This document shows positions 1 through 64,000 of a stretch of DNA of 64,000 nucleotides, in pieces; positions within the stretch are counted from its first letter, which is position 1; the number at the start of each line of letters is the position of its first letter. Origin of the DNA: Paraburkholderia ginsengiterrae (GTDB lineage Bacteria > Pseudomonadota > Gammaproteobacteria > Burkholderiales > Burkholderiaceae); the NCBI RefSeq assembly GCF_001645125.1, contig NZ_LXKA01000393.1:157172-221171 (forward strand), read 5' to 3'. The translations under genes were made by a program, and so were the position numbers. The notes beneath the pieces are model-generated. The model was not told the origin of the DNA. It saw nothing but the letters and a program-made list of their open reading frames with translations, and searched no databases.

Positions 1-339
1 GAAATAGCCTTCCGTCGCGGCCAGATCGCGGATCTGCTGGGGTGCGGCGGTGATCAGAAATTCGAACTGGTCATCGCTGATATCGGGCCGTTTGGCGAAA
101 CGCGCAAGATCCAGATGCGCTTCGAGCAGCTTACGCAGCGAGCGCGGCGTGGCTTCGATATCGACCTTGTAGCTGGCGGCCGGTTTCGCTGCGTGGGCGT
201 GGGCGGCCGCGAGGCTCAGCATGACGAGGCCGAAGGCCAGCCATGCGCGCAGCCAGCGCCGCAGGGGCGTCGGATACCCGCGCCTGGAATCGGCCTTGCC
301 ACGCCGCAGACGCGGCTTGTCGATCGCACACCCCGCCAA
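1..339 (-). CDS. tamA: TamA-like outer-membrane assembly protein, N-terminal part (runs off window)
   Basis: Only the first ~113 codons are present; the rest lies beyond base 1. The reading shows a basic start, a hydrophobic stretch (LRAWLAFGLVMLSLAAA) ending in AHA, then KVDIEATPRSLRKLLEAHLD and a DDQFEFLITAAPQQIRDLAA-type segment. This matches the start of the first POTRA domain of Omp85/TamA proteins, which work with TamB in outer-membrane protein and phospholipid traffic. The start is uncertain: a TTG at 337-339 has a GGAGG-like site six bases upstream and keeps the full signal peptide, whereas the ATG at 220-222 would cut into it. It diverges from the DUF3460 gene. The family call rests on the N-terminus and on the usual tamA–DUF3460–scpA order in Burkholderiales. 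Confidence 0.6.
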   Translation of the reverse strand, partial: MAGCAIDKPRLRRGKADSRRGYPTPLRRWLRAWLAFGLVMLSLAAAHAHAAKPAASYKVDIEATPRSLRKLLEAHLDLARFAKRPDISDDQFEFLITAAPQQIRDLAATEGYF

Positions 340-551
340 ACGGGACCTCCGGCCGTAGTTGATGAATTCTGTTGCCCAGCCGCGCCGCGGCGGCCGAAGC
401 TCGCTATTTGACCACATCGGCGGGACGCCGCGAGATCTCAAAAAGTGCCGTTGCAACAGGCCGGACCGGCATTGCGCCCGCCTTTGACGCGCGGCACGGG
501 GCGCTGGTTCCGGATATTTGCGCGCCTTCCCGCCCGTCGCCGCCGCCATTT

Positions 552-581
552 TTCGACCACGCCCGGCGCATGCGGTAAAAT
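552..581 (+). promoter_or_regulatory. Candidate sigma-70 promoter for DUF3460–scpA
   Basis: TTCGAC (552-557) and TAAAAT (576-581) are separated by 18 bases and lie about 70 bases before the DUF3460 start. This is the best promoter-like match in the 314-base spacer 340-653 between the divergent tamA-like and DUF3460 genes. I see no other gene or repeat in that spacer. Confidence 0.4.
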
Positions 582-653
582 TATCGGATAGCAGTGGCGC
601 CCTGCCGGTTTCCGCCAGGCGGCCACCCAATCCCACACCACGGACGTCGAGTC

Positions 654-839
654 ATGTATCAATCGGACATCACGCAGTTCCTGAACCAGCTCAAGCAGCA
701 GAAGCCCAATCTGGAAGCCGAACAACGCCGCGGCCGCGCGCTCTTGTGGGACAAACAGCCGATCGATCTGGAAGAGCGCGCCGAGCAGAAAGCCTCGCGC
801 GTGGAACAGACGCCTTACTCGTACTACCAGAATTTCTAA
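654..839 (+). CDS. DUF3460 family small protein
   Basis: A 61-aa protein starting MYQSDITQFLNQLK, rich in Glu/Gln/Arg, ending PYSYYQNF. This is the pattern of DUF3460, a small soluble family of unknown function found in beta-proteobacteria. An in-frame upstream AUG-type start at 594 would add 20 Pro/Arg-rich residues unlike the family, so I start at MYQSD. scpA follows after only four bases, so the two are probably co-transcribed. The function is not known and the context (chromosome segregation on one side, outer-membrane assembly on the other) does not settle it. Confidence 0.85.
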   Translation: MYQSDITQFLNQLKQQKPNLEAEQRRGRALLWDKQPIDLEERAEQKASRVEQTPYSYYQNF

Positions 840-843
840 GCGC

Positions 844-1719
844 GTGAGTCACGCCGACGAGGCACACGGCGTACCGCCGGCTCCCGCCGACGCCGCGCTG
901 GCCGCGCCCGCCACCGATTCGACACCGGACACCGTCGACGGCATTGCCTTCGCTCGCCTGTACGGCGAGCCGCTCTTCAAGCTGCCGACGGATCTGTACA
1001 TCCCGCCGGACGCGCTCGAAGTGTTCCTCGAAACGTTCGAAGGACCGCTGGATCTGCTGCTGTACCTGATCCGCAAGCAGAACTTCAACGTGCTCGACAT
1101 CCCGATGGCGGATGTCACTGTGCAATACCTCGGCTATGTCGACCAGCTGCGCCAGACCAATCTCGAACTCGCGTCCGAATATCTGCTCATGGCCGCGATG
1201 CTGATTGAGATCAAGTCGCGCATGCTGCTGCCGGTGAAAAAGGCCGACAGCGGCGATGAAGCCGAGGATCCGCGCGCGGAACTGGTGCGCCGCCTGCTCG
1301 AATACGAGCAGATGAAGCTCGCCGCCCAGCGCATCGACCGGCTGCCGCAACTCGGGCGCGACTTCCTGCGTGCCGAGGTGTACATCGAGCAAAGCATCAC
1401 ACCGCGCTTTCCGGACGTGAACAGCGAAGACCTGCGCGCCGCGTGGGCCGACGTGATCAAGCGCGCCAAGCTGGTCCAGCATCACAAGATTTCGCGCGAG
1501 GAACTGTCGGTGCGCGAGCACATGAGTTCGATCCTGCGGCAATTGCAGAACGCGCGCTTCATCGAATTCTCCGATCTTTTCGACACCAGCAAGGGCGTGC
1601 CGGTGGTGGTGGTGAACTTCATCGCCGTGCTCGAGTTGTGCCGCGAATCGCTCGTCGAAATCACTCAGGCGGAACCGTTCGCGCCGATTTATGTGCGCCT
1701 CGCCTACCTGCCGGCCTGA
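844..1719 (+). CDS. scpA: Segregation and condensation protein A (kleisin)
   Basis: A 291-aa ScpA, the kleisin subunit that bridges SMC heads and recruits ScpB in chromosome condensation. After a ~60-aa Ala/Pro-rich lead, the hallmark ScpA N-terminus appears (VFLETFEGPLDLLLYLIRKQ), followed by NLELASEYLLMAAMLIEIKSR and a C-terminal winged-helix region that ends in VRLAYLPA. The start is a GTG four bases after the DUF3460 stop, implying translational coupling. The N-terminal extension before the kleisin domain is longer than in many homologues but is Burkholderiales-like. No scpB is adjacent. Length and motifs make the call secure; only the exact start is open. Confidence 0.93.
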   Translation: MSHADEAHGVPPAPADAALAAPATDSTPDTVDGIAFARLYGEPLFKLPTDLYIPPDALEVFLETFEGPLDLLLYLIRKQNFNVLDIPMADVTVQYLGYVDQLRQTNLELASEYLLMAAMLIEIKSRMLLPVKKADSGDEAEDPRAELVRRLLEYEQMKLAAQRIDRLPQLGRDFLRAEVYIEQSITPRFPDVNSEDLRAAWADVIKRAKLVQHHKISREELSVREHMSSILRQLQNARFIEFSDLFDTSKGVPVVVVNFIAVLELCRESLVEITQAEPFAPIYVRLAYLPA

Positions 1720-2745
<1,026 letters not shown>

Positions 2746-2805
2746 CGCCGTCACAGGCCGGGCGGGTACGCGCCGGCCAGTATTCGAAGCCACACAGGAT
2801 TAGCC

Positions 2806-3192
2806 ATGCAACGCAACATGCTGAAGTCGAAGATCCACCGCGTCGCGGTCACGCACTGCGAACTGCACTACGAAGGCTCGTGCGCGATCGACGAGGATCT
2901 GCTGGAAGCCGCGAACATTGTCGAAAACGAACGGATCGACATCTGGAACATCAACAATGGCGAGCGTTTCTCGACCTACGCGATCAAGGGCGAGCGCGGC
3001 AGCGGCATGATTTCGCTGAACGGCTCGGCCGCGCGGCGTGCGCAGTTGGGCGATCTGGTGATCATCGCGGCGTTCGCGGTGGTCGATGAGGCGGAATTGA
3101 AGGCAGGCTGGAAGCCGGACCTGGTGTTCGTCGACGACAACAACAAGATCAAGGGCAGCCGCGATCACGTGCCGACCCAGAACTGGACCTGA
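2806..3192 (+). CDS. panD: Aspartate 1-decarboxylase (pyruvoyl enzyme) proenzyme
   Basis: Makes beta-alanine from L-aspartate for the PanC reaction. The 128-aa proenzyme carries the self-cleavage site YEGSCAID, with the break expected between Gly24 and Ser25; Ser25 becomes the pyruvoyl group. Lys9, Arg54 and Tyr58, the residues that bind substrate and donate the proton in the E. coli enzyme, are all in place, as is the [12 protein letters not shown] segment. It follows panC in the same direction. Nothing is unusual in length or motif. Confidence 0.96.
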
Positions 3193-3285
3193 GCGCCCGG
3201 CCGTTCAGCCCACGCCCGCCGCGCCCGCGTCAAGTGCGCCGCGCGGCTCCACGCAGCGGGCGGCCATGCCGCCTGCTCCGCCCTC

Positions 3286-3921
3286 TCAAGCCTTGCTGGT
3301 CCCGTTAGTCCACTCGAGGATCGGCTGCCACTGCTCCAGATCCTTTTCCACGCGGCTTTTCGCGACGTCCCACAAGGTCAGCCCGTGAGCCGCCAGTTGC
3401 ACGTAGTTTTGCGTATCGCGCAAGAAACCCAGCACCGGCAGCTTCAAGCCCTCGACGAAGCGATGCAGCTGCTCCGCCGAGCGAGTCCGCGCATCGACGC
3501 GCATGCCGACCACGCCGACTTCGATGTTGCCTTTCCTGACCGCTTTTTCCTTCGCCAGCCGCTCGAGAAATTCCTGAGTAGCGAGAATATCGAAGATGGA
3601 TGGCTGCAGCGGCACGATGACCTTGTCGGCCAGATCCAGCGCGATGCTCATGCGATTGCCGTGCAGCCCGGCCGGTGTGTCGATGACAGCGTGCTCCAGC
3701 CCCTTGGGCGGCTTGGCCGGCGAGTCCTGATTGACTTCCCAGCTTTCGATGGCCGGTAGCGTGTCGGGCCGCAACGATAACCACGCGTGCGCGGACTGCT
3801 GTTTGTCCAGGTCAGCCAGCGCAACCCATTCGCCGGCCGCGGCGAAATAGCCGGCCAGATTGGTGGACAGCGTGCTTTTGCCCACGCCGCCCTTCGGATT
3901 CGCCACCACGATCACCGTCAT
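3286..3921 (-). CDS. Orphan ParA/MinD-type partition ATPase
   Basis: A 211-aa P-loop ATPase of the ParA/MipZ group. The deviant Walker A motif NPKGGVGKST is at residues 8-17, with the signature Lys10; a Walker A' segment (LADLDKQQSAHAW) and a Walker B-like HAVIDTPAG follow. The start at 3921 has GGGAGA five bases upstream and opens directly on the beta-strand MTVIVVANPKGG; the 46 extra codons upstream are not ParA-like. There is no parB beside it, and it points toward panD, so its cargo is not shown by context. ParA-like orphans position varied cargoes (chemotaxis clusters, secretion machines, plasmid or chromosome origins); none can be chosen here. Confidence 0.82.
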   Translation of the reverse strand: MTVIVVANPKGGVGKSTLSTNLAGYFAAAGEWVALADLDKQQSAHAWLSLRPDTLPAIESWEVNQDSPAKPPKGLEHAVIDTPAGLHGNRMSIALDLADKVIVPLQPSIFDILATQEFLERLAKEKAVRKGNIEVGVVGMRVDARTRSAEQLHRFVEGLKLPVLGFLRDTQNYVQLAAHGLTLWDVAKSRVEKDLEQWQPILEWTNGTSKA

Positions 3922-4130
3922 GAAATCTCCCGGAAAGAAGGCTGGGCATCGCCAGCCGGTTTGCCGCGCTATTGCGTTGACCTGGCGCCGTGTGACCTGA
4001 TCCGTACCGTTTTCAGGTTCACGCGCCGATCCAGCCGTTGATAATATCGACAAATGCACCGGGGCCGAAGCCCCCAGCGGCGAATCGGCCGCCGTGCCCC
4101 ACCGATTTTTCCCTCGAGGACCCGAATTTC

Positions 4131-4550
4131 ATGAGCAAGCTCCGCCCGGAATACACCATCGAACACCTGCACAATCGTCAGAAGGGCAAGCTGCCCGGCT
4201 TGCTGGGCGTGCAAGTCCTGTCGCTGGAGGAAGGCGTCCTGACCGCTGAATTGACCGTGCGCGAGGAATTGCTCGCGCCGAACGGCTTTTTGCATGCCGC
4301 GACGGTGATCGGCCTCGCCGATACGGCTTGCGGCTACGCCTGCCTCGCCCATCTGCCCGAGACGGCGCGCAATTTCACGACAATCGAGCTGAAGAGCAAT
4401 TTTCTCGGCACTTCGACCGAAGGCACGATCCGCGCGGTCGCCAAGGGCGTGCATCTGGGGCGCAGCACGCAGGTGTGGGACGCCACGGTCACTGATCCGA
4501 ACGGCAAGACGATGGCCCTGTTTCGCTGCACGCAGATGGTACTGTATTGA
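4131..4550 (+). CDS. PaaI-type hotdog-fold thioesterase
   Basis: A 139-aa single hotdog domain with the family pattern LPGLLGVQVLSLEEGVLTAEL, NGFLHAATVIGLADTACGYA and the end segment GRSTQVWDATVTDPNGKTMALF. Such proteins hydrolyse acyl- or aryl-CoA thioesters; the NGFLHAA stretch is the catalytic region (usually N-G-x-x-H-G). The start at 4131 has GAGGA ten bases upstream; an in-frame ATG at 4038 would add a Pro-rich, non-conserved tail. It diverges from the ParA-like gene and runs toward the doxX gene with a shared terminator between. The substrate is unknown. Confidence 0.85.
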   Translation: MSKLRPEYTIEHLHNRQKGKLPGLLGVQVLSLEEGVLTAELTVREELLAPNGFLHAATVIGLADTACGYACLAHLPETARNFTTIELKSNFLGTSTEGTIRAVAKGVHLGRSTQVWDATVTDPNGKTMALFRCTQMVLY

Positions 4551-4583
4551 GCGGCTTGGGGTGGCGTGGTGACTCCACGCCAT

Positions 4584-4619
4584 AAAAAAAGCACGCTGCC
4601 GTGAAGCGCGTGCTTTTTT
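4584..4619. terminator. Bidirectional intrinsic terminator between thioesterase and doxX genes
   Basis: A-tract, GCACGC (4591-4596), an 11-base spacer, GCGTGC (4608-4613), then TTTTTT. With the flanking A and T runs the stem extends to about 12 bp and works in both directions, as expected for two converging genes. Confidence 0.85.
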
Positions 4620-4665
4620 ATTTTCCGCTGCGGGGCTAGCCCCCAGCGCAAACTGCCTCAGTCCG

Positions 4666-5082
4666 TCAAGCAGCCGCCACGCGCGGCGCCTTGGCACCAC
4701 TGAGCGCCAGCGCTCCGCCACCAAGCAGGGACTGCACCACCAACGTCACGGCCCAGTACGCCGGATATTCCCAGCCACCGTGCGGCGACGCGAAACCCCA
4801 GCCGTTTTGCAGATGTTGCGACATCGCGCCGAGCATGAAGGGCAGCAACACCAGCGCAACCCAGCGAACTTGCACGCCGAGCAGCAGCGCGATGCCGCCG
4901 AACAGCTCGACGAACGCCGTCACATAGCCGAGCCAGCCCGGCAAACCAATCGAAACGAAGAACTGCGCCGTACCGGGCAGCGTGAAAACGAGAATCTTTT
5001 GCAGACTGTGGGCGAGGTACAGCACACCCAAGGCGACGCGGAGCAGTAAGGCGGCCAGATCGGCGGAGCGGTTCGAATTCAT
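4666..5082 (-). CDS. DoxX family membrane protein
   Basis: A 138-aa integral membrane protein with about four transmembrane segments: LLLRVALGVLYLAHS, GYVTAFVELFGGIALLLG, WVALVLLPFMLGAM and YWAVTLVVQSLLGGGALAL. The RVALGVLYLAHSLQK start and the VELFGGIALLLG helix are typical of DoxX/SURF4-like proteins. The start at 5082 has AAGGA eight bases before it; the longer reading adds 28 non-hydrophobic residues. DoxX proteins have been linked to thiosulfate:quinone oxidoreductase and oxidative-stress complexes in some organisms, but no partner gene is nearby, so the role is open. Beyond its start, 5083-5225 holds only upstream sequence and the cobQ 3' flank. Confidence 0.85.
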   Translation of the reverse strand: MNSNRSADLAALLLRVALGVLYLAHSLQKILVFTLPGTAQFFVSIGLPGWLGYVTAFVELFGGIALLLGVQVRWVALVLLPFMLGAMSQHLQNGWGFASPHGGWEYPAYWAVTLVVQSLLGGGALALSGAKAPRVAAA

Positions 5083-5225
5083 GACAGGTCCTTGAGAAGA
5101 AAGACTGCCCGCGACCGGGCTGTCGATACCGGGACTGTATTCGAACCATACGGCGCGAAAAACCACCGCCGGAGCTTTTATTATTTCTCAATAGGATTTA
5201 ATCAGGTCTGCGCGGCTGATCCGGG

Positions 5226-6740
5226 TCAACCGATCGCCGCAAACAGCTTCGCCAGATCGAGATGTTCGGCCAGCGTATCGGCAAGACGATCGAGCGACGC
5301 CTCGCGCAGCGCCGGATAGTCGATCGTCTCGGCCTCGCTCAATCCCGCCCACGCGAGCAAGGCGGTGCACGCGGCCGGTGTGTCGAACAGACCGTGCACG
5401 TAGGTCGCCAGAATTTGACCATCGGCGGAAATCGCGCCGTCGGGGCGCGCCGTCTGCGCACCGTCCAATTGCAGCGCGGGCGCATCCAGCGCCGGGCCGT
5501 GGGTCTCGCCCATGTGAATCTCGTAGCCGGCCACTTCGGGCGAGCCGGGCAACGCGAGGCGGCCGGTCACGTTCTTCAGCGTCTTCTCACGCGTAAGGAC
5601 GGTCGAGTAGTCGAGCCAGCCGAGTCCCGCAGACGCGCCCGGCGCGCCCTCCACTCCATGCGGGTCCGCCACTTCGCGCCCCAGCATCTGCATGCCGCCG
5701 CAAATGCCGATCACACGCCCGCCATAACGCAGATGCTTTTGCAGCACCGCATCCCAGCCTTGCGCGCGCAGAAACGCAAGGTCGCCCGGCACGTTCTTCG
5801 AGCCCGGCAGGATGATCAGATCGGCCGGCGGCATCGGCATGCCGCTTCGCACGTAATGAAAATCGACCTGCGGATGCGCGCGCAACGCATCGAAATCCGT
5901 GTGATTGCTGATATGCGGCAGCACCGGCACGACCACGCGGAGCATGCGCGCCGCGTCGCCGCGGTGGGCCGCGCGCAATTCGGGCGGCAGCATGTCTTCC
6001 GCGTCGAGCGTGAGGCCGTGCAGATACGGCACCACGCCGAGCACCGGTTTGCCGGTCTTCGCCTCGAGCCAGTCGAGCCCCGGTTTCAGCAAACCGACAT
6101 CGCCGCGAAAGCGGTTGATGATGAAGCCGCGCACTCTCGCCTGCTCGCTCTCGGACAGGCACGCCAGCGTGCCCGTGAGATGCGCGAATACACCGCCACG
6201 GTCGATGTCGGCCACCAGCACGACCGGGCAATCGACCGCCTCCGCGAAACCCATGTTGGCGATATCGCGGTCGCGCAAATTGATCTCGGCGGGACTGCCT
6301 GCGCCTTCGACAAAAATCGTCTCATACGCCGCCTGCAGCCGTTCATACGATTGCAGCACCGCTTCGAAAGCAACGGGTTTGTAGTCGTGATAGGCGCGCG
6401 CGTCGAGATTCATGCGCGCCTTGCCGTGGATGATCACCTGCGCGCCACGGTCGCTGGTCGGCTTGAGCAGTACTGGATTCAGATCGGTGTGTGCAGCAAT
6501 GCCGGCGGCCACCGCTTGCAGAGCCTGGGCTCGGCCGATCTCGCCGCCGTCGACCGTCACCGCGCTATTGAGCGCCATGTTTTGCGGCTTGAACGGCGCG
6601 ACCCGCACTCCCGCGCGGCGTGCGAGCCGGCACAGGCCGGCCACCAGCGTGCTCTTGCCCGCATCGGACGTGGTGCCTTGAATCATCAGCGTGCCGCGCG
6701 GCACGGGGATAGCGTCATGCGATGTCGAAGTGGCGGTCAC
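5226..6740 (-). CDS. cobQ: Cobyric acid synthase
   Basis: Amidates four carboxyl side chains of adenosylcobyrinic acid a,c-diamide with glutamine and ATP (CbiP in Salmonella naming). The N-terminal P-loop ATPase reads [25 protein letters not shown] and the [12 protein letters not shown] segment follow. The C-terminal class I glutaminase has the Cys nucleophile in [10 protein letters not shown] and the His in YVHGLFD. About 504 aa with the GTG at 6740; an ATG at 6686, directly before IQGTTSDAG, is the alternative and neither has a strong ribosome site. It is divergent from cobU, with a 171-base spacer lacking any B12-riboswitch core. Confidence 0.94.
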
Positions 6741-6911
6741 GGAATGTCGGGCTCGGCGATGAGAATGTTCGATGAAGCAAGCGGCGGTGTGCACGGCGCA
6801 ATCGGTCGGCAGCACAACTGTCGCGCGGCAACGCAGTGCAGCAATCAAGTGCGTGGCACGCGGCATTATCCCATCGCGCCGGCCCGTGCTGCACGCCGGT
6901 ACAATCATGCG

Positions 6912-7466
6912 ATGACTCCCCGCGACCTCACCTTCGTTCTCGGCGGCGCCCGTTCGGGCAAGAGCGTGCACGCCGAGCAGCTTGCCCGCGACAGTGCCCT
7001 GCCGGTCACCTACGTCGCCACCGCGCGCGTCGCGGACGACGCCGAATTCAGCATGCGTATCGCGCATCATCGCGAGCGACGTCCGGCGCATTGGCGGCTG
7101 TTCGAAGCGGATATCGATCTCGCCGGCGCCGTGAAGCAGATCGACGCGCCCGGCCACTGCATGCTGATCGACTGCTTGACGTTGTGGCTCGCCAATCTGC
7201 TGTGTCCGCCCGAAGGCGACGCGCTGTCGGCCGATCAAGTGAACGCGCACATCGCCGCGCTCGAGGCGGCGCTAGTCAACGCGAAAGGCAAGGTCATCGT
7301 GGTCAGCAATGAAATCGGTTTGGGCGTGGTGCCGCTTGGGGCGGCCACGCGGCTTTACGTCGACGAGATCGGGCGGCTCAACCAGCGCATTGCCGCTCTG
7401 AGCACGCAGGCCACGATGATGGTCGCGGGCTTGCCGCTCGCGCTGAAAACTGCGAGCCGAGCGTGA
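6912..7466 (+). CDS. cobU: Adenosylcobinamide kinase / guanylyltransferase
   Basis: Bifunctional enzyme (CobP in Pseudomonas naming) that phosphorylates adenosylcobinamide and then makes adenosylcobinamide-GDP. The 184-aa chain begins with the P-loop [21 protein letters not shown] holds the His that carries GMP, then [12 protein letters not shown] and [12 protein letters not shown] follow, as in the family. It heads the plus-strand block cobU-cbiB-cobD-btuF, and its stop overlaps the start of cbiB. A TACAAT at 6900-6905 ends only six bases before the ATG, so transcription may start at or next to the start codon. Confidence 0.95.
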
Positions 7467-8401
7467 TGCTGTCGCTTCCTCTACTCGTGACGCTAGCCAC
7501 TGCGGGCGTCGCCGTCGACCGCTGGTTTGGCGAGCCGCGCACCGCGCATCCGTTGGTGGGATTCGGCAAATGGGCGATGCGGCTCGAAGCGCGTTACAAC
7601 ACCGGCCGCCGCTTGCGGCTCAAAGGGTTGCTGGCGTGGTCGCTGGCGGTCATGCCGCCGGTGCTGATCGCGTGGGCGCTGATTGCCATGCTGCCGTTTT
7701 ACGCGGCCTGTGCGGTACATGTGGTGCTGCTGTGGTTCGCGCTGGGCGCGCGCAGCCTGCACGATCACATTGCGCCGATCGCGCAGGCGCTGACACAGCG
7801 CGATCTGGCGCAGGCTCGCCTGCTGACCGCACGGATCGTGTCGCGCGAAACCGCCAATGCCGACGAAGCCGCGCTGTCGCGCGCCGCCGTCGAATCGGCG
7901 CTTGAAAACGGCAACGATGCGATTTTCGGCGCTTTGTTCTGGTTCGCGATTGCGGGCGGTCCGGGCGCGCTCGGATTTCGCCTCGCCAACACACTCGACG
8001 CGATGTGGGGTTATCGCACGCCGCGTTATTTGCGCTACGGCTGGGCTGCCGCGCGCCTCGACGACGTGCTCAACTGGATTCCCGCGCGCCTGACCGCCGC
8101 CAGCTACGCCCTGCTCGGCGACACGCACACCGCGTGGCACTGCTGGCGCGAGCAGGCACAGCTTTGGGACAGCCCGAATGCCGGGCCGGTGATGGCCTCC
8201 GGCGCGGGCAGCCTGAACGTGCTGATCGGCGGCCCGGCGGTTTATCACGGCGCACTCGAATACCGGCCAACGCTCGGCTTCGGCCAGCCGGCAAAAGCCG
8301 CGCACGTCACCGCCGCGTTGATGCTGGTGGAGCGCACGATCATTCTCTGGCTGGCGGTGCTGATCGTGCTCGCGCTGCTGAGCGTGCCCTTCCATGCCTG
8401 A
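7466..8401 (+). CDS. cbiB: Adenosylcobinamide-phosphate synthase, membrane protein
   Basis: Attaches the aminopropanol phosphate arm to adenosylcobyric acid (named CobD in Pseudomonas). A 311-aa integral membrane protein: N-terminal DRWFGEPRTAHPLVGFGKW is the family mark, followed by helices around LLAWSLAVMPPVLIAWAL and ACAVHVVLLWFAL, then VSRETANADEAALSRAAVESALEN with NDAIFGALFW, and a last helix ILWLAVLIVLALLS. The ATG at 7466 shares its A with the cobU stop; a GTG one codon earlier is the alternative. The end overlaps cobD by 8 bases, so the three genes are translationally coupled. Confidence 0.93.
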   Translation: MLSLPLLVTLATAGVAVDRWFGEPRTAHPLVGFGKWAMRLEARYNTGRRLRLKGLLAWSLAVMPPVLIAWALIAMLPFYAACAVHVVLLWFALGARSLHDHIAPIAQALTQRDLAQARLLTARIVSRETANADEAALSRAAVESALENGNDAIFGALFWFAIAGGPGALGFRLANTLDAMWGYRTPRYLRYGWAAARLDDVLNWIPARLTAASYALLGDTHTAWHCWREQAQLWDSPNAGPVMASGAGSLNVLIGGPAVYHGALEYRPTLGFGQPAKAAHVTAALMLVERTIILWLAVLIVLALLSVPFHA

Positions 8402-9452
8402 TTCAACGACTGGCCGCGCGAACGAAATGCGCACGTCTAACGATGCCGTCGTGCACGGCGGCAATCTGCACGAAGCGGCCAAACGGTACGGTATTCCGTG
8501 CGCGCACTGGCTCGACCTGTCGACGGGCATCAATCCGCACGGCTATCCGGTCCCGCCGGTTCCCGCCGACGCGTGGCGCCGCCTGCCCGACGACGGCGGC
8601 GACCTCGCCGCCTGTGCCGCGCGCTACTACGGCGCGCCCGATGCCGCGCACGTGCTGCCCGTCGCCGGCAGCCAGGCGGCGATTCGCGCGCTGCCCGCAT
8701 TGCTGCCGCGCGCACGCGTCGGCATCGCGCCGCTCACCTACAGCGAATACGCGCCCGCGTTCGAACGCGCCGGTCACGAAGTGGCACCGCTTGACGTGAA
8801 TCGGGAAAGCTTGCCCGACTCGCTCACACATGCGGTCGTCGTGAATCCTAACAATCCGACCGCGACGCATCTGAGCGCTGAGAAACTGTTGCAGTGGCAT
8901 ACCGAGTTGCGCGCACGCGGCGGAACGCTGCTTGTCGACGAAGCGTTTGCCGATGCGATGCCTTCGGCTTCACTTGCGGCGAGCACGCATCGCGACGGTT
9001 TGATCGTGTTGCGCTCGCCCGGGAAATTCTTCGGCCTGGCGGGTGTGCGCGCGGGTTTCGTACTCGGCGCGCCTGCGTTGCTTGATGAGCTGAACCAGGC
9101 GCTCGGCGCATGGACAGTCAGTGGTCCCGCGCGTCACGCGGTCAAAGCCGCTTTCGCCGACGACGCGTGGCAACGACACATGCGCGCCCTGCTCGCCGCC
9201 GAAAGCGCGCGCCTCGTCAAGCTGTTGCATGCGCAAGGATTCAGCTCGCGCGGCACGCCGCTCTTCGCGTGGACCGACGAACCACGCGCCGCCTTTTTGC
9301 ACGAAGCGCTGGCGCGGCGCGGTGTATGGACGCGTCTTTTCACGTCGTCGGGAAGCGTGCGTTTCGGCTTGCCCGCCAGCGAGGCAGAGTGGACCCGTTT
9401 CGACGAAACACTGCGCGAAGCGGTTCAGGCCATCTCCGCACGCGCGGATTGA
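8394..9452 (+). CDS. cobD: L-threonine-O-3-phosphate decarboxylase (PLP)
   Basis: A 352-aa fold-type I PLP enzyme that makes (R)-1-amino-2-propanol phosphate, the substrate of CbiB (called CobC in Pseudomonas). Motifs: VHGGNLHEAAKRYG and LDLSTGINPHGYP at the N-terminus, the VVVNPNNPTATHLS substrate/PLP loop, LLVDEAFAD with the PLP-binding Asp, and the Schiff-base Lys211 in RSPGKFFGLAGVR. Its start lies inside the end of cbiB. Histidinol-phosphate aminotransferases share this fold, but the HGGN start and the cobalamin context decide the call. The 3' end is followed after 25 bases by btuF. Confidence 0.92.
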   Translation: MPDSTTGRANEMRTSNDAVVHGGNLHEAAKRYGIPCAHWLDLSTGINPHGYPVPPVPADAWRRLPDDGGDLAACAARYYGAPDAAHVLPVAGSQAAIRALPALLPRARVGIAPLTYSEYAPAFERAGHEVAPLDVNRESLPDSLTHAVVVNPNNPTATHLSAEKLLQWHTELRARGGTLLVDEAFADAMPSASLAASTHRDGLIVLRSPGKFFGLAGVRAGFVLGAPALLDELNQALGAWTVSGPARHAVKAAFADDAWQRHMRALLAAESARLVKLLHAQGFSSRGTPLFAWTDEPRAAFLHEALARRGVWTRLFTSSGSVRFGLPASEAEWTRFDETLREAVQAISARAD

Positions 9453-9477
9453 TGTAGCGACAACCCGCACCCGTCTC

Positions 9478-10422
9478 ATGCCGACTTCGCGTCTTCCAAC
9501 ACCTCGCCCGATGCCCCGACTCATCCGCTTCACGCTCGCTGCACCGCTCATTTGCGCCGCGCTGCACGCGCAGGCCGCGATCACCGTCATCGACGACAGC
9601 GGCGCGAGCGTCACCTTGCCCGCCCCCGCGCAGCGCGTAATCAGCCTCGCGCCTCATGTCACCGAACTGCTGTATGCCGCGGGTGGCGGCGCGAAAGTGG
9701 TCGGCGCGGTGTCGTACAGCGACTTTCCACCTGAAGCGAAGCAGTTGCCGCGCGTGGGCGACAACAAGGCGCTCGACCTCGAACGCATCGTCGCGTTGAA
9801 GCCCGACCTGATCGTCGTGTGGCGGCATGGCAACGCGCAGCGTCAACTGGACCGCCTGCGCGAGATGCACATTCCGTTGTTCTTCAGCGAACCGCATCAT
9901 CTCGACGACGTGGCCGTGTCGCTGACGAAGCTCGGACAATTGCTGGGCACGTCGCCGGCCGCGGATGCGGCGGCGGCCGCCTACCGCCAGGACATCGCGA
10001 AGTTGCGCTCGCGTTATGCGAACCGGCCGCCCGTCAGCGTGTTCTATCAGGTATGGGATCAACCGCTAATGACGCTCAACGGCGCGCATATGATCAGCGA
10101 CGTGATCGCGCTATGCGGCGGCCGCAATGTGTTCGCCCAACTCGAACCGCTGGTGCCGACGGTCTCCACCGAAGCGGTGCTCGCAGCGAATCCGGAAGCG
10201 ATCGTCACGGCGGCGCCAGGCGCTACTCAACCGGACAGGACGTTGCCTCAACTCGGCCAATGGCGCGCATGGCCGAGTCTGACTGCGGTCGCGAACAACA
10301 ATCTGTTTGCGATCGACGGCGATCTGATCAACCGCCCGGCACCGCGCATTGCGCAAGGCGCGAGGCAATTGTGTGAGGATCTCGAAGTGGCGCGCTCGCG
10401 CAGAAAAGCCGGCGCGCAGTAG
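9478..10422 (+). CDS. btuF: Cobalamin ABC transporter, periplasmic binding protein
   Basis: A 314-aa class III (helical-backbone) binding protein. After a signal peptide (RLIRFTLAAPLICAALHAQA), the BtuF/FecB pattern is clear: ITVIDDSGASVTLPAPAQRVISLAPHVTELLYAAG, DFPPEAKQLPRVGD, ALKPDLIVVW and FYQVWDQPLMTLNG. Starts at 9478 and 9511 are both possible; the second gives a shorter signal peptide. It sits last in the plus-strand cobalamin block and faces the matching permease and ATPase (btuC, btuD) on the other strand, which lack their own binding protein. Vitamin B12 or cobinamide is the likely ligand; no ligand residue proves this. Confidence 0.88.
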   Translation: MPTSRLPTPRPMPRLIRFTLAAPLICAALHAQAAITVIDDSGASVTLPAPAQRVISLAPHVTELLYAAGGGAKVVGAVSYSDFPPEAKQLPRVGDNKALDLERIVALKPDLIVVWRHGNAQRQLDRLREMHIPLFFSEPHHLDDVAVSLTKLGQLLGTSPAADAAAAAYRQDIAKLRSRYANRPPVSVFYQVWDQPLMTLNGAHMISDVIALCGGRNVFAQLEPLVPTVSTEAVLAANPEAIVTAAPGATQPDRTLPQLGQWRAWPSLTAVANNNLFAIDGDLINRPAPRIAQGARQLCEDLEVARSRRKAGAQ

Positions 10423-10449
10423 TACGACGGAAATCAACCACGGCAAAGC

Positions 10450-11040
10450 TCACGCATTCCAGCGCACCAGCGACCACTGCTGCGTTTCATCATTCCTGCG
10501 CAAGCAGACAATCCCGGTCGTATCGAGCGACCAGCGCAGACAGCGTTCCAGCGGCACGTCCAGCACGATCGACGCGATAGCCCGCATCACACCGGCATGC
10601 GTGACCACATAAGCCGGCGACAACTCGCGCGTCTGCACGAACGCGCCGAGCCATGAGCGCACCCGCTCGACGAACTGCGCCACGCTCTCGCCGCCATGCG
10701 CGCGCGCGTGTTCGAAGTTGGTCGCCCAGTCGTCGAGCAGCTCACGGTCGATGTCGTCCCAGCGCTGCGCTTCCCAATCGCCGAAGTTCATTTCCTTCAG
10801 ACGATCGTCGTGACTGACCACGCAGCCGAAGTCGTTCGCCAACTCGACGGCAAGCGCAGAGCAGCGCGTCAACGGACTCGATATCAATACGCGTGGCGCG
10901 GGCACTTGCAAGGTCGCCAGCTTCAGGGCCAGCGCCGTCGACGAGATCTCGGCCCTTTGGGCGAGCGCCACATCGCTGTGGCCATAGCACACGCCCGCAT
11001 CGAGCGCGACTGCGGGATGACGGATCAGGACGATATCCAT
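10450..11040 (-). CDS. cobC: Alpha-ribazole phosphatase (histidine phosphatase family)
   Basis: Removes phosphate from alpha-ribazole-5'-phosphate or adenosylcobalamin-5'-phosphate in nucleotide-loop assembly. The 196-aa chain opens with the phosphatase motif LIRHP (catalytic His8), Arg in SSPLTRCSALA, the Glu of RLKEMNFGDWEAQ, and the second His in YVVTHAGVMRA. RHP replaces the more common RHG, which is usual for this CobC-like branch. It overlaps the cobS end by 16 bases, which, with the operon, makes the ribazole role likelier than a generic phosphoglycerate mutase. Confidence 0.88.
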   Translation of the reverse strand: MDIVLIRHPAVALDAGVCYGHSDVALAQRAEISSTALALKLATLQVPAPRVLISSPLTRCSALAVELANDFGCVVSHDDRLKEMNFGDWEAQRWDDIDRELLDDWATNFEHARAHGGESVAQFVERVRSWLGAFVQTRELSPAYVVTHAGVMRAIASIVLDVPLERCLRWSLDTTGIVCLRRNDETQQWSLVRWNA

Positions 11041-11801
11041 GCGAGCCCCACCAGATAAATGCTCAATTCAAAAATCTGCTGCGCGAAGCCGAGACAGTCG
11101 CCGGTGTAGCCGCCTATGCGTCTGACGAAATAACAGCCCAGGACGATGCGCAGCACAACCAGAACTGCCAGCACGGAGCCCGCAAAGCGCCAATCCGGCG
11201 CTTCGAGCCAGTTCGGCAACAGCAACCAGGGCACGCCGAATAGCGCTGCACAGATCAGCGCAGCACCGCTCAAGCGCTGCGCGACCGGCTTGGCTTTGCC
11301 TTCGGCACGCACATAGTCGAGCGTTGCCAGATAGCTGATTGCGAACGTCCGGCTCGCCGCATGCGCGGCAATCATCAGGCCCGCGGCGCGCATCGGCGGC
11401 AACGCGGCAAGCGTTTGCCACTTCAACCCTAGTGCAATGACGAGAGCAATGGCGCCAAAAGCCCCAATGCGCGAATCATGCATGATTCGCAATACATCTT
11501 CGCGTGTATAGGCGCCACCGAACGCATCGACACAATCTGCGAGGCCGTCCTCGTGAAACGCGCCGGTCACGAGGAGCGATGCAGCCATTGACAACAACAC
11601 CGCCACGCCCGCAGGAAACACCCGCAGCGCCGCGAGATAGACAAGCGCGCTCAATCCGCCGATCAATACGCCAACCAGCGGAAAATAGCGCGCCGCCGCG
11701 TTCAGATAGTGCGGCTCATAACCAACCCAGCGCGGCACCGGCACCCGCGTGAAATAGCCGAGCGCCGTGAAGAAGTAGCGCAGTTCCGCGAGCGGATTCA
11801 T
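11025..11801 (-). CDS. cobS: Adenosylcobinamide-GDP ribazoletransferase (cobalamin synthase)
   Basis: Integral membrane enzyme that joins adenosylcobinamide-GDP to alpha-ribazole (phosphate). The 258-aa chain has LRYFFTALGYFTRVPVP at the start, the conserved acidic loop TGAFHEDGLADCVDAFGG with the metal-binding DGLADCVDAFGG, then DSRIGAFGAIALV and five or more hydrophobic helices, ending GGYTGDCLGFAQQ. It lies between cobT and cobC in a minus-strand series controlled from the riboswitch ahead of btuB. Length and motifs are normal. Confidence 0.95.
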   Translation of the reverse strand: MNPLAELRYFFTALGYFTRVPVPRWVGYEPHYLNAAARYFPLVGVLIGGLSALVYLAALRVFPAGVAVLLSMAASLLVTGAFHEDGLADCVDAFGGAYTREDVLRIMHDSRIGAFGAIALVIALGLKWQTLAALPPMRAAGLMIAAHAASRTFAISYLATLDYVRAEGKAKPVAQRLSGAALICAALFGVPWLLLPNWLEAPDWRFAGSVLAVLVVLRIVLGCYFVRRIGGYTGDCLGFAQQIFELSIYLVGLAWISS

Positions 11802-11834
11802 AGGTGAACCAGGTACCTGTTCTCGTCTGACGGA

Positions 11835-12896
11835 TCAGACATCGCGATTTGCGACGCCTGCCGATTCGAAGCTCGCCATCTCGTTCACGAACGCCGCCGC
11901 CGCGCGCAGCAACGGCACCGCGAGCGCCGCGCCGCTGCCTTCGCCCAGACGCATGTCGAGCGCCAACAACGGCTGCGCGCCGAAATGATCGAGCATGCGC
12001 CGATGCCCCGCTTCGTTCGACGCATGCGCGAACACGCAGTACTCCCGCACGCTCGGCGCCAGGGCGTCGGCAATCAGCAATGCCGAGGTAGCGATGAAGC
12101 CATCGACCAGAATCGTCATGCGAGCCTCGGCCGCCGCGAGATAGGCGCCCGCCATCATCGCGATCTCGAAGCCGCCGAACGTGGCGAGCACCTCGAACGG
12201 ATCGGTGGAAACGGGGTGATGCGCGAGCGCCGACGCCAGCACGTTGCGCTTTCTGGCGAGTCCCGCATTGTCGAGCCCCGTGCCGCGCCCAACGCATTCG
12301 TCGATCGGCACGCCGCACAGACGGCTCATCAGACATGCGGCCGCGGAGGTATTGGCAATCCCCATCTCGCCGAAGCCGATCACGTTGCTGCCGAGCGCCG
12401 CGTGGTGCCGCACGCGCAGCGCGCCCGCCCGCATCGCGGCGAGTGCCTGGTCGCGCGTCATGGCGGGCTCGTGCGCGAAGTTGCGCGTGCCGGCCGCGAC
12501 CGGAATGTCGACGAGTCCTGCCGTCGACGGCAACGGCGTCGCGATGCCCGCGTTGACCACTTCGAGTTCGAGGCCCGCGACCCGGCTCAAGGCGTTGATC
12601 GCCGCGCCGCCCGCGAGAAAATTGGCGACCATCTGCGCGGTCACCGCCTGCGGATAGGGGCTGACGCCTTCCGCGGCAATGCCGTGATCGCCCGCAAACA
12701 CGATCATCGCGGGACGGTTCACGGTGGGATGCGTGGTGCGCTGAATCAGGCCCATCTGACGCGCGAGCGTCTCGAGGCGGCCCAGGCTGCCAGGCGGTTT
12801 GGTCTTCGTGTCGATGATGTGCTGCAACTCGGCGCGCAGCGACTGATCGAGCGGTTCGACTTCGGGCAGTCCGGGAAAACGTGGCAATGAAGTCAT
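11835..12896 (-). CDS. cobT: Nicotinate-nucleotide–dimethylbenzimidazole phosphoribosyltransferase
   Basis: Makes alpha-ribazole phosphate from nicotinate mononucleotide and DMB, activating the lower ligand. The 353-aa length is standard. Motifs: KTKPPGSLGRLETLA at the N-terminus, VFAGDHGIAAEGVSPYP, GEMGIANTSAAACL, GRGTGLDNAGLARK, FGGFEIAMMAGA and the catalytic Glu in LDMRLGEGSGAALA. It starts 36 bases after btuD and is followed by cobS 33 bases on. Confidence 0.96.
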   Translation of the reverse strand: MTSLPRFPGLPEVEPLDQSLRAELQHIIDTKTKPPGSLGRLETLARQMGLIQRTTHPTVNRPAMIVFAGDHGIAAEGVSPYPQAVTAQMVANFLAGGAAINALSRVAGLELEVVNAGIATPLPSTAGLVDIPVAAGTRNFAHEPAMTRDQALAAMRAGALRVRHHAALGSNVIGFGEMGIANTSAAACLMSRLCGVPIDECVGRGTGLDNAGLARKRNVLASALAHHPVSTDPFEVLATFGGFEIAMMAGAYLAAAEARMTILVDGFIATSALLIADALAPSVREYCVFAHASNEAGHRRMLDHFGAQPLLALDMRLGEGSGAALAVPLLRAAAAFVNEMASFESAGVANRDV

Positions 12897-12932
12897 GAGC
12901 GTTTCTGAAAAGAGTCTGTCTGGATTAAACGG

Positions 12933-13772
12933 TTAGCTTGCCGGCGTGTCATGATCCGCCAGCGATTCATGATACGAACGCGGCGCGGGAATCAATGCCT
13001 CGTGCTCCCCGTCGCGAATCAGAATCAACGGATAGCCAAACGCACGGCTTGCTCGCGCCGGGGTCAGCACGTCGCGCGCCGGTCCGGCATAGGCGCCGCC
13101 TTCGCCATCGAGCAGCAGCGCATGGGTCGCGAAGCGGCGCGCGAGGTTCAGGTCATGGCACGAAAACATCACTGTACGCCGAGGCTCGCGCGTCCAGGCA
13201 GCGAGCGCCTCGAGGCAGTCGATCTGATGATGCAGATCGAGATGCGACAGCGGTTCGTCGAGCAGCAGCAAGGGGGCGTCCTGGCACAACACCGCGGCCA
13301 GCGCCACGCGCTGACGCTCGCCGCCCGAGAGCGAGAGCACATCGCGTGCGGCGAATGCGGCAAGACCCAGCAGGTTCAGCGCGGCCATGGCCGCCTCGCG
13401 GTCAGCCTCGCGCTCCCAGCCCCAGCCGGTCAGGTGTGGGAAGCGGTTCAGCAGCACGATATCGAGCACACTCGCGCTGAACGCGTCAGGCGCGCTTTGC
13501 GGCATCAGCGCGCGCCGTTGCGCGAGAGGCAGCGGCGGCCAGTCGGCCACGCGCACGCCGTCGAGTTCGACATGGCCCGCCGCGGGCCGCAGCAGACCCG
13601 CGAGCGTGGACAGCAGCGTGGTCTTGCCCGCGCCGTTCGGACCGGCAACGCACCAGATCTCGCCGCTATAGAACGTATGCGTGAATGCCTCGAGCAAAGT
13701 GCGCGTACCGGCCCGCAAGGTCAGATCTTGCGCGCTGAGCACGGATGGGGAGGCGTCGTGAGCTTGCATCAT
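12933..13772 (-). CDS. btuD: Cobalamin ABC transporter, ATP-binding protein
   Basis: A 279-aa ABC ATPase of the BtuD/FepC class. Walker A is VAGPNGAGKTTLLS, the signature is LSLSGGERQRVALA, Walker B is APLLLLDEPLSHLD, and the switch His lies in MFSCHDLNLA. The start codon overlaps the btuC stop as ATGA, so permease and ATPase are coupled. The placement between btuC and cobT in an operon headed by the B12 riboswitch and btuB supports a corrinoid substrate rather than a siderophore. Confidence 0.9.
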   Translation of the reverse strand: MMQAHDASPSVLSAQDLTLRAGTRTLLEAFTHTFYSGEIWCVAGPNGAGKTTLLSTLAGLLRPAAGHVELDGVRVADWPPLPLAQRRALMPQSAPDAFSASVLDIVLLNRFPHLTGWGWEREADREAAMAALNLLGLAAFAARDVLSLSGGERQRVALAAVLCQDAPLLLLDEPLSHLDLHHQIDCLEALAAWTREPRRTVMFSCHDLNLARRFATHALLLDGEGGAYAGPARDVLTPARASRAFGYPLILIRDGEHEALIPAPRSYHESLADHDTPAS

Positions 13773-14824
13773 CTGCGGCGGCGCAACAGCATCCACAGAA
13801 ACACTGGCACGCCGATGATCGAGGTGATCACGCCAACCGGCAACTGGCCCGGCGCGATCACGGTGCGCGCGATCAGGTCCGCGCCCATCACCGCGACGCC
13901 ACCGCCGAGCGCGGCGCCCGGCAGCAGCATGCGCTGATCGTTGCCGAACGCGAGCCGCAGCATATGCGGCACGACCAGCCCGACAAAGCCGATGGTGCCC
14001 GCCGTCGTCACCGCCGCGGCCGCCGCCAGCGAGGCCGCCAGATACACCCGCAAGCGCAGCGGCATCACCGCGACGCCCAACGCCTGCGCGGCCGCGTCGC
14101 CACGCAGCAGCACATTCAGACGCGGCGCGGCGGGCACGATCGCCACCAGCACGATGACGAGCGTGGCGAGCGCCACCCATGGCATCGCGCCGCCGTTGAG
14201 GTCACCGGTCAGCCAGAACAGCATGCCGCGCAGACGATTGTCAGGCGCGAGGTTGAGCAGCAAGGTAATCAATGCCCCCCAACCCGCGGCGATCACCGCG
14301 CCGGTCAGCAGCAAACGGGGCGACGTGTCCTGCGGTTCGCCGCGCCACAACTCCCGGCGCGCGAGGCCGAGCACCAGCAGGATCGAAACGAATGCGCCGG
14401 CAAACGCGCTGGCGTCGACGATCCACCATGCGCAGCCGGCGATCATCGCGACGAGCGCGAAGGTCGCCGCCCCGCCTGATACGCCCAAAACATAGGGCTC
14501 GGCTAACGGATTGCGCAACAGCACTTGCAGCAGCGCGCCCGCCAACGCGAGCAATGCGCCGCATGCGAAACCGGCCAACGCACGCGGCAAACGCAGCGTG
14601 CGGACGATCTCGCCGGCCAGATCGGCGGAGCCGACAGGCGAACCATGCGACGGCATCAGCGCGGCCAGCACATGCATGGGTGCGAGCGCAACGCTGCCGA
14701 GCGCGAGCGATGCCATCAGCACCGCCAGCGCAATCACAGCGAGCGCGCACCAGATCGCGGCCGCACGCTTCGCGCTCATCACGCGCAGCGTTGCGGCAGG
14801 CATCGGACCCGAATGGCGATTCAT
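13769..14824 (-). CDS. btuC: Cobalamin ABC transporter, permease (BtuC/FecCD family)
   Basis: A 351-aa FecCD-family permease with about ten transmembrane segments. Landmarks are RLPRALAGFACGALLALAGALLQ, the conserved NPLAEPYVLGVSGGAA (usually NPLADPxxLGIxxGA), TAGTIGFVGLVVPHMLR, the ATPase-contact region, and PVGVITSIIGVPVFLWML near the end. It follows btuB by 27 bases and overlaps btuD. The family also carries Fe-siderophores; the riboswitch-headed operon points to vitamin B12. Confidence 0.9.
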   Translation of the reverse strand: MNRHSGPMPAATLRVMSAKRAAAIWCALAVIALAVLMASLALGSVALAPMHVLAALMPSHGSPVGSADLAGEIVRTLRLPRALAGFACGALLALAGALLQVLLRNPLAEPYVLGVSGGAATFALVAMIAGCAWWIVDASAFAGAFVSILLVLGLARRELWRGEPQDTSPRLLLTGAVIAAGWGALITLLLNLAPDNRLRGMLFWLTGDLNGGAMPWVALATLVIVLVAIVPAAPRLNVLLRGDAAAQALGVAVMPLRLRVYLAASLAAAAAVTTAGTIGFVGLVVPHMLRLAFGNDQRMLLPGAALGGGVAVMGADLIARTVIAPGQLPVGVITSIIGVPVFLWMLLRRRR

Positions 14825-14851
14825 CCGTGCGCTCTCAACGCAGCGTATCCG

Positions 14852-16744
14852 TCACTGCTGCTGCCAGCCGAGCGTGAGATACGCACCGCGCCGCGGCGAG
14901 TTATACGAGTAGGCCGTTTCATAGTCCTTGTTCAACAGATTCTGGATTTGCGCCGCCACGTACCATGCCTTCGTGAAGTTGTAGCGCGCCGACAGATTCA
15001 CGACGCCGTAGCCGCCCAGCTTGCCGCTGCTATCGTTACTCGGGCCGCTCACGATCCACTCGCCGCCCACGCGCCACCCCGCGATACTACGATTCACCGT
15101 CAGCGAGCCGAAGCGCCGCGCACGCCGCACGAGGTCGACATCGTTGTCGAGGTCGACGGGGTTTTGCAGCGTGACGGACGCACGCACGTCCGTCTTGCCG
15201 ACATGGCCGCTCCACGATCCTTCGAGCCCCTGCACTTTCGCACGGCCCACGTTCTCAGCCAGGTAGATGCCGGGCGACACCTGCGGATAGTCGATCAGAT
15301 CCGAATAGCGCGTCTGGAATGCGGTGACACGCATCACGCCGAGCGCAGTCGATGCGTACTGCAGCGCCGCTTCAATCGAGTGGCTGCGCTCCGGCTGGAT
15401 CGATGGATTGCCGCTGATTGGATAGTACAGATCGTCGAAGCTCGGTGCGCGAAACGAATCCGAATAGCTTGCGGTCACCTTCCAATTCCCGGTGATATCG
15501 AAACCGTAGCCGAGATAGTAACTGTTTGCTCCGCCAAAATCGGAATACTGGTCGCGCCGCACGTTGGCCTGAATCTGGTTGCGCCCAAAGCGCCCCGTAT
15601 AGCCGATAAAGCCCGAATCCACATGCCGGTCCGGCGCCGCGAACGTATCCGAGTCGAGGCTCTGATCGAGATGCTCGTAGCCTGCCTGCAGCTTCTGCTG
15701 CGCGGCCAGCGCGAAATCGTTCTGCCACGTGTACTGGCGATTGTCGGTGTCGAAGCGGCCGTTATACACGCCGTTGGTATTCGACACGCTGCGGTCATCG
15801 CCCTCGGCGACGACGAAGTGGGTCGTCCACCAGTCGGTCAGCTTGCCGTTCGCGAACGCGGAGACCTGTCGCACTTTGCTGTACAGATTGTTCAAATCGG
15901 TCGGCGCGCCATAGGCGTTGTCGTAGCTGTCGTTGCCGTTCGACTGGAAATAGCTGACGCCGGCGTCCCACTTGTCGTTGAACTTGTGGCGCAACGAGGC
16001 CGTGATGCTCTCGTTCAGATAGCCGTTTGCATTCGGATTGGCGTTGGGCGCCTCGAGGGGATTGAGCGACGAGAAGCCGTCGTCCTTCGAACGCGCGAGC
16101 GAAATGCTGAAGGTCGTGTTGCCGTCTTTATCCAGTGCACCGTTCACGCCCGCCTGCTGCGTCTGCGTGTGATAGCTGCCGTAGCCCACCGAAAAATTGA
16201 AACGCGGCGGATGGTCGCCGCCGTCTTTCGTGAACACCTGCACCACGCCACCGATCGCACCCGACCCGTATAACGCGGACACGTTGCCGTTCACCACCTC
16301 GACGTGATCGATCTGGTCGAGCGGAATCTGCGCGAGTTGCGACGAACCCAGGCTCACCGAATCGACGCGCACGCCGTCGATCAGCACCAGCGATTGCGTC
16401 GACGACGCCCCCCGCAAGAACAGGCTCGTGGTTGAACCCGGGCCACCGGTGCGCGAAATCTGCGCGCCTGGCGCGAGTTGCAGCAGGCCGGGCAAGTCGG
16501 TCGCGGTGGTGTCGGCGATATCCTGCTGATCGAACAGCGAAGTCTGCGGGATCGTATCGGCAAGTGCTTGCGGCCCGCGATCCGCGGTAACGACAACGGG
16601 CGACAATACCGTGGGCGATGGACTCGCGGTCGAGGCGTTCGCCGCCGGCGTAGATGGCGATGAAGACGAAGCGGCCTGCGCATGCGCGACGCTCGGCAGG
16701 CTCGCGAAGGCGAGTAACGCCGCGCGAGCGATAGGGGACAACAT
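14852..16744 (-). CDS. btuB: TonB-dependent cobalamin outer-membrane receptor
   Basis: A 630-aa outer-membrane receptor. The signal peptide (LSPIARAALLAFASLPSVAHAQA) is followed by a Ser/Pro-rich linker and a TonB box-like SPVVVTADRG, comparable to VVTANR of E. coli BtuB. The plug domain holds TDLPGLLQLAPGAQISRTGG, LFLRGASSTQSLVLIDGVRV and VEVVNGNVSALYGSGAIGGV; the barrel follows, rich in aromatic alternating strands, and ends in NSPRRGAYLTLGWQQQ. The ATG at 16744 has AGGAAT at a proper distance; a longer reading would run into the leader. It is first in the operon and directly downstream of a cobalamin riboswitch. Confidence 0.93.
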   Translation of the reverse strand: MLSPIARAALLAFASLPSVAHAQAASSSSPSTPAANASTASPSPTVLSPVVVTADRGPQALADTIPQTSLFDQQDIADTTATDLPGLLQLAPGAQISRTGGPGSTTSLFLRGASSTQSLVLIDGVRVDSVSLGSSQLAQIPLDQIDHVEVVNGNVSALYGSGAIGGVVQVFTKDGGDHPPRFNFSVGYGSYHTQTQQAGVNGALDKDGNTTFSISLARSKDDGFSSLNPLEAPNANPNANGYLNESITASLRHKFNDKWDAGVSYFQSNGNDSYDNAYGAPTDLNNLYSKVRQVSAFANGKLTDWWTTHFVVAEGDDRSVSNTNGVYNGRFDTDNRQYTWQNDFALAAQQKLQAGYEHLDQSLDSDTFAAPDRHVDSGFIGYTGRFGRNQIQANVRRDQYSDFGGANSYYLGYGFDITGNWKVTASYSDSFRAPSFDDLYYPISGNPSIQPERSHSIEAALQYASTALGVMRVTAFQTRYSDLIDYPQVSPGIYLAENVGRAKVQGLEGSWSGHVGKTDVRASVTLQNPVDLDNDVDLVRRARRFGSLTVNRSIAGWRVGGEWIVSGPSNDSSGKLGGYGVVNLSARYNFTKAWYVAAQIQNLLNKDYETAYSYNSPRRGAYLTLGWQQQ

Positions 16745-16849
16745 GGGATGAGATTCCTGTGGATAGCGTGCGCAGCCCGCTTCCCCGCAGGCCGATGCGT
16801 AACGAGGCGCCCGCGTATTTAACATTGTCGCGCGGGACAGTCCTCTCCC

Positions 16850-17042
16850 TCTGGCCGGTATCCGGGCTGGCGATGCATCGATCCCGCCTTCCCACGCGTA
16901 ACGCGCAGTGGCACACTCGCGTGTTGAACCTCGAACACACGATCAGGATCGACCTGCATGATGAATGCGGTCGCTTACCGTTGCGGGGGCAGCACAGGTT
17001 GGCGCGTTCAGGTGAACGGCGCGCCCTGCTTCCCGTTTAACT
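16850..17042 (-). promoter_or_regulatory. Cobalamin (adenosylcobalamin) riboswitch ahead of btuB
   Basis: Read on the minus strand, the leader shows the conserved parts of the Cbl aptamer in order: GGGAA near the 5' edge, CTGTGCTGCCCCCGCAACGG followed by TAAGC, the B12-box GTGCCACTGCG, GTGGGAAGGCGG, and the closing GCCAGCCCGGATACCGGCC. The start codon of btuB is about 105 bases further on. Binding of adenosylcobalamin is expected to repress btuB and the genes behind it (btuC, btuD, cobT, cobS, cobC). The edges are approximate. Confidence 0.93.
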
Positions 17043-17225
17043 GCGTGCGCCGTTGAAAAACGCACGCGAGCACCAGAGTGCGGCCAGTTTAGGAGCGGCC
17101 TCGGGGTCCGTCAAGAATGCCGGGGCCATAGGCAATATGTTCTGTTGCACGCGGCTTATCGTCCGACGCATGAGTACTTTTTCATCAAAGGTTCGATAAA
17201 AGGCGGCATAAAGCGATGTTGTTAC

Positions 17226-17240
17226 GTCTCGAAACGAGAC
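17226..17240. repeat. Perfect inverted repeat upstream of the zap genes
   Basis: GTCTCG-AAA-CGAGAC, a 6-bp perfect inverted repeat with a 3-base centre, about 60 bases before the start at 17300 and just upstream of a TAAAAT (17269-17274) that may be a -10 element. Could be an operator; no regulator is identified. The rest of 17043-17299 shows nothing else I can name. Confidence 0.4.
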
Positions 17241-17299
17241 AATTATCGGAACCTGCAGCAATCCGCGCTAAAATGCGATGTCTTTAGAGGACGCAGCAC

Positions 17300-17656
17300 A
17301 TGCTCACCGAACTCGAAACACTTTCACAGAATATCGGCAAGCTGATCGCGATCAGCCAGCGCCACAATGACGCGCGTCTCGCGCTCGAAGAGCAACTCGC
17401 CCAGGCGCGCGCCGAAGCCGAAGCCACGCGCACGGAACTTGCAATGCTGCGCGAGGAGCGTGATGCGCTGCAAGCGGAACGCGACGCACTGTCCGCGAAA
17501 ATCGACGACGCACAGGTGCGCCTGAATGCGATTATCGAAAAGCTGCCGCGTGCCCGCGCGCACAGCGAGCCGGATAACCAGCTCGATCTGCTCGAACCGG
17601 CTCAGCACGAAGCCGAAGCCGAGAGCGACGCGACCCGCCACGGAGAAAATGCATGA
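17300..17656 (+). CDS. Coiled-coil protein upstream of ZapA (ZapB-like)
   Basis: A 118-aa soluble protein, almost wholly helical: residues ~1-85 form a coiled coil (IGKLIAISQRHNDARLALEE, EATRTELAMLREERDALQAE and so on), followed by a short acidic tail (NQLDLLEPAQHEAEAESD). It overlaps zapA by four bases (ATGA), and such short coiled-coil proteins next to zapA are thought to act in Z-ring assembly, like ZapB. That role is inferred from place and shape only. AGAGGAC lies eight bases before the start. Confidence 0.75.
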   Translation: MLTELETLSQNIGKLIAISQRHNDARLALEEQLAQARAEAEATRTELAMLREERDALQAERDALSAKIDDAQVRLNAIIEKLPRARAHSEPDNQLDLLEPAQHEAEAESDATRHGENA

Positions 17657-17967
17657 CCACCAAGCAGATCGAAGTATCGATTCTCGGCGTGCCCTATCGC
17701 CTCGCCTGCTCGCCTGAAACCGAAGGTGCGCTGCTCGAAGCGGTTGCACGTGTCGACGCCGAGATGTCGAAGATCCGCAACAACAGCAACGTGCGCGGCA
17801 CGGATCGCATTGCCGTCATGGCTGCGCTGTCGCTGGCATCGGAACTGCTTAAGCTGCAAACGAGCGTGCGACACGGAGAAGCATTTCCCGCTGAGGAAAT
17901 CCGGCGTACAATGCACCAAATGAACGAGCAACTGGGTACTGTGATTCAGCAGTACAGCATGCAGTAA
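17653..17967 (+). CDS. zapA: Cell division protein ZapA
   Basis: A 104-aa Z-ring-associated protein that bundles FtsZ filaments at midcell. The chain begins with the FtsZ-binding beta domain (QIEVSILGVPYRLACSPETE) and has the ZapA helix with RVDAEMSKIRNNSNVRGTDRIAVMAAL, then a C-terminal coiled coil ending MNEQLGTVIQQYSMQ. It overlaps the upstream coiled-coil gene by four bases. The 6S RNA gene follows about 120 bases downstream, the conserved zapA–ssrS neighbourhood of proteobacteria. Confidence 0.93.
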   Translation: MTTKQIEVSILGVPYRLACSPETEGALLEAVARVDAEMSKIRNNSNVRGTDRIAVMAALSLASELLKLQTSVRHGEAFPAEEIRRTMHQMNEQLGTVIQQYSMQ

Positions 17968-18088
17968 AGTAGCCAGTAGCGGCATTGCAGTGTCTCAAGC
18001 AGCCGGTCCTGAGATCGGTTGCGGATTCAAACGGAATGTGTGAGCATTGGCTGGCAAACGTTTGAGTCCAATAGGTTTAGCATCATCG

Positions 18089-18275
18089 GTTTAGCTTCCC
18101 TGCCTGGTTCGCCAAGGTCATATATTCCTTGAACCAATGCCATGTGCACGGTTGCGGAAATTTGTAGCACGGGTGTGCGCGTCACTCTGTCTGATGTACC
18201 CGAAGTGTTGCTAACTGCGACCAATTCTGAACCCCCGGTTCAGGATGCCGGCCTAGCGGCTAAGGCGGGGACCTT
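18089..18275 (+). ncRNA. ssrS: 6S RNA
   Basis: No protein is convincing here, but the strand folds like 6S RNA, the RNA that mimics an open promoter and holds sigma-70 polymerase. Terminal stem: CCCTGCCT (18098-18105) with AGGCGGGG (18263-18270). Second stem: TGAACC (18130-18135) with GGTTCA (18237-18242). Inner stem: GGTTGC (18150-18155)/GCGACC (18217-18222), then GTAGCAC (18164-18170)/GTGTTGC (18205-18211) and GGGT (18171-18174)/ACCC (18198-18201). Position after zapA and a terminator directly downstream agree. A second TGAACC (18228-18233) can compete for GGTTCA, as expected for the release switch. Ends are approximate. Confidence 0.85.
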
Positions 18276-18281
18276 ATCTAG

Positions 18282-18315
18282 AACGGCATCGGACTTCGGT
18301 TCGGTGCCGTTTTTC
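18282..18315 (+). terminator. Intrinsic terminator of 6S RNA
   Basis: AACGGCATCG … CGGTGCCGTT hairpin with an ACTTCGGT-type loop followed by TTTT, starting about 12 bases after the 6S terminal stem. The 100 bases beyond it, up to the EVE gene, contain three GTTGAGC/GTTCAAC-type words but no gene. Confidence 0.85.
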
Positions 18316-18427
18316 TTTGGGCGCTTGTTGAGCACCTGTTCAACGCCTGTTTGACGCATGTTGAGCGCCTCGATACGTTTCGATCCAACCATCCGCATCG
18401 TCAACCTCTTAACGTTCAATTCGATTC

Positions 18428-18886
18428 ATGCGCTACTGGCTAATGAAGTCCGAACCGGACGAAGCAAGCATCGACCATCTCGCTAACGCACCGCAACGCA
18501 CGTTGCCGTGGACCGGCGTGCGCAACTATCAGGCGCGCAATTTCATGCGCGACATGATGCAGGTCGGCGACGGCGTGCTGTTCTATCACTCGAGTTGTCC
18601 TGAGCCCGGCATCGCGGGAATCGCGGAGGTATCGTCCACCGCTTATCCCGACCCCACGCAGTTCGACAAAAAGAGTCCTTACTACGACGAGAAGTCGTCG
18701 CAAGAAACACCGCGTTGGCTGCTGGTCGACGTGGTGTTCAAAAAGAAGATTCCGTTGATTCCGCTTGCCGCGCTGCGCGAGCACGACGAACTCAAGGACA
18801 TGCGCGTGCTCGCCAAAGGCAACCGCCTGTCGATTACGCCGGTGACCGAAGCCGAATGGCGCTTCATCACCAAACGGCTCGCCTGA
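18428..18886 (+). CDS. EVE domain protein (thymocyte nuclear protein 1-like)
   Basis: A 152-aa single EVE/PUA-like domain: RYWLMKSEPDEASIDHL at the N-terminus, WTGVRNYQARNFMRDMM, VLFYHSSCPEPGIAGIAEV and a C-terminal NRLSITPVTEAEWRFI. EVE domains bind modified bases in DNA or RNA through an aromatic pocket, and several are linked to restriction of modified DNA; the housekeeping version beside 6S RNA has no proven role. No nuclease or other domain is attached. It stands alone, with no overlapping neighbour. Confidence 0.9.
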   Translation: MRYWLMKSEPDEASIDHLANAPQRTLPWTGVRNYQARNFMRDMMQVGDGVLFYHSSCPEPGIAGIAEVSSTAYPDPTQFDKKSPYYDEKSSQETPRWLLVDVVFKKKIPLIPLAALREHDELKDMRVLAKGNRLSITPVTEAEWRFITKRLA

Positions 18887-18950
18887 AAGCACGCGATTGA
18901 TCGGCCCGCAAGAGAATGTCCATCGGGCGTGTGCCATACGTGGCAGCGCA

Positions 18951-18970
18951 AACGTTAAAGCAACGTTAAA
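18951..18970. repeat. Tandem AACGTTAAA boxes before the SIMPL gene
   Basis: AACGTTAAA occurs at 18951-18959 and again at 18962-18970, an 11-base period (one helical turn), about 125 bases before the SIMPL-domain start. The phasing suits a regulator binding one face of the helix. No regulator is identified. Confidence 0.4.
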
Positions 18971-19093
18971 CCTGGGAACCAAGCCCGGGTTACAAGCGCC
19001 TAACGGACTCACAAAAGGGACGCGCAAACGCCATGCCATTGCGCGGCGTTCACCCCAATCGTGCACAACCCTGTTCTAGCAAGGAGTCCAACA

Positions 19094-19822
19094 ATGACGA
19101 AAAACACCGCACGTGCACTCGCTCTCGCCCTCGCCTGCGTGGCACCGGCCGCGCTCGCGCTGACGCCGGCCATGGCCCGCGCACAAGCCGCCGCGCCGTA
19201 TCAGCCCGCGGGCGTGTTGTCGCTGAACGCACAAGCCAGCGCGGAAGTGCCGCAAGACGTCGTCGATATCACGCTGTTCTACGAGCAGGAAGCGAGCGAT
19301 CCGTCGGCGCTCACGTCAACGCTGAATCAGCGCGCCGATTCGGCGCTGCAAAAAGCCAAGGGCGTGAGCGGCGTGACCGCCCGCACGGGCTCGTTCTCGA
19401 TCTTCCCGTCCACCGACCGTGACGGGCGCATTTCCGCATGGCGCGGCCGCACGGAGATCGTGCTCGAATCGCACGATTTCGCGGCGGCGTCGAAGCTCGC
19501 GGGTCAAATGGCATCGATCATGCAAGTCGGCAATGTCCAGTTCTCGCTCTCGCCTGAGGCACAGCGCGCCGCCGAGCAGAAGCTCACCGGCGAAGCGATC
19601 AAATCGTTCCGCGAGCAGGCCGCTTCATCCGCGCAGGCGTTCGGCTACAACAGCTATTCGATTCGCGAGGTCAACGTCGGCCACAACGGCGTGATGCCCC
19701 GTCCGATGATGATGAGCGCCCGCGCCATGAGCGCCGACGCGAAGGCCTCGGCGCCCGTGCCGATTGAAGGCGGCACGTCGACCGTGACCGTCAACGTGTC
19801 GGGCTCGGTGCAGATGAAGTAA
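19094..19822 (+). CDS. Periplasmic SIMPL-domain protein (DUF541)
   Basis: A 242-aa exported protein: signal peptide ARALALALACVAPAALALTP with cleavage near ARAQA, then the SIMPL/DUF541 domain, starting GVLSLNAQASAEVPQDVVDI and ending in a TVTVNVSGSVQMK strand. Family members form ring oligomers in the periplasm; the role is unclear. The start at 19094 has AAGGAG eight bases upstream. A Met-rich segment (VMPRPMMMSARAMSA) lies near residues 205-220, which might bind metal, but that is a guess. A strong terminator follows. Confidence 0.85.
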   Translation: MTKNTARALALALACVAPAALALTPAMARAQAAAPYQPAGVLSLNAQASAEVPQDVVDITLFYEQEASDPSALTSTLNQRADSALQKAKGVSGVTARTGSFSIFPSTDRDGRISAWRGRTEIVLESHDFAAASKLAGQMASIMQVGNVQFSLSPEAQRAAEQKLTGEAIKSFREQAASSAQAFGYNSYSIREVNVGHNGVMPRPMMMSARAMSADAKASAPVPIEGGTSTVTVNVSGSVQMK

Positions 19823-19853
19823 CACTGCGCGCGCGATGCGCGGCTCGCCAAAG

Positions 19854-19883
19854 AAAACGCCACGGCATGCCGTGGCGTTTTTT
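19854..19883. terminator. Intrinsic terminator after the SIMPL gene
   Basis: A perfect 28-base palindrome with arms AAAACGCCACGGCA and TGCCGTGGCGTTTT, running into a T tract. It lies between the SIMPL gene and the converging lgt gene and can serve both. Confidence 0.9.
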
Positions 19884-19914
19884 ATTGACCACTCGCTACG
19901 ATAAAGCGTAGCGC

Positions 19915-20820
19915 TCAGCTCGCGTTGACGGCCTGCGCCGGTTCGCGGCGCGCGCGGCGATACGACCACACGAGCATGGCGATACCGCCGAGGATCATTG
20001 GCAGCGACAGCCATTGCCCCATGGAAAGCCCCATGGCCAGCAGCCCGAGGAAATCGTCCGGCTCGCGCGCGAATTCGACCGTGAAGCGCGCGAGGCCATA
20101 GCCGATCAGGAACACCGCGGAAATCGCGCCCATCGGCTTCGGTTTGCGCGAGAAGAAGAACAGCACGAAAAAGAGCGCCACACCTTCCAGCGCAATTTCA
20201 TACAGCTCGGACGGATGACGCGGCAGCATGTGATATTGCGCGAACACTTCGTTCAGATGCCATTGCGCGGCCAGTTGCGGATGCGCGGAAAGCCATGCGG
20301 CGTCGTCGGGCGCGGCGCCTGGAAACAGCATCGCCCAGGGCGCAGCCGGGTCCGTCACACGGCCCCACAACTCACCGTTGATAAAGTTGCCGAGACGGCC
20401 CGCCGCGAGCCCGGTCGGCACCATCGGCGCGACGAAGTCGGTGACCTGCAGCCACGAGCGCTTGCGCTGATACGCGAACAGCACCATGGCGAAGGTCACG
20501 CCAAGGAAGCCGCCGTGAAACGACATGCCGCCCTCCCACACCTTGAAGATGTCGAGCGGATGCGCGAAATAGAAGCTCGCTTTATAGAACAGCACGTAGC
20601 CGAGCCGGCCGCCGAGAATCGTGCCTAACACGCCGTAGAACAGCATGTCGTCGATATCTTTCGCGGTCCAGCCTTGCGCGGCGACGTACGGCAAGCGCAG
20701 ACGCAGCCGGCCGACGACGATTGCCGCGATGAACGCGACGAGGTACATCAGTCCATACCAGCGCACTGCGAGCGGCCCCAGATGAATGGCAACGGGGTCG
20801 AAATTCGGGTGAATGAGCAT
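19915..20820 (-). CDS. lgt: Prolipoprotein diacylglyceryl transferase
   Basis: Transfers diacylglycerol from phosphatidylglycerol to the lipobox Cys of prolipoproteins, in the inner membrane. The 301-aa protein has seven hydrophobic segments. Motifs: [20 protein letters not shown] at the start, [14 protein letters not shown] (with the essential His), the Lgt signature [18 protein letters not shown], and [13 protein letters not shown]. The C-terminus carries an Arg-rich cytoplasmic tail. Usual length and order. Confidence 0.96.
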
Positions 20821-20939
20821 CGTGTTGTTATGGGCAGTTCAGGTTCAGAAGCGGGTTTTGCAGGCATGGGCGGCGGTCCCCGCACCATGCGGCGCATGCA
20901 TTGGACGGTCCAGCCCGCCATGCGTTCGCTGCGGCGCCG

Positions 20940-21926
20940 CTAAACATGCGGCGCGGCGGCTGACTGGGCCTCGACGGTCGCGGCGTGCGCCCGCACGATC
21001 TCGATGAAACCGGCCAGCACCGGACTCACCTCCGCCGTGCGCCAGACCAGGCCTGTCTCGATCGCGGGCACCGACTCGGCGAGCGGCCGGTACACCACGC
21101 CGGTGCGGCGCAGATTACGCAACGATTGCGGCACCAGTGCGACACCCATGCCGGCAGACACGAGGCTCACGATCGTCTGCATCTGGATCGCTTCCTGGCC
21201 GATCCGGGGCGCGAGGCCCGCTACGCCGTAGCAATCCATAATGATGTCATAAAAGCCTGGCGCCAGCCGTCTTGGGAAGATCACGAGCGGCGCGTCGGCC
21301 ACGTCGCGCAGGCTGATCGGCGTGTCCAGCCACTCGGCGCGCGGGTCGGCATGAGCGGCGGCCGCGCCGGACACCCGCGCCGCCATCTCCGTCGACATGG
21401 CGATCACCAGCGGCTCGCGCGCGATCGGCAGCCACGACAGTTGCGTGGCGTGGCGCGACGGCAGCGGCGCGATCACGAGGCCCGCGTCGATGCGCCCGGC
21501 CATCAGTTCCTCCACCTGCACGTCGCTGGTGGCTTCGGTCAATTCGAGCCGCACGCGCGGGTGGCGCGCGCCGAAGTCGCGCAGCAACAGCGGCAGCAAG
21601 CCGTAATCCGCGGTGGAAACGAACGCCAGCGACAGCACGCCGGCTTCGCCGCGCGCCAGGCTCTGCGCGAGCGGCCGCAACGCCTCGGCGCTCGCCAGCA
21701 GGCGCTGCACTTCGGGCAGCAGATCGGCGCCCACCGGCGTCAGTTCGACCGAACGCTTGGTGCGCGCGAACAGTTCGACGCCGAGCGTCTCCTCGAGCGC
21801 CCGGATCGCCTGCGACAGGGGCGGCTGCGTCATGGACAGGCGCACGGCCGCCCGCCCGAAGTGCTTTTCTTCGGCGACGGTGACGAAATAGCGTAACTGG
21901 CGCAGGTCGGGAATGGCAGGCAGCAT
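20940..21926 (-). CDS. LysR-type transcriptional regulator divergent from ilvD
   Basis: A 328-aa LysR-type regulator. The winged HTH is at residues ~7-65 (LRQLRYFVTVAEEKHFGRAA, LSMTQPPLSQAIRALEETLG), followed by the effector-binding domain with ADYGLLPLLLRDFGARHP and MQTIVSLVSAGMGVALVPQS. It diverges from ilvD across 180 bases (21927-22106), which holds an AT-rich stretch (TAATACATTTTACGACCTAATG, split here as TAATACATTTT and ACGACCTAATG) that could hold a LysR box. Divergent layout suggests it controls ilvD and itself; the effector is not shown. Confidence 0.88.
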   Translation of the reverse strand: MLPAIPDLRQLRYFVTVAEEKHFGRAAVRLSMTQPPLSQAIRALEETLGVELFARTKRSVELTPVGADLLPEVQRLLASAEALRPLAQSLARGEAGVLSLAFVSTADYGLLPLLLRDFGARHPRVRLELTEATSDVQVEELMAGRIDAGLVIAPLPSRHATQLSWLPIAREPLVIAMSTEMAARVSGAAAAHADPRAEWLDTPISLRDVADAPLVIFPRRLAPGFYDIIMDCYGVAGLAPRIGQEAIQMQTIVSLVSAGMGVALVPQSLRNLRRTGVVYRPLAESVPAIETGLVWRTAEVSPVLAGFIEIVRAHAATVEAQSAAAPHV

Positions 21927-22106
21927 GATTAATACATTTTACGACCTAATGAGCCACGAATAATATATTGGATGCGCGCCTGGCAAAACTGCATCCTTGT
22001 GCGACGCCCCGGCACTAAACTGAACTGACGCGTCGGCACGGCCGGCGTCCGCACCGCCGCAGTCAGGATCAGGCACCGATCAAAACAAAACAGACTGGAG
22101 TTCCCC

Positions 22107-23780
22107 ATGGCATACAACCGTCGTTCCAGGAATATCACGCAAGGCGTGGCGCGCTCGCCGAACCGCTCGATGTACTACGCGCTCGGCTATCAGAAGGAAG
22201 ACTTCGACAAGCCGATGATCGGCATCGCCAACGGCCACTCGACCATCACCCCCTGCAACGCCGGCCTGCAGCGGCTCGCGGACGCGGCTGTCGCCGCAAT
22301 CAAGGCGTCGGACGCGAATCCGCAGATCTTCGGCACGCCGACGATCTCGGACGGCATGTCGATGGGCACCGAAGGCATGAAGTACTCGCTCGTGTCGCGC
22401 GAAGTCATCGCCGACTGTGTCGAGACCTGCGTGCAAGGCCAATGGATGGACGGCGTGGTCGTGATCGGCGGCTGCGACAAGAACATGCCGGGCGGGATGA
22501 TCGGCATGCTGCGCACGAACGTGCCGAGCATTTACGTGTACGGCGGCACGATCCGTCCGGGCAACTGGAAGGGCACCGATCTGACCATCGTGTCGTCGTT
22601 CGAAGCCGTGGGCGAATTCACAGCGGGCCGGATGTCGCAGGAAGACTTCGAAGGGGTCGAACGCAACGCCTGCCCGACCACGGGTTCGTGCGGCGGCATG
22701 TACACCGCGAATACGATGAGCTCGTCGTTCGAGGCACTGGGCATGTCGCTGCTGTATTCGTCGACCATGGCCAATCCCGATCAGGAGAAGGTCGATTCGG
22801 CCGCCGAATCGGCACGCGTGCTGGTCGAAGCGGTCCGGAAGGATCTGAAGCCGCGCGACATCGTCACGAAGAAGTCGATTGAAAACGCCGTGGCGCTGAT
22901 CATGGCGACCGGCGGCTCGACCAATGCCGTGCTGCACTATCTGGCGATCGCGCATGCGGCGGAAGTGGAATGGAGCATCGAAGACTTCGAGCGCATGCGC
23001 AAGAAAGTGCCGGTGCTCTGCAACCTGAAGCCGTCGGGCCAGTACGTGGCGACCGATCTGCACAAGGCAGGCGGCATTCCGCAAGTCCTGAAGATCCTGC
23101 TCGACGCGGGCCTTCTGCACGGCGATTGCATGACCATCACCGGCAAGACCCTCGCCGAAGAACTGAAGGACGTGCCGGCCAAGCCGCGCGCCGATCAGCA
23201 GGTGATTTTTCCGGTGGATAAGGCACTCTACAAGGAGGGCCACCTCGCGATCCTGAAGGGCAACCTGGCCGTTGACGGCGCGGTCGCCAAGATCACCGGC
23301 CTGAAGAACCCGGTGATTACCGGCCCGGCTCGCGTGTTCGACGACGAGCAAAGCGCGCTGGAAGCGATTCTGGCCGACAAGATCGTGGCCGGCGACGTGG
23401 TGGTGCTGCGCTACCTCGGCCCGAAGGGCGGCCCCGGCATGCCGGAAATGCTCGCGCCGACGTCGGCGATCATCGGCAAGGGTCTCGGCGAAACCGTGGG
23501 TTTGATCACCGACGGCCGCTTCTCTGGCGGCACCTGGGGCATGGTGGTCGGCCACGTCGCGCCGGAGGCTTTCGTGGGCGGCGCGATTGCGTTCGTGCAG
23601 GAAGGCGACTCGATCACGATCGACGCGCACCAGTTGCTGCTGCAACTGAACGTCGACGACGCCGAACTCCAGCGCCGCCGCACCGCCTGGCAACAGCCGA
23701 AGCCGCGTTATACGAGTGGCGTGATGGCGAAATACTTCGCGCTGGCGCTGCCGGCCAACAAGGGCGCTATTACGGGCTAA
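22107..23780 (+). CDS. ilvD: Dihydroxy-acid dehydratase
   Basis: Third common step of isoleucine, valine and pantoate-precursor synthesis: dehydrates 2,3-dihydroxy-3-methylbutanoate and its homologue. The 557-aa chain has the cluster cysteines Cys50 (TPCNAG), Cys123 ([10 protein letters not shown]) and Cys195 ([13 protein letters not shown]), the pattern of the [2Fe-2S] IlvD/Edd group, plus [17 protein letters not shown] near the C-terminus. The stop TAA lies in the first of three CGGGCTAA copies (23773, 23785, 23798), so a second in-frame TAA follows 12 bases on. A strong terminator ends the unit. Confidence 0.96.
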
Positions 23781-23820
23781 GGCTCGGGCTAAAGCGCGGG
23801 CTAAGCTACGTAAAAGCGAA

Positions 23821-23856
23821 AGGGGCGCACGAAAAACCGTGCGCCCCTTTCCTTTT
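23821..23856 (+). terminator. Intrinsic terminator after ilvD
   Basis: AGGGGCGCACG (23821-23831), loop of six, CGTGCGCCCCT (23838-23848), then TTCCTTTT. An 11-bp GC-rich stem followed by a T-rich run. Confidence 0.88.
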
Positions 23857-23903
23857 ATAATGCCAGCACCACTAGTCGGGCACCTGCACCGGCGGAGACC
23901 AGA

Positions 23904-24242
23904 ATGAAATCCATGTCGTATGCAGCGCTTGCCGTAGCGGGCATGCTGGGCGTTACTTTAGGCGCCGGCAGTCCGGCGGCGCATGCCGAAGCCGCCGGAC
24001 TCTCGCTGGCCCAGCAACAGAACTGCATGAGTTGCCACGCGGTGACGCGTCCCTTCATGGGTCCGGCGCTGCATGACATCGCGGCGAAATATGCCGACCG
24101 CGACGACGCCGCCACGTACCTGAAGCACAAAATTCTGGACGGCAGCACAGGGGTATGGGGGGTTGTGCCGATGCCCGCCAACACGCAACTCACGCCCGAC
24201 CAGGCCGCCACGCTGGCGAGCTGGGTGCTGACGCTCAAATAA
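23904..24242 (+). CDS. Small class I cytochrome c (c551-like)
   Basis: A 112-aa exported monohaem cytochrome c. A signal peptide (YAALAVAGMLGVTLGAGSPA, cleavage near AHAEA) is followed by the haem site CMSCH (residues 41-45) and the axial Met in VVPMPANTQL (Met89), then the C-terminal helix TPDQAATLASWVLTLK. The spacing is that of cytochrome c551/c5-type carriers in the periplasm. It stands alone; its electron partner is not shown. The start at 23904 has GGAG nine bases upstream. Confidence 0.92.
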   Translation: MKSMSYAALAVAGMLGVTLGAGSPAAHAEAAGLSLAQQQNCMSCHAVTRPFMGPALHDIAAKYADRDDAATYLKHKILDGSTGVWGVVPMPANTQLTPDQAATLASWVLTLK

Positions 24243-24316
24243 CGATCTCCAGACGAAAGCGCCGCGCTCGAGGCGCAACGCGCCGGCGCCGCTCACAACG
24301 CCAGCGTTTCACCCAA

Positions 24317-25012
24317 TCAGGCGTGGCCCGAACGCCGCGCGATCTCTGCCTCGACCGCTTCCCGCACCCAGCCAGTCATTTCGCTCTCCAGCGTCAGCGC
24401 CACTTCACGCGTGATCTGGTTGACGAGCCACGTGGTGTGTTCCTGCAACGCCGCGCGGCTGTGCGCCTCGATGATGGCGCGCCCTTCGCCCGTCAGAAAG
24501 CCCGCGAAGCGCCCGCGTAGGTTCTCGGCGATGACCTCGGCATCAAGACCCGGGTGCGCCAGCGCGGCGCTCTAGTGAACGTCGTGAACGATATCCGGCG
24601 GCACGGTGGCGCCCGCCTCGAAGGGCGTGGCCGGCTCAAGCCGGTCGAACACGCCCGCTGAGGGCGCATCCACACCCCCGTGCGGATGCCGCGCTGCCGC
24701 GCCATGATGCGCGCGCGAGCGCTTTTTCGGGTGATGAGGGTCGGCCGGCTGCGACGCATGCGCCGCTTCTTCCGCGGCATGCGCGGCGTCGTCAGGGCCA
24801 TGCTCGGGTTCCGGCGCCACGGCGGCGGGTTCAGGCGCCACGGCGGGCTCCTGCTGCGGCGTCAGCACCGGCTCCGTGCGGAACTCCGGCTCGCGCGGCG
24901 CGTCGGGCTGCGCTGTGCCGCTCGACGCTGGCTGCGACGGCACAGCATGGCCCGGCACGAGAACCTCGTGCAGAACTGGGATGGAATCGTCATTGGGATC
25001 GGACACGCACAC
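24317..25012 (-). pseudogene. DUF2486 family protein, interrupted by an in-frame amber codon
   Basis: The start (MCVSDPNDDSIPVLHEVLVPG) and the end are both typical of DUF2486, a Burkholderiales-limited family of unknown function. Reading from 25012, a TAG occupies codon 147 (bases 24572-24574), giving a 146-aa product ending in VHDVH. The same frame stays open beyond it for 84 codons (SAALAHPGLDAEVIAENL … LQEHTTWLVNQITREVALTL … AEIARRSGHA) to a TGA at 24317-24319. This is what a single substitution, for example CAG to TAG, would give. The middle is a Pro/Ala/His-rich linker. The longer C-terminal part is the conserved part, so the short product is probably non-functional. A sequencing error is possible. 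Confidence 0.8.
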
Positions 25013-25103
25013 TCTCCGTGTTTGAGTCGGAACGGAAGCAGGCGGCGGCGCCGAGTGCCGAATCCTCAGGACCCGGCGCCATGCGGCGCGGGCGCAACGG
25101 GAT

Positions 25104-25520
25104 CTAGCCGCCTTGCTTGTAGTTGTTCAAAGCATAGCCGCGATCGCGATAGAAGCGATACCGTTCGCGGCCCGCGGCGAGTTCGTCTGGTGCGTTACCG
25201 ACCACTTCCAGCAATCTCTCGAAGCGCGCGAATTGCGCCGGCACCGTGGCACCGAGATTGAGCAGCACCTGATGGTGCGGAACGTCGTCGAGGCTCGAGG
25301 TCAGCACGATTGGGGTTTGTGCCGCAAGCGGCGTGCCCGCCATGCAGTGCGGCACGAAGTCGAGCGGCGAGAAGGTCCACAGCAGTTCGTCGAAGGCCCG
25401 CAGGCGCGCGGGCTCGGCCAGCACGATGGTCGGCTGGTCCGCCTGATACGCCTTGCGGATCAGGCGGCACGCATACAGCAGCGAATCGCCGACGTTCGAG
25501 TGAAAGTCGATTCTCGTCAT
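25104..25520 (-). CDS. holC: DNA polymerase III chi subunit
   Basis: A 138-aa HolC, which links the clamp loader (through psi) to single-strand-binding protein at the replication fork. Family features: RIDFHSNVGDSLLYACRLIRKAY at the start, VLAEPARLRAFDELLWTFSP, DFVPHC and RYRFYRDRGYALNNYKQGG. It lies after pepA on the same strand with an 88-base spacer; pepA–holC is a common bacterial pairing. No psi gene (holD) is seen nearby. Confidence 0.93.
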   Translation of the reverse strand: MTRIDFHSNVGDSLLYACRLIRKAYQADQPTIVLAEPARLRAFDELLWTFSPLDFVPHCMAGTPLAAQTPIVLTSSLDDVPHHQVLLNLGATVPAQFARFERLLEVVGNAPDELAAGRERYRFYRDRGYALNNYKQGG

Positions 25521-25608
25521 CGGCGGCTCCGCTTTGCGACTACGGCCTGCCTTGTTGCTGGGCTTGCTGCCGGATTTGCTGCCGCGTATGCAACGCTACT
25601 GCATTGCA

Positions 25609-27150
25609 TCATTGTGCAGCGCGACCGTCCGCGGCCCGACCGTCAGCGGCCCGGTCGATCAGGAACTGCGCGAGCAACGGCACCGGACGGCCGGTGGCGC
25701 CCTTCGCCGCGCCGCCCTTCCAGGCCGTACCCGCGATATCCAGGTGCGCCCACGGATACGCTTCGGTGAAGCGCGACAGGAAGCACGCCGCCGTCACGCT
25801 GCCGGCCGGACGGCCGCCGATGTTAGCCATGTCCGCGAAGTTCGACTTGAGCTGGTCCTGATACTCGTCGTCGAGCGGCATGCGCCAGGCCGGATCGGAT
25901 GCTTCACGCGATGCGTCGAGCAGCTCGCCCGCCAGCGCATCGTCTTTCGAGTACAGGGCGCTGTTGTGGTGGCCCAGCGCGATGATGCAGGCGCCCGTGA
26001 GCGTGGCCACGTCGATTACCGCGGCCGGCTTGAAGCGCTCCGCGTAGGTCAGCGCGTCGCACAGGATCAGGCGGCCTTCGGCGTCGGTGTTCAGCACTTC
26101 GATCGTCAGGCCCTTCATGCTGGTGACGATGTCGCCCGGCTTGGTGGCCGTGGACGACGGCATGTTCTCGACCGCCGGAATGATGGCCACAACGTTGATT
26201 TTCAAGCCCATTTCGGCGACGGCGCGCATCGTGCCCAGCACCGAGCCGGCGCCGCACATGTCGTACTTCATCTCGTCCATGCCTTCGCCCGGCTTGAGCG
26301 AGATGCCGCCCGTGTCGAACGTCACGCCCTTGCCGACCAGCACGACCGGCGCGGCCTTCACGGCGCCGCCCTGGTACTGCAGCACGATGAATTGCGCCGG
26401 CTCGGTCGAACCCGCCGTGACCGACAGGTACGAACCCATCTTGAGCGCTTCAGCCTGCTTCTCGCCGAGCACTTCGACCTTCATCTTCCAGTCTTTGGCG
26501 AGCTTCTTCGCGGTGTTGGCGAGGTAGGTCGGCGTGCAGACGTTGCTCGGCAGGTTGCCGAGGTCGCGCGTCAGGTCCATGCCGTTGGCGAGTGCGGCGC
26601 CCTGCTTCGCGGCCACCTTGGCGGCCTTCTCGTCGCCGGTGTTGACGCTGAAGACGATGCGCTTCAAAGCGCGAGCCGAGTTCTCCGGCTTGCTCTTCAT
26701 CTGCGTGAACTTGTAGGTCAGTTCGCGCAGGGCCAGGATCGCGGCGCGCACGCCCCAATCCGACGAACGCTCGAGGATCGGCAGTTGGGCAAGCGTGAAG
26801 GTCACCTGGACGATCTTGGTGGCGAGCAGCGCGCGCCAGGCGGCCCGGACGGCTTCGACGTAGGCTTTCTGACTGAAAGCGTCCTGTTTGCCGAGGCCGA
26901 CCAGCAGCACGCGCGAGGCACCGATGCCCGACACTTCGTGCAGGAACAGCGTGGTGCCCGCCTTGCCTTCCATGTCGCCGGCCTTGATGATGCGGGTCAG
27001 CAGGCCGCGGGTGGCCTCGTCGATCTCAAGAGCCGCGCCCGAGAGCGTTTGCGACTCGAACACACCGATTACGATGCAATCGGATTTCCCCGTCAGGAAA
27101 CCGTTTGACGAGCCTTTGGTCCAATCACAGGCTTTTATGCTAAAGTCCAT
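25609..27150 (-). CDS. pepA: Leucyl aminopeptidase (M17), possible Xer accessory factor
   Basis: A 513-aa M17 dinuclear metal aminopeptidase. The catalytic C-terminal domain shows [29 protein letters not shown] and the family signature [18 protein letters not shown], which supply metal and bicarbonate ligands; [14 protein letters not shown] lies near the end. The ATG at 27150 is preceded by GAGGACAAG; the upstream extension is not conserved. The C-terminus has a short tandem (AADGR twice, then AAQ). In E. coli PepA also acts as a DNA-binding protein in Xer recombination and carAB control; that role is not tested here. It diverges from lptF. Confidence 0.95.
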
Positions 27151-27287
27151 CGCGCTTGTCCTCGGATAAAATCTGGGCTTAGGATGAAAGCCGCAATTAT
27201 CCGCTATTTTTCCCGCGGCGGCTGCACCAGGGGTGTGACGGGGAGTAACCCGCGCGCCACTGAGAGCGCCCCCTCTCGTCATCAATA

Positions 27288-28385
27288 ATGATCTTCGAAC
27301 GCTCCCTCCAGCGCGAGCTCGCGTATACGGCTGGTGCCGTGTTCATGGTTCTCCTCACGCTCGTGCTGACCACGATGATGATCCGCATCGTCGGCTTCGC
27401 AGCCTCGGGCGAGATCGACCCGCGCGACGTGCTGGTCCTGATCGGCCTGACCGTGATCGGCTACCTGGCAATCATGCTCGTCGCGACCCTGTTCGTGTCG
27501 ATCCTGTTCGTCCTGACACGCTGGTACAAAGACTCCGAGATGGTCGTGTGGCTGTCCTCGGGCGTAAGCCTCACGCAGTTCATCAAGCCGATCGGCATCT
27601 TTGCCACGCCGATCATCATCCTCATCATGTTCTTCGTGTTCGTCGGCTGGCCGTGGTCGAACCAGCAGAGCAAGCTGATCCGCGCGCGCTTCCAGCAGCG
27701 TGACGAGGTCTCGCTGCTCGCGCCGGGCCAGTTCCGCGAGTCGGCCACAAGCCACCGCGTGTTCTTCATAGAGAAGATGTCGCCCGACCAGGGGCACGTG
27801 GAGAACGTGTTCGTGACCAGCACCGAAAACGGCAAGGTCAATGTGGTGGTGTCGAAGAACGGCCATACCGAGACGCATAAGAACGGTGACCGCTTCGTCG
27901 TGCTGGAAAACGGCCGCCGCTACGACGGCGAACCGGGCCACCCGGATTTCCGGATCATGGAGTTCGAGCGCTATGGCGTGAAGATTCAGAGCCAGCCGGT
28001 CGTCAGCACGCCCACTACCACCGGCCTGCCCACGCTCACGCTGCTGCGCAATCCGACCAACGAGAACCTGGCCGAATTTGCCTGGCGCGCGGGGCTGCCG
28101 CTCATCGCGATCAACCTGATGCTGCTGGCGATTCCGCTCGCGCACCAGAACCCGCGGCGCAGCCGCACCATCAATCTGGTGATGGCCGTTCTCATCTATT
28201 TGACGTATTCGAACCTGTTGAACGTGGTGCAGTCGTGGATCGAGCAGGGCAAGATGTCATTCAGCGTGGGGCTGGTGGTCCTGCATGTGATCGTTGCGGC
28301 GATCGTCGCGTTCATTTTCTGGCTGCGTGTGCGCAACCGGCCGCTATTCACGCGGGCGTCGTTCAGCCGTTCGCAGGGGGCCTGA
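27288..28385 (+). CDS. lptF: LPS export ABC transporter permease LptF
   Basis: A 365-aa LptF of the LptB2FG complex, which extracts LPS from the inner membrane. It has six transmembrane segments: three near the N-terminus ([55 protein letters not shown]), a periplasmic beta-jellyroll (residues ~130-250, [19 protein letters not shown]), and three at the C-terminus. The N-terminal [11 protein letters not shown] is the typical coupling-helix start. lptG follows after three bases; pepA diverges with 137 bases between. Confidence 0.95.
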
Positions 28386-28388
28386 CCG

Positions 28389-29537
28389 ATGCGCATTTAT
28401 GAAAGGTACTTCGCGCGTCAGGTCTACCTCACGTTCGTCTTCATTCTGTTTGCGTTTTCGGGTCTATTCTTCTTCTTCGACCTGATCAACGAACTGAACT
28501 CGGTTGGCCACGGCAACTACAAGTTCCAGTACGCGGTGCTGCGGGTTGCGTTGCAAACGCCGTCGCGCTTCTATGAAATCATTCCGGTCGCCGCTTTGAT
28601 TAGTGCGATCTATGTCTTCGCACAAATGGCGGCGAACTCCGAGTACACGATTTTCCGCGTGTCCGGGCTTGCCACCAATCAGGCGCTGCGTTCGCTGCTG
28701 AAGATCGGCATTCCGCTGGTGCTGCTCACGTATCTGATCGGCGAAGTGGTCGGCCCTTACACGGACCAGTTGTCCGAACGTGTGCGGCTCGAGGCGCTCG
28801 GATCATCCGTGTCGACTAATTTCGAGTCTGGTGTGTGGGTGAAAGATACGCTCACCGCGCGCGCGGACGGCGAACAGGTCACACGCTTCGTGAACGTGGG
28901 CGAGCTGAAGCCTGACGCGACGATCAGCAATGTGCGCATCTATGAATTCGATTCGCAATTCCGTCTCTCGAACGTGCGGACTGCGCAGAGCGGCAAGTAT
29001 CAGCCCCCGGGCCATTGGCAGTTGACTGGCGTGACCGATACGCAACTGATCGACGTGCCTCCTCCGTCGGGCACGCCGGCCGACGCGCTGAATCCTGTAT
29101 ATCGGGCACAGCAGGTGTCAGTGCCAGAATATTCGCTGCGCTCGGAGTTGACGCCGCAGATTCTGTCGGTGCTGCTGGTGTCGCCGGATCGTATGTCGAT
29201 GTTCAATCTGTTTCGCTACATTCAGCATTTGACCGAGAATCATCAGGACACCCAGCGGTATGAAATTGCGTTGTGGCGCAAGCTGCTTTATCCGTTTGCG
29301 GTGTTCGTGATGCTCGTGCTGTCGTTGCCGTTTGCATATCTGCATACGCGCGCTGGCGTGGTGGGGATGAAAGTCTTTGGCGGGATTATGCTGGGGATGA
29401 GTTTTCAGCTCTTCAACACGTTGTTCTCGCATATCGGTACGTTGAATACCTGGCCTGCGCCTTTGACTGCGGCGACGCCTGGGCTCGTCTATCTCGTGCT
29501 TGGGTTGGTTGGGTTGAAGTGGGTTGATCGTCATTAG
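28389..29537 (+). CDS. lptG: LPS export ABC transporter permease LptG
   Basis: A 382-aa partner of LptF with the same plan: MRIYERYFARQVYLTFVFIL at the start, two further N-terminal helices, a periplasmic domain (TNFESGVWVKDTLTARADGE, FVNVGELKPDATISNVRIY), and C-terminal helices including LYPFAVFVMLVLSLPFAYL. From about base 29340 the codons turn G+T-rich: 41 of 60 bases in 29341-29400 and 42 of 60 in 29461-29520 are G or T, against 30 of 60 in 28921-28980. Function looks intact. cbiX follows 11 bases on. Confidence 0.94.
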   Translation: MRIYERYFARQVYLTFVFILFAFSGLFFFFDLINELNSVGHGNYKFQYAVLRVALQTPSRFYEIIPVAALISAIYVFAQMAANSEYTIFRVSGLATNQALRSLLKIGIPLVLLTYLIGEVVGPYTDQLSERVRLEALGSSVSTNFESGVWVKDTLTARADGEQVTRFVNVGELKPDATISNVRIYEFDSQFRLSNVRTAQSGKYQPPGHWQLTGVTDTQLIDVPPPSGTPADALNPVYRAQQVSVPEYSLRSELTPQILSVLLVSPDRMSMFNLFRYIQHLTENHQDTQRYEIALWRKLLYPFAVFVMLVLSLPFAYLHTRAGVVGMKVFGGIMLGMSFQLFNTLFSHIGTLNTWPAPLTAATPGLVYLVLGLVGLKWVDRH

Positions 29538-29548
29538 GAGTTGGCGTC

Positions 29549-29917
29549 ATGGCTATGCACGGGATTGTTCTGTTTGGGCATGGCGCGCGGGATGTGCGGT
29601 GGCGGGAGCCGTTTGAAAGGCTTGCTGGGAAGTTGCGGGCTGCTCGCGGTTCGGAGCCTGTGGTGTTGGCGTTTCTTGAGTTGATGGAGCCGGATCTTTC
29701 TACTGCTGTGAGCGGACTCGTCGCCGGCGGGTGTGATGTGGTTACCGTTGTGCCGGTTTTTTTTGGGCAAGGTGGGCATGTCAGGAAGGATTTGCCTCTT
29801 TTGGTCGAGCAGTGTCAGGCTGCGTATCCTTCTGTTCTGATTCGGTGCGCTGGCGCTGTCGGCGAAGATGAGGCGGTGTTGGATGCCGTTGCACTTTATT
29901 GCCTTCGGCAGGTTTGA
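29549..29917 (+). CDS. cbiX: Single-domain sirohydrochlorin chelatase (CbiX-S/SirB type)
   Basis: A 122-aa short chelatase of the CbiX-S type: IVLFGHGARDVRWREPF carries the metal-binding His near the N-terminus, then VVLAFLELMEPDLSTAV, CDVVTVVPVFFGQGGHVRKDLP with the second His. It would insert Fe2+ (siroheme) or Co2+ into sirohydrochlorin. With cobA on the opposite strand it could supply siroheme to CysI. The gene is strikingly G+T-rich on the coding strand (43 of 60 in 29641-29700) and poor in C-ending codons, unlike most of the window. RBS TAGGAG is eight bases upstream. Confidence 0.88.
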   Translation: MAMHGIVLFGHGARDVRWREPFERLAGKLRAARGSEPVVLAFLELMEPDLSTAVSGLVAGGCDVVTVVPVFFGQGGHVRKDLPLLVEQCQAAYPSVLIRCAGAVGEDEAVLDAVALYCLRQV

Positions 29918-30028
29918 GGTTTTTTTGGTTTTTTGGTTTTTTTGCTGCGGGTTTGGTGGTCTGCTTGCCGTGGCTTCATTTCTAGTTTTTTTCTGCCTCA
30001 ATTGGCGCTTTGGCTGTGCTCGTCGGGT

Positions 30029-30272
30029 GTTGGCCTTTCCTTGATTTCACGACGGTCTATTAGCGTTGCCCCTGTGCGGGGCGGCACCTACTTTCTTTGC
30101 GGCGGCAAAGAAAGTAGGCAAAGAAAGCCGCTTCACACCGCTAATTCTTAAGCGGAGCCCCTGGCTTGGAGGGGGTAGTGGTGCATCTGGAATCTGTCAT
30201 CTCGCGCACTCCGCGTGAGTGACAAGGCAGTCATTCTTCCGACAGCGCTGCGCGCGCCGCCGCGGTACTTCA
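30029..30272 (+). repeat. Structured intergenic repeat, copy A
   Basis: One of three near-identical ~213-base units (core 30029-30240), plus a shared tail to 30272. It runs from GTTGGCCTTTCC to GCAGTCATTCTTCC. Hairpins in order: GCCCC/GGGGC (30068-30072, 30078-30082); CCTACTTTCTTTGC/GCAAAGAAAGTAGG (30087-30100, 30105-30118), a 14-bp perfect stem; CCGCTT/AAGCGG; CCCCT/AGGGG. The same stem arms occur in copies B and C although the centre differs (GGCG, CGCC and a two-base GC centre), so structure is conserved. It follows cbiX on the same strand. The spacer 29918-30028 before it is T/G-rich. Short open frames in it are repeat-derived, not genes. Confidence 0.93.
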
Positions 30273-30355
30273 CTTCGGGCAACTGGGTGGGCCTGCGGGC
30301 TGAGCCTCGATTAAAGAGCCCCGCGTACGTGGACCTTTCTCTTTCGGTACGTTGA

Positions 30356-30646
30356 CTATCTCGTCCTGGTACCGCGAGCGAGCAAAATCCACACGACGCG
30401 CATGGCAAGTGCGACCACTACGCAGCATGTAACAAGCAAGCACGTAAGGGCAGTTGTTTCGATAAAGTCTTCGTCGAATAAGTCCTCCCGCCCGCTTGCC
30501 TCGATAACGGCGGCAATCACGTTCCACAGCCAGATCGGTATCCAGAACGAAGACCTCGAAATTAGCGCACCGAGAGTCCATACGCCGACGCACCATGTAG
30601 CGAATACACCAAGCACTCGCGGAACACGGATAAGAATGGCTTTCAT
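30356..30646 (-). CDS. Small two-helix membrane protein, candidate immunity protein
   Basis: A 96-aa protein with two hydrophobic segments (VLGVFATWCVGVWTLGALI, residues ~11-29; LTCLLVTCCVVVALAMRVVW, ~67-86) and an Arg-rich tail. Between them lies a Trp/Phe-rich, partly acidic loop of about 35 residues that would face the periplasm. It starts in the stop of the Tlde1-like gene (ATGA, 30643-30646), so the two are coupled. I do not recognise a family. Its pairing with a periplasm-acting toxin-like gene in an accessory cassette suggests immunity, by inference only. Confidence 0.55.
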   Translation of the reverse strand: MKAILIRVPRVLGVFATWCVGVWTLGALISRSSFWIPIWLWNVIAAVIEASGREDLFDEDFIETTALTCLLVTCCVVVALAMRVVWILLARGTRTR

Positions 30647-31068
30647 CGCACTTCGACCGTACCGTATGCGCGCAACGTTGAGCCTGGGACGGGCAAGTCT
30701 GCCTGGTGCGAACGAATGTACCGCCGAAGGCTATCGAAGGCGAACGGACTAACGACAGTAATACACCCTTGACTCAACCTCATCGGCCCTTCGGGATGCA
30801 GCCTGAAATGTCCTCGCCTGATGCCGTTAATCATCGTCGTGTCTCCGCCGTGAGCGTTCCAGAGCATGAACCATTTCGTATGGTCACCAAACCCAAACAT
30901 TACGACGTTGAAGTCATTTTGTTTCTTAAAAAGAATGTGCACCTTACCGGCATAGGATCCCCCTTTAGAAGTAATCCCAGGCGCCCTGGAACGCGGGGAA
31001 ATAGGACCAACTGAAAGTCTGGCGGCGCTAAGCGCGCCGTTGCGACACCTCGGCAACCTTCGCCACAT
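30643..31068 (-). CDS. Tlde1-like (DUF2778) peptidoglycan-targeting protein, N-terminally degenerate
   Basis: The C-terminal two thirds of this 141-aa reading match Tlde1/DUF2778, L,D-transpeptidase-like effectors often delivered by type VI secretion. It has WFMLWNAHGGD, the catalytic FRLHPEGPMRLSQGCITV (His91, Cys102), and the usual end PVPGSTLRAYGTVEVR. The first ~35 residues do not match: the expected GPLPxGxYY-type segment is missing and the reading is Arg-rich. The next frame encodes SYFPAFQGAWDYF before a stop, like the family's start, so a frameshift or deletion is likely. No good ribosome site precedes 31068. It may be a decayed effector. Confidence 0.6.
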   Translation of the reverse strand: MWRRLPRCRNGALSAARLSVGPISPRSRAPGITSKGGSYAGKVHILFKKQNDFNVVMFGFGDHTKWFMLWNAHGGDTTMINGIRRGHFRLHPEGPMRLSQGCITVVSPFAFDSLRRYIRSHQADLPVPGSTLRAYGTVEVR

Positions 31069-31320
31069 TACTCGCTGAATATTCTTTAGCGCTGTAGTCC
31101 CTTATTCCTTGATGCCCGAGAAAATTCAGAAAATATCCTGCGGCTCACCCTTTAGCTCGCTTAGGCGATCACTCGTGAATCAATACGATTTAAACTCGAT
31201 TCACCGTCAAAACAGTGACGGTCGGGTTTGACAGCCTGCCACCCAAACCTGCACACCTGCCCAAGCAGAGTGTGCGACTATATCTGCACGTCCTATTGTT
31301 ATGGGCGGGCCGTGATAGGG

Positions 31321-31334
31321 AGACCCTAGGGTCT
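31321..31334. repeat. 14-base perfect palindrome in the cassette spacer
   Basis: AGACCCTAGGGTCT is a perfect palindrome, about 100 bases upstream of the 150-aa gene. It could be an operator or terminator-like element. The rest of 31069-31436 (368 bases) is an AT-richer spacer in which I see no gene. Confidence 0.45.
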
Positions 31335-31436
31335 GCTGGTTTGGTTTGGGCCAGTCTGTCAACCGTATCACTGAGCCCGCTCACCACCGTGCAAACGAGT
31401 GTTGAGCGATCTACATCAGCTTCAGGGAGATCGCAA

Positions 31437-31889
31437 ATGAGTAAATCCGCCAAGAATTCTCGCCCCGCTTCGCGCCCACCTGTTGATGCGCTTCAATACG
31501 AAAAACTCGCGCTATCTGCTTTTGACCTCATCGAACGGCAGAAGGGGCAACTGGATAAGCTGATCACATTTGTAGCCTCAATATATAGGAGTCCTGCTGT
31601 GACACACGACGAGAGGCAACACCAGCGAACACTACTGGGTTTATTGATTGATACGGTGGAGGATTATCAGCGAGAAGTGGAGGTCGACCGCGAGTTGTAT
31701 CGGGTCATTGCGCTTGATGCGAAGGGAATTTCTCAAACCCGCCTCACCGCGCGTCACGCGACGAAGCTTCTGACGAAGGCGAGCAAGAAAGCATCAAATG
31801 GCCGCGAGCGCATTGGCGCGGCCGGGGTGATGCAGTGCAAGCACATTCGCTTCAAAACCACTCAGCGCCGTACAGCGACAGCACACTGA
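31437..31889 (+). CDS. Orphan 150-aa protein of the accessory cassette
   Basis: Not recognised. A basic, mostly helical soluble protein: MSKSAKNSRPASRPPVDALQ, then ALSAFDLIERQKGQLDKLIT, LLGLLIDTVEDYQREVEVDR and a Lys/Arg-rich C-terminus (RHATKLLTKASKKASNGRER). A helical pattern between residues ~20 and 100 suggests a bundle or coiled-coil. GGGAGA lies six bases before the ATG. GC content and codon use differ from the core genes, which suits acquisition. It sits between the Tlde1-like gene and repeat copy B, with no partner gene. Function is unknown. Confidence 0.7.
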   Translation: MSKSAKNSRPASRPPVDALQYEKLALSAFDLIERQKGQLDKLITFVASIYRSPAVTHDERQHQRTLLGLLIDTVEDYQREVEVDRELYRVIALDAKGISQTRLTARHATKLLTKASKKASNGRERIGAAGVMQCKHIRFKTTQRRTATAH

Positions 31890-31955
31890 CACGGACTCGC
31901 ACGACATAGCGTAGCAAGACAGCCCCACACCGCACAAAACGAACCAAACGGTTTA

Positions 31956-32007
31956 TGAACTACCGCGACGGCGCGCGAAGCGCCGCCGGAAGAACAACTC
32001 CTTTGTC
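31956..32007 (-). repeat. Detached tail module of the repeat family
   Basis: Read on the minus strand this matches the tail of copy C: CTTCCGGCGGCGCTTCGCG and the following GGTAGTTCAT, including the GGCG…CGCC hairpin. It lies 60 bases beyond copy B, which has its own diverged tail, so the tail is present twice here. This spacer (31890-32067) carries no gene. Confidence 0.75.
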
Positions 32008-32067
32008 AGCGCAAACGGAGCCACATGTTTTGAGCGGGCCGTTCCGGCGAGCGCGTAGCGCGAGGCG

Positions 32068-32280
32068 GGAAGAATGACTGCCTTGTCACCAAGGTGGAGT
32101 GTGCGAGAACACAGATTCCAGATGCACCACTACCCCCTCCAAGCCAGGGGACCCGCTTAAGAATTTGCGGTGTGAAGCGGCTTTCTTTGCCTACTTTCTT
32201 TGCCGCCGCAAAGAAAGTAGGTGCCGCCCCGCACAGGGGCAACGCTAATAGACCACCGTGAATTCAAGGAAAGGCCAACA
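32068..32280 (-). repeat. Structured intergenic repeat, copy B (inverted)
   Basis: The same unit as copy A in opposite orientation, so the two face each other across the 1.8-kb cassette. Read on the minus strand it starts TGTTGGCCTTTCC just after the cobA 3' end and ends CATTCTTCC. All hairpin arms of copy A are kept; the long stem has a changed centre. It lies downstream of cobA in the same orientation. The stretch 32281-32310 between them is 78% A+C over 32281-32340 on the plus strand, so keto-rich on the coding strand. Confidence 0.93.
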
Positions 32281-32310
32281 ACACCCGGGGAAAACAGACA
32301 GACAAACAAA

Positions 32311-33084
32311 TCAAGCTGCCACCAACAACCCACCCGCGGAGCGCCCAACCTCAACCTGCCGGGCAGCAAACGCTTCCCCGATCATCAACAAACTGGGCTG
32401 CGAAGCATCGACCCACTTGACAGCCTCGCCAGCAGCAAGCTCTTCAAGCGTAAAAGTAACCGTCCTCTCACGCGAGGTACTACAAGCCTCAACAATGGCG
32501 ACAGGCGTAGAAGCAGACCTCCCAGCATCAATCAACTGCTGAGCAATCTCAACCCCACTATCCCGGCCCATATAAAACACGAGCGAATCTGCATTCACGT
32601 GCTCGCGAATCTCCTCAGACCCAGGCGCCCGACTAAAAGTAGCCAGCGCAACACTGCGCGAAACACCCCGCAGAGTGAGAGACCGTTTCAGAGAAGCCGC
32701 ACTGGCGAGAGCCGCCGTAATCCCAGGCACAACCTCATACTCGATACCAGCAGCCTCGAGCGCCCGCATCTCTTCATCGGCACGCCCGAACAACATAGGA
32801 TCACCGCCCTTGAGCCGCACGACAACATCGTGCTCCAAAGCAGCATCCACAATCTGCTTGTTGATGAACTGCTGCGCCGTCGACAACTGCCCGCACCGCT
32901 TACCTACAGCAATCCGCCGCGCATGCGAAGGCGCATAGTCCAACATGGCAGGTTCGACGAGCGCATCGTGCAACACGACATCGGCGGTGCCGAGAAGCCG
33001 CGCGCCGCGCACCGTGATCAGGTCCGCAGCACCCGGCCCCGCGCCGATCAGATAAACCTTACCCATTCGCGTCAACCTGTCCAT
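32311..33084 (-). CDS. cobA: Uroporphyrinogen-III C-methyltransferase (SUMT)
   Basis: Methylates uroporphyrinogen III to precorrin-2 using SAM, the branch point to siroheme and cobalamin. The single-domain 257-aa enzyme has VYLIGAGPGAADLITVRGAR, DVVLHDAL, VVRLKGGDPMLFGR, and YEVVPGITAALASAA, the SUMT hallmarks. It lacks the CysG precorrin-2 dehydrogenase/chelatase part, so that step must be elsewhere; CbiX may provide the chelation. Starts at 33084 and 33066 are both possible. It closes the cysI–cysN series, and its coding strand turns G+T-rich toward the 3' end. Confidence 0.93.
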   Translation of the reverse strand: MDRLTRMGKVYLIGAGPGAADLITVRGARLLGTADVVLHDALVEPAMLDYAPSHARRIAVGKRCGQLSTAQQFINKQIVDAALEHDVVVRLKGGDPMLFGRADEEMRALEAAGIEYEVVPGITAALASAASLKRSLTLRGVSRSVALATFSRAPGSEEIREHVNADSLVFYMGRDSGVEIAQQLIDAGRSASTPVAIVEACSTSRERTVTFTLEELAAGEAVKWVDASQPSLLMIGEAFAARQVEVGRSAGGLLVAA

Positions 33085-33118
33085 TAACCCATCAGCGATA
33101 CGCGGCAAAACCTGGCAC

Positions 33119-34435
33119 TTACGCCGAAAACGCCCGAATCATCCCGGCAGCAACAGTATGATGCGTCGCTTCGTCGATCAGCACGAACGCCCCCGTCCCC
33201 TGATGCGTGTCATACACATCGCACACCAGCGGCTTCTGCAACGTCAGCGCCACGCGGCCAATATCGTTCATCGCCAGTTCCTTGCGATCGGTCGCCTGCG
33301 ACAGCGTATGCACGTCGAGCACTTCCTTGATCGCACCGATGCGCGCGAACACCGTATTGGTGGTCTGCTTCAACAGATACTTGCGGTGCGTCGACAGCGG
33401 CGTGTCGTCGAACCAGCACAGGTCCGCTTCCAGCTTCTTCGCCGGCTCCGGCGCCGCCTCGCTCAGCACGAACGTATCGCCGCGCGACACGTCCACATCT
33501 TCAGCCAGACGAATCGTCACCGTTTGACCCGCAAATGCGCGGTCCACCTGCGCCGTGCCGCCCACCACCGGAGCGATGATCTCGGCAACCGTCGCTTCGC
33601 GATTCGCCGGCAACACGACAATCGTGTCGCCCACCTTCACTTCGCCAGCTTCGACACGGCCCATGTAGCCGCGGAAATCGTCAGCCTGGCTGCCGTCCTG
33701 GCGCGCCACCCATTGCACCGGGAAACGCAGCGCCTGGCCCGTCGGTACTTCGACCGGCAACGCTTCGAGCAAGTCGAGCAGCGGCTCGCCCGCGTACCAG
33801 GGCATGCTTTCGCTCGCGGTCACGATGTTGTCGCCCTTGAGCGCCGACACCGGCACGAAGCGCACATCGCTCAAACCGAGATGGCGCGCAAGCTCAACAT
33901 ACGCATCGCGGATCTCGTTGAAACGCTGCTCGCTGTAGTCGACCAGATCCATCTTGTTGATCGCGACGATTGCATGCTGCAGGCCGAGCAGCTTCACGAT
34001 CGCGCTATGGCGCTTGGTCTGCGGCAGCAGTTGCGCCACACCGTCCACAAAGGTCACGCGCGTCGCGTCGACCAGGATGATTGCGGCGTGCGCCGTCGAC
34101 GCACCCGTCACCATGTTGCGCGTGTACTGCTCGTGGCCCGGCGTGTCGGCGATGATGAACTTGCGCTTGGCGGTCGCGAAGTAACGGTACGCCACGTCGA
34201 TCGTAATGCCCTGCTCGCGTTCGGCTTCGAGGCCGTCGGTCAACAGCGACAGGTCGATTTCGTCGCCCACGGTACGCTTGTTCTTCGCGCGCGACAGGGC
34301 CGAAAGCTGGTCGGAGAGCACCGCCTTGCTGTCGTACAGCAGGCGGCCGATCAACGTGCTCTTGCCGTCGTCCACGCTGCCCGCGGTAATGAAACGCAGC
34401 ACGCCGAGGTCTTCAGGTTGATGAATACTACTCAT
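33119..34435 (-). CDS. cysN: Sulfate adenylyltransferase subunit 1 (GTPase)
   Basis: With CysD it activates sulfate to APS, driven by GTP hydrolysis. A 438-aa EF-Tu-like GTPase with G1 GSVDDGKST (19-27), G3 DTPGHEQY, and G4 NKMD, then the two beta-barrel domains (DTPLSTHRKYLLKQTTN). There is no C-terminal APS-kinase (CysC) fusion, and no separate cysC nearby, which agrees with an APS-reducing CysH. It starts 25 bases after cysD. The first in-frame extension has no ribosome site. Confidence 0.95.
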   Translation of the reverse strand: MSSIHQPEDLGVLRFITAGSVDDGKSTLIGRLLYDSKAVLSDQLSALSRAKNKRTVGDEIDLSLLTDGLEAEREQGITIDVAYRYFATAKRKFIIADTPGHEQYTRNMVTGASTAHAAIILVDATRVTFVDGVAQLLPQTKRHSAIVKLLGLQHAIVAINKMDLVDYSEQRFNEIRDAYVELARHLGLSDVRFVPVSALKGDNIVTASESMPWYAGEPLLDLLEALPVEVPTGQALRFPVQWVARQDGSQADDFRGYMGRVEAGEVKVGDTIVVLPANREATVAEIIAPVVGGTAQVDRAFAGQTVTIRLAEDVDVSRGDTFVLSEAAPEPAKKLEADLCWFDDTPLSTHRKYLLKQTTNTVFARIGAIKEVLDVHTLSQATDRKELAMNDIGRVALTLQKPLVCDVYDTHQGTGAFVLIDEATHHTVAAGMIRAFSA

Positions 34436-34460
34436 GATTGCATTGCCCTCGTTCGTGTGC

Positions 34461-35423
34461 TTAGAAATAACCTTGCTTCTTGCGCTGTTCCATCGCGGCT
34501 TCGGAAACCTGATCGTCCATCCGCGTCGCGCCACGTTCCGTGATTTCAGTCACGGCCGTTTCGGCGATGATCTTCTCGAGATTGTCCGCATCGCTTTCCA
34601 CCGGGCACGTGCAGCTGATGTCGCCCACGGTGCGGAAACGCACCAGCGCGGTTTCGCTGGTCTCGCCTTCACGCATCGGCGTGAGCGGCGTAACCGGCAC
34701 GAGCAGGCCGTTGCGGCGCACGATCTCGCGCTGGTGCGCGTAGTAGATCGACGGCAGTTCGAGATTTTCGCGAGCGATGTACTGCCACACGTCGAGTTCG
34801 GTCCAGTTCGAAATCGGGAACACGCGCAGGTGTTCGCCGTTATGCAGACGCGCGTTGTACAGGCTCCACAGTTCCGGGCGCTGCGCCTTCGGATCCCATT
34901 GGCCGAACTCGTCGCGGAACGAGAAAATCCGCTCTTTCGCACGGGCCTTTTCTTCATCGCGGCGCGCGCCGCCGATCAACGCGGTATAGCCGTGGTGTTC
35001 GATGGTTTCGAGCAGCGTGACGGCCTGCGCGGCATTGCGCGAATCTGTCTCGCGGCGCAGACGCACGGTGCCGCGCTTGATCGAATCTTCCACATGGCCC
35101 ACCACCAGTTCGGCGCCAATCTCTTTCGCACGACGATCGCGGAAGTCGATCACTTCGTCGTAGTTGTGGCCGGTGTCGATGTGCACGAGCGGGAACGGCA
35201 GAACGGTCTTGCGATTCGCACCGATGCCGAACGCCTTCAGCGCGAGCGCCAGCACCACGACCGAATCCTTGCCACCGGAAAACAGTAGCGCAGGCTTGCT
35301 GCATTCCGCGACCAGTTCGCGCAGGATGTGAATCGGCTCGGCTTCGAGCCAGTCGAGGTGGTCCATCCGGTTTGCGGTGTTGGCGAGCGGTGCGTTCACA
35401 ATGGGATCGAGCGTGGTGCTCAT
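34461..35423 (-). CDS. cysD: Sulfate adenylyltransferase subunit 2
   Basis: The adenylyl-transferring subunit of ATP sulfurylase, 320 aa. The PP-loop reads LFSGGKDSVVVLALALKAF; PFPLVHIDTGHNYDEVIDFRD, ALIGGARRDEEKARAKERIF and the NWTELDVWQYI motif follow. The start at 35423 has AAGGA nine bases ahead. It lies 111 bases after cysH, longer than the other gaps in the series, so some internal control is possible. Confidence 0.95.
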   Translation of the reverse strand: MSTTLDPIVNAPLANTANRMDHLDWLEAEPIHILRELVAECSKPALLFSGGKDSVVVLALALKAFGIGANRKTVLPFPLVHIDTGHNYDEVIDFRDRRAKEIGAELVVGHVEDSIKRGTVRLRRETDSRNAAQAVTLLETIEHHGYTALIGGARRDEEKARAKERIFSFRDEFGQWDPKAQRPELWSLYNARLHNGEHLRVFPISNWTELDVWQYIARENLELPSIYYAHQREIVRRNGLLVPVTPLTPMREGETSETALVRFRTVGDISCTCPVESDADNLEKIIAETAVTEITERGATRMDDQVSEAAMEQRKKQGYF

Positions 35424-35534
35424 GTTTGGGTCCTTCTTCAATTCGCCTGGCGGACGGTTGCCCGCCACGCGGAAGTATTCAAATCGGTATATTCGGCATC
35501 CAAACTGGAAATCAAGGCCTGGACGCTTCGAAAT

Positions 35535-36281
35535 TCAGGCCGAGGCATTCGCGCCGCTGTCGACCGCAATCGGGGTAATCGTCGTGATGTGCAGTCCGCA
35601 TTCCTTCGTATCGCGCGACTCCCACCACCAACGCCCCGCCCGGCTATCTTCACCGGGGCGGATCGCCCGCGTACACGGTTCACAGCCGATGCTCGGATAA
35701 CCGCGCGCATGCAGTGGATTGACCGGCACGTCGAACGCCTTCAGGTAGTCCCACACTTCGGCTTCGGTCCAGTCCGTCAGCGGATTGAACTTGGCGATGT
35801 TGCGCGCGCCGTCGTGCTCTTCCTCGTGCAGTTCGGCACGCGTCACCGATTGCTCACGGCGCTGGCCCGTCACCCAGGCGCTGACGTCCGACAGCGCGCG
35901 GTTCAACGGTTCGACCTTGCGGATTTCGCAGCAGCGCTTACGCAGATCGACGCTTTCATAAAACGCGTTCAGACCATGCGAGCCGACATATTCCTCAACC
36001 GCGGCAGCTTGCGGATGAAACTGTTCGATCTCATAGCCGTAGCGCTCTCTCACACGATCGAGCATGCCGAGCGTCTCGGCGTGCAGGCGGCCCGTGTTCA
36101 GCGAGAAGATGCCGATCTTCACGCCACGCGACAGAATGGCATGCGTAAGCAGCATGTCTTCCGCGGCGAGGCTGCTGGCGAGCTTCACGTTCGCGTGACG
36201 CGCGGCGATCGAGTCGAGCAGCGCATCGAGGCGCTCGACCTTCGCGGCGAGTTCCGGCGTGAGCGATTGAACGTCGCTCAT
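35535..36281 (-). CDS. cysH: Adenylyl-sulfate (APS) reductase
   Basis: A 248-aa assimilatory reductase. The extra cysteines that mark the [4Fe-4S] APS-reducing type are present: Cys117-Cys118 in RKRCCEIRK and Cys200-Cys203 in IGCEPCTR; the redox-active Cys228 is in KECGLH. PP-loop-like signature at SSLAAEDM. PAPS-type CysH lacks the four cluster Cys, so this enzyme should use APS directly and bypass CysC. It overlaps the DUF934 gene by four bases, and cysD follows. Confidence 0.94.
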   Translation of the reverse strand: MSDVQSLTPELAAKVERLDALLDSIAARHANVKLASSLAAEDMLLTHAILSRGVKIGIFSLNTGRLHAETLGMLDRVRERYGYEIEQFHPQAAAVEEYVGSHGLNAFYESVDLRKRCCEIRKVEPLNRALSDVSAWVTGQRREQSVTRAELHEEEHDGARNIAKFNPLTDWTEAEVWDYLKAFDVPVNPLHARGYPSIGCEPCTRAIRPGEDSRAGRWWWESRDTKECGLHITTITPIAVDSGANASA

Positions 36282-36817
36282 GCTGAAGCCTTTGCCAGTT
36301 CGCCCGCTTCACGGCGGCGGAACAGCGGCGACGAGTTCACCGCGCCCTGATAGTTGAAGCTGAATTCATCGAACGCTTTGAGCGCATCGTTGAAGTCCTT
36401 GTCCGCGCGCAACGCGTACGAGTCGAAGCCGCAACGGAACATGAACGTGATCTGGTCGCGCAGCACGTCGCCGATGGCGCGCAGCTCGCCCTTGTAGCCA
36501 TAGCGCTCGCGCAACAGGCGGCCAATGCTATAGCCGCGGCCGTCGCGGAACACCGGGAAGTCCACGCCGATCAGCGCGAGCTTGTCGAAGTCGCCGACGA
36601 TATCCGCCGGCTCGCTGTCCGGTGCGAGCCACACGCCGATCTCGGCCGCACTGCGCGAGGCAGCGAGCGAATCGCGCTCAGCCTGCCACAACGCGAGCGG
36701 CACCAGCACCTTGCCGGCCGGCAGTTCGTTCACCGCCGGCAACGAGCCGTCTTCCGCCGGGCGCACGACCGTCCAGTCATCGTTGACGATTGCGCGGTTC
36801 TTGATGATAGAAGCCAT
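36278..36817 (-). CDS. DUF934 protein of the sulfate assimilation operon
   Basis: A 179-aa protein with the DUF934 pattern: LPAGKVLVPLALWQAER at the centre of the N-terminal part and FPVFRDGRGYSIGRLLRERY with GELRAIGDVLRDQITFMFRCGFDSY. It is found between cysI and cysH in many beta- and gamma-proteobacteria and is thought to be an accessory factor in sulfite reduction, perhaps for electron supply or assembly. This is known of the operon family, not shown by sequence. It starts 22 bases after cysI and overlaps cysH by four bases. Confidence 0.9.
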   Translation of the reverse strand: MASIIKNRAIVNDDWTVVRPAEDGSLPAVNELPAGKVLVPLALWQAERDSLAASRSAAEIGVWLAPDSEPADIVGDFDKLALIGVDFPVFRDGRGYSIGRLLRERYGYKGELRAIGDVLRDQITFMFRCGFDSYALRADKDFNDALKAFDEFSFNYQGAVNSSPLFRRREAGELAKASA

Positions 36818-36839
36818 CTGTTCAGTATCCTTGTCGCGG

Positions 36840-38519
36840 TTACGCGTGAGCCGGTTGACGCGAGGCGTACACACGTTCCTTGAACGGGGTGATGCCGATG
36901 CGGTTGTACGTTTCGACGAAGCGCTCGCCTTCCTGACGGTTCTCAACGAACGTGTCGATCACTTTGCTGATCACGTCCGGCATTTCTTCCGCCGAGAACG
37001 ACGGGCCGATCACGCGGCCAAGGTGCGCGCCAGTGGCGCCCGAACCCTGCTCGCCGCCGAGCGTCACCTGATACCACTCCGAGCCGTCCTTATCGACACC
37101 CAGAATGCCGATGTTGCCGACGTGGTGGTGGCCGCAGGCGTTGATGCAGCCCGAGATGTTCAGCGACACGTCGCCGAGGTCGTACACGTAGTCCAGATCG
37201 TCGAAACGCTGCTGGATGGCGAGCGCGATCGGAATCGACTTGGCATTCGCGAGCGAGCAGAAATCGCCGCCCGGGCACGCGATGATGTCGGTCAGCAAGC
37301 CGATGTTCGGCGTCGCGAAACCTTGTGCCTTGGCCTTTTCCCACAGCGCAAACAGATCGCGCTTCTTGACGTTGGCGAGAATCAGGTTCTGTTCGTGCGA
37401 CACGCGAATCTGGCCGAACGAATACTCGTCGGCCCAATCGGCGACCGCTTCCATCTGCGCATCGGTTGCATCGCCCGGCGCGACTGTGGCCGGCTTGAGC
37501 GACAGCGTCACCGCCGCATAGCCCGCCACCTTGTGCGGACGCACGTTACGCTCGACCCAGCGCGCAAACGCGCGGCTCTCCAGCAGATGCTTTTCGAACG
37601 ATGCGTCGGTGTCGGCCAGCTTTTCATACACCGGCGGCTGGAAGTACTGCGCCACGCGGTCGACTTCGGCCTGCGTGAGCGTTGACGGGCCGTCCTTCAG
37701 GTGCTGCCATTCTTCTTCGACTTGCGCCGAGAATTTCTCCGGGCTCAACGCCTTCACGAGAATCTTGATACGCGCCTTGTACATGTTGTCGCGGCGGCCG
37801 TAGCGGTTGTACACACGCAGCACGGCCTCGCAGTACGTCAGCAGATGTTGCCACGGCAGATCGCGGCGGATGATCGCGCCCACGATCGGCGTGCGGCCCA
37901 GACCGCCACCGGCCAGAATATCGGCCACCAGCTCGCCCTGCTCGTTCTTGCGCAGATACACGCCCATGTCGTGAATCTGCACGGCAGCGCGGTCTTCTTT
38001 CGAGCCCGACACGGCGATCTTGAACTTGCGCGGCAGCCACGCGAATTCCGGGTGGAACGTCGACCATTGACGCAGGATTTCCGCCCACGGACGCGGATCG
38101 ACCACTTCATCCGGCGCGACGCCGGCGAACTGGTCGGCGGTGATGTTGCGGATGCAGTTGCCCGAGGTCTGAATGCCGTGCATTTGCACCGCGGCGAGCT
38201 TGCGCAGGATTTCCGGCGTTTCTTCGAGCTTGATCCAGTTGTACTGGATGTTCGAGCGCGTCGAGAAATGGCCGTAGCCACGGTCGTGTTCGCGCGCGAT
38301 CTGCGCGAGCACGCGCATCTGGTCGCTGCGCAGGTTGCCGTACGGAATCGCGATGCGGTGCATGTACGCGTGACGCTGCAGGTACAGGCCGTTCTGCAGG
38401 CGCAGCGGACGAAACTCCTCTTCGCTCAATTCGTCCGACAAACGGCGGCGAACCTGATCGGCGTATTGCGCGACCCGTTCATCGACGATGGTCTGGTCGT
38501 ACTGATCGTATTGGTACAT
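36840..38519 (-). CDS. cysI: Sulfite reductase hemoprotein
   Basis: A 559-aa siroheme/[4Fe-4S] sulfite (nitrite) reductase that reduces sulfite to sulfide with six electrons. Two ferredoxin-like halves: FRPLRLQNGLYLQRHAYMHR and FSTRSNIQYNWIKLEE in the N-terminal half, and the cluster cysteines CPGGDFCSLAN and SGCINACGHHHVGNIG in the C-terminal half. The flavoprotein subunit CysJ is not adjacent, so electrons probably come from ferredoxin or another donor. The start at 38519 is TyrGln-rich and opens on the divergent control region shared with the CysB-like gene. Confidence 0.94.
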   Translation of the reverse strand: MYQYDQYDQTIVDERVAQYADQVRRRLSDELSEEEFRPLRLQNGLYLQRHAYMHRIAIPYGNLRSDQMRVLAQIAREHDRGYGHFSTRSNIQYNWIKLEETPEILRKLAAVQMHGIQTSGNCIRNITADQFAGVAPDEVVDPRPWAEILRQWSTFHPEFAWLPRKFKIAVSGSKEDRAAVQIHDMGVYLRKNEQGELVADILAGGGLGRTPIVGAIIRRDLPWQHLLTYCEAVLRVYNRYGRRDNMYKARIKILVKALSPEKFSAQVEEEWQHLKDGPSTLTQAEVDRVAQYFQPPVYEKLADTDASFEKHLLESRAFARWVERNVRPHKVAGYAAVTLSLKPATVAPGDATDAQMEAVADWADEYSFGQIRVSHEQNLILANVKKRDLFALWEKAKAQGFATPNIGLLTDIIACPGGDFCSLANAKSIPIALAIQQRFDDLDYVYDLGDVSLNISGCINACGHHHVGNIGILGVDKDGSEWYQVTLGGEQGSGATGAHLGRVIGPSFSAEEMPDVISKVIDTFVENRQEGERFVETYNRIGITPFKERVYASRQPAHA

Positions 38520-38740
38520 TCGGGGACCCCAATTTTTTGCAGTGACACGCGGCAATCCGGTTTTGCCGCGCGATGGACACCTGCTCTTAGTCGGCAACCG
38601 CAAACGAGGGTTTAGACCCATCGCTCATTTGCTTATGCCAAATACAGATATCCATATTGAAAAAGATGGACAGATCGTAATAAACTCGCCTTATATTTCA
38701 AACGACTAAAAAATTCTTTTGATATGCGAAGAGGTTATAT
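38520..38740. promoter_or_regulatory. Divergent control region of cysI and the CysB-like gene
   Basis: A 221-base AT-rich spacer between the two starts. The word ATATCCATATTG and the runs TTATATTTC and TTTTGATATG occur between 38649 and 38726, in the kind of AT-rich ground where CysB boxes lie. I cannot define the exact boxes. The layout supports CysB control of both directions. Confidence 0.5.
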
Positions 38741-39682
38741 ATGAACCTGCACCAGTTCCGCTTCGTGCGCGAGGCTGTGCGGCAGAATTTCAACCTGACC
38801 GAAGCGGCGAAGGCGCTGTATACGAGCCAGCCGGGCGTCTCCAAGGCGATCATCGAGCTGGAGGACGAGCTGGGCGTGGAAATCTTCACGCGGCATGGCA
38901 AGCGCGTGCGCTCGCTGACCGAGCCGGGGCGCATCATTTTGCAGTCGGTCGAGCGGATTCTGCAGGAGGTGGAGAGCCTCAAGCGCGTCGGTAAAGATTA
39001 CGCGGCGCAGGATCAGGGCAATCTGGTGATCGCCGCCACCCACACGCAGGCACGCTACTCGCTGCCGGCCGCGATCGCCGAATTCAAGAAGCGCTTCCCC
39101 AAAGTCCACCTTTCAATTCTGCAAGGCAGCCCGACCCAGGTGGCCGAGATGGTGCTGCACGACCAGGCCGATCTCGCCATCGCCACCGAAGCGATCGCCA
39201 ACTATAAGGAACTGGTCTCGCTGCCCTGCTTCCAGTGGCACCACGTTGCGGTGATGCAGCCGGATCATCCGCTGCTCGACCGCAAACTGCTGTCGCTGGA
39301 CGATCTGACCCAATATCCGCTGATCACTTACGACAACGCATTCGCCGGGCGCACCAAGATCAACGAGGCATTCCGCCTGCGCGGGCTGCATCCGGACATC
39401 GTGCTGGAGGCGATCGACGCCGACGTGATCAAGACCTATGTCGAGCTGGGCCTGGGCGTCGGCATCATGGCGGATATCGCGTTCAACGCCGAGCGCGACC
39501 GTCATTTGCGCGCCATGCCGGTCGGGCATCTGTTCGGCAGCAATGTGACGCGGGTCGCGCTGAAGCAGGGCGCGTATCTGCGCAGCTATGTGTATACGCT
39601 CGTCGAGCTGCTGTCGCCGTCCATGAACCGCAAGCTGATCGAACAGGCGCTCAAGGGCGAACACGAAACCTACGAACTCTGA
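38741..39682 (+). CDS. cysB: CysB-type LysR regulator
   Basis: A 313-aa LysR-type activator of the CysB/Cbl branch. The HTH is at residues ~3-60 (LHQFRFVREAVRQNFNLTE, TSQPGVSKAIIELEDELG), the effector domain shows LVIAATHTQARYSLPAAI, DLAIATEAI and the PLITYDNAFAGRTKINEAF segment, matching CysB ligand-binding positions (N-acetylserine, sulfate or APS). Divergence from cysI makes it the likely controller of the sulfate operon. Cbl could also fit; the neighbourhood favours CysB. Confidence 0.9.
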   Translation: MNLHQFRFVREAVRQNFNLTEAAKALYTSQPGVSKAIIELEDELGVEIFTRHGKRVRSLTEPGRIILQSVERILQEVESLKRVGKDYAAQDQGNLVIAATHTQARYSLPAAIAEFKKRFPKVHLSILQGSPTQVAEMVLHDQADLAIATEAIANYKELVSLPCFQWHHVAVMQPDHPLLDRKLLSLDDLTQYPLITYDNAFAGRTKINEAFRLRGLHPDIVLEAIDADVIKTYVELGLGVGIMADIAFNAERDRHLRAMPVGHLFGSNVTRVALKQGAYLRSYVYTLVELLSPSMNRKLIEQALKGEHETYEL

Positions 39683-39725
39683 CATCACCACCGCTTCCCG
39701 CTATTTCCGCTACGGAGACCTTTCG

Positions 39726-40895
39726 ATGACGTCGCATAAGAATAAATTTCGCGGCCTCGCCGCCGCTTTTGGCTTTGGCGCGCTCCTGCTCGCCACTTCG
39801 GCCCACGCCGACATCAAGGTCGGGATCGACCTGTCGAGCACCGGCCCGGCGGCCGTGATCGGCATCACCAGCAAGAACGCGATGCTGATGTGGCCCGCCA
39901 CCATCGCCGGCCAGAAGGCCGACTACATCTTCCTCGACGACGCCTCCGACCCGGGCGCCGCCGTGCGCAACATCCGCAAGCTGATCAACGAGGACCACGT
40001 CGACGTGATCGTCGGCCCGAACATCACGCCGGCGGCAATGGCCGCGCTCGATCCGGTCGCCGAGAGCCAGACGCCGATGATCACGCTGATCGGCTCGGCA
40101 AGCGTGGTCGAACCGCAGGAAGGCAAGAAGGTCTGGGCCTACAAGATGGCGCAGACCGACAGCGCGATGGCCGACGTGATGACACGCTACATGTCGAACC
40201 ACAACGTGAAAACGGTGGGCTTCATCGGTTTCGCGGACGGCTACGGCGAAAGCTGGCTGAACGAATTCAGCAAATTCGCGGCGCTGCGCCATATCCAGCT
40301 GGTCGCCACCGAGCGCTACAACCGTACTGATGCGAGCGTGACCGGCCAGATCCTGAAGCTGATGGCGGCCAAACCCGACGCGATCCTGATCGCCGGCGCC
40401 GGCACGCCCACGGTGCTGCCGCAGCGCACGCTGATCGAGCGCGGCTTCAAGGGCCCGATCTATCAGACGCACGGCATCGCCACGCCGGAATTCATCAAGC
40501 TCGGCGGCAAGGACGTGGAAGGTACGCTGTTCCCGACGCAGCCGGTGGTGGTGGCGCGCACGCTGCCCGCGGATCATCCGGCGAAGAAAGCGGCGCTCGC
40601 ATTCGTCAATGCCTATGAGGCGAAGTACGGCCCGGACAGCGTGACGCAATTCGCGGGCGACGCGGCCGGCGTGTACCCGCGTTTGCAGGATGCCGTGGCC
40701 CGCGCGTTGAAGACGGCGCAGCCGGGCACGCCGGCGTTTCGCGTCGCGCTGCGCGATGAACTCGAGCACGCGCATGAACTGGTCGTGCCGAACGGCGTGG
40801 TCAATACGAGCGCGAAGGATCACGTCGGCCTGGATCAGCGCGCCAGCGTGATGGGCGTGATCAGGAACGGCAAGTTCGTTTACCTGAGCCAGTAA
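39726..40895 (+). CDS. Branched-chain amino-acid-type ABC substrate-binding protein
   Basis: A 389-aa type I periplasmic binding protein of the LivJ/LivK class. Signal peptide LAAAFGFGALLLATSAHA (cleavage near HADIK), then IKVGIDLSSTGPAAVIGI, VIVGPNITPAAMAALDPVAE, VGFIGFADGYGESWL and YEAKYGPDSVTQFAGDAAG. No permease or ATPase adjoins it, so its transporter partner is elsewhere or it works as an orphan receptor. It starts 43 bases after the CysB-like gene, but the substrate class differs from sulfur; the closeness may be incidental. Confidence 0.9.
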   Translation: MTSHKNKFRGLAAAFGFGALLLATSAHADIKVGIDLSSTGPAAVIGITSKNAMLMWPATIAGQKADYIFLDDASDPGAAVRNIRKLINEDHVDVIVGPNITPAAMAALDPVAESQTPMITLIGSASVVEPQEGKKVWAYKMAQTDSAMADVMTRYMSNHNVKTVGFIGFADGYGESWLNEFSKFAALRHIQLVATERYNRTDASVTGQILKLMAAKPDAILIAGAGTPTVLPQRTLIERGFKGPIYQTHGIATPEFIKLGGKDVEGTLFPTQPVVVARTLPADHPAKKAALAFVNAYEAKYGPDSVTQFAGDAAGVYPRLQDAVARALKTAQPGTPAFRVALRDELEHAHELVVPNGVVNTSAKDHVGLDQRASVMGVIRNGKFVYLSQ

Positions 40896-40974
40896 GCTGG
40901 CGCGTTCGGGCGGTGCGCGGCCACCGGGGAAATTGTTAAAGTAGCAGTCTCTCCCCGACTAGCAGTCCCACATC

Positions 40975-41232
40975 ATGCGCACCACCCGAGCCATCCACGC
41001 CGTCGAACGGCTGAAAACGCGCAGCGGCAATCCGCAGTTTGCCGCGATCAGCCTGTCCGGCGGCCTGTTTTATCTGGTCGACAAATCGAGCGGCACGGAC
41101 AAGAAAGTCTCCGATCCGCTCACGCTCGACGACTTCGTCAAATTCGTCGATGCCTTCGGCCCGCAGAAGCCGCGCAAGGCGAGCAAGCTCGACCTCGCGT
41201 TCGAAGAGCAGATTAAGAAGAGCAGGCAGTGA
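40975..41232 (+). CDS. Small conserved hypothetical protein
   Basis: An 85-aa soluble protein: AIHAVERLKTRSGNPQFAAI, then LSGGLFYLVDKSSGTDKKVSD, DDFVKFVDAFGPQKPRK and a Lys-rich tail. I do not recognise a domain. It has a regular start and lacks signs of decay. A TTGTTAAAG-type sequence and AGCAGTC lie upstream at 40930-40970. It faces the end of the glycan module. Function unknown. Confidence 0.7.
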   Translation: MRTTRAIHAVERLKTRSGNPQFAAISLSGGLFYLVDKSSGTDKKVSDPLTLDDFVKFVDAFGPQKPRKASKLDLAFEEQIKKSRQ

Positions 41233-41322
41233 GCCGCGCGCGAACCTGGGATTGACTGCGCGTCGGAACATAGACTACGTGCGTTGTCCCGACGCGCCGG
41301 AGATGCGACATCTGAACCCAGG

Positions 41323-43269
41323 CTAGCTCAGCAATGCAAACGGAGCGATCTTGATACGCCGACGGAACAACGAATAGTCGGTCAGCTCGAAAACGGACAC
41401 CGGCACGTCAACGCCTGTCGCGAACACGCGTAAGCCCCAACCGGTATCCAGGCCGTTCACTTCGGCCGGCAGCACAAACTCGGTCGGCGAATAACGATCT
41501 ATCCCGGCGAGCGGCACGCTTGAGCGAGTCACGATTTCTTTCTCGGCCGACACGATTTCAATACCGATCGTGCCGGAGTCGGTTCGTAGCAAAGGGTGGA
41601 CAGCAAGCGACACCGAACGCAGGCTCGGCGCCTTGAATGGCATCGTGTACTCAATGTACGGCACGCCACGCAGATCGCCACCAAGACTGAACTGCGTTTT
41701 CGACGAACGCCGGAAGAATTTCTCCGAGTACGCCTTCAGGTCCGCAAATGCGGGTCCGATGTGCCGCCACGACATATTCCCCGACGACAGAAAGTACGAA
41801 AGACGCGCCGATCGGGACGCTCTGCGCGCGGACAATTGGCGTCCGAGTTCTTCAGCCGTCTTACGAGCTTCGAGCAGGTCGGTGCTCGCAATCGACGTAA
41901 TTTCAGTCGCCAAACGGGCCACTTCAGCGCTCAGACGCGCATTCTCGTTCGTCAGTAGTTCTTCCCTGCTTCGATGCCAGGCAGCAAGACCGTTGGATGC
42001 TTCAAGCTCAGCTCGCGCGAAAACCAGATCGGCCTGGACCTTCTTGGCGTTCTCGGCCAGATCGGTCAAATACTGATTTCTTTGCGTCAAAGTCGCCAGC
42101 AGCGTACGCGTCTGATCCGCGCTTGCCTCCGAAACCTGGATCGTTTCCTGTGCCGCGTGCAACCGGTCCGTTAGCACGCTGACGTGCTCGGTCAGGCCCT
42201 GTACCTTATTACGATGATGCTCAACCGACTCGGCAAGCGATGTCATTTCGGTTTGCGCTTGCAACAACGCGGTGCTTGCGCCCTGCGCCTCGCTGCGAAA
42301 ACGCTCGGCGGTGTGCGATAACACGCGCGCCTCTTCCTGATGGCGAAGCGAGTCGTTTCTCGATGAAAGCAGTTGCGCGCCTAACTCGTCGATCCGCTGA
42401 AAGCGCTCGACTTCACGCAAACGCAGCGCATGGTTCTCCGCTCGCGTATCGCCAAGCAGTGCCTCAGTACGTTCAATCAGCGCATTCAGTTCGGCAATGC
42501 GTGCTCCGCTGCGAGACTGCTCGGCAATGGCCTGATCACTTTTCGACAAATCGGCATGCAAGGCTGCAACCGCTGCGAGCGCCTCATCTCGCTGTTGCGT
42601 CAGGCGCCGCACGGTGTGCTCGTACGAATGCGCCTTGCGCTGCATCACGTAGCGCGGCTCATACCGCTCAACGGTCGCGACGAATTCCTCGAACGGAACA
42701 CCCGTGTCCGCCGTCTCTTTCCATACGATCAGGTGGTACATAACCTGATCGCACACGTCCATCCGTTGATGGCGTAGCTTGCGCTGCTCCTCGGGCGGAA
42801 GGTCTTCATACTCGGGAAAATAGAAGAACTCCATATTGATCAGACGCAGCTCGAGCCCCGGATTCGCGTGATCGGAACGCGACAAACCCCAGTCTCCCGC
42901 GTGGGGATGACGGTACTCGTCAGCGTCGAGCGGGGTCTTGGGGTAGTCGGACCAGAACCGCGGTGTGTGCTCGTTGAATACCCAACGGTGATACGGGTTG
43001 GCGAGGTTGAGCTTCTGCTCGTTGTAGGGCGCGACGATGCAAACCTGCGCGCCATGCCGGCAGACGCGATAAATTTCCCGCATTGTGTTCATCAGGTCGC
43101 CGACGTGTTCAAGCGAATGCGATGCATACACCAACTCAACCGAGTCGTCGTCAAACGGCAGCCGCTTATCCAGATCGGCTACGACATCCACACCTGGCAG
43201 GGAGAACCGGTCAACACCGACAAAACCGTTTTGCTTACTTGGCCCACATCCCAAATCTATCTTCAACAT
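41323..43269 (-). CDS. SAM methyltransferase fused to a long coiled coil and a C-terminal domain
   Basis: A 648-aa protein. Residues ~1-190 are a class I SAM methyltransferase: MLKIDLGCGPSKQNGFVG, motif II DVVADLDKRLPFDDDSVEL, ASHSLEHVGDLMNTMREIYR. Residues ~205-500 are an uninterrupted coiled coil with Gln/Glu/Ala heptads (TQQRDEALAAVAALHADLSK through LARLATEITSIAS). The last ~130 residues form a beta-rich domain (FSLGGDLRGVPYIEYTMPF … GWGLRVFATGVDVPVSVFEL). This plan recalls WbdD, which methylates and caps O-antigen chains with a coiled-coil ruler; the kinase domain of WbdD is absent. It starts inside the stop of the glycosyltransferase gene (TGATG). Confidence 0.78.
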   Translation of the reverse strand: MLKIDLGCGPSKQNGFVGVDRFSLPGVDVVADLDKRLPFDDDSVELVYASHSLEHVGDLMNTMREIYRVCRHGAQVCIVAPYNEQKLNLANPYHRWVFNEHTPRFWSDYPKTPLDADEYRHPHAGDWGLSRSDHANPGLELRLINMEFFYFPEYEDLPPEEQRKLRHQRMDVCDQVMYHLIVWKETADTGVPFEEFVATVERYEPRYVMQRKAHSYEHTVRRLTQQRDEALAAVAALHADLSKSDQAIAEQSRSGARIAELNALIERTEALLGDTRAENHALRLREVERFQRIDELGAQLLSSRNDSLRHQEEARVLSHTAERFRSEAQGASTALLQAQTEMTSLAESVEHHRNKVQGLTEHVSVLTDRLHAAQETIQVSEASADQTRTLLATLTQRNQYLTDLAENAKKVQADLVFARAELEASNGLAAWHRSREELLTNENARLSAEVARLATEITSIASTDLLEARKTAEELGRQLSARRASRSARLSYFLSSGNMSWRHIGPAFADLKAYSEKFFRRSSKTQFSLGGDLRGVPYIEYTMPFKAPSLRSVSLAVHPLLRTDSGTIGIEIVSAEKEIVTRSSVPLAGIDRYSPTEFVLPAEVNGLDTGWGLRVFATGVDVPVSVFELTDYSLFRRRIKIAPFALLS

Positions 43270-46200
43270 CAGTTGATCCTGTATTCTTCGATTCTGTCGG
43301 CGATGCCGTTCAGCTCATTCAGTTGGGTTCTCACGCGCTCGAGCGTCTGGAAAAGTATGTGTTCATGCACGATCGGCGCCTGCGGCGTCCTGGCAACCGC
43401 CGCAACGCTCGGCTGGATTGCGCGCGAACGAGCCGCGCAGCGCTGCATCGCGTTCTGATACAGCTTGAACAGTGACTTCGCCACTGCATCGCGCGAGCAT
43501 TCGCCTTCGGCGACCTGCAGAGCCAGCGACAGGCGCGCATTCAGATCGGCGGGATCCATCTGGCTTGCTTCCAGAAGACCGTGCGCGATGGCGCTTGCAC
43601 TGTTGTCGCGAATCACTACGCCGTTGCGATTCGAAATGACTTCGCCAACACCGCCCACCAAAGGTGTGACCACTAGCCGCCGCGCGGCCATCCCTTCAAG
43701 AATCACCTGCGGCAAGGATTCCCAATCGCTGGCGCACAAAACGATATCGATCTCTTTCAGCGTAGACGCGGTATCCGAGACGAAACCCTCGAACGAAATT
43801 TGCCGCTCGACGCCGTAGCGCTTCGCCGTCCTCCAGCATTCGTCCACATACTCCGGAAAGAACTGGTCGTAGCCGTAGATTTTCAGCCGTGCGCAGACGC
43901 CGAACTCCTTCTGGAGCATCCCGATCGCCTCAACAGCCTGCAGCTGCCCCTTTCTTGCCTGAACCGTGCCGAACAGGCCGATGGTCAGCGACTCCTTCGT
44001 TGTCGCAGGCATCCGCTCGTTCTGGCCGATTTCGAAATAAGCGTTCGGCGTGTGAGACAGGATACGTTGTGCCGGCGCGCCCAGACATCTCCCCCACTGA
44101 TTCGCGTAGAGCAGAGAATCCGAGTGGACCACATCGCAATGGAAAATACCGGCAGGCTCCGTGGAATTTGACGCGTAAAGCGACGTCACGTGCGGAATTA
44201 CGTTACGTCTGCAAGCTTCGCCGACTTCGCGCATCAACGTGACTGAGTGGACGAGGCCGATCTTTTGCGTACGCAGCCACCACGAGATCTCGTCGATCAT
44301 GTCCTCGTTCAGGTCGCGAAGCTTGTCGACCTCGGTCTCCACTGCCAGCGGCAAATAGGCAACACGAACCCCGGCACGGTCGGCGCGACGTTGGACTTCT
44401 TCATGAGCGGTATGAGCAATGTACGGCAGCACGAAGAGCGCTTCAAAGCCGAACTGCTGCGCAAGCAACGCGTGCCGCAGCAGATGATTTTCCGCACCGC
44501 CAAGGTATTGGCTGTGGCAGAAATACGCAATGCGCGGTTTGTCGGCCTTGCTAGGGCGATTCAACCTCGCGTGGCACATTGCGGCCTCGAAGGTCGCGCC
44601 AACCCAGTTTGCTTGAGCTTCGCTGGTGAAGCGCCTTTCGACCTGCTTCAGCGCGGCTTTAACGATGGACTGCCGTTCGGACACGTCAAGATTGATCGCC
44701 TTGAGCAGCGCATCGATCCACGACTCGATCGTATTGGCGCACTTCAGGCCCGATACGCCATCGACCACGGCAGCATAGGGCTGCACGTCGGAGTAGACCC
44801 CGAGAGCGCCGGCGGCCGTAATCTCGAGAAATTTGATCGGACACTTCGCACGCTTTGCTCTCTTGTCCGTGAAAAGCGGCGCGATCATGACGTCGAAATC
44901 GGCTTGCGTGAGGCGGCTCAGATACTCGTCGTAGCTGAACGTATACTGCTCACACGAGTAAGGCGACTCAAGCCGGCCGAGGTCGTTCGGTTCGAAGCCC
45001 CAGAAATGAAATTCGACCTGATCCTTCATTCGCCGGCTGACTTCGACGATCGCCGGCCACAATACCTGGAACTCTTCGCGCCGCGCGCCGCCGCCAGCGA
45101 AGGCCACTTTGACAGGTTGCGCCGTACTCGCGGCCGCTGACGGTGCGCCAGCAAGCTTCGCATTGGCAGTCGCGAGCCACGCTTTGGGGATATTGGTCTC
45201 GAGCAACACATTGCGCGGATTGATCTGCGCAACGGAAGCCTGCATCACGGGCGAATACGTCACAACCAGGTCGGCCTGGCGAATCAATTCTGTGAGCGCA
45301 TTGTGACAAGGCTCACCCGGTGCGAGATAGCCGAATTCAGGCGATACCTCATGCAGTGACAACAAATCGTCGTCCATCATGTAGACGACGCCCTTGCCAT
45401 GCTTGCGCGCGAGGCTCAGCAGTTCAAGCGAATGGTAGTCGATCGTACGGTGCAGCAGCAGGATGTCGGCACATTCAATGCTCGCTTCATCTACCTGCAT
45501 CTGCGGCACATACGTGAAGTTAAAGTCGTCGGACAGCGACGCGCGGAAATTGTTGATCGTGATATCGACGGTTGTGTCGAAATGCGCTTTCGTCACGAGA
45601 ACCTGCAACGGCTTGCCGCACTTCGGCCTCACCACCGGCCAAACGTCGCGATGGCGCGACTGGAAAGGCGCGACCTGCAAACTCCAGACGTCCTCGAGGC
45701 GCCTGTCGCCAAGCGAGGACAGATGCGTCAGATCGTCGATTTCGTATTGCGCGAGCGATGACGGCGTAAGTCGCGGGTTGCGGTCATGCGCCATATGGGC
45801 GCGCGCCGAAAACGCGTCGAGGGGAGCGGTAGTGCCCAACGAATGCTCGAGTGCCACGGACACAATGCTGACGACTTCGTCGACAAACTGGAAGCGCACG
45901 ACACGCCCCCAGCGCTGCCACAAATCCCAGTCGCAAAGCCGCCGCATGACGATATGCATGTCATATCCGCCATACTGCTCAAACACGGACCGCCGATGTA
46001 GCACGCTGTTATTGGCAATAAAATTGCCTTCTACCAGCTTTGAATAGTTGAAGGGTTGGCCGACGTACATGTCGTCGGCATCGGCCAGTTTCAGTTGCGC
46101 CTTGCCGTACGCCAATCCGCAATCGCGATCCGCCTCAAGCGCCGCCGTGAGTACGCGCAGCGCGTCCGGGGTCCACTGGTCATCGTCGAACTGATACGCG

Positions 46201-46529
46201 CAGTACGTACCGCGCGCCATCAGCAAACCTTCGTTGACGCGAAGTGCGGGGAAGCCACTATTCTGGTCGTGGCGGAGATGGATCACACGGTCGTCATGCT
46301 CGATGAAATCCGCGAGAACGTCGCTTGTTCCGTCGGTCGATCCATCGTCCACGACAATCAATTCGAGCGATCCGAACGACTGCGACAAAACACTCTCGAT
46401 TGCGCGCGCCAGCAGTCCGTTCGAGCCCCGGCAGTACGTCGGGAGCACAACCGAGACCTTCGGCGCAGCAATCAGGTTAGACGAGTGGCGAATCTGTGCG
46501 TCGCGAAGAAATTGACTGGCGCGGACCAT
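43269..46529 (-). CDS. Three-domain glycosyltransferase (GT2–GT–GT4)
   Basis: A 1086-aa cytoplasmic glycosyltransferase. Domain 1 (residues ~20-290) is GT2/GT-A: VSVVLPTYCRGSNGLLARAI, LIVVDDGSTDGTSDVLADF, and the metal motif FDDDQW. Domain 2 (~320-660) is GT4-like, GT-B: VYMMDDDLLSLHEVSPEFG, CPIKFLEITAAGALGVYSDV. Domain 3 (~690-1050) is another GT4: FCHSQYLGGAENHLLRHALL, LTIGLFGTVQARKGQLQAVE, WESLPQVILEGMAARRLV with the EX7E motif. Such multi-catalytic enzymes build polysaccharide repeats. The ATG at 46529 has GAGGT seven bases ahead; a TTG at 46550 is weaker. It is coupled to the methyltransferase-coiled-coil gene. Confidence 0.85.
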   Translation of the reverse strand: MVRASQFLRDAQIRHSSNLIAAPKVSVVLPTYCRGSNGLLARAIESVLSQSFGSLELIVVDDGSTDGTSDVLADFIEHDDRVIHLRHDQNSGFPALRVNEGLLMARGTYCAYQFDDDQWTPDALRVLTAALEADRDCGLAYGKAQLKLADADDMYVGQPFNYSKLVEGNFIANNSVLHRRSVFEQYGGYDMHIVMRRLCDWDLWQRWGRVVRFQFVDEVVSIVSVALEHSLGTTAPLDAFSARAHMAHDRNPRLTPSSLAQYEIDDLTHLSSLGDRRLEDVWSLQVAPFQSRHRDVWPVVRPKCGKPLQVLVTKAHFDTTVDITINNFRASLSDDFNFTYVPQMQVDEASIECADILLLHRTIDYHSLELLSLARKHGKGVVYMMDDDLLSLHEVSPEFGYLAPGEPCHNALTELIRQADLVVTYSPVMQASVAQINPRNVLLETNIPKAWLATANAKLAGAPSAAASTAQPVKVAFAGGGARREEFQVLWPAIVEVSRRMKDQVEFHFWGFEPNDLGRLESPYSCEQYTFSYDEYLSRLTQADFDVMIAPLFTDKRAKRAKCPIKFLEITAAGALGVYSDVQPYAAVVDGVSGLKCANTIESWIDALLKAINLDVSERQSIVKAALKQVERRFTSEAQANWVGATFEAAMCHARLNRPSKADKPRIAYFCHSQYLGGAENHLLRHALLAQQFGFEALFVLPYIAHTAHEEVQRRADRAGVRVAYLPLAVETEVDKLRDLNEDMIDEISWWLRTQKIGLVHSVTLMREVGEACRRNVIPHVTSLYASNSTEPAGIFHCDVVHSDSLLYANQWGRCLGAPAQRILSHTPNAYFEIGQNERMPATTKESLTIGLFGTVQARKGQLQAVEAIGMLQKEFGVCARLKIYGYDQFFPEYVDECWRTAKRYGVERQISFEGFVSDTASTLKEIDIVLCASDWESLPQVILEGMAARRLVVTPLVGGVGEVISNRNGVVIRDNSASAIAHGLLEASQMDPADLNARLSLALQVAEGECSRDAVAKSLFKLYQNAMQRCAARSRAIQPSVAAVARTPQAPIVHEHILFQTLERVRTQLNELNGIADRIEEYRIN

Positions 46530-46577
46530 CTGTACACCTCTAAGTTGCAAATCGAACCAGGAACTGAACCGGGTGCT

Positions 46578-47168
46578 TTACTGAACGTCCAGCGTACGTC
46601 CCGTGTCGCAGCGCAACAAATCAGAGTTGGATTGGATAAGGAACAGCACCCGATACTGACCAGCCGGGATTTCCATGGCGGTCTTCTCGAGGTTCAAGCC
46701 AGCGCCGTCGAGTGCTGCGTTGCCCAGTGCAGCGCCCAAGCCTTCGCGTCGTTCCGTCTTGGCTTCCGCGAAATAATCCTTGTCGCCATGAAGCTGCACG
46801 GCAACGGCGGAACCCAGCTTGCCCGCCTTCACGCGCGCCGCGGCCCAGCCCGAGAGCGACAGATCACCGCCTGCCTTGGCAACAACGTGAGCACTGGTCA
46901 CGCCGGCACCATTGGCGCCGTCGAGGAAACAGCCGCCTGCATCCTTGAGTGTCAGCGTGTTCAGACTGATCGGTAGTGCCGGCGCAAAAGCGGCAGGAGG
47001 CGCGGCTTGCGCGACCGGGGTTGCTGAAGCCGCAACCGGCGCCGACACAGAAACCGCTGCCGAAGCGGAATCCGTATTCGCCGTCGTTGCCGGTGCGTGG
47101 TTATCACAGCCGCCAATAAGCAAAGCCAAACCAATTACACCAAGGCTTTTAAGCATTCCATGTTTCAC
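46578..47168 (-). CDS. Lipoprotein upstream of the glycan genes
   Basis: A 196-aa lipoprotein. From the GTG at 47168 (GAGG eight bases upstream) the signal is MKHGMLKSLGVIGLALLIGG followed by the lipobox Cys (IGGC), which places it in the membrane with the cleaved Cys lipidated. A Ser/Ala/Pro-rich linker follows (NTDSASAAVSVSAPVAASA), then a C-terminal domain with LSLSGWAAARVKAGKLGSAV, LHGDKDYFAEAKTERREGLG and YRVLFLIQSNSDLLRCD. No known domain is evident. It ends 48 bases before the glycosyltransferase start; co-expression is likely. Confidence 0.75.
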   Translation of the reverse strand: MKHGMLKSLGVIGLALLIGGCDNHAPATTANTDSASAAVSVSAPVAASATPVAQAAPPAAFAPALPISLNTLTLKDAGGCFLDGANGAGVTSAHVVAKAGGDLSLSGWAAARVKAGKLGSAVAVQLHGDKDYFAEAKTERREGLGAALGNAALDGAGLNLEKTAMEIPAGQYRVLFLIQSNSDLLRCDTGRTLDVQ

Positions 47169-47852
47169 TTTCAATTCCTCAATATGCAATACCCGGCTTG
47201 CGCCAGACGGCCAAGCCAGTTTTTTCGTTCGATTTGCCGATAGACCCGGATAATGACCGATCAAGCTGCGCCGGACGGGACAATCAGCCTCGCCAACGCG
47301 CCCCGGACACCAGGCCGAATTTTGAAAAACCGAATACTATCACGTGCACTTACAATGTGTTACTGCATGTAACGAGGAAATTTCCGAAATAACGGCGCAC
47401 ACGTTTGCGCGACAAAGAACATGCCAGGCCGCAGTGGGCGGAGGTGCGCCGTATTGAAACACAGCGCGCCCGGTCGGTCCGAGTCGGATACGGATCTGCA
47501 CGGAACAGCAAAACCACCGAACGGGGAAAATAGGCAACCCAGTCCGCGCTGATGTATGCTTTATGATTCTTAAATTTCAAGCAGTCAGGCCCCGGACAAT
47601 GGCGAGCCAAACAGAATCTTCTGAATAAATCGCCACGATGCAATGGCGCCACGAGATTTACGCTGTCAAATACAATAGCGAATTGAGTGATTTAATTTCC
47701 GGTCCGGATTAAATCACACTTCGCGTGCCCAGTAGATTCAGGGCGATGGCAGGACATATTCCGGAAGGCTTTTTCCAGAATGACAAGGCGGAACAGTTAC
47801 TATCAAAGGATTGCTTACGTTTGGCAGTCCGATCCCCGCTCACGCATCGCCG
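47169..47852. other. 684-base gene-free spacer
   Basis: No convincing gene. It has lower GC than the surroundings and contains an inverted repeat GTTAC-tgcat-GTAAC near 47361-47376. Short open frames here have no recognisable product. It separates the glycan module from the sugar catabolic operon and may contain a regulatory region for the lipoprotein gene at its left end. Confidence 0.6.
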
Positions 47853-49013
47853 CTAATCGTTGATAATCGCCCGCCACTGCCCATCCGCCGCGCTGCTCGC
47901 GAGCACGGCATCGATAAACCGCAACCCCGCCACACCGTCGTCCACCGTCGTGAGCAACAGGCTTTCGGCGGGTAACGCGCGGCCCGCGTCCAACGCTTCG
48001 ATCTGCAGCGCGGCGTCCTTGTAGAGCTGCGCGAACGCTTCCAGATAGCCCTCGGGATGCCCCGGCGGCACGCGCGTCGCGTGCGCCGCGACCGCGCCTG
48101 TCACACGCCCTCGTGTCAAACGCTCGGCCGAGCCGCCGAGTGGGGTAAACCACAATTCGTTGGGATGCTCCTGATCGAACGCGAGGCCCGCTTTCGTTCC
48201 ATACACCCGCAGGCGCAACGCGTTTTCCGCGCCGCTTGCCACCTGGCTCGCCCACAGCATGCCGCGCGCGCCGTTCGGATAGCGCAGCATCGCCTGCACG
48301 TGATCGTCGATGCGCCGCCCCGCCACGAAGGTATGCACTTCCGCCGAAAGCGCGTGCGGCATCATCCCCGTGACGAAGGCCGCAAGCTGATACGCATGCG
48401 TGCCGATATCGCCGAGACATCCCGCCGGTCCCGCTAACGAAGGGTCCGTGCGCCAACCTGCCTGCTTGTTAGTGCCGGCCGTTTCGATCGGTTCCGCAAG
48501 CCAATCCTGCGCGTATTCGACCTGCACCACGCGTATCTCGCCCAACTCGCCTTCGTTGATCAGTTCGCGAGCGTGACGCACGAGCGGATAGCCGGAGTAG
48601 GTATGCGTCAACGCAAACAGCCTGTTCTTCTCGCGCGCGAGTTTCGCGAGCGCCTCGCCTTCCGCCAGCGAGACCGCCAATGGTTTGTCGCACACCACAT
48701 GAATGCCGGCTTCGAGAAACGCCGTGGCCACCGGCGCGTGCAGATAATTCGGCGTGACGATCGCCACCGCGTCGATACCGTCGTCGCGAGCGGTTTCGGC
48801 AAGCGCCATCTCGCGCCAGTCCGCATAGCTGCGCGCGATACCCGCTTCGGCGGCGCTCGCTTGCGCGCGCTGCGGATCGGACGACAACGCACCCGCCACC
48901 AGTTCGAAACGATCGTCGAGCCGCGCCGCAATCCGATGCACCGCGCCGATGAACGCGCCCTGCCCGCCGCCGACCATGCCCAGCCTGAGCCTTCTGTGCG
49001 TGCCTTGCTGCAT
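47853..49013 (-). CDS. Gfo/Idh/MocA family oxidoreductase
   Basis: A 386-aa NAD(P)-dependent sugar or polyol dehydrogenase. The Rossmann domain starts [20 protein letters not shown], continues [20 protein letters not shown] and the conserved EKP-type HVVCDKPLA; the C-terminal alpha/beta domain holds [22 protein letters not shown] with the catalytic His. It is last in the operon led by lacI. Related enzymes act on inositols, glucose or xylose derivatives; the substrate is not shown by sequence. Confidence 0.9.
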
Positions 49014-49043
49014 TGCTCCTCGCTCCTTTGCGCTTGCCCGCCT

Positions 49044-50093
49044 TCAGATGCCGAGCAGGTGCTTCAACTGCACCGCGTCCACGCCACTGCCGGCGAAGTC
49101 GTCGAAAGCATGCTCCGCCACGCGGATGATGTGCCGGCGAATGAACTCCGCCCCTTCGCGCGCGCCGTCGTGCGGATGCTTCAGCGCGCATTCCCATTCC
49201 AGCACGGCCCAGCCGGGAAAATCGTATTGCGCCATTTTCGAAAAGACCGCACCGAAATCGATCTGTCCGTCGCCCAGCGACCTGAATCGCCCCGCGCGCT
49301 CGACCCACCCGCTGTAGCCGCCGTACACGCCCTGCTTGCCGTTCGGGCGAAACTCCGCATCCTTCACGTGGAACGCCTTGATGCGCTCGTGATAGATGTC
49401 GATGAACGCAAGGTAGTCGAGTTGCTGCAAGACGAAATGACTCGGATCGTAGAGGATGTTGGCGCGCGGATGCTGCTTCACCGCGTCGAGAAAACGCTCG
49501 AAAGTCACGCCGTCGTGCAGGTCTTCACCCGGATGCAGCTCGTAGCACACGTCGACACCGGCCGCGTCGAACGCATCGAGAATCGGCGTCCAGCGGCGTG
49601 CGAGTTCGTCGAACGCGGCGTCGATCAAACCGGCCGGACGCTGCGGCCACGGGTAGAGATACGGCCAGGCGAGCGCGCCGGAAAACGACACATGCGTATT
49701 CAAACCCAAACGCTGTGACGCCTGGGCCGCGAGCTTCATCTGTTCGACCGCCCATTGCGTGCGCGCCGCGGGGTTGCCTCGCACGTGCTGGGCGGCAAAG
49801 CCGTCGAACAATGCGTCATAAGCCGGATGCACGGCGACCAGCTGCCCTTGCAGATGCGTCGACAGTTCGGTGATCGCCACGCCGGCATCGTCCACGATCT
49901 CGCGCAATTCGTCGCAGTACGTCTGGCTCGCCGCCGCCAGTCCTAGATCGATCAGGCGCGGATCGCACGGCACCTGAATGCCTTTGAAGCCGAGACCCGC
50001 TGCCCAGCCCGCGAGATGCGCGAGGTTGTCGAACGGCACGTCGTCGCCCATGAACTGAGCGAGAAAAATCGCCGGCCCTTTGATGGTTTTCAT
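49044..50093 (-). CDS. Sugar phosphate isomerase/epimerase-type TIM-barrel protein
   Basis: A 349-aa xylose-isomerase-like TIM barrel: GWAAGLGFKGIQVPCDP at the N-terminus, AITELSTHLQGQLVAVHPAY, DVCYELHPGEDLHDG (metal-ligand Glu), NILYDPSHFVLQQLDY, and KAFHVKDAEF (metal-ligand His/Asp). Members of this group work with Gfo/Idh/MocA enzymes on inositols or keto-sugars. It is 30 bases ahead of the oxidoreductase gene and 85 behind the substrate-binding protein. Confidence 0.88.
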   Translation of the reverse strand: MKTIKGPAIFLAQFMGDDVPFDNLAHLAGWAAGLGFKGIQVPCDPRLIDLGLAAASQTYCDELREIVDDAGVAITELSTHLQGQLVAVHPAYDALFDGFAAQHVRGNPAARTQWAVEQMKLAAQASQRLGLNTHVSFSGALAWPYLYPWPQRPAGLIDAAFDELARRWTPILDAFDAAGVDVCYELHPGEDLHDGVTFERFLDAVKQHPRANILYDPSHFVLQQLDYLAFIDIYHERIKAFHVKDAEFRPNGKQGVYGGYSGWVERAGRFRSLGDGQIDFGAVFSKMAQYDFPGWAVLEWECALKHPHDGAREGAEFIRRHIIRVAEHAFDDFAGSGVDAVQLKHLLGI

Positions 50094-50178
50094 CGTACGG
50101 TTCCTCGAACGATGGCGCGCTCGCTCTGCCTGTGCGGCAAGAGCAACGCAAGCCGCAAGCGCGCCCGGATGCTCATGG

Positions 50179-51141
50179 TCAGAACGGCGAGTCCGGAAAG
50201 TAGAACTGCTGCGCGTTCTCCTTCGTGATCAGCACCGACGGAATGATTGTGGTGGGCGGCAGCTTGTCGCCCTTCAGGCGCGCTTCGGCGGTGAGCTTGA
50301 TCGCGTCGTAGATGAACTTCGGCGAGTACGACACGTCGGCCTTGATAAGCGGAGCACCGTCCATCACGTTTTTCACCATGCCCTTCGAACCCGCGCCGCC
50401 GAACACGATCTTGATGTCGCTGCGTTTCGCCTGGTCGATGGCCTTGAGCACGCCGACCGCCATGTCGTCGTCCGCGGCCCAGACGGCGTCGATATGCTTG
50501 AAGCGCGTCAGGTAGTCCTGCATCACCTTGAACGCGTCGTCGCGATTCCAGTTGGCGTACTTCGCATCGAGAATCTTGATGTTCGGATAGTTCTTCAGCA
50601 CGCCGGTGAACGCGCTCCAACGCTCGTTATCGAGTGTCGTCGGAATGCCGCGCAGCGCGACGATGTCGCCCTTGCCGTCGAGCGCCTTGGCCAGATACTC
50701 AGCGGGGATCTTGCCGAACGCGGTGTTGTCGCCCGCCACGTAGGCATCCTGCGCGCTCGTATCGGTCAGGCCGCGATCCACCACCGTCACATACACACCT
50801 TTCTTCTTCACCTGCGCAACCGGCTGCGTGAGAGACGCCGATTCGAACGGAAAGATCACCAGCGCGTTGATCTTGTTCACCGTCACGAGGTCCTGCAACT
50901 GGTTCGCCTGCTCGGGCGCGCCAGCCGCGGTTTTCACGATTACTTTCAGATCGGGGTGTTCTTTCTCCAGATCGGCCTTCGCCTTGTTCGCCCACCAGAC
51001 GATGCCACCGGTAAATCCGTGGTCAGCCGTTGGAATCGCGACGCCCAATGTGACCTTGTCGTCGGCGCGCGCCATGCCCGCCGTGCCCAGTATCCCCAAC
51101 GCCAGCATGCCGGCGCCGACCGCTCGAATGACCTGCTTCAT
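50179..51141 (-). CDS. Sugar ABC transporter, periplasmic binding protein (RbsB class)
   Basis: A 320-aa type I sugar-binding protein. Signal peptide [20 protein letters not shown], then [58 protein letters not shown] and the [19 protein letters not shown] hinge region. The start at 51141 has GGAGAC seven bases upstream. It pairs with the permease and ATPase on its 5' side. The substrate is likely a pentose, hexose or polyol; which one is not shown. Confidence 0.9.
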
Positions 51142-51217
51142 GGTTGTGTCTCCAATGGTGAGGCGTTCAAGCGCCCCGGTTTTCAACCCGCCGTTGTTGC
51201 TATGTGAAGCGCCACCT

Positions 51218-52231
51218 CTACCTCCGCCCGCGTTGCACGAACGCCACGAAGATAATCACCACGCCCTGCACCGCCCCGTTCAGATACACGCTGATGATGC
51301 TGGTCAGATTCAGAATGTTGGCGATCACCGAGAGCAGGATCGCCCCGATCACCGTGCCGATCACCCGCCCCTCGCCGCCCTTGAGCGCGGTGCCGCCCAC
51401 CACGACCGAGGCAATCGCTTCGAGCTCCCACAGCAGGCCGGTGGTCGGCGTGGCCGAACCGAGCCGAGGCACGTACAGCACCGTCGCGACGCCCACGCAG
51501 ATGCCGAGCAGCACATACGTGATGATCTTCACCGTATCGACGCGAATCGCCGCGTAGCGCGCGACCTGTTCGTTCGAGCCGATGGCCTGTACGTGCCGGC
51601 CGAACGCGGTGCGATTGAGGATCAGCGCGCCGCCCGCCGCCACGATGAGGAACACCCAGATCGGCACCGGCACGCCGAACAGGCTCGCGTAATAGACCGG
51701 GCCATATAGATCGGATAGCGAATTATCGAGCGTGAGCGCGCCGCCGTCGGCGAGCCACGTGAGCACCGCGCGAAAGATCCCGAGCGTGCCTAGCGTGACG
51801 ATGAACGGCTCGATCCTGCCCTTCGTGATCAGCAAGCCGTGCGCGCAGCCGAACAGCCCGCCGAGCACGAGCGCGAACACGATGCCGAGCGTCACGATCA
51901 GAAGCGGCGCGAGCGTGTGGCCGCCGACGCCCGCCGCGAGTCCGTTCATCAGCCAGATCATGCTGCCCGCGATCAGTGCGGCCATCGAGCCGACCGAGAG
52001 ATCGATGCCGCCCGAGATGATCACGAAGGTCATGCCGACCGCAATGATGCCGATGAACGACGTGCGTGTGAGCACGTTCATCAGGTTGTCGAGCGTGGCG
52101 AAATCGCGGTTGAGCAGCGTGCCGACAATGCACAGCACGATCAGCCCGGCGAGCGGCCCGAGCGCATACAGCCGGTGCGCGAAGCGCAAAGCGCGGCCGT
52201 GTTGCACGGTCTCAGTGTGTGCCGGTCGCAT
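51218..52231 (-). CDS. Sugar ABC transporter permease (RbsC class)
   Basis: A 337-aa permease with about 9-10 helices: [40 protein letters not shown], the RbsC-type [34 protein letters not shown] and [19 protein letters not shown]. It overlaps the ATPase gene by 20 bases. The C-terminus ends in a basic tail ([10 protein letters not shown]). Confidence 0.92.
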
Positions 52232-53699
52232 GGGCGATCAACTCCTCTTCGGTCAGATGGTCGAGCGACAGCGTGGCTTGCAGGCGCCCCGCGCGCATCA
52301 CGGCGACGCGGTGGCACAAGCCGATCAGCTCGATCAGTTCGGATGAAATGACGATCACCGCGCGGCCTTGGGCGGCGAGGCGCTGAATCAGAAAATAGAT
52401 GTCGCGTTTCGCGCCGACGTCGACGCCGCGCGTCGGCTCGTCGAGCACGATCACGTTCGGCTCCGGCTGCAGAAACTTGGCGAGCGCGAGCTTTTGCTGA
52501 TTGCCGCCGGACAGCATGCGCGCGCGGCTCGACAGGTCACCGGTGCGGATGCCGAATTCGCTCACGGCCTTCGTCAGCGCCGCGCGCCCCGCCTTCAGAT
52601 CGAGCAGCGGATGCGCGTAGCGTTCGAGCGTCATGAGCGTGACGTTGTCCTGCAGGCTCAGGTTCACATGCAAGCCCTTGCCCTTGCGATCCTCGCTCAG
52701 ATACGTGAGACCGTGGCGCATCGCGTCGCGTGGGCTTTTCAGATGCACTGGTTGGCCGGCGATTTCGATCCGCCCCGCCGTGCGCTTGCGCAAGCCCAGA
52801 ATCGCTTCGAACGCTTCCGTGCGGCCCGCGCCCACCAGGCCCGCGAAACCGAGCACTTCGCCCGCGCGCACCTCGAAGCTCAGGTCGTCCACCCATTGCG
52901 GCACGGTGAGGCCTTCCACCTTCAACGCCTGGGGCGCGGCGGCGAACACCGTGACTTTCTCGGGGAACATGTCTGACACGTCGCGCCCGACCATCAGGTT
53001 CGCCATCTGCTGCCGCGCGAGTCCGGAGGTTGCGCCGCGGGCGACGAAGCGCCCGTCGCGCATCACGATTACTTCGTCGGTGATGCGCTCCACTTCGTCG
53101 AGCTTGTGCGAGATATACACGAGGGTCACGCCGTCGGCCTTGAGCTTCGCCATCAGCGTGAAGAGGCGTTCGGTTTCAGCGGGCGTGAGCGTGGCGGTCG
53201 GCTCGTCCATGATGAGCAGGCGCGCGCGGCGCGACAGCGCCTTGGCGATTTCCACCATCTGCTTTTCCGCCACGATCAGGTCACGCACCTTCGTGTCCGG
53301 CGCTTTGTCGAGGCCGACCTGCGCGAGATAGCGGGCGGCATCGGCGCGCACCGCCGCGTCGTCGACGAACCAGCCGCGGCGCTTCTCGTGGCCGAGATAC
53401 ATGTTCTGCGCAATCGTCAGATGCTCGGCGAGATTGAACTCCTGGTGGATCAGCACGATGCCTTGAGCTTCCGCGTCGCGCGAACCGGCGAACTGCCGCA
53501 TGTGTCCGTCGACGAGCAAGGTGCCCGAGGTTGCCGTCTCATAGCCGGCGAGGATTTTCATCAGCGTGGATTTGCCGGCGCCGTTCTCGCCGAGCAGACC
53601 GTAGATGCGCCCCGGCGCCAGCTCGAAGCTCACGCCGTGCAAGACGCGCACCGGGCCGAAGTCTTTGCGGATGTCGTCGAAACGGATCGCGAGGCTCAT
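52212..53699 (-). CDS. Sugar ABC transporter, two-domain ATP-binding protein (RbsA class)
   Basis: A 495-aa ATPase with two ABC domains. Domain 1: Walker [16 protein letters not shown], then [18 protein letters not shown] as a variant signature and [16 protein letters not shown]. Domain 2 has a degenerate Walker A ([12 protein letters not shown]), [15 protein letters not shown], and [16 protein letters not shown]. This layout is that of RbsA/MglA-type sugar importers. It starts three bases after the lacI stop, so the regulator and transporter are one transcript. Confidence 0.94.
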
Positions 53700-53702
53700 G
53701 AA

Positions 53703-54794
53703 TCAGGCGCTCCCGCGAATCACGAGCCGGTGCGGCAGCAGCACGCCCGGCACGTTGGTCAAAGGATTGGCGAGCCGCTGCAACAATAGACGCGCGGCGG
53801 TTTCGCCCAGTTCGCGCATGGGCTGCGCGATGGTGGTGAGCGGCGGATCGATTTGCGCGGCCAGCGAGATATCGTCGAAGCCGACCACCGCGACATCGTC
53901 CGGCACACGCTTGCCGACACTGCGCAAGCCATGGATCACGCCGATCGCGAGCGTATCGGACACCGCGAATATCGCGTCCGGCGCGTGGGACTGATTCATC
54001 AGCGTGGCCGCCGCCGATGCGCCGGCTTCGTAGTCGAGGCTATTCAGGTTCATGCGCCAGCGCGGGTCCGGTTCGATGCCCGCTTCGTTCAACGCGTCCA
54101 GATAGCCCTGCTGACGCTGCCGCGCGTACAGATAGCCGACATCGGAATTGATGAGCCCGATGCGGCGATGGCCGCGCGCGAGCAGATGCCGCACCGCGTC
54201 CCCCGCCGCCCGGTAGTTGTCGATGCCCACATAGGGCACGCCCATCGCCGGGTCGAACTCGCAGCACGCGACCCACGGCAGCGCACCGGAGGCCTCGCCG
54301 AGCGCCTGCTGGATGGTGTCGGGATCGAGACAGATGGCGCCGTCCGCGCGACGGCGCCGCAGCAGGTCGAAGTAGCTGCGCTCGCGGCCCGGATCCGCGC
54401 CCGTGTCGCACAGCAGCATGAAATAGCCGTGCTGGCGCGCCACGCTGTCGATGCCGCGCACGATCTCCGCATAAAAGGGATTGCCCACGTCCGGCACCAT
54501 GGTGAGCAGCAGACGGCTCTCGGCCGTGCGCAGATTGCGCGCGAGTTCGTTGACGCGATAGCCGCTCGCGTCGATGGCGGCCAGCACCTTGTCGCGCGTG
54601 GCGGGCCGCACGTTCTCGTGGCCGTTCAGCACGCGCGACACCGTGGCCACCGACACGCCCGCCTGCTCGGCCACGCCGGCAATCGAGATGCCTTCGGCCG
54701 CGTCGCGCGAGGGCCGGCCGCCGGCTTGCGCAGATGGCTGGGACAGCACGCTGGACGACCCCGCGGGGCCCGCCTTGGACGACGATCTGGACAC
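53703..54794 (-). CDS. LacI-family regulator of the sugar operon
   Basis: A 363-aa LacI/GalR repressor. After a Ser/Ala-rich lead the HTH reads ISIAGVAEQAGVSVATVSRV with the hinge helix, then the type I sugar-binding fold: VPDVGNPFYAEIVRGIDSVA, GVPYVGIDNYRAAGDAV, FAVSDTLAIGVIHGL. I start at the GTG at 54794, with GAGG upstream: a longer reading crosses an operator palindrome and has no support. It is the first gene of the six-gene operon, so autoregulation is likely. The sugar or polyol sensed is not shown. Confidence 0.88.
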   Translation of the reverse strand: MSRSSSKAGPAGSSSVLSQPSAQAGGRPSRDAAEGISIAGVAEQAGVSVATVSRVLNGHENVRPATRDKVLAAIDASGYRVNELARNLRTAESRLLLTMVPDVGNPFYAEIVRGIDSVARQHGYFMLLCDTGADPGRERSYFDLLRRRRADGAICLDPDTIQQALGEASGALPWVACCEFDPAMGVPYVGIDNYRAAGDAVRHLLARGHRRIGLINSDVGYLYARQRQQGYLDALNEAGIEPDPRWRMNLNSLDYEAGASAAATLMNQSHAPDAIFAVSDTLAIGVIHGLRSVGKRVPDDVAVVGFDDISLAAQIDPPLTTIAQPMRELGETAARLLLQRLANPLTNVPGVLLPHRLVIRGSA

Positions 54795-54807
54795 GTAAGC
54801 CCGCCTC

Positions 54808-54829
54808 AAAATGTAATCGATTACATTTT
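54808..54829. promoter_or_regulatory. LacI-type operator at the operon head
   Basis: A 22-base perfect palindrome with core TGTAATCGATTACA (54812-54825), flanked by A and T triplets. CG at the centre fits LacI-family operators. It lies 14 bases before the lacI GTG, so the repressor would block its own operon. The remaining spacer to the Pcm gene (54830-55103) carries a TACAAT (54987-54992), a possible -10 element for that gene, and nothing else I see. Confidence 0.85.
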
Positions 54830-55103
54830 TGGACGATCGAGGCGGGAATCGCAAGGACGGATCCCTAGGGATTAACACGGAGTTGGGAGCGCCGCAGCCC
54901 GGGGTGCTTCTGCCAGGTACGGCCAGGTGCGGCCGGCGCCACGCGACGGGCTGCCCGCGAGGGCGCGGATTGGCACAGTCATTTGGTACAATCCCGCAGT
55001 TACCCTGACAGGCCTCGTGCGCCCAGCCTTCCGCCAGAGGCCGCCGGTCAGTGGCAAATCAAATCAAATCGCAAGACTCGCAAACCATACTGCCGACCCC
55101 ACC

Positions 55104-55757
55104 ATGAACATCGAGCAAGCGCGTTTCAACATGATCGAACAGCAGATCCGCCCCTGGGAAGTGCTCGACCAGGACGTGCTGAATCTGCTCTCGATCGTCA
55201 AGCGTGAAAACTTCGTCCCCGCCGCCTATCGCGATCTGGCCTTCGCCGACTTCGAAGTGCCGCTGCCGGCCGGCCAGCATATGCTGGCGCCGCGCGTTGA
55301 AGCGCGCGTGCTGCAGGAACTGGCGGTGAAGAAGCACGAAAGCGTGCTCGAAATCGGCGCGGGTTCGGGGTACATGGCAGCCTTGCTCGCGCACCGCGCG
55401 CAGCACGTGCTGACGGTCGACATCGAACCGGAACTGGCGGAACTGGCCCGCAACAACCTGATCGCCAACGGCGTCCTGAACGCCGAAGTCACCACCGGCG
55501 ACGCCTCGCGTGGCTGGGCCGGCGCCGCGCCGTACGACGTGATCTGCGTGTCCGGTGGCCTGCCGGTGCTGCCGCAGGAACTGCTCGATCACCTGAAGAT
55601 CGGCGGCCGTCTGGCGGCGTTCGTCGGCGCCGCGCCCGTCATGAAGGCGCAGATCATCACGCGCATCGACGAGAAGCAGTACCGCGTTGCCGACGTGTTC
55701 GAAACGTATATCGAACCGCTCGTCAACGCCGTGCAGCCGTCGCGTTTCAAGTTCTAA
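55104..55757 (+). CDS. pcm: Protein-L-isoaspartate O-methyltransferase family protein
   Basis: A 217-aa class I SAM methyltransferase of the PCMT family. MNIEQARFNMIEQQIRPWEV is the family start (with the conserved MIEQQI); motif I is VLEIGAGSGYMAAL, then VDIEPELAELARNNL, and GGRLAAFVG. Pcm repairs isoaspartate in damaged proteins; this branch, followed by a rhodanese in Burkholderiales, has a shorter substrate loop and its exact substrate is not proven. The in-frame reading upstream of 55104 is not conserved. The rhodanese follows 11 bases on. Confidence 0.88.
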   Translation: MNIEQARFNMIEQQIRPWEVLDQDVLNLLSIVKRENFVPAAYRDLAFADFEVPLPAGQHMLAPRVEARVLQELAVKKHESVLEIGAGSGYMAALLAHRAQHVLTVDIEPELAELARNNLIANGVLNAEVTTGDASRGWAGAAPYDVICVSGGLPVLPQELLDHLKIGGRLAAFVGAAPVMKAQIITRIDEKQYRVADVFETYIEPLVNAVQPSRFKF

Positions 55758-55768
55758 TTCGCCTGCTC

Positions 55769-56092
55769 ATGCAAAATCTGACCGCTCCGGCGCTCGCCGA
55801 ATGGCTCGCCGACACTTCGCGTCCCGCGCCCGTACTGCTCGACGTGCGCGAGCCGTGGGAAATCCAGACGGCGTCGATCGCCGGCGCCGTATTGATTCCC
55901 ATGCGTGAGATTCCCGCACGCAGCGAAGAACTCGACGACGACGCGCAAATCGTCTGCGTCTGCCACCATGGCGCGCGCAGCGCCCAGGTCGCGATGTTCC
56001 TCGAATCGCGCGGCCATACCAACGTCTTCAATCTGCAAGGCGGCATCGACGCGTGGTCGCGTCAGGTCGATCCGTCTGTGCCGACCTACTGA
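55769..56092 (+). CDS. Rhodanese-domain protein
   Basis: A 107-aa single-domain sulfurtransferase. The active-site loop is VCVCHHGARS, with catalytic Cys65, preceded by PVLLDVREPWEIQTASIAGA and followed by FLESRGHTNVFNLQGGIDAW. It would move sulfane sulfur to cyanide or protein thiols in the cytoplasm. It lies close behind pcm and probably shares its transcript. In other Burkholderiales tolC follows here, but not in this window. Confidence 0.9.
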   Translation: MQNLTAPALAEWLADTSRPAPVLLDVREPWEIQTASIAGAVLIPMREIPARSEELDDDAQIVCVCHHGARSAQVAMFLESRGHTNVFNLQGGIDAWSRQVDPSVPTY

Positions 56093-56203
56093 TCTCCCAG
56101 GCCTGCTGAAACCTCAGCAGCGATCGCCATACAACATGACGGCCGGCGCCAACCACGCCGGCCGTTTTGCAATCTGAACGAGATATCGTCAGGAAGCGAC
56201 GGC

Positions 56204-56350
56204 CTACTCCACTTCCGTTAGCACCTCCGCCACCGTCCCACAGATCGCTTCGATCCGCGCCGCCTCGACAATCAACAACGGCTGCAACGCCAGCATGTCG
56301 CCGGTATAGCGCGTCAACACACCCTTCTCGAAGCAGGCCATGCACAAAGG
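56204..56350 (-). pseudogene. C-terminal remnant of a class III aminotransferase
   Basis: The reading ends CFEKGVLTRYTGDMLALQPL and LIVEAARIEAICGTVAEVLT, the pattern of the last ~45 residues of class III (aspartate aminotransferase family) PLP enzymes, where a conserved xRxTGDxxALxPP segment precedes the final helix. Upstream of about 56350 the frame becomes Arg/Cys-rich and unlike any aminotransferase, and the PLP Lys and the rest of the enzyme are missing. This is probably a leftover of a deleted gene. The remaining stretch to 56639 shows no gene. Confidence 0.5.
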
Positions 56351-56639
56351 GGCGGCGGCCATGCACCGCCGGCGCCCGCTGGCGGACAGACACGCTTCGT
56401 TGCGGCGCGGCACGCACCCGAACAAGGCGCGCCGCCCGATCCTGCACCACTTTTGCGCCCTGCCCCCATCGCCCGGGTCGGCAGCCGGCCGCGCCACAGC
56501 ATGCCGTTCCCGCCGCTCAGCTCGAATCAGCCACATGGCATGTCGCTTGCAGTACTCGTGCGGCAAGTTATGCGGGATAAGGCCTGCTGTCTGAAATCGA
56601 CGCCCATAAACAGTCACCATCAATGGCAAGGGGATATAC

Positions 56640-57938
56640 ATGAAACGTCGCAGTCTGTTGAAGTTCGGTTCCATGTCGGGCGCCTTGGCGCTTGCGGGTC
56701 AAGTGCCGTTTGCTCAGGCACAGTCCGGCAGCGGTCCGATCAAGGTGGGTATTCTGCATTCCCTGTCGGGCACGATGGCAATCTCGGAGACATCGCTGAA
56801 GGACACCGCGTTGATGACCATCGCGGACATCAACAAGAATGGCGGCGTCATGGGCCGTCAGCTGGAACCGGTCGTGGTCGACCCTGCATCGAACTGGCCG
56901 CTGTTCGCGGAGAAAGCACGCCAGCTGATCACGCAGGACAAGTGCGCCGTGGTGTTCGGCTGCTGGACCTCGGTGTCGCGCAAGTCGGTGCTGCCGGTGT
57001 TCGAGGAACTGAACGGCCTGCTGTTCTATCCGGTGCAGTACGAAGGCGAGGAAATGTCGCGCAACGTCTTCTATACGGGCGCGGCGCCGAACCAGCAAGC
57101 CATTCCAGCCACCGAATACCTGATGAGCGCGGAAGGCGGCGGCCCCAAGCGCTTCTTCCTGCTGGGCACCGATTACGTGTACCCCCGCACGACCAACAAG
57201 ATTCTGCGCGCCTTCCTCAAATCCAAGGGGGTGCAGGAAGCCGACATTCAGGAGGTCTACACACCGTTCGGCCATAGCGACTACCAGACCATCGTCGCGA
57301 ACATCAAGACCTTCTCGCAAGGCGGCAAGACCGCGGTCATCTCCACGGTGAACGGCGACTCGAACGTGCCGTTCTACAAGGAACTCGGCAACCAGGGGCT
57401 GAAGGCGTCGGACGTGCCGGTCGTCGCGTTCTCGGTGGGCGAGGAAGAACTGCGCGGCATCGATACGAAGCCGCTGGTCGGCAACCTCGCAGCATGGAAT
57501 TACTTCATGTCGCTGCGCAACCCGGCCAACGAGAAGTTCAAGAAACAGTGGGCCGCGTGGGTCGCGCAGAACAATCTGCCGGGCGGCGCCAAGCGCGTGA
57601 CCAACGACCCGATGGAAGCGACGTTCGTCGGCATCCACATGTGGAAGCAGGCCGTCGAAAAAGCCAAGAGCACGGACGTGGACAAGGTGCGCGTGGCGAT
57701 GGTCGGCCAGACGTTCGCGGCGCCGTCGGGTTTCACGCTGGAGATGGACGGCAATCACCATCTGCACAAGCCGGTGATGATCGGCGAAGTGCGCGCCGAC
57801 GGCCAGTTCAACGTGGTGTGGCGGACCAAGACCGCGGTGCGCGCGCAACCGTGGAGCCCGTTCATCGCCGGCAATGCGGGCAAGCCGGACGTGGTCAGCT
57901 CGATCCCGGCGTTCCTGAAGCGCTCGCGAGTGGCCTGA
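56640..57938 (+). CDS. urtA: Urea ABC transporter, periplasmic binding protein
   Basis: A 432-aa type I binding protein of the UrtA type. Tat-like signal start (KRRSLLKFGSMSGALALAGQ), then IKVGILHSLSGTMAISETSL, IADINKNGGVMGRQLEPVVV, TYEEVYTPFG-type segment and FTLEMDGNHHLHKPVMIGEV, all typical of UrtA. It captures urea for the UrtBCDE complex. It precedes the other four genes and ureD, so it supplies urease with substrate. Confidence 0.93.
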   Translation: MKRRSLLKFGSMSGALALAGQVPFAQAQSGSGPIKVGILHSLSGTMAISETSLKDTALMTIADINKNGGVMGRQLEPVVVDPASNWPLFAEKARQLITQDKCAVVFGCWTSVSRKSVLPVFEELNGLLFYPVQYEGEEMSRNVFYTGAAPNQQAIPATEYLMSAEGGGPKRFFLLGTDYVYPRTTNKILRAFLKSKGVQEADIQEVYTPFGHSDYQTIVANIKTFSQGGKTAVISTVNGDSNVPFYKELGNQGLKASDVPVVAFSVGEEELRGIDTKPLVGNLAAWNYFMSLRNPANEKFKKQWAAWVAQNNLPGGAKRVTNDPMEATFVGIHMWKQAVEKAKSTDVDKVRVAMVGQTFAAPSGFTLEMDGNHHLHKPVMIGEVRADGQFNVVWRTKTAVRAQPWSPFIAGNAGKPDVVSSIPAFLKRSRVA

Positions 57939-58146
57939 CAGGGCGGCGCGTCATGGCGGCGATGTCAGCCGCCGTAACACGTCGATTGCAATCCCGCGAC
58001 GGATGCGCCCACCGGGCTCGTGTTCGTGCCGGGACCCGGCATCCAGCCCCCTGTGGCACGACTTTCGCGCGCAGCAACCCGACGGTGCGGCAACGGCGCT
58101 TGCCTCGATGCCGCGCCGCGCCGCCGGTTTTTCTTCAAAGGCCATC

Positions 58147-59808
58147 ATGGCGTTTTCAATCCTCAACTCCGCACGAACACTCGCACGGTCACTCGCACGA
58201 GGGGCCGCGCGGCGCGGCATCGCCGGTGTCGCGCTGGTGATGCTCGCGGCTGCACCGCTGGCCGCCTTCGCGCTGACCCCGGCCGATCTCGCGCCGCTCG
58301 CGGGCGACGACTTCGACGCCAAATCCGCGGCCATCGACAAGCTGATCGCCCTTCATGACCCGGCATCGCTCGCGGTGCTCAAGGCTCTATCGGATGACAG
58401 CGCGCTCGCCACCGACTCGGGCGCCGTGCTGCTGCAAGACGGCGACACCGCGCGCGATGCACTCACCGGCAAGACCGTCGCCGCGGGCGACGCGCAGCCG
58501 GTCACGCTGAACAATCTGCTGCGCTCGAAAGTGGCCGGCGCGTTGTCCGGCCTGCAACTCGACTCGCCGGACAAGGCCACGCGCGAAGCCGCAATTGCGG
58601 CGCTGCTGCAAAACCCCGATCCGTCGATCAAGCCGCTCGTCGACGCGGCACGCGCGAAGGAAACCGATCCGGCGCTGAAGAAGCGCCTCGACACGCTCTG
58701 GGCGATGACCGCCTTGCACGACACCGACCCGGCCAAACGTCTCGAAGCCGTGCAACTGGTCGCCGCGCGGCACGATCTCGATATGAACGAACTGCTGCGG
58801 CCGCTCGTCGCGAAGAAGCCGGACGGTAGCTTCGCGGAAGCGGACGACCGCGTGCGCGCCGCCGCGCAAGGCGGCATCGACGAACTGGATGCGATCCAGC
58901 GGCGCAGCCAGATCGCCGGCACGCTATTCGCGGGCCTGTCGCTCGGCAGCGTGCTGCTGCTCGCCGCTTTAGGTCTTGCGATTACGTATGGGCTAATCGG
59001 CGTCATCAACATGGCGCACGGCGAATTCCTGATGATCGGCGCGTACGCCACCTATGTCGTTCAGAACCTCGTTCAGCGCTTCGCGCCCGGCGCGTTCGAC
59101 TGGTATCCGCTGCTCGCGGTGCCGGCATCGTTCGCGGCGGCGGGACTGGTCGGCATCGTGCTCGACCGGCTGGTGTTGAAGCATCTGTATGGGCGTCCGC
59201 TCGAAACGCTGCTGACCACCTTCGGCGTCAGCCTGATCCTGATTCAGGCCACCCGCATGCTGTTCGGCGCGCAGAACGTGCAGGTGGCCAACCCTTCATG
59301 GATGAGCGGCGGCGTCACCGTCCTGCCCAATCTGATCCTGCCGTACAACCGGCTCGCGATCCTGGCGTTCTCGCTAATCGTGGTCGGCATCGCATGGGCC
59401 GTGCTGACGAAGACGCGTCTCGGCCTGTTCGTGCGCGCCGTCACGCAAAACCGGCGCATGGCGGCCTGCGTCGGCGTGAAGACGGCGCGAGTCGATTCGT
59501 ATGCGTTCGCATTCGGCGCGGGCATCGCCGGGTTGGGCGGCTGCGCGCTGTCGCAGATCGGCAATGTCGGACCGGACCTCGGCCAGAGCTACATCATCGA
59601 TTCGTTCATGGCGGTCGTGCTCGGCGGTGTAGGTCAGCTGGCCGGCACGGTGATCGGCGGCTTCGGGCTCGGGCTCGTCAGCAAGGCGATCGAACCGTTC
59701 TGGGGCGCGGTGCTCGCGAAGATCGCGGTGCTGGTGCTGATCGTGCTGTTCATCCAGAAGCGTCCGCAGGGCATGTTCGCCCTCAAGGGCCGTAGCGCGG
59801 AGGCATGA
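58147..59808 (+). CDS. urtB: Urea ABC transporter permease UrtB
   Basis: A 553-aa permease. Residues 1-~260 are a signal-anchored, helical-repeat periplasmic domain (DLAPLAGDDFDAKSAAIDKL, AIAALLQNPDPSIKPLVDAA) found in UrtB proteins. The membrane part follows: GLAITYGLIGVINMAHGEFL, LETLLTTFGVSLILIQATRM, NRRMAACVGVKTARVDSYAF and GQLAGTVIGGFGLGLVSKAI. The ATG at 58147 has AAGG five bases upstream. A 208-base gap separates it from urtA, which shows no further gene. Confidence 0.93.
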   Translation: MAFSILNSARTLARSLARGAARRGIAGVALVMLAAAPLAAFALTPADLAPLAGDDFDAKSAAIDKLIALHDPASLAVLKALSDDSALATDSGAVLLQDGDTARDALTGKTVAAGDAQPVTLNNLLRSKVAGALSGLQLDSPDKATREAAIAALLQNPDPSIKPLVDAARAKETDPALKKRLDTLWAMTALHDTDPAKRLEAVQLVAARHDLDMNELLRPLVAKKPDGSFAEADDRVRAAAQGGIDELDAIQRRSQIAGTLFAGLSLGSVLLLAALGLAITYGLIGVINMAHGEFLMIGAYATYVVQNLVQRFAPGAFDWYPLLAVPASFAAAGLVGIVLDRLVLKHLYGRPLETLLTTFGVSLILIQATRMLFGAQNVQVANPSWMSGGVTVLPNLILPYNRLAILAFSLIVVGIAWAVLTKTRLGLFVRAVTQNRRMAACVGVKTARVDSYAFAFGAGIAGLGGCALSQIGNVGPDLGQSYIIDSFMAVVLGGVGQLAGTVIGGFGLGLVSKAIEPFWGAVLAKIAVLVLIVLFIQKRPQGMFALKGRSAEA

Positions 59809-59809
59809 G

Positions 59810-61021
59810 ATGACTTCTGCCACTTCACCGGCGAATTCGTCGCCAAGCTCATCGACTCTCGTCGGCGCAAGCGGCGGCGGCTCGATTTCCGGACGCCACG
59901 CGCAAGCGGGCTTCGCGCTCGGCCTGCCGCCACGCCCGGCGCTGCTGTCGCGGCGCGCGTGGCTTGCACTGATCGCGCTGATCATCGCGGTCGGTCTCGG
60001 CGTGCCGTTCGCCACGCTGGTGGTGCCGGAAACGAGCGCGCTGCATCTGTCCGCGTACGCAATGACGATCGCCGGCAAGTTCATGTGCTACGCGATAGCC
60101 GCGCTGGCGCTCGACCTCGTGTGGGGCTACTGCGGCATTCTGAGCCTCGGCCACGCATTGTTCTTCGCGCTGGGCGGCTACGCGATCGGCATGTATCTGA
60201 TGCGCGCCATCGGCCACGACGGCAAGTACGGCAGCGACCTGCCCGACTTCATGGTGTTTCTGGATTGGCATCAATTGCCGTGGTACTGGGAAGGCACGCA
60301 GCATCTCGGCTACGCGCTGCTGCTGGTGGTACTCGTGCCGGCTGTGGTCGCGTGGGTGTTCGGCTTCTTCACATTCCGCTCGCGGGTGAAGGGCGTGTAC
60401 CTCTCGATCATCACGCAGGCCATGACGTTCGCCGCGATGCTGCTGTTCTATCGCAACGAAACGGGCTTCGGCGGCAATAACGGCTTCACCGACTTCAAGC
60501 GCATAGGCGGGTTTCCGATCACGCATCCGGGCACGCGCACCGCCCTTCTGCTGATCACGTTCGCGGTGCTGATCCTCGCGTTCATCGGCGCGCGCGCAAT
60601 CGTCGCCTCGAAGCTCGGCCGCGTGGTCACCGCCGTGCGCGACGGCGAAACGCGCCTGATGTTCCTCGGCTACAGCCCGCTGGCGTACAAGCTCTTCGTG
60701 TGGACAGTGTCCGCCGTGTTGTGCGGGATCGCCGGTGCGTTGTACGTGCCGCAGGTCGGCATCATCAATCCGGGGGAAATGTCGCCGGGCAACTCGATCG
60801 AAATGGCGATCTGGGTCGCGGTGGGCGGACGCGGCACGTTGATCGGACCGATCATCGGCGCTTTCGCGGTGAACGGCGCGAAGAGCTTTTTCACGGCGAA
60901 TTTCCCTGAATACTGGCTGTTCTTTCTGGGTCTGATTTTCGTGCTGGTCCCGCTGTTCCTGCCGAACGGCATCATGGGGCTGATCGAAGTCGTGACGCGC
61001 AAGAGGAACGCTCATGAATGA
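59810..61021 (+). CDS. urtC: Urea ABC transporter permease UrtC
   Basis: A 403-aa permease of the LivM class. After a Ser/Gly-rich cytoplasmic start, helices include ALIALIIAVGLGVPFATLVV, FMCYAIAALALDLVWGYCG (family segment), GHALFFALGGYAIGMYLM, and RLMFLGYSPLAYKLFVWTVS; GRGTLIGPIIGAFAVNGAKS comes near the end. It starts one base after urtB and overlaps urtD by 8 bases. Confidence 0.94.
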   Translation: MTSATSPANSSPSSSTLVGASGGGSISGRHAQAGFALGLPPRPALLSRRAWLALIALIIAVGLGVPFATLVVPETSALHLSAYAMTIAGKFMCYAIAALALDLVWGYCGILSLGHALFFALGGYAIGMYLMRAIGHDGKYGSDLPDFMVFLDWHQLPWYWEGTQHLGYALLLVVLVPAVVAWVFGFFTFRSRVKGVYLSIITQAMTFAAMLLFYRNETGFGGNNGFTDFKRIGGFPITHPGTRTALLLITFAVLILAFIGARAIVASKLGRVVTAVRDGETRLMFLGYSPLAYKLFVWTVSAVLCGIAGALYVPQVGIINPGEMSPGNSIEMAIWVAVGGRGTLIGPIIGAFAVNGAKSFFTANFPEYWLFFLGLIFVLVPLFLPNGIMGLIEVVTRKRNAHE

Positions 61022-61877
61022 AAACCCGATGGTTCCTGATCTGGCTTTACCGGAAGACCTCGCCGAGACCTCGTTGAGCGGCGTCGCGAGCATGGGGCAC
61101 GCGGTCGTGCCCGGCGAGATCGACATCTCGCACGGCACGATCCTGTATCTCGACGACGTGACGGTGAGCTTCGACGGCTTTCGCGCGTTGAACGCGCTGA
61201 CGCTTTCCATCGACGCCGGCGAGCTGCGCTGCATCATTGGTCCGAACGGCGCGGGAAAGACGACGATGATGGATGTCATCACTGGCAAGACGGCACCGGA
61301 TTCAGGCAAGGTGTTCCTCGGACAATCGATTGATCTGACGCGGATGAATGAGCCTTCCATCGCGCGCGCGGGGATTGGGCGCAAGTTTCAAAAGCCCACA
61401 GTGTTCGAGCAGCATCCCGTGTGGGAAAACCTCGAACTGGCGATGAAGGCAAACAAGAGCTGGTGGGCCTCGTTACGCGCGCATCTGGATCGCGAGGCGC
61501 AGGCGCGCATCGAGGAGACGCTGGCGCTGATCGGTCTGGAGGACGAAGCATTGCGTCTCGCCGGAGAACTCTCGCATGGCCAGAAGCAGCGGCTTGAAAT
61601 CGGCATGCTGCTGATGCAGCAGCCGGCGTTGCTGTTGCTCGACGAACCGGCCGCCGGCATGACTGACGACGAAACCATGCAATTGGCCGAGTTGCTCAAT
61701 CGCCTGCGCGGCACGTGCTCGATGATGGTCGTCGAGCACGATATGGAGTTCGTGGCCGCGCTGTCGGGCGAGACGGGCAAGGTGACCGTGATGGCCGAAG
61801 GGCGAGTGCTCGCCCACGGCACACTCGACGAAGTGAAGCGCGACGAGACGGTTATCGAATCGTATCTGGGTCGATGA
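61014..61877 (+). CDS. urtD: Urea ABC transporter ATP-binding protein UrtD
   Basis: A 287-aa ATPase. Walker A is IIGPNGAGKTTMMD, the signature is ELSHGQKQRLEIGM, Walker B is PALLLLDEPAAGMTDDE, and the switch His is in VVEHDMEFV. The C-terminus and the N-terminal extension are UrtD-like; the ABC domain begins near ILYLDDVTVSFDGFRALN. It overlaps urtC by 8 bases, 42 bases ahead of urtE. Confidence 0.94.
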   Translation: MNENPMVPDLALPEDLAETSLSGVASMGHAVVPGEIDISHGTILYLDDVTVSFDGFRALNALTLSIDAGELRCIIGPNGAGKTTMMDVITGKTAPDSGKVFLGQSIDLTRMNEPSIARAGIGRKFQKPTVFEQHPVWENLELAMKANKSWWASLRAHLDREAQARIEETLALIGLEDEALRLAGELSHGQKQRLEIGMLLMQQPALLLLDEPAAGMTDDETMQLAELLNRLRGTCSMMVVEHDMEFVAALSGETGKVTVMAEGRVLAHGTLDEVKRDETVIESYLGR

Positions 61878-61919
61878 GTGAATCGATGAAGAGCCGCTGA
61901 AACAAAGGGTCGAACAGAC

Positions 61920-62612
61920 ATGCTAGAAGTAGAAAACCTGAACCAGTACTACGGCGGCAGCCACATTCTGCGCGACGTGAAGCTCACCGTGCCCGACGGC
62001 AAGCTCACCGTCCTGCTCGGCCGCAACGGGGTCGGCAAAACCACCCTGCTGCGCTGCCTGATGGGTGTCGTGCCGACGAAGAGTGGTTCGATCGCCTGGC
62101 GAGGCACGCCACTCACCAAACTGCCGACTTACTCGCGTGTGGAGAAGGGCCTCGCTTATGTGCCGCAGGGCCGCGATATTTTTCCACGGCTGACCGTGGA
62201 AGAAAATCTGCTGGTGGGCGCCGCGAGCAGGAAAGCGCCCAGGGCGATCCCCGAGCGCATCTACGAACTGTTCCCGGTGCTCAGGGACATGCGCAGCCGC
62301 CGGGGCGGTGATCTGTCGGGTGGTCAGCAGCAACAGCTTGCGATTGGACGCGCGTTGATGAGCGAGCCGCAATTGCTGATACTCGACGAGCCCACTGAGG
62401 GTATTCAGCCGTCGATCATTCAGGACATCGGCCGCACGCTGCGGCAACTGGTCGAGGAAATGGGCATGACGGTGTTGCTCGTAGAGCAGTATTACGACTT
62501 CGCCAAAGATATCGCCGATCGGTATTGGGTGATGAGCCGCGGTGAGATCGTCGCCGGTGGCGAAGGCGCGAATATGGATGCGGATGGAGTACGCGCGCTG
62601 ATCGCCGTGTGA
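61920..62612 (+). CDS. urtE: Urea ABC transporter ATP-binding protein UrtE
   Basis: A 230-aa ATPase. Walker A GRNGVGKTTLLRCL, signature DLSGGQQQQLAIGRAL, Walker B LLILDEPTEGIQPSIIQ, switch region VLLVEQYYDFAKDIAD, all typical of the LivF/UrtE class. It completes urtABCDE and lies 119 bases before ureD, consistent with one urea uptake and urease unit. Confidence 0.94.
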   Translation: MLEVENLNQYYGGSHILRDVKLTVPDGKLTVLLGRNGVGKTTLLRCLMGVVPTKSGSIAWRGTPLTKLPTYSRVEKGLAYVPQGRDIFPRLTVEENLLVGAASRKAPRAIPERIYELFPVLRDMRSRRGGDLSGGQQQQLAIGRALMSEPQLLILDEPTEGIQPSIIQDIGRTLRQLVEEMGMTVLLVEQYYDFAKDIADRYWVMSRGEIVAGGEGANMDADGVRALIAV

Positions 62613-62731
62613 TCAGTACCCACCGCCAGGCGGCGTGCTATTCTCGGCGCAACCTGTGGCAACGCGCTTGAACGTTGCCTCACGTGCGCAGGCACGCTTT
62701 GCCTTTCTCCGTTTGGTCGCATTTCAATCGC

Positions 62732-63613
62732 ATGTCGGTTCACGAAAATCATGTCACGTTAGCCGCCGCTCAGGCTGGTGCGCATTCGCCATGGCGCGCG
62801 CGTCTCGAACTCGGGTTCGTCAAGGATGGCGAGCGCACTGCGCTCAAACATCGGCTGCACGACGGACCGTTGCGCGTGCAACGACCGCTATATCCTGAAG
62901 GCCACGCGATCTGCCACGCGGTGATCGTGCATCCACCCGGTGGAATCGCGGGCGGCGATCAGTTGGGTATCACAGTCGATGTCGGCGCTGGTGCTCATGC
63001 GGTGATCACTACGCCAGGTGCGACCAAGTGGTACAAGTCCAATGGACGAACCGCGCAGCAGCATATTGCCGTGCGCGTCGGCGAGCGGGCGAAGCTCGAC
63101 TGGCTGCCGCAGAACAATATCGTTTTTGATCACGCCAATGCGAAGCTGGATTTTTCGTTGACGCTGAGTGAAGGTGCGACTGCGATTGGATGGGATGCTA
63201 CGCAGCTTGGGCGGCAGGCAGCCGGTGAGCGGTGGTCGGACGGCAGCTTGCGCGCGGTGTCGCGGATCGTAGGCGCCGACGGGGAGTTGTTGTGGCTCGA
63301 ACGCGCAAATCTTGCGGCGGGGGATGCGCTGCGCGATGTGGCGCAAGGGTTGGCTGGGTTTCCTGCTTATGGGACGCTTTGGGCCGTTGGGGAAGCTTGC
63401 GATGACGTGCTTGCTGAAATGCTCACCGCTCAGCTTCCCTTTGATGATTCGCTGCGGGCGGCAGCTTCTTGTGTCACTTCAGGGGTGCTGCTCGTGCGGG
63501 CGGTTTCGCGGTCGATGGAAACGCTGCAGCAGGCTTTGATTCGGTGCTGGTTGCAGATGCGGCCGGTTGTGCATGGGGTGGAGGCGGCGCCGTTGCGGAT
63601 ATGGGCGACTTGA
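62732..63613 (+). CDS. ureD: Urease accessory protein UreD
   Basis: A 293-aa UreD, the scaffold that binds apo-urease and recruits UreF and UreG for nickel loading. Motifs: [87 protein letters not shown] and [19 protein letters not shown], all UreD hallmarks. The structural genes ureABC usually follow, but repeat copy C lies right after it and the window ends. G+T on the coding strand rises along the gene (28 of 60 bases in 62821-62880; 43 of 60 in 63541-63600). Confidence 0.93.
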
Positions 63614-63648
63614 GGGGCTTTTTGTTTTTCTAGCCGTGTGTTTGGTGG

Positions 63649-63895
63649 TGTTGGCCTTTCCTTGAATTCACGGTGGTCTATTAGCGTTGCCCCTGTGCGG
63701 GGCGGCAACCTACTTTCTTTGCCGCGGCAAAGAAAGTAGGCAAAGAAAGCCGCTTTACCACCGCTAATTCTTAAGCGGGTCCCCTGGCTTGGAGGGGGTA
63801 GTGGTGCATCTGGAATCGGTGCTGTCGCACACTCCACCCTGGTGACAAGGCAGTCATTCTTCCGGCGGCGCTTCGCGCGCCGGCGCGGTAGTTCA
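63649..63895 (+). repeat. Structured intergenic repeat, copy C
   Basis: The third copy of the repeat (core 63649-63863, shared tail to 63895), in the same direction as ureD and directly after it. The long stem is a 32-base perfect palindrome here, with arms CCTACTTTCTTTGCC and GGCAAAGAAAGTAGG. The tail CGGCGGCGCTTCGCGCG and GGTAGTTCAT matches the detached module at 31956-32007. It separates ureD from whatever follows. The last 105 bases of the window (63896-64000) show nothing further. Confidence 0.93.
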
Positions 63896-64000
63896 TCAAA
63901 CCAATCGGCAGTGCGTGCGGAAGCGGTAATCGTAGATACGCTGTGCTGCTTTGCCCCGCTTTTCGTCGCTTTGCTTCTAATGCGAGGATCGCACCAAGAT

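Follow-up and report, generated by a model that had tools for sequence, protein, structure and literature searches.

BIME/REP and MITE-like repeats in bacteria are dispersed, intergenic and hairpin-rich, and often stand in inverted pairs. At human meiotic double-strand break (DSB) hotspots, mutation is strand-asymmetric in the 2 kb of flanking DNA: the forward strand carries C>N and A>N changes on one flank and the complementary changes on the other, and the asymmetry is ascribed to resected single-stranded DNA (ssDNA), which lies on the forward strand to the left of the break (PMC7615360). For the 230-nt repeat considered here, the sole related record found is the Rfam family RF02421 (Bp1_684, a Burkholderia sRNA), which is described as an sRNA in a source paper whose main text does not contain the word 'repeat' (PMC3521395). 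The literature search covered titles and abstract openings among the matches listed, with few subscription papers, and returned no account of the repeat as such or of a bacterial footprint like the one described below. The earlier note on this DNA had known of no described system with the signature, which is uncontradicted among the matches listed; its geometry, however, matches that of human meiotic break hotspots (PMC7615360).

The window, that is, the whole stretch of DNA analyzed, spans 64,000 nt of an 8.53 Mb draft genome (G000), in which the best 30 own-genome matches to the repeat are labelled L001-L030. In a collection of named genomes, the closest relatives of its LptG belong to Paraburkholderia and are 96-97% identical. 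The features relevant to the skew are as follows.

28389..29537, + strand: lptG (LptF_LptG family; Pfam PF03739, E 6.8e-68), reading toward copy A
28800..30027, + strand: outer flank of copy A, with a G+T gradient on the strand entering the repeat, comprising the 3' part of lptG, cbiX and a spacer
29549..29917, + strand: cbiX (Pfam PF01903), reading toward copy A, with a fourfold-site T/(C+T) of 0.69
30028..30257, + strand: repeat copy A, of 230 nt, forming the left arm of an inverted pair whose arms face inward, from a repeat search and own-genome matches
30258..32050, no strand: interior (cargo) between the inverted copies, without G+T skew of the outer-flank kind
32051..32280, - strand: repeat copy B, the right arm, 91% complementary to copy A and 1793 nt apart from it
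32281..33300, - strand: outer flank of copy B, with a like gradient on the minus strand, on the cobA side
32311..33108, - strand: tetrapyrrole methylase gene (cobA-like; Pfam PF00590), reading toward copy B
62900..63648, + strand: outer flank of copy C, skewed as the flanks of copies A and B
63649..63880, + strand: repeat copy C, close to the end of the window, which is the end of the contig (C383)

The outer ~70 nt of copy A, together with 26 nt beyond it, match RF02421 on the opposite strand with a score of 39.6 bits, and copy B scores 31.7 bits; both lie below the gathering threshold of 44, and membership of this sRNA family was rejected on that ground. Matches over the threshold occur in 48 of 200 genomes of the family. 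The cargo between copies A and B contains an ORF on the minus strand with a Tlde1 domain (30643-31068; Pfam PF10908) and, beside it, a small ORF that matched no Pfam family. A C4 antisense RNA lies at 31297-31388, and c4-a1b1 is matched more weakly at 31190-31242. The cargo also includes an orphan ORF, starting MSKSAKNSR, whose relatives were recognized by eye in the cargo of L055, L062, L066, L076 and L077. Several contig ends of the G000 draft (C1, C256, C189, C300, C383) fall within a few hundred bp of copies, so that assembly appears prone to break at the repeat.

The earlier note rested on six 60-nt counts of G+T on the way to copy A, all of which are exact on recount (30, 30, 41, 42, 42, 43). 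The rise that they describe is real, but imperfectly monotonic, as two omitted windows hold 41 (29281-29340) and 33 (29401-29460). The skew does stay high up to copy A: the 250-bp windows at 29501 and 29751 have G+T of 0.716 and 0.720, and are the two most deviating among 256 such windows (mean 0.488, sd 0.049). Every one of the seven most deviating windows adjoins copy A, B or C. The G+T skew is thus no chance feature of a single gene.

It had further been proposed that the skew would recur around other copies and be lacking in genes far from any copy, and both expectations are borne out. In G000, all 29 flanks that were long enough (from 31 own-genome copies, two having too short a flank) have G+T of 0.58-0.76 in their first 250 bp on the repeat-pointing strand, which enters the copy in the 5'->3' direction, declining to ~0.5 by 1-1.5 kb. 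Four more genomes of the genus, contributing 20 (G037), 14 (G022), 5 (G030) and 1 (G014) stretches, show the same flank skew. With the five genomes pooled, and with copies without an outer end (q1>6) and flanks of at most 1.5 kb excluded, G+T on the repeat-pointing strand exceeds 0.5 at 125-750 bp in 105 of 105 flanks (mean 0.604), against 50 of 100 equal-sized windows 3 kb off (mean 0.503; Mann-Whitney p = 1.7e-32, same-genome flanks being partly dependent). Among 500-bp windows, G+T departs from 0.5 by more than 0.12 in either direction in 70 of the 376 that lie no more than 1 kb from a copy versus 6 of 1244 elsewhere, rates which come from loci picked around copies and are hence not whole-genome rates. 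Three of these deviating windows sit at least 1.5 kb from a copy, and two of the three are in L164, where, we infer, inserted sequence parts the skewed flank from its copy. By contrast, 72 control genes distant from the repeat are ordinary at their ends, with a mean G+T of 0.566 in the last 540 nt and a single gene above 0.70.

The repeat is present in 49 of the 59 genomes of the genus examined, and related copies, found via RF02421, in 58 of 200 genomes of the family, representing 5 of 25 genera. In genus g12 (seven paired loci) the skew around related copies is shorter, mostly in the first 125-250 bp, and in genus g10 it is confined to ~125-500 bp. The g12 pairs vary in spacing, and two of them (L133, L137) hold 2-3 kb with PAAR-like ORFs, as judged by eye.

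The skew is an attribute of the outer sides of the pairs. Both outer sides are skewed equally (0.603 vs 0.607), and in five long pairs retained after filtering, mean G+T is 0.520 over the inner 500 nt and 0.648 over the outer 500 nt. Two copies without a detected partner, L043 (complete) and L050 (truncated), have adjacent skew on their 5' side only; a further G+T-rich stretch (0.62-0.65) lies 1.25-1.6 kb off on the other side of L043. One intact copy (L189 at 5504) has next to no skew, and some copies that miss their outer end have none outside (L186 at 5758; L189 at 5788, 18197 and 18328).

At fourfold sites of genes reading toward a copy, T/(C+T) is 0.141 at a distance of 3-4.5 kb and climbs to 0.799 within 125 bp of it; A/(A+G), at 0.086 far away, is down to 0.03-0.05 within 750 bp. 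Relative to far sites, the fourfold T:C odds are 24x beside the copy, ~3x at 500-750 bp and 1.1x at 2-3 kb. At 250-750 bp G gains more than T at fourfold sites, which may be read as C->T followed by T->G where the genome favours third-position G+C. In own-genome flanks, with genes called by a simple ORF scorer, third positions carry most of the change in toward genes, as had been claimed: fourfold C drops from 0.422 to 0.089 and T rises from 0.061 to 0.420, and G+T at codon positions 1+2 shifts from 0.505 to 0.573. Non-genic DNA in these flanks, checked separately, goes from 0.491 to 0.753 G+T near the repeat. The rise in T:C odds at fourfold sites of toward genes depends on the preceding base (3.1 after G, 10.5 after C, 11.8 after T), but this difference is slight in non-coding DNA (1.8 after G vs 2.3-2.6), and so no deaminase is claimed.

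The copies themselves vary in layout. In L164, L158, L162 and L170 they are split or displaced by ~1.4-1.5 kb of other sequence, with outer flanks that are still skewed and intervening DNA that is skewed little or not at all; such displaced copies could possibly help to date insertions relative to one another. Directly beyond the 230-nt repeat in L157, L162, L166 and others there is an imperfect repeated outer unit, whose outer layers look by eye more decayed than its inner ones, as would be expected had the element grown outward and its older layers degenerated. Inside the pairs of L171, L175, L178, L076 and L077, the 3' part of the repeat occurs in tandem with a period near 137 nt.

The earlier note had placed the skew on the coding, non-template strand, and this part of it is not supported. 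In genes reading away from a copy, the repeat-pointing strand is the template strand, and it is nevertheless G+T-rich in all 26 flanks with enough sites near and far; toward genes, with 26 flanks of the same kind, have raised G+T near the copy in 26. T/(C+T) on the repeat-pointing strand is raised in 22 of the 26 away flanks, with medians of 0.183 near and 0.077 far once ORF starts are trimmed, untrimmed calls extending into the non-coding leader and inflating the near-repeat C->T. All ten away-reading ORFs in G000 have a Pfam family match. The 53 toward flanks and the 37 away flanks have almost the same raw G+T profile, the other 15 of the 105 flanks having no gene called within 900 bp. Gene direction is therefore something that alters the reach of the effect and not its sign: the median near-copy T/(C+T) is 0.535 in toward versus 0.183 in away genes, and at 250-375 bp it is 0.556 versus 0.223. 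Because C->T reaches further in toward genes, and because the away-reading valS (see below) is nearly unchanged, transcription toward the element probably adds to the effect; because the sign follows the repeat and not the gene, deamination of the non-template strand alone is insufficient. Pausing or termination of RNA polymerase at the hairpin-rich repeat, with deamination of the non-template strand displaced by R-loops, would cover this longer reach and the near-absence of effect in valS. It would, however, give the opposite sign in away genes, contrary to all 26 away flanks, it sits badly with raw profiles that almost coincide, and the 72 gene 3' ends distant from the repeat are without such skew; as the main cause we regard it as unlikely.

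The direction of change was examined in 81 aligned lptF-lptG-cbiX loci (80 named records and the window), 31 with and 50 without the repeat as hand-listed from BLAST hits. Comparison of the two groups confirms the association, with a mean cbiX T/(C+T) of 0.665 in the 31 loci with the repeat versus 0.222 in the 50 without, and 0.132 versus 0.099 for lptF, upstream of lptG. Where this locus lacks the element, the gradient is missing or weaker in most species. In Paraburkholderia xenovorans LB400 (L052) the locus has one copy, with no partner in the stretch covered. Terminal-branch substitutions were assigned by parsimony, using branches with an unambiguous parent state only. In cbiX, terminal C->T changes affect 31 of 184 C with the repeat versus 23 of 658 without, and the complementary G->A does not rise (11/366 versus 25/548). 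Since the one is raised and the other not, the process is strand-specific C->T, and in repeat-bearing cbiX it appears to be still continuing. Composition and cbiX substitutions together uphold the proposal that the change is mainly C-to-T on the repeat-pointing strand, and that A also declines against G, though to a lesser extent. For terminal C->T at the lptG 3' end the difference is weak (11/222 with the repeat versus 21/623 without). Terminal T->C changes in cbiX are rarer with the repeat (18/310 versus 22/166), an outcome not expected from pure mutation bias.

Nine repeat-free species have a raised cbiX T/(C+T) of 0.38-0.64. L055, the sole one among those looked at to do so, contains a truncated remnant together with the same cargo as the window, which fits a recent loss of the repeat; for the others, loss is a guess. 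A tblastn search of the 6 kb that follow lptG did not find cobA in eight full-length loci (L052, L067, L070, L075, L078, L092, L103, L118), so that gene order breaks near the element site whether a copy is present or not.

At valS, which reads away and starts 79-234 bp from the facing copy, 50 of 118 genomes' loci were used (30 plus 20 hand-picked), 49 of the 50 falling into the two groups. There is almost no C->T in this gene, and A/(A+G) is 0.077 in the 26 loci with the repeat versus 0.060 in the 23 without, a contrast blunted by the presence among the latter of L211, L212 and L216. These three loci, and L205, which is not among the 23, hold short remnants resembling the outer unit between uvrD and valS (by eye), with no full copy, as if the inside of a pair had been lost.

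Copies occupy shared loci across many species, for example beside fliL, valS and lptG. The comparison of copies was made for those with a query match from position 1-8 through 200 or beyond, 37 of 169 having both comparison sets, and some genomes gave only 1-2 other-locus copies. Among the 37, all except one are closer to other-locus copies of their own genome than to same-locus copies elsewhere, with a mean identity of 0.866 within genomes versus 0.787 at the same locus across genomes. That copies at loci shared between species are homogenized within each genome suggests that they convert one another; re-insertion at those loci could give a like concerted pattern.

We tentatively favour, at somewhat less than an even chance, the reading that the repeat is a recombination-active element whose flank is recurrently exposed as a 3'-ended single strand in the course of recombination, because hotspot-like geometry is found together with concerted evolution. 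In such a process, the element would repeatedly suffer strand breaks or nicks, at its edge or within it; the 5'-ended strand would be removed outward from it, and the 3'-ended strand of the flank would stay unpaired over as much as ~1 kb. Deamination or miscopying would there affect cytosines and, more rarely, adenines, and repair via other copies would lead to concerted evolution. We infer the break as well as the nuclease, and likewise the single-stranded state and the deamination. Two hallmarks of a hotspot can be recognized, namely strand-asymmetric mutation mirrored on both flanks, and raised exchange or conversion between copies (36 of 37), which re-insertion at the same loci could mimic. 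Several observations speak against this reading: the near-lack of C->T in valS, the weak difference at the lptG 3' end, the intact copy of L189 (at 5504) that is barely skewed, the nine raised repeat-free species, the rarer T->C in repeat-bearing cbiX, the excess of G over T in the gain at 250-750 bp, and the G+T-rich stretch on the other side of L043. L043 and L050, with skew on the 5' side only, argue against a two-ended break, which would expose both sides, unless they are remnants. A gradient of a few hundred bp may also be short for RecBCD/AddAB resection. A broader statement, that dispersed repeats are standing polar recombination sites throughout the chromosome, comparable to the break hotspots of eukaryotes, with outer flanks repeatedly opened into 3' single strands that leave a C->T scar even in codons, and with copies that convert one another and exchange cargo genes, is possible, and doubtful enough that we offer it as a conjecture.

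An alternative source of ssDNA would be replication. If the folded repeat strand stalled the polymerase, a post-replicative gap could extend 5' to the next primer with any fork direction. This would cover outer-side skew and the one-sided skew of solo copies as well as the equality of left and right flanks, with no need for close arms; the flanks are Okazaki-like in scale, and copy A, the one copy folded in this comparison, has a predicted energy of -51.7 kcal/mol versus -35.0 (sd 3.8) in 100 mononucleotide shuffles. The strand due to fold is, however, predicted to be more stable than its complement in just 31 of 91 copies, which leaves the choice of strand unexplained, and the G-quadruplex pattern that was tried matched none of the 91 copies on either strand. 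Gaps of this kind are an improbable cause on balance.

Alternatively, an enzyme could cut or nick the outer end of each copy, as when a MITE-like element is attacked by a transposase, with the flank then resected. The skew does begin at the outer boundary and spare the interior, a solo copy would yield one-sided skew, and some copies without the outer end (in L186 and L189) are unskewed outside. Against this, valS offers no readable target-site duplication or clean empty site, and its repeat-free loci L205, L211, L212 and L216 retain the outer remnants described above; L164 suggests that an insert can separate a skewed flank from its copy; and the Y1/RAYT-type family PF01797 occurs in 59 of 59 genomes, repeat or not, mostly as one weak match. 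Such cutting is a poor prospect in our estimation.

Very unlikely, in turn, is an origin by selection and not mutation, with RecA- or Chi-like steps favouring G+T-rich flanks. The E. coli Chi octamer occurs 11 times toward the repeat and once in reverse in the flanks, for which G+T richness alone may suffice. RecA prefers TGG-like, Chi-like sequence (PMC3763553), and this too would suit selection. The change is nevertheless broad and graded, and lies in synonymous and non-coding sites; enriched words are modest, none of the top 12 8-mers occurring in more than 22 of 105 flanks; and the substitutions in cbiX are directed C->T. A preference of the repeat for landing in G+T-rich places could appeal to the nine repeat-free species with raised cbiX T/(C+T), but is the least credible account, given that most repeat-free cbiX are low (mean 0.222 in 50 versus 0.665 in 31), that ongoing C->T gain in repeat-bearing tips argues against it as sole cause, and that the raised L055 holds a remnant with the same cargo.

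Other candidates were tried and rejected. Cruciform extrusion of the pair is disfavoured, the skew being no stronger with closer arms: the pooled Spearman rho between spacer and skew is +0.47 (44 pairs), partly a between-genome effect because G030, with spacers of 55-113 bp, is weakly skewed, and the values within genomes are 0.15 (n=10), -0.15 (n=15), 0.73 (n=13) and -0.31 (n=5). A hairpin or G-quadruplex on one strand was set aside, as the strands are alike in predicted stability and the one G4 pattern tried had no match. A Y1/RAYT (REP-type) element was rejected for lack of association (PF01797 is in all 59 genomes, the repeat in 49 of them), and a Chi-like motif because none is common to most flanks. 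With forks travelling in a single direction the left flank of a pair should differ from the right; the two are equal, and replication-direction skew was discarded.

If recurrent recombination at the element is the true cause, the skew would be a readable scar of where ssDNA forms in living bacteria, tied to one repeat, and would offer a bacterial counterpart of recombination-hotspot mutagenesis that can be put to the test. A non-coding repeat goes here with altered codon usage and slightly altered protein composition in its neighbours, up to ~1 kb away. Such signals can mislead gene callers, including the ORF scorer used here, as well as codon-usage tests and phylogenies.

Among described systems, the repeat flanks resemble human DSB hotspots in that the loss of C falls on the strand that turns its 3' side to the center, is mirrored on the other flank and spans about a kilobase; they differ in being bacterial and centered on a dispersed repeat, in recording long-term composition, in being dominated by C->T, and in that the break is a putative one (PMC7615360). 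With Chi and the RecBCD/AddAB hotspots they share polarity and a single-stranded 3' end on one side (PMC5443536). Chi is a short word, unlike the 230-nt repeat. We know of no C->T gradient beside Chi. The repeat is like BIME/REP and MITE-like repeats in being dispersed, intergenic, hairpin-rich and often paired in inverted orientation, and unlike them in its 230-nt unit, in its lack of association with Y1/RAYT, and in the kilobase-scale mutational footprint that lies outside it.
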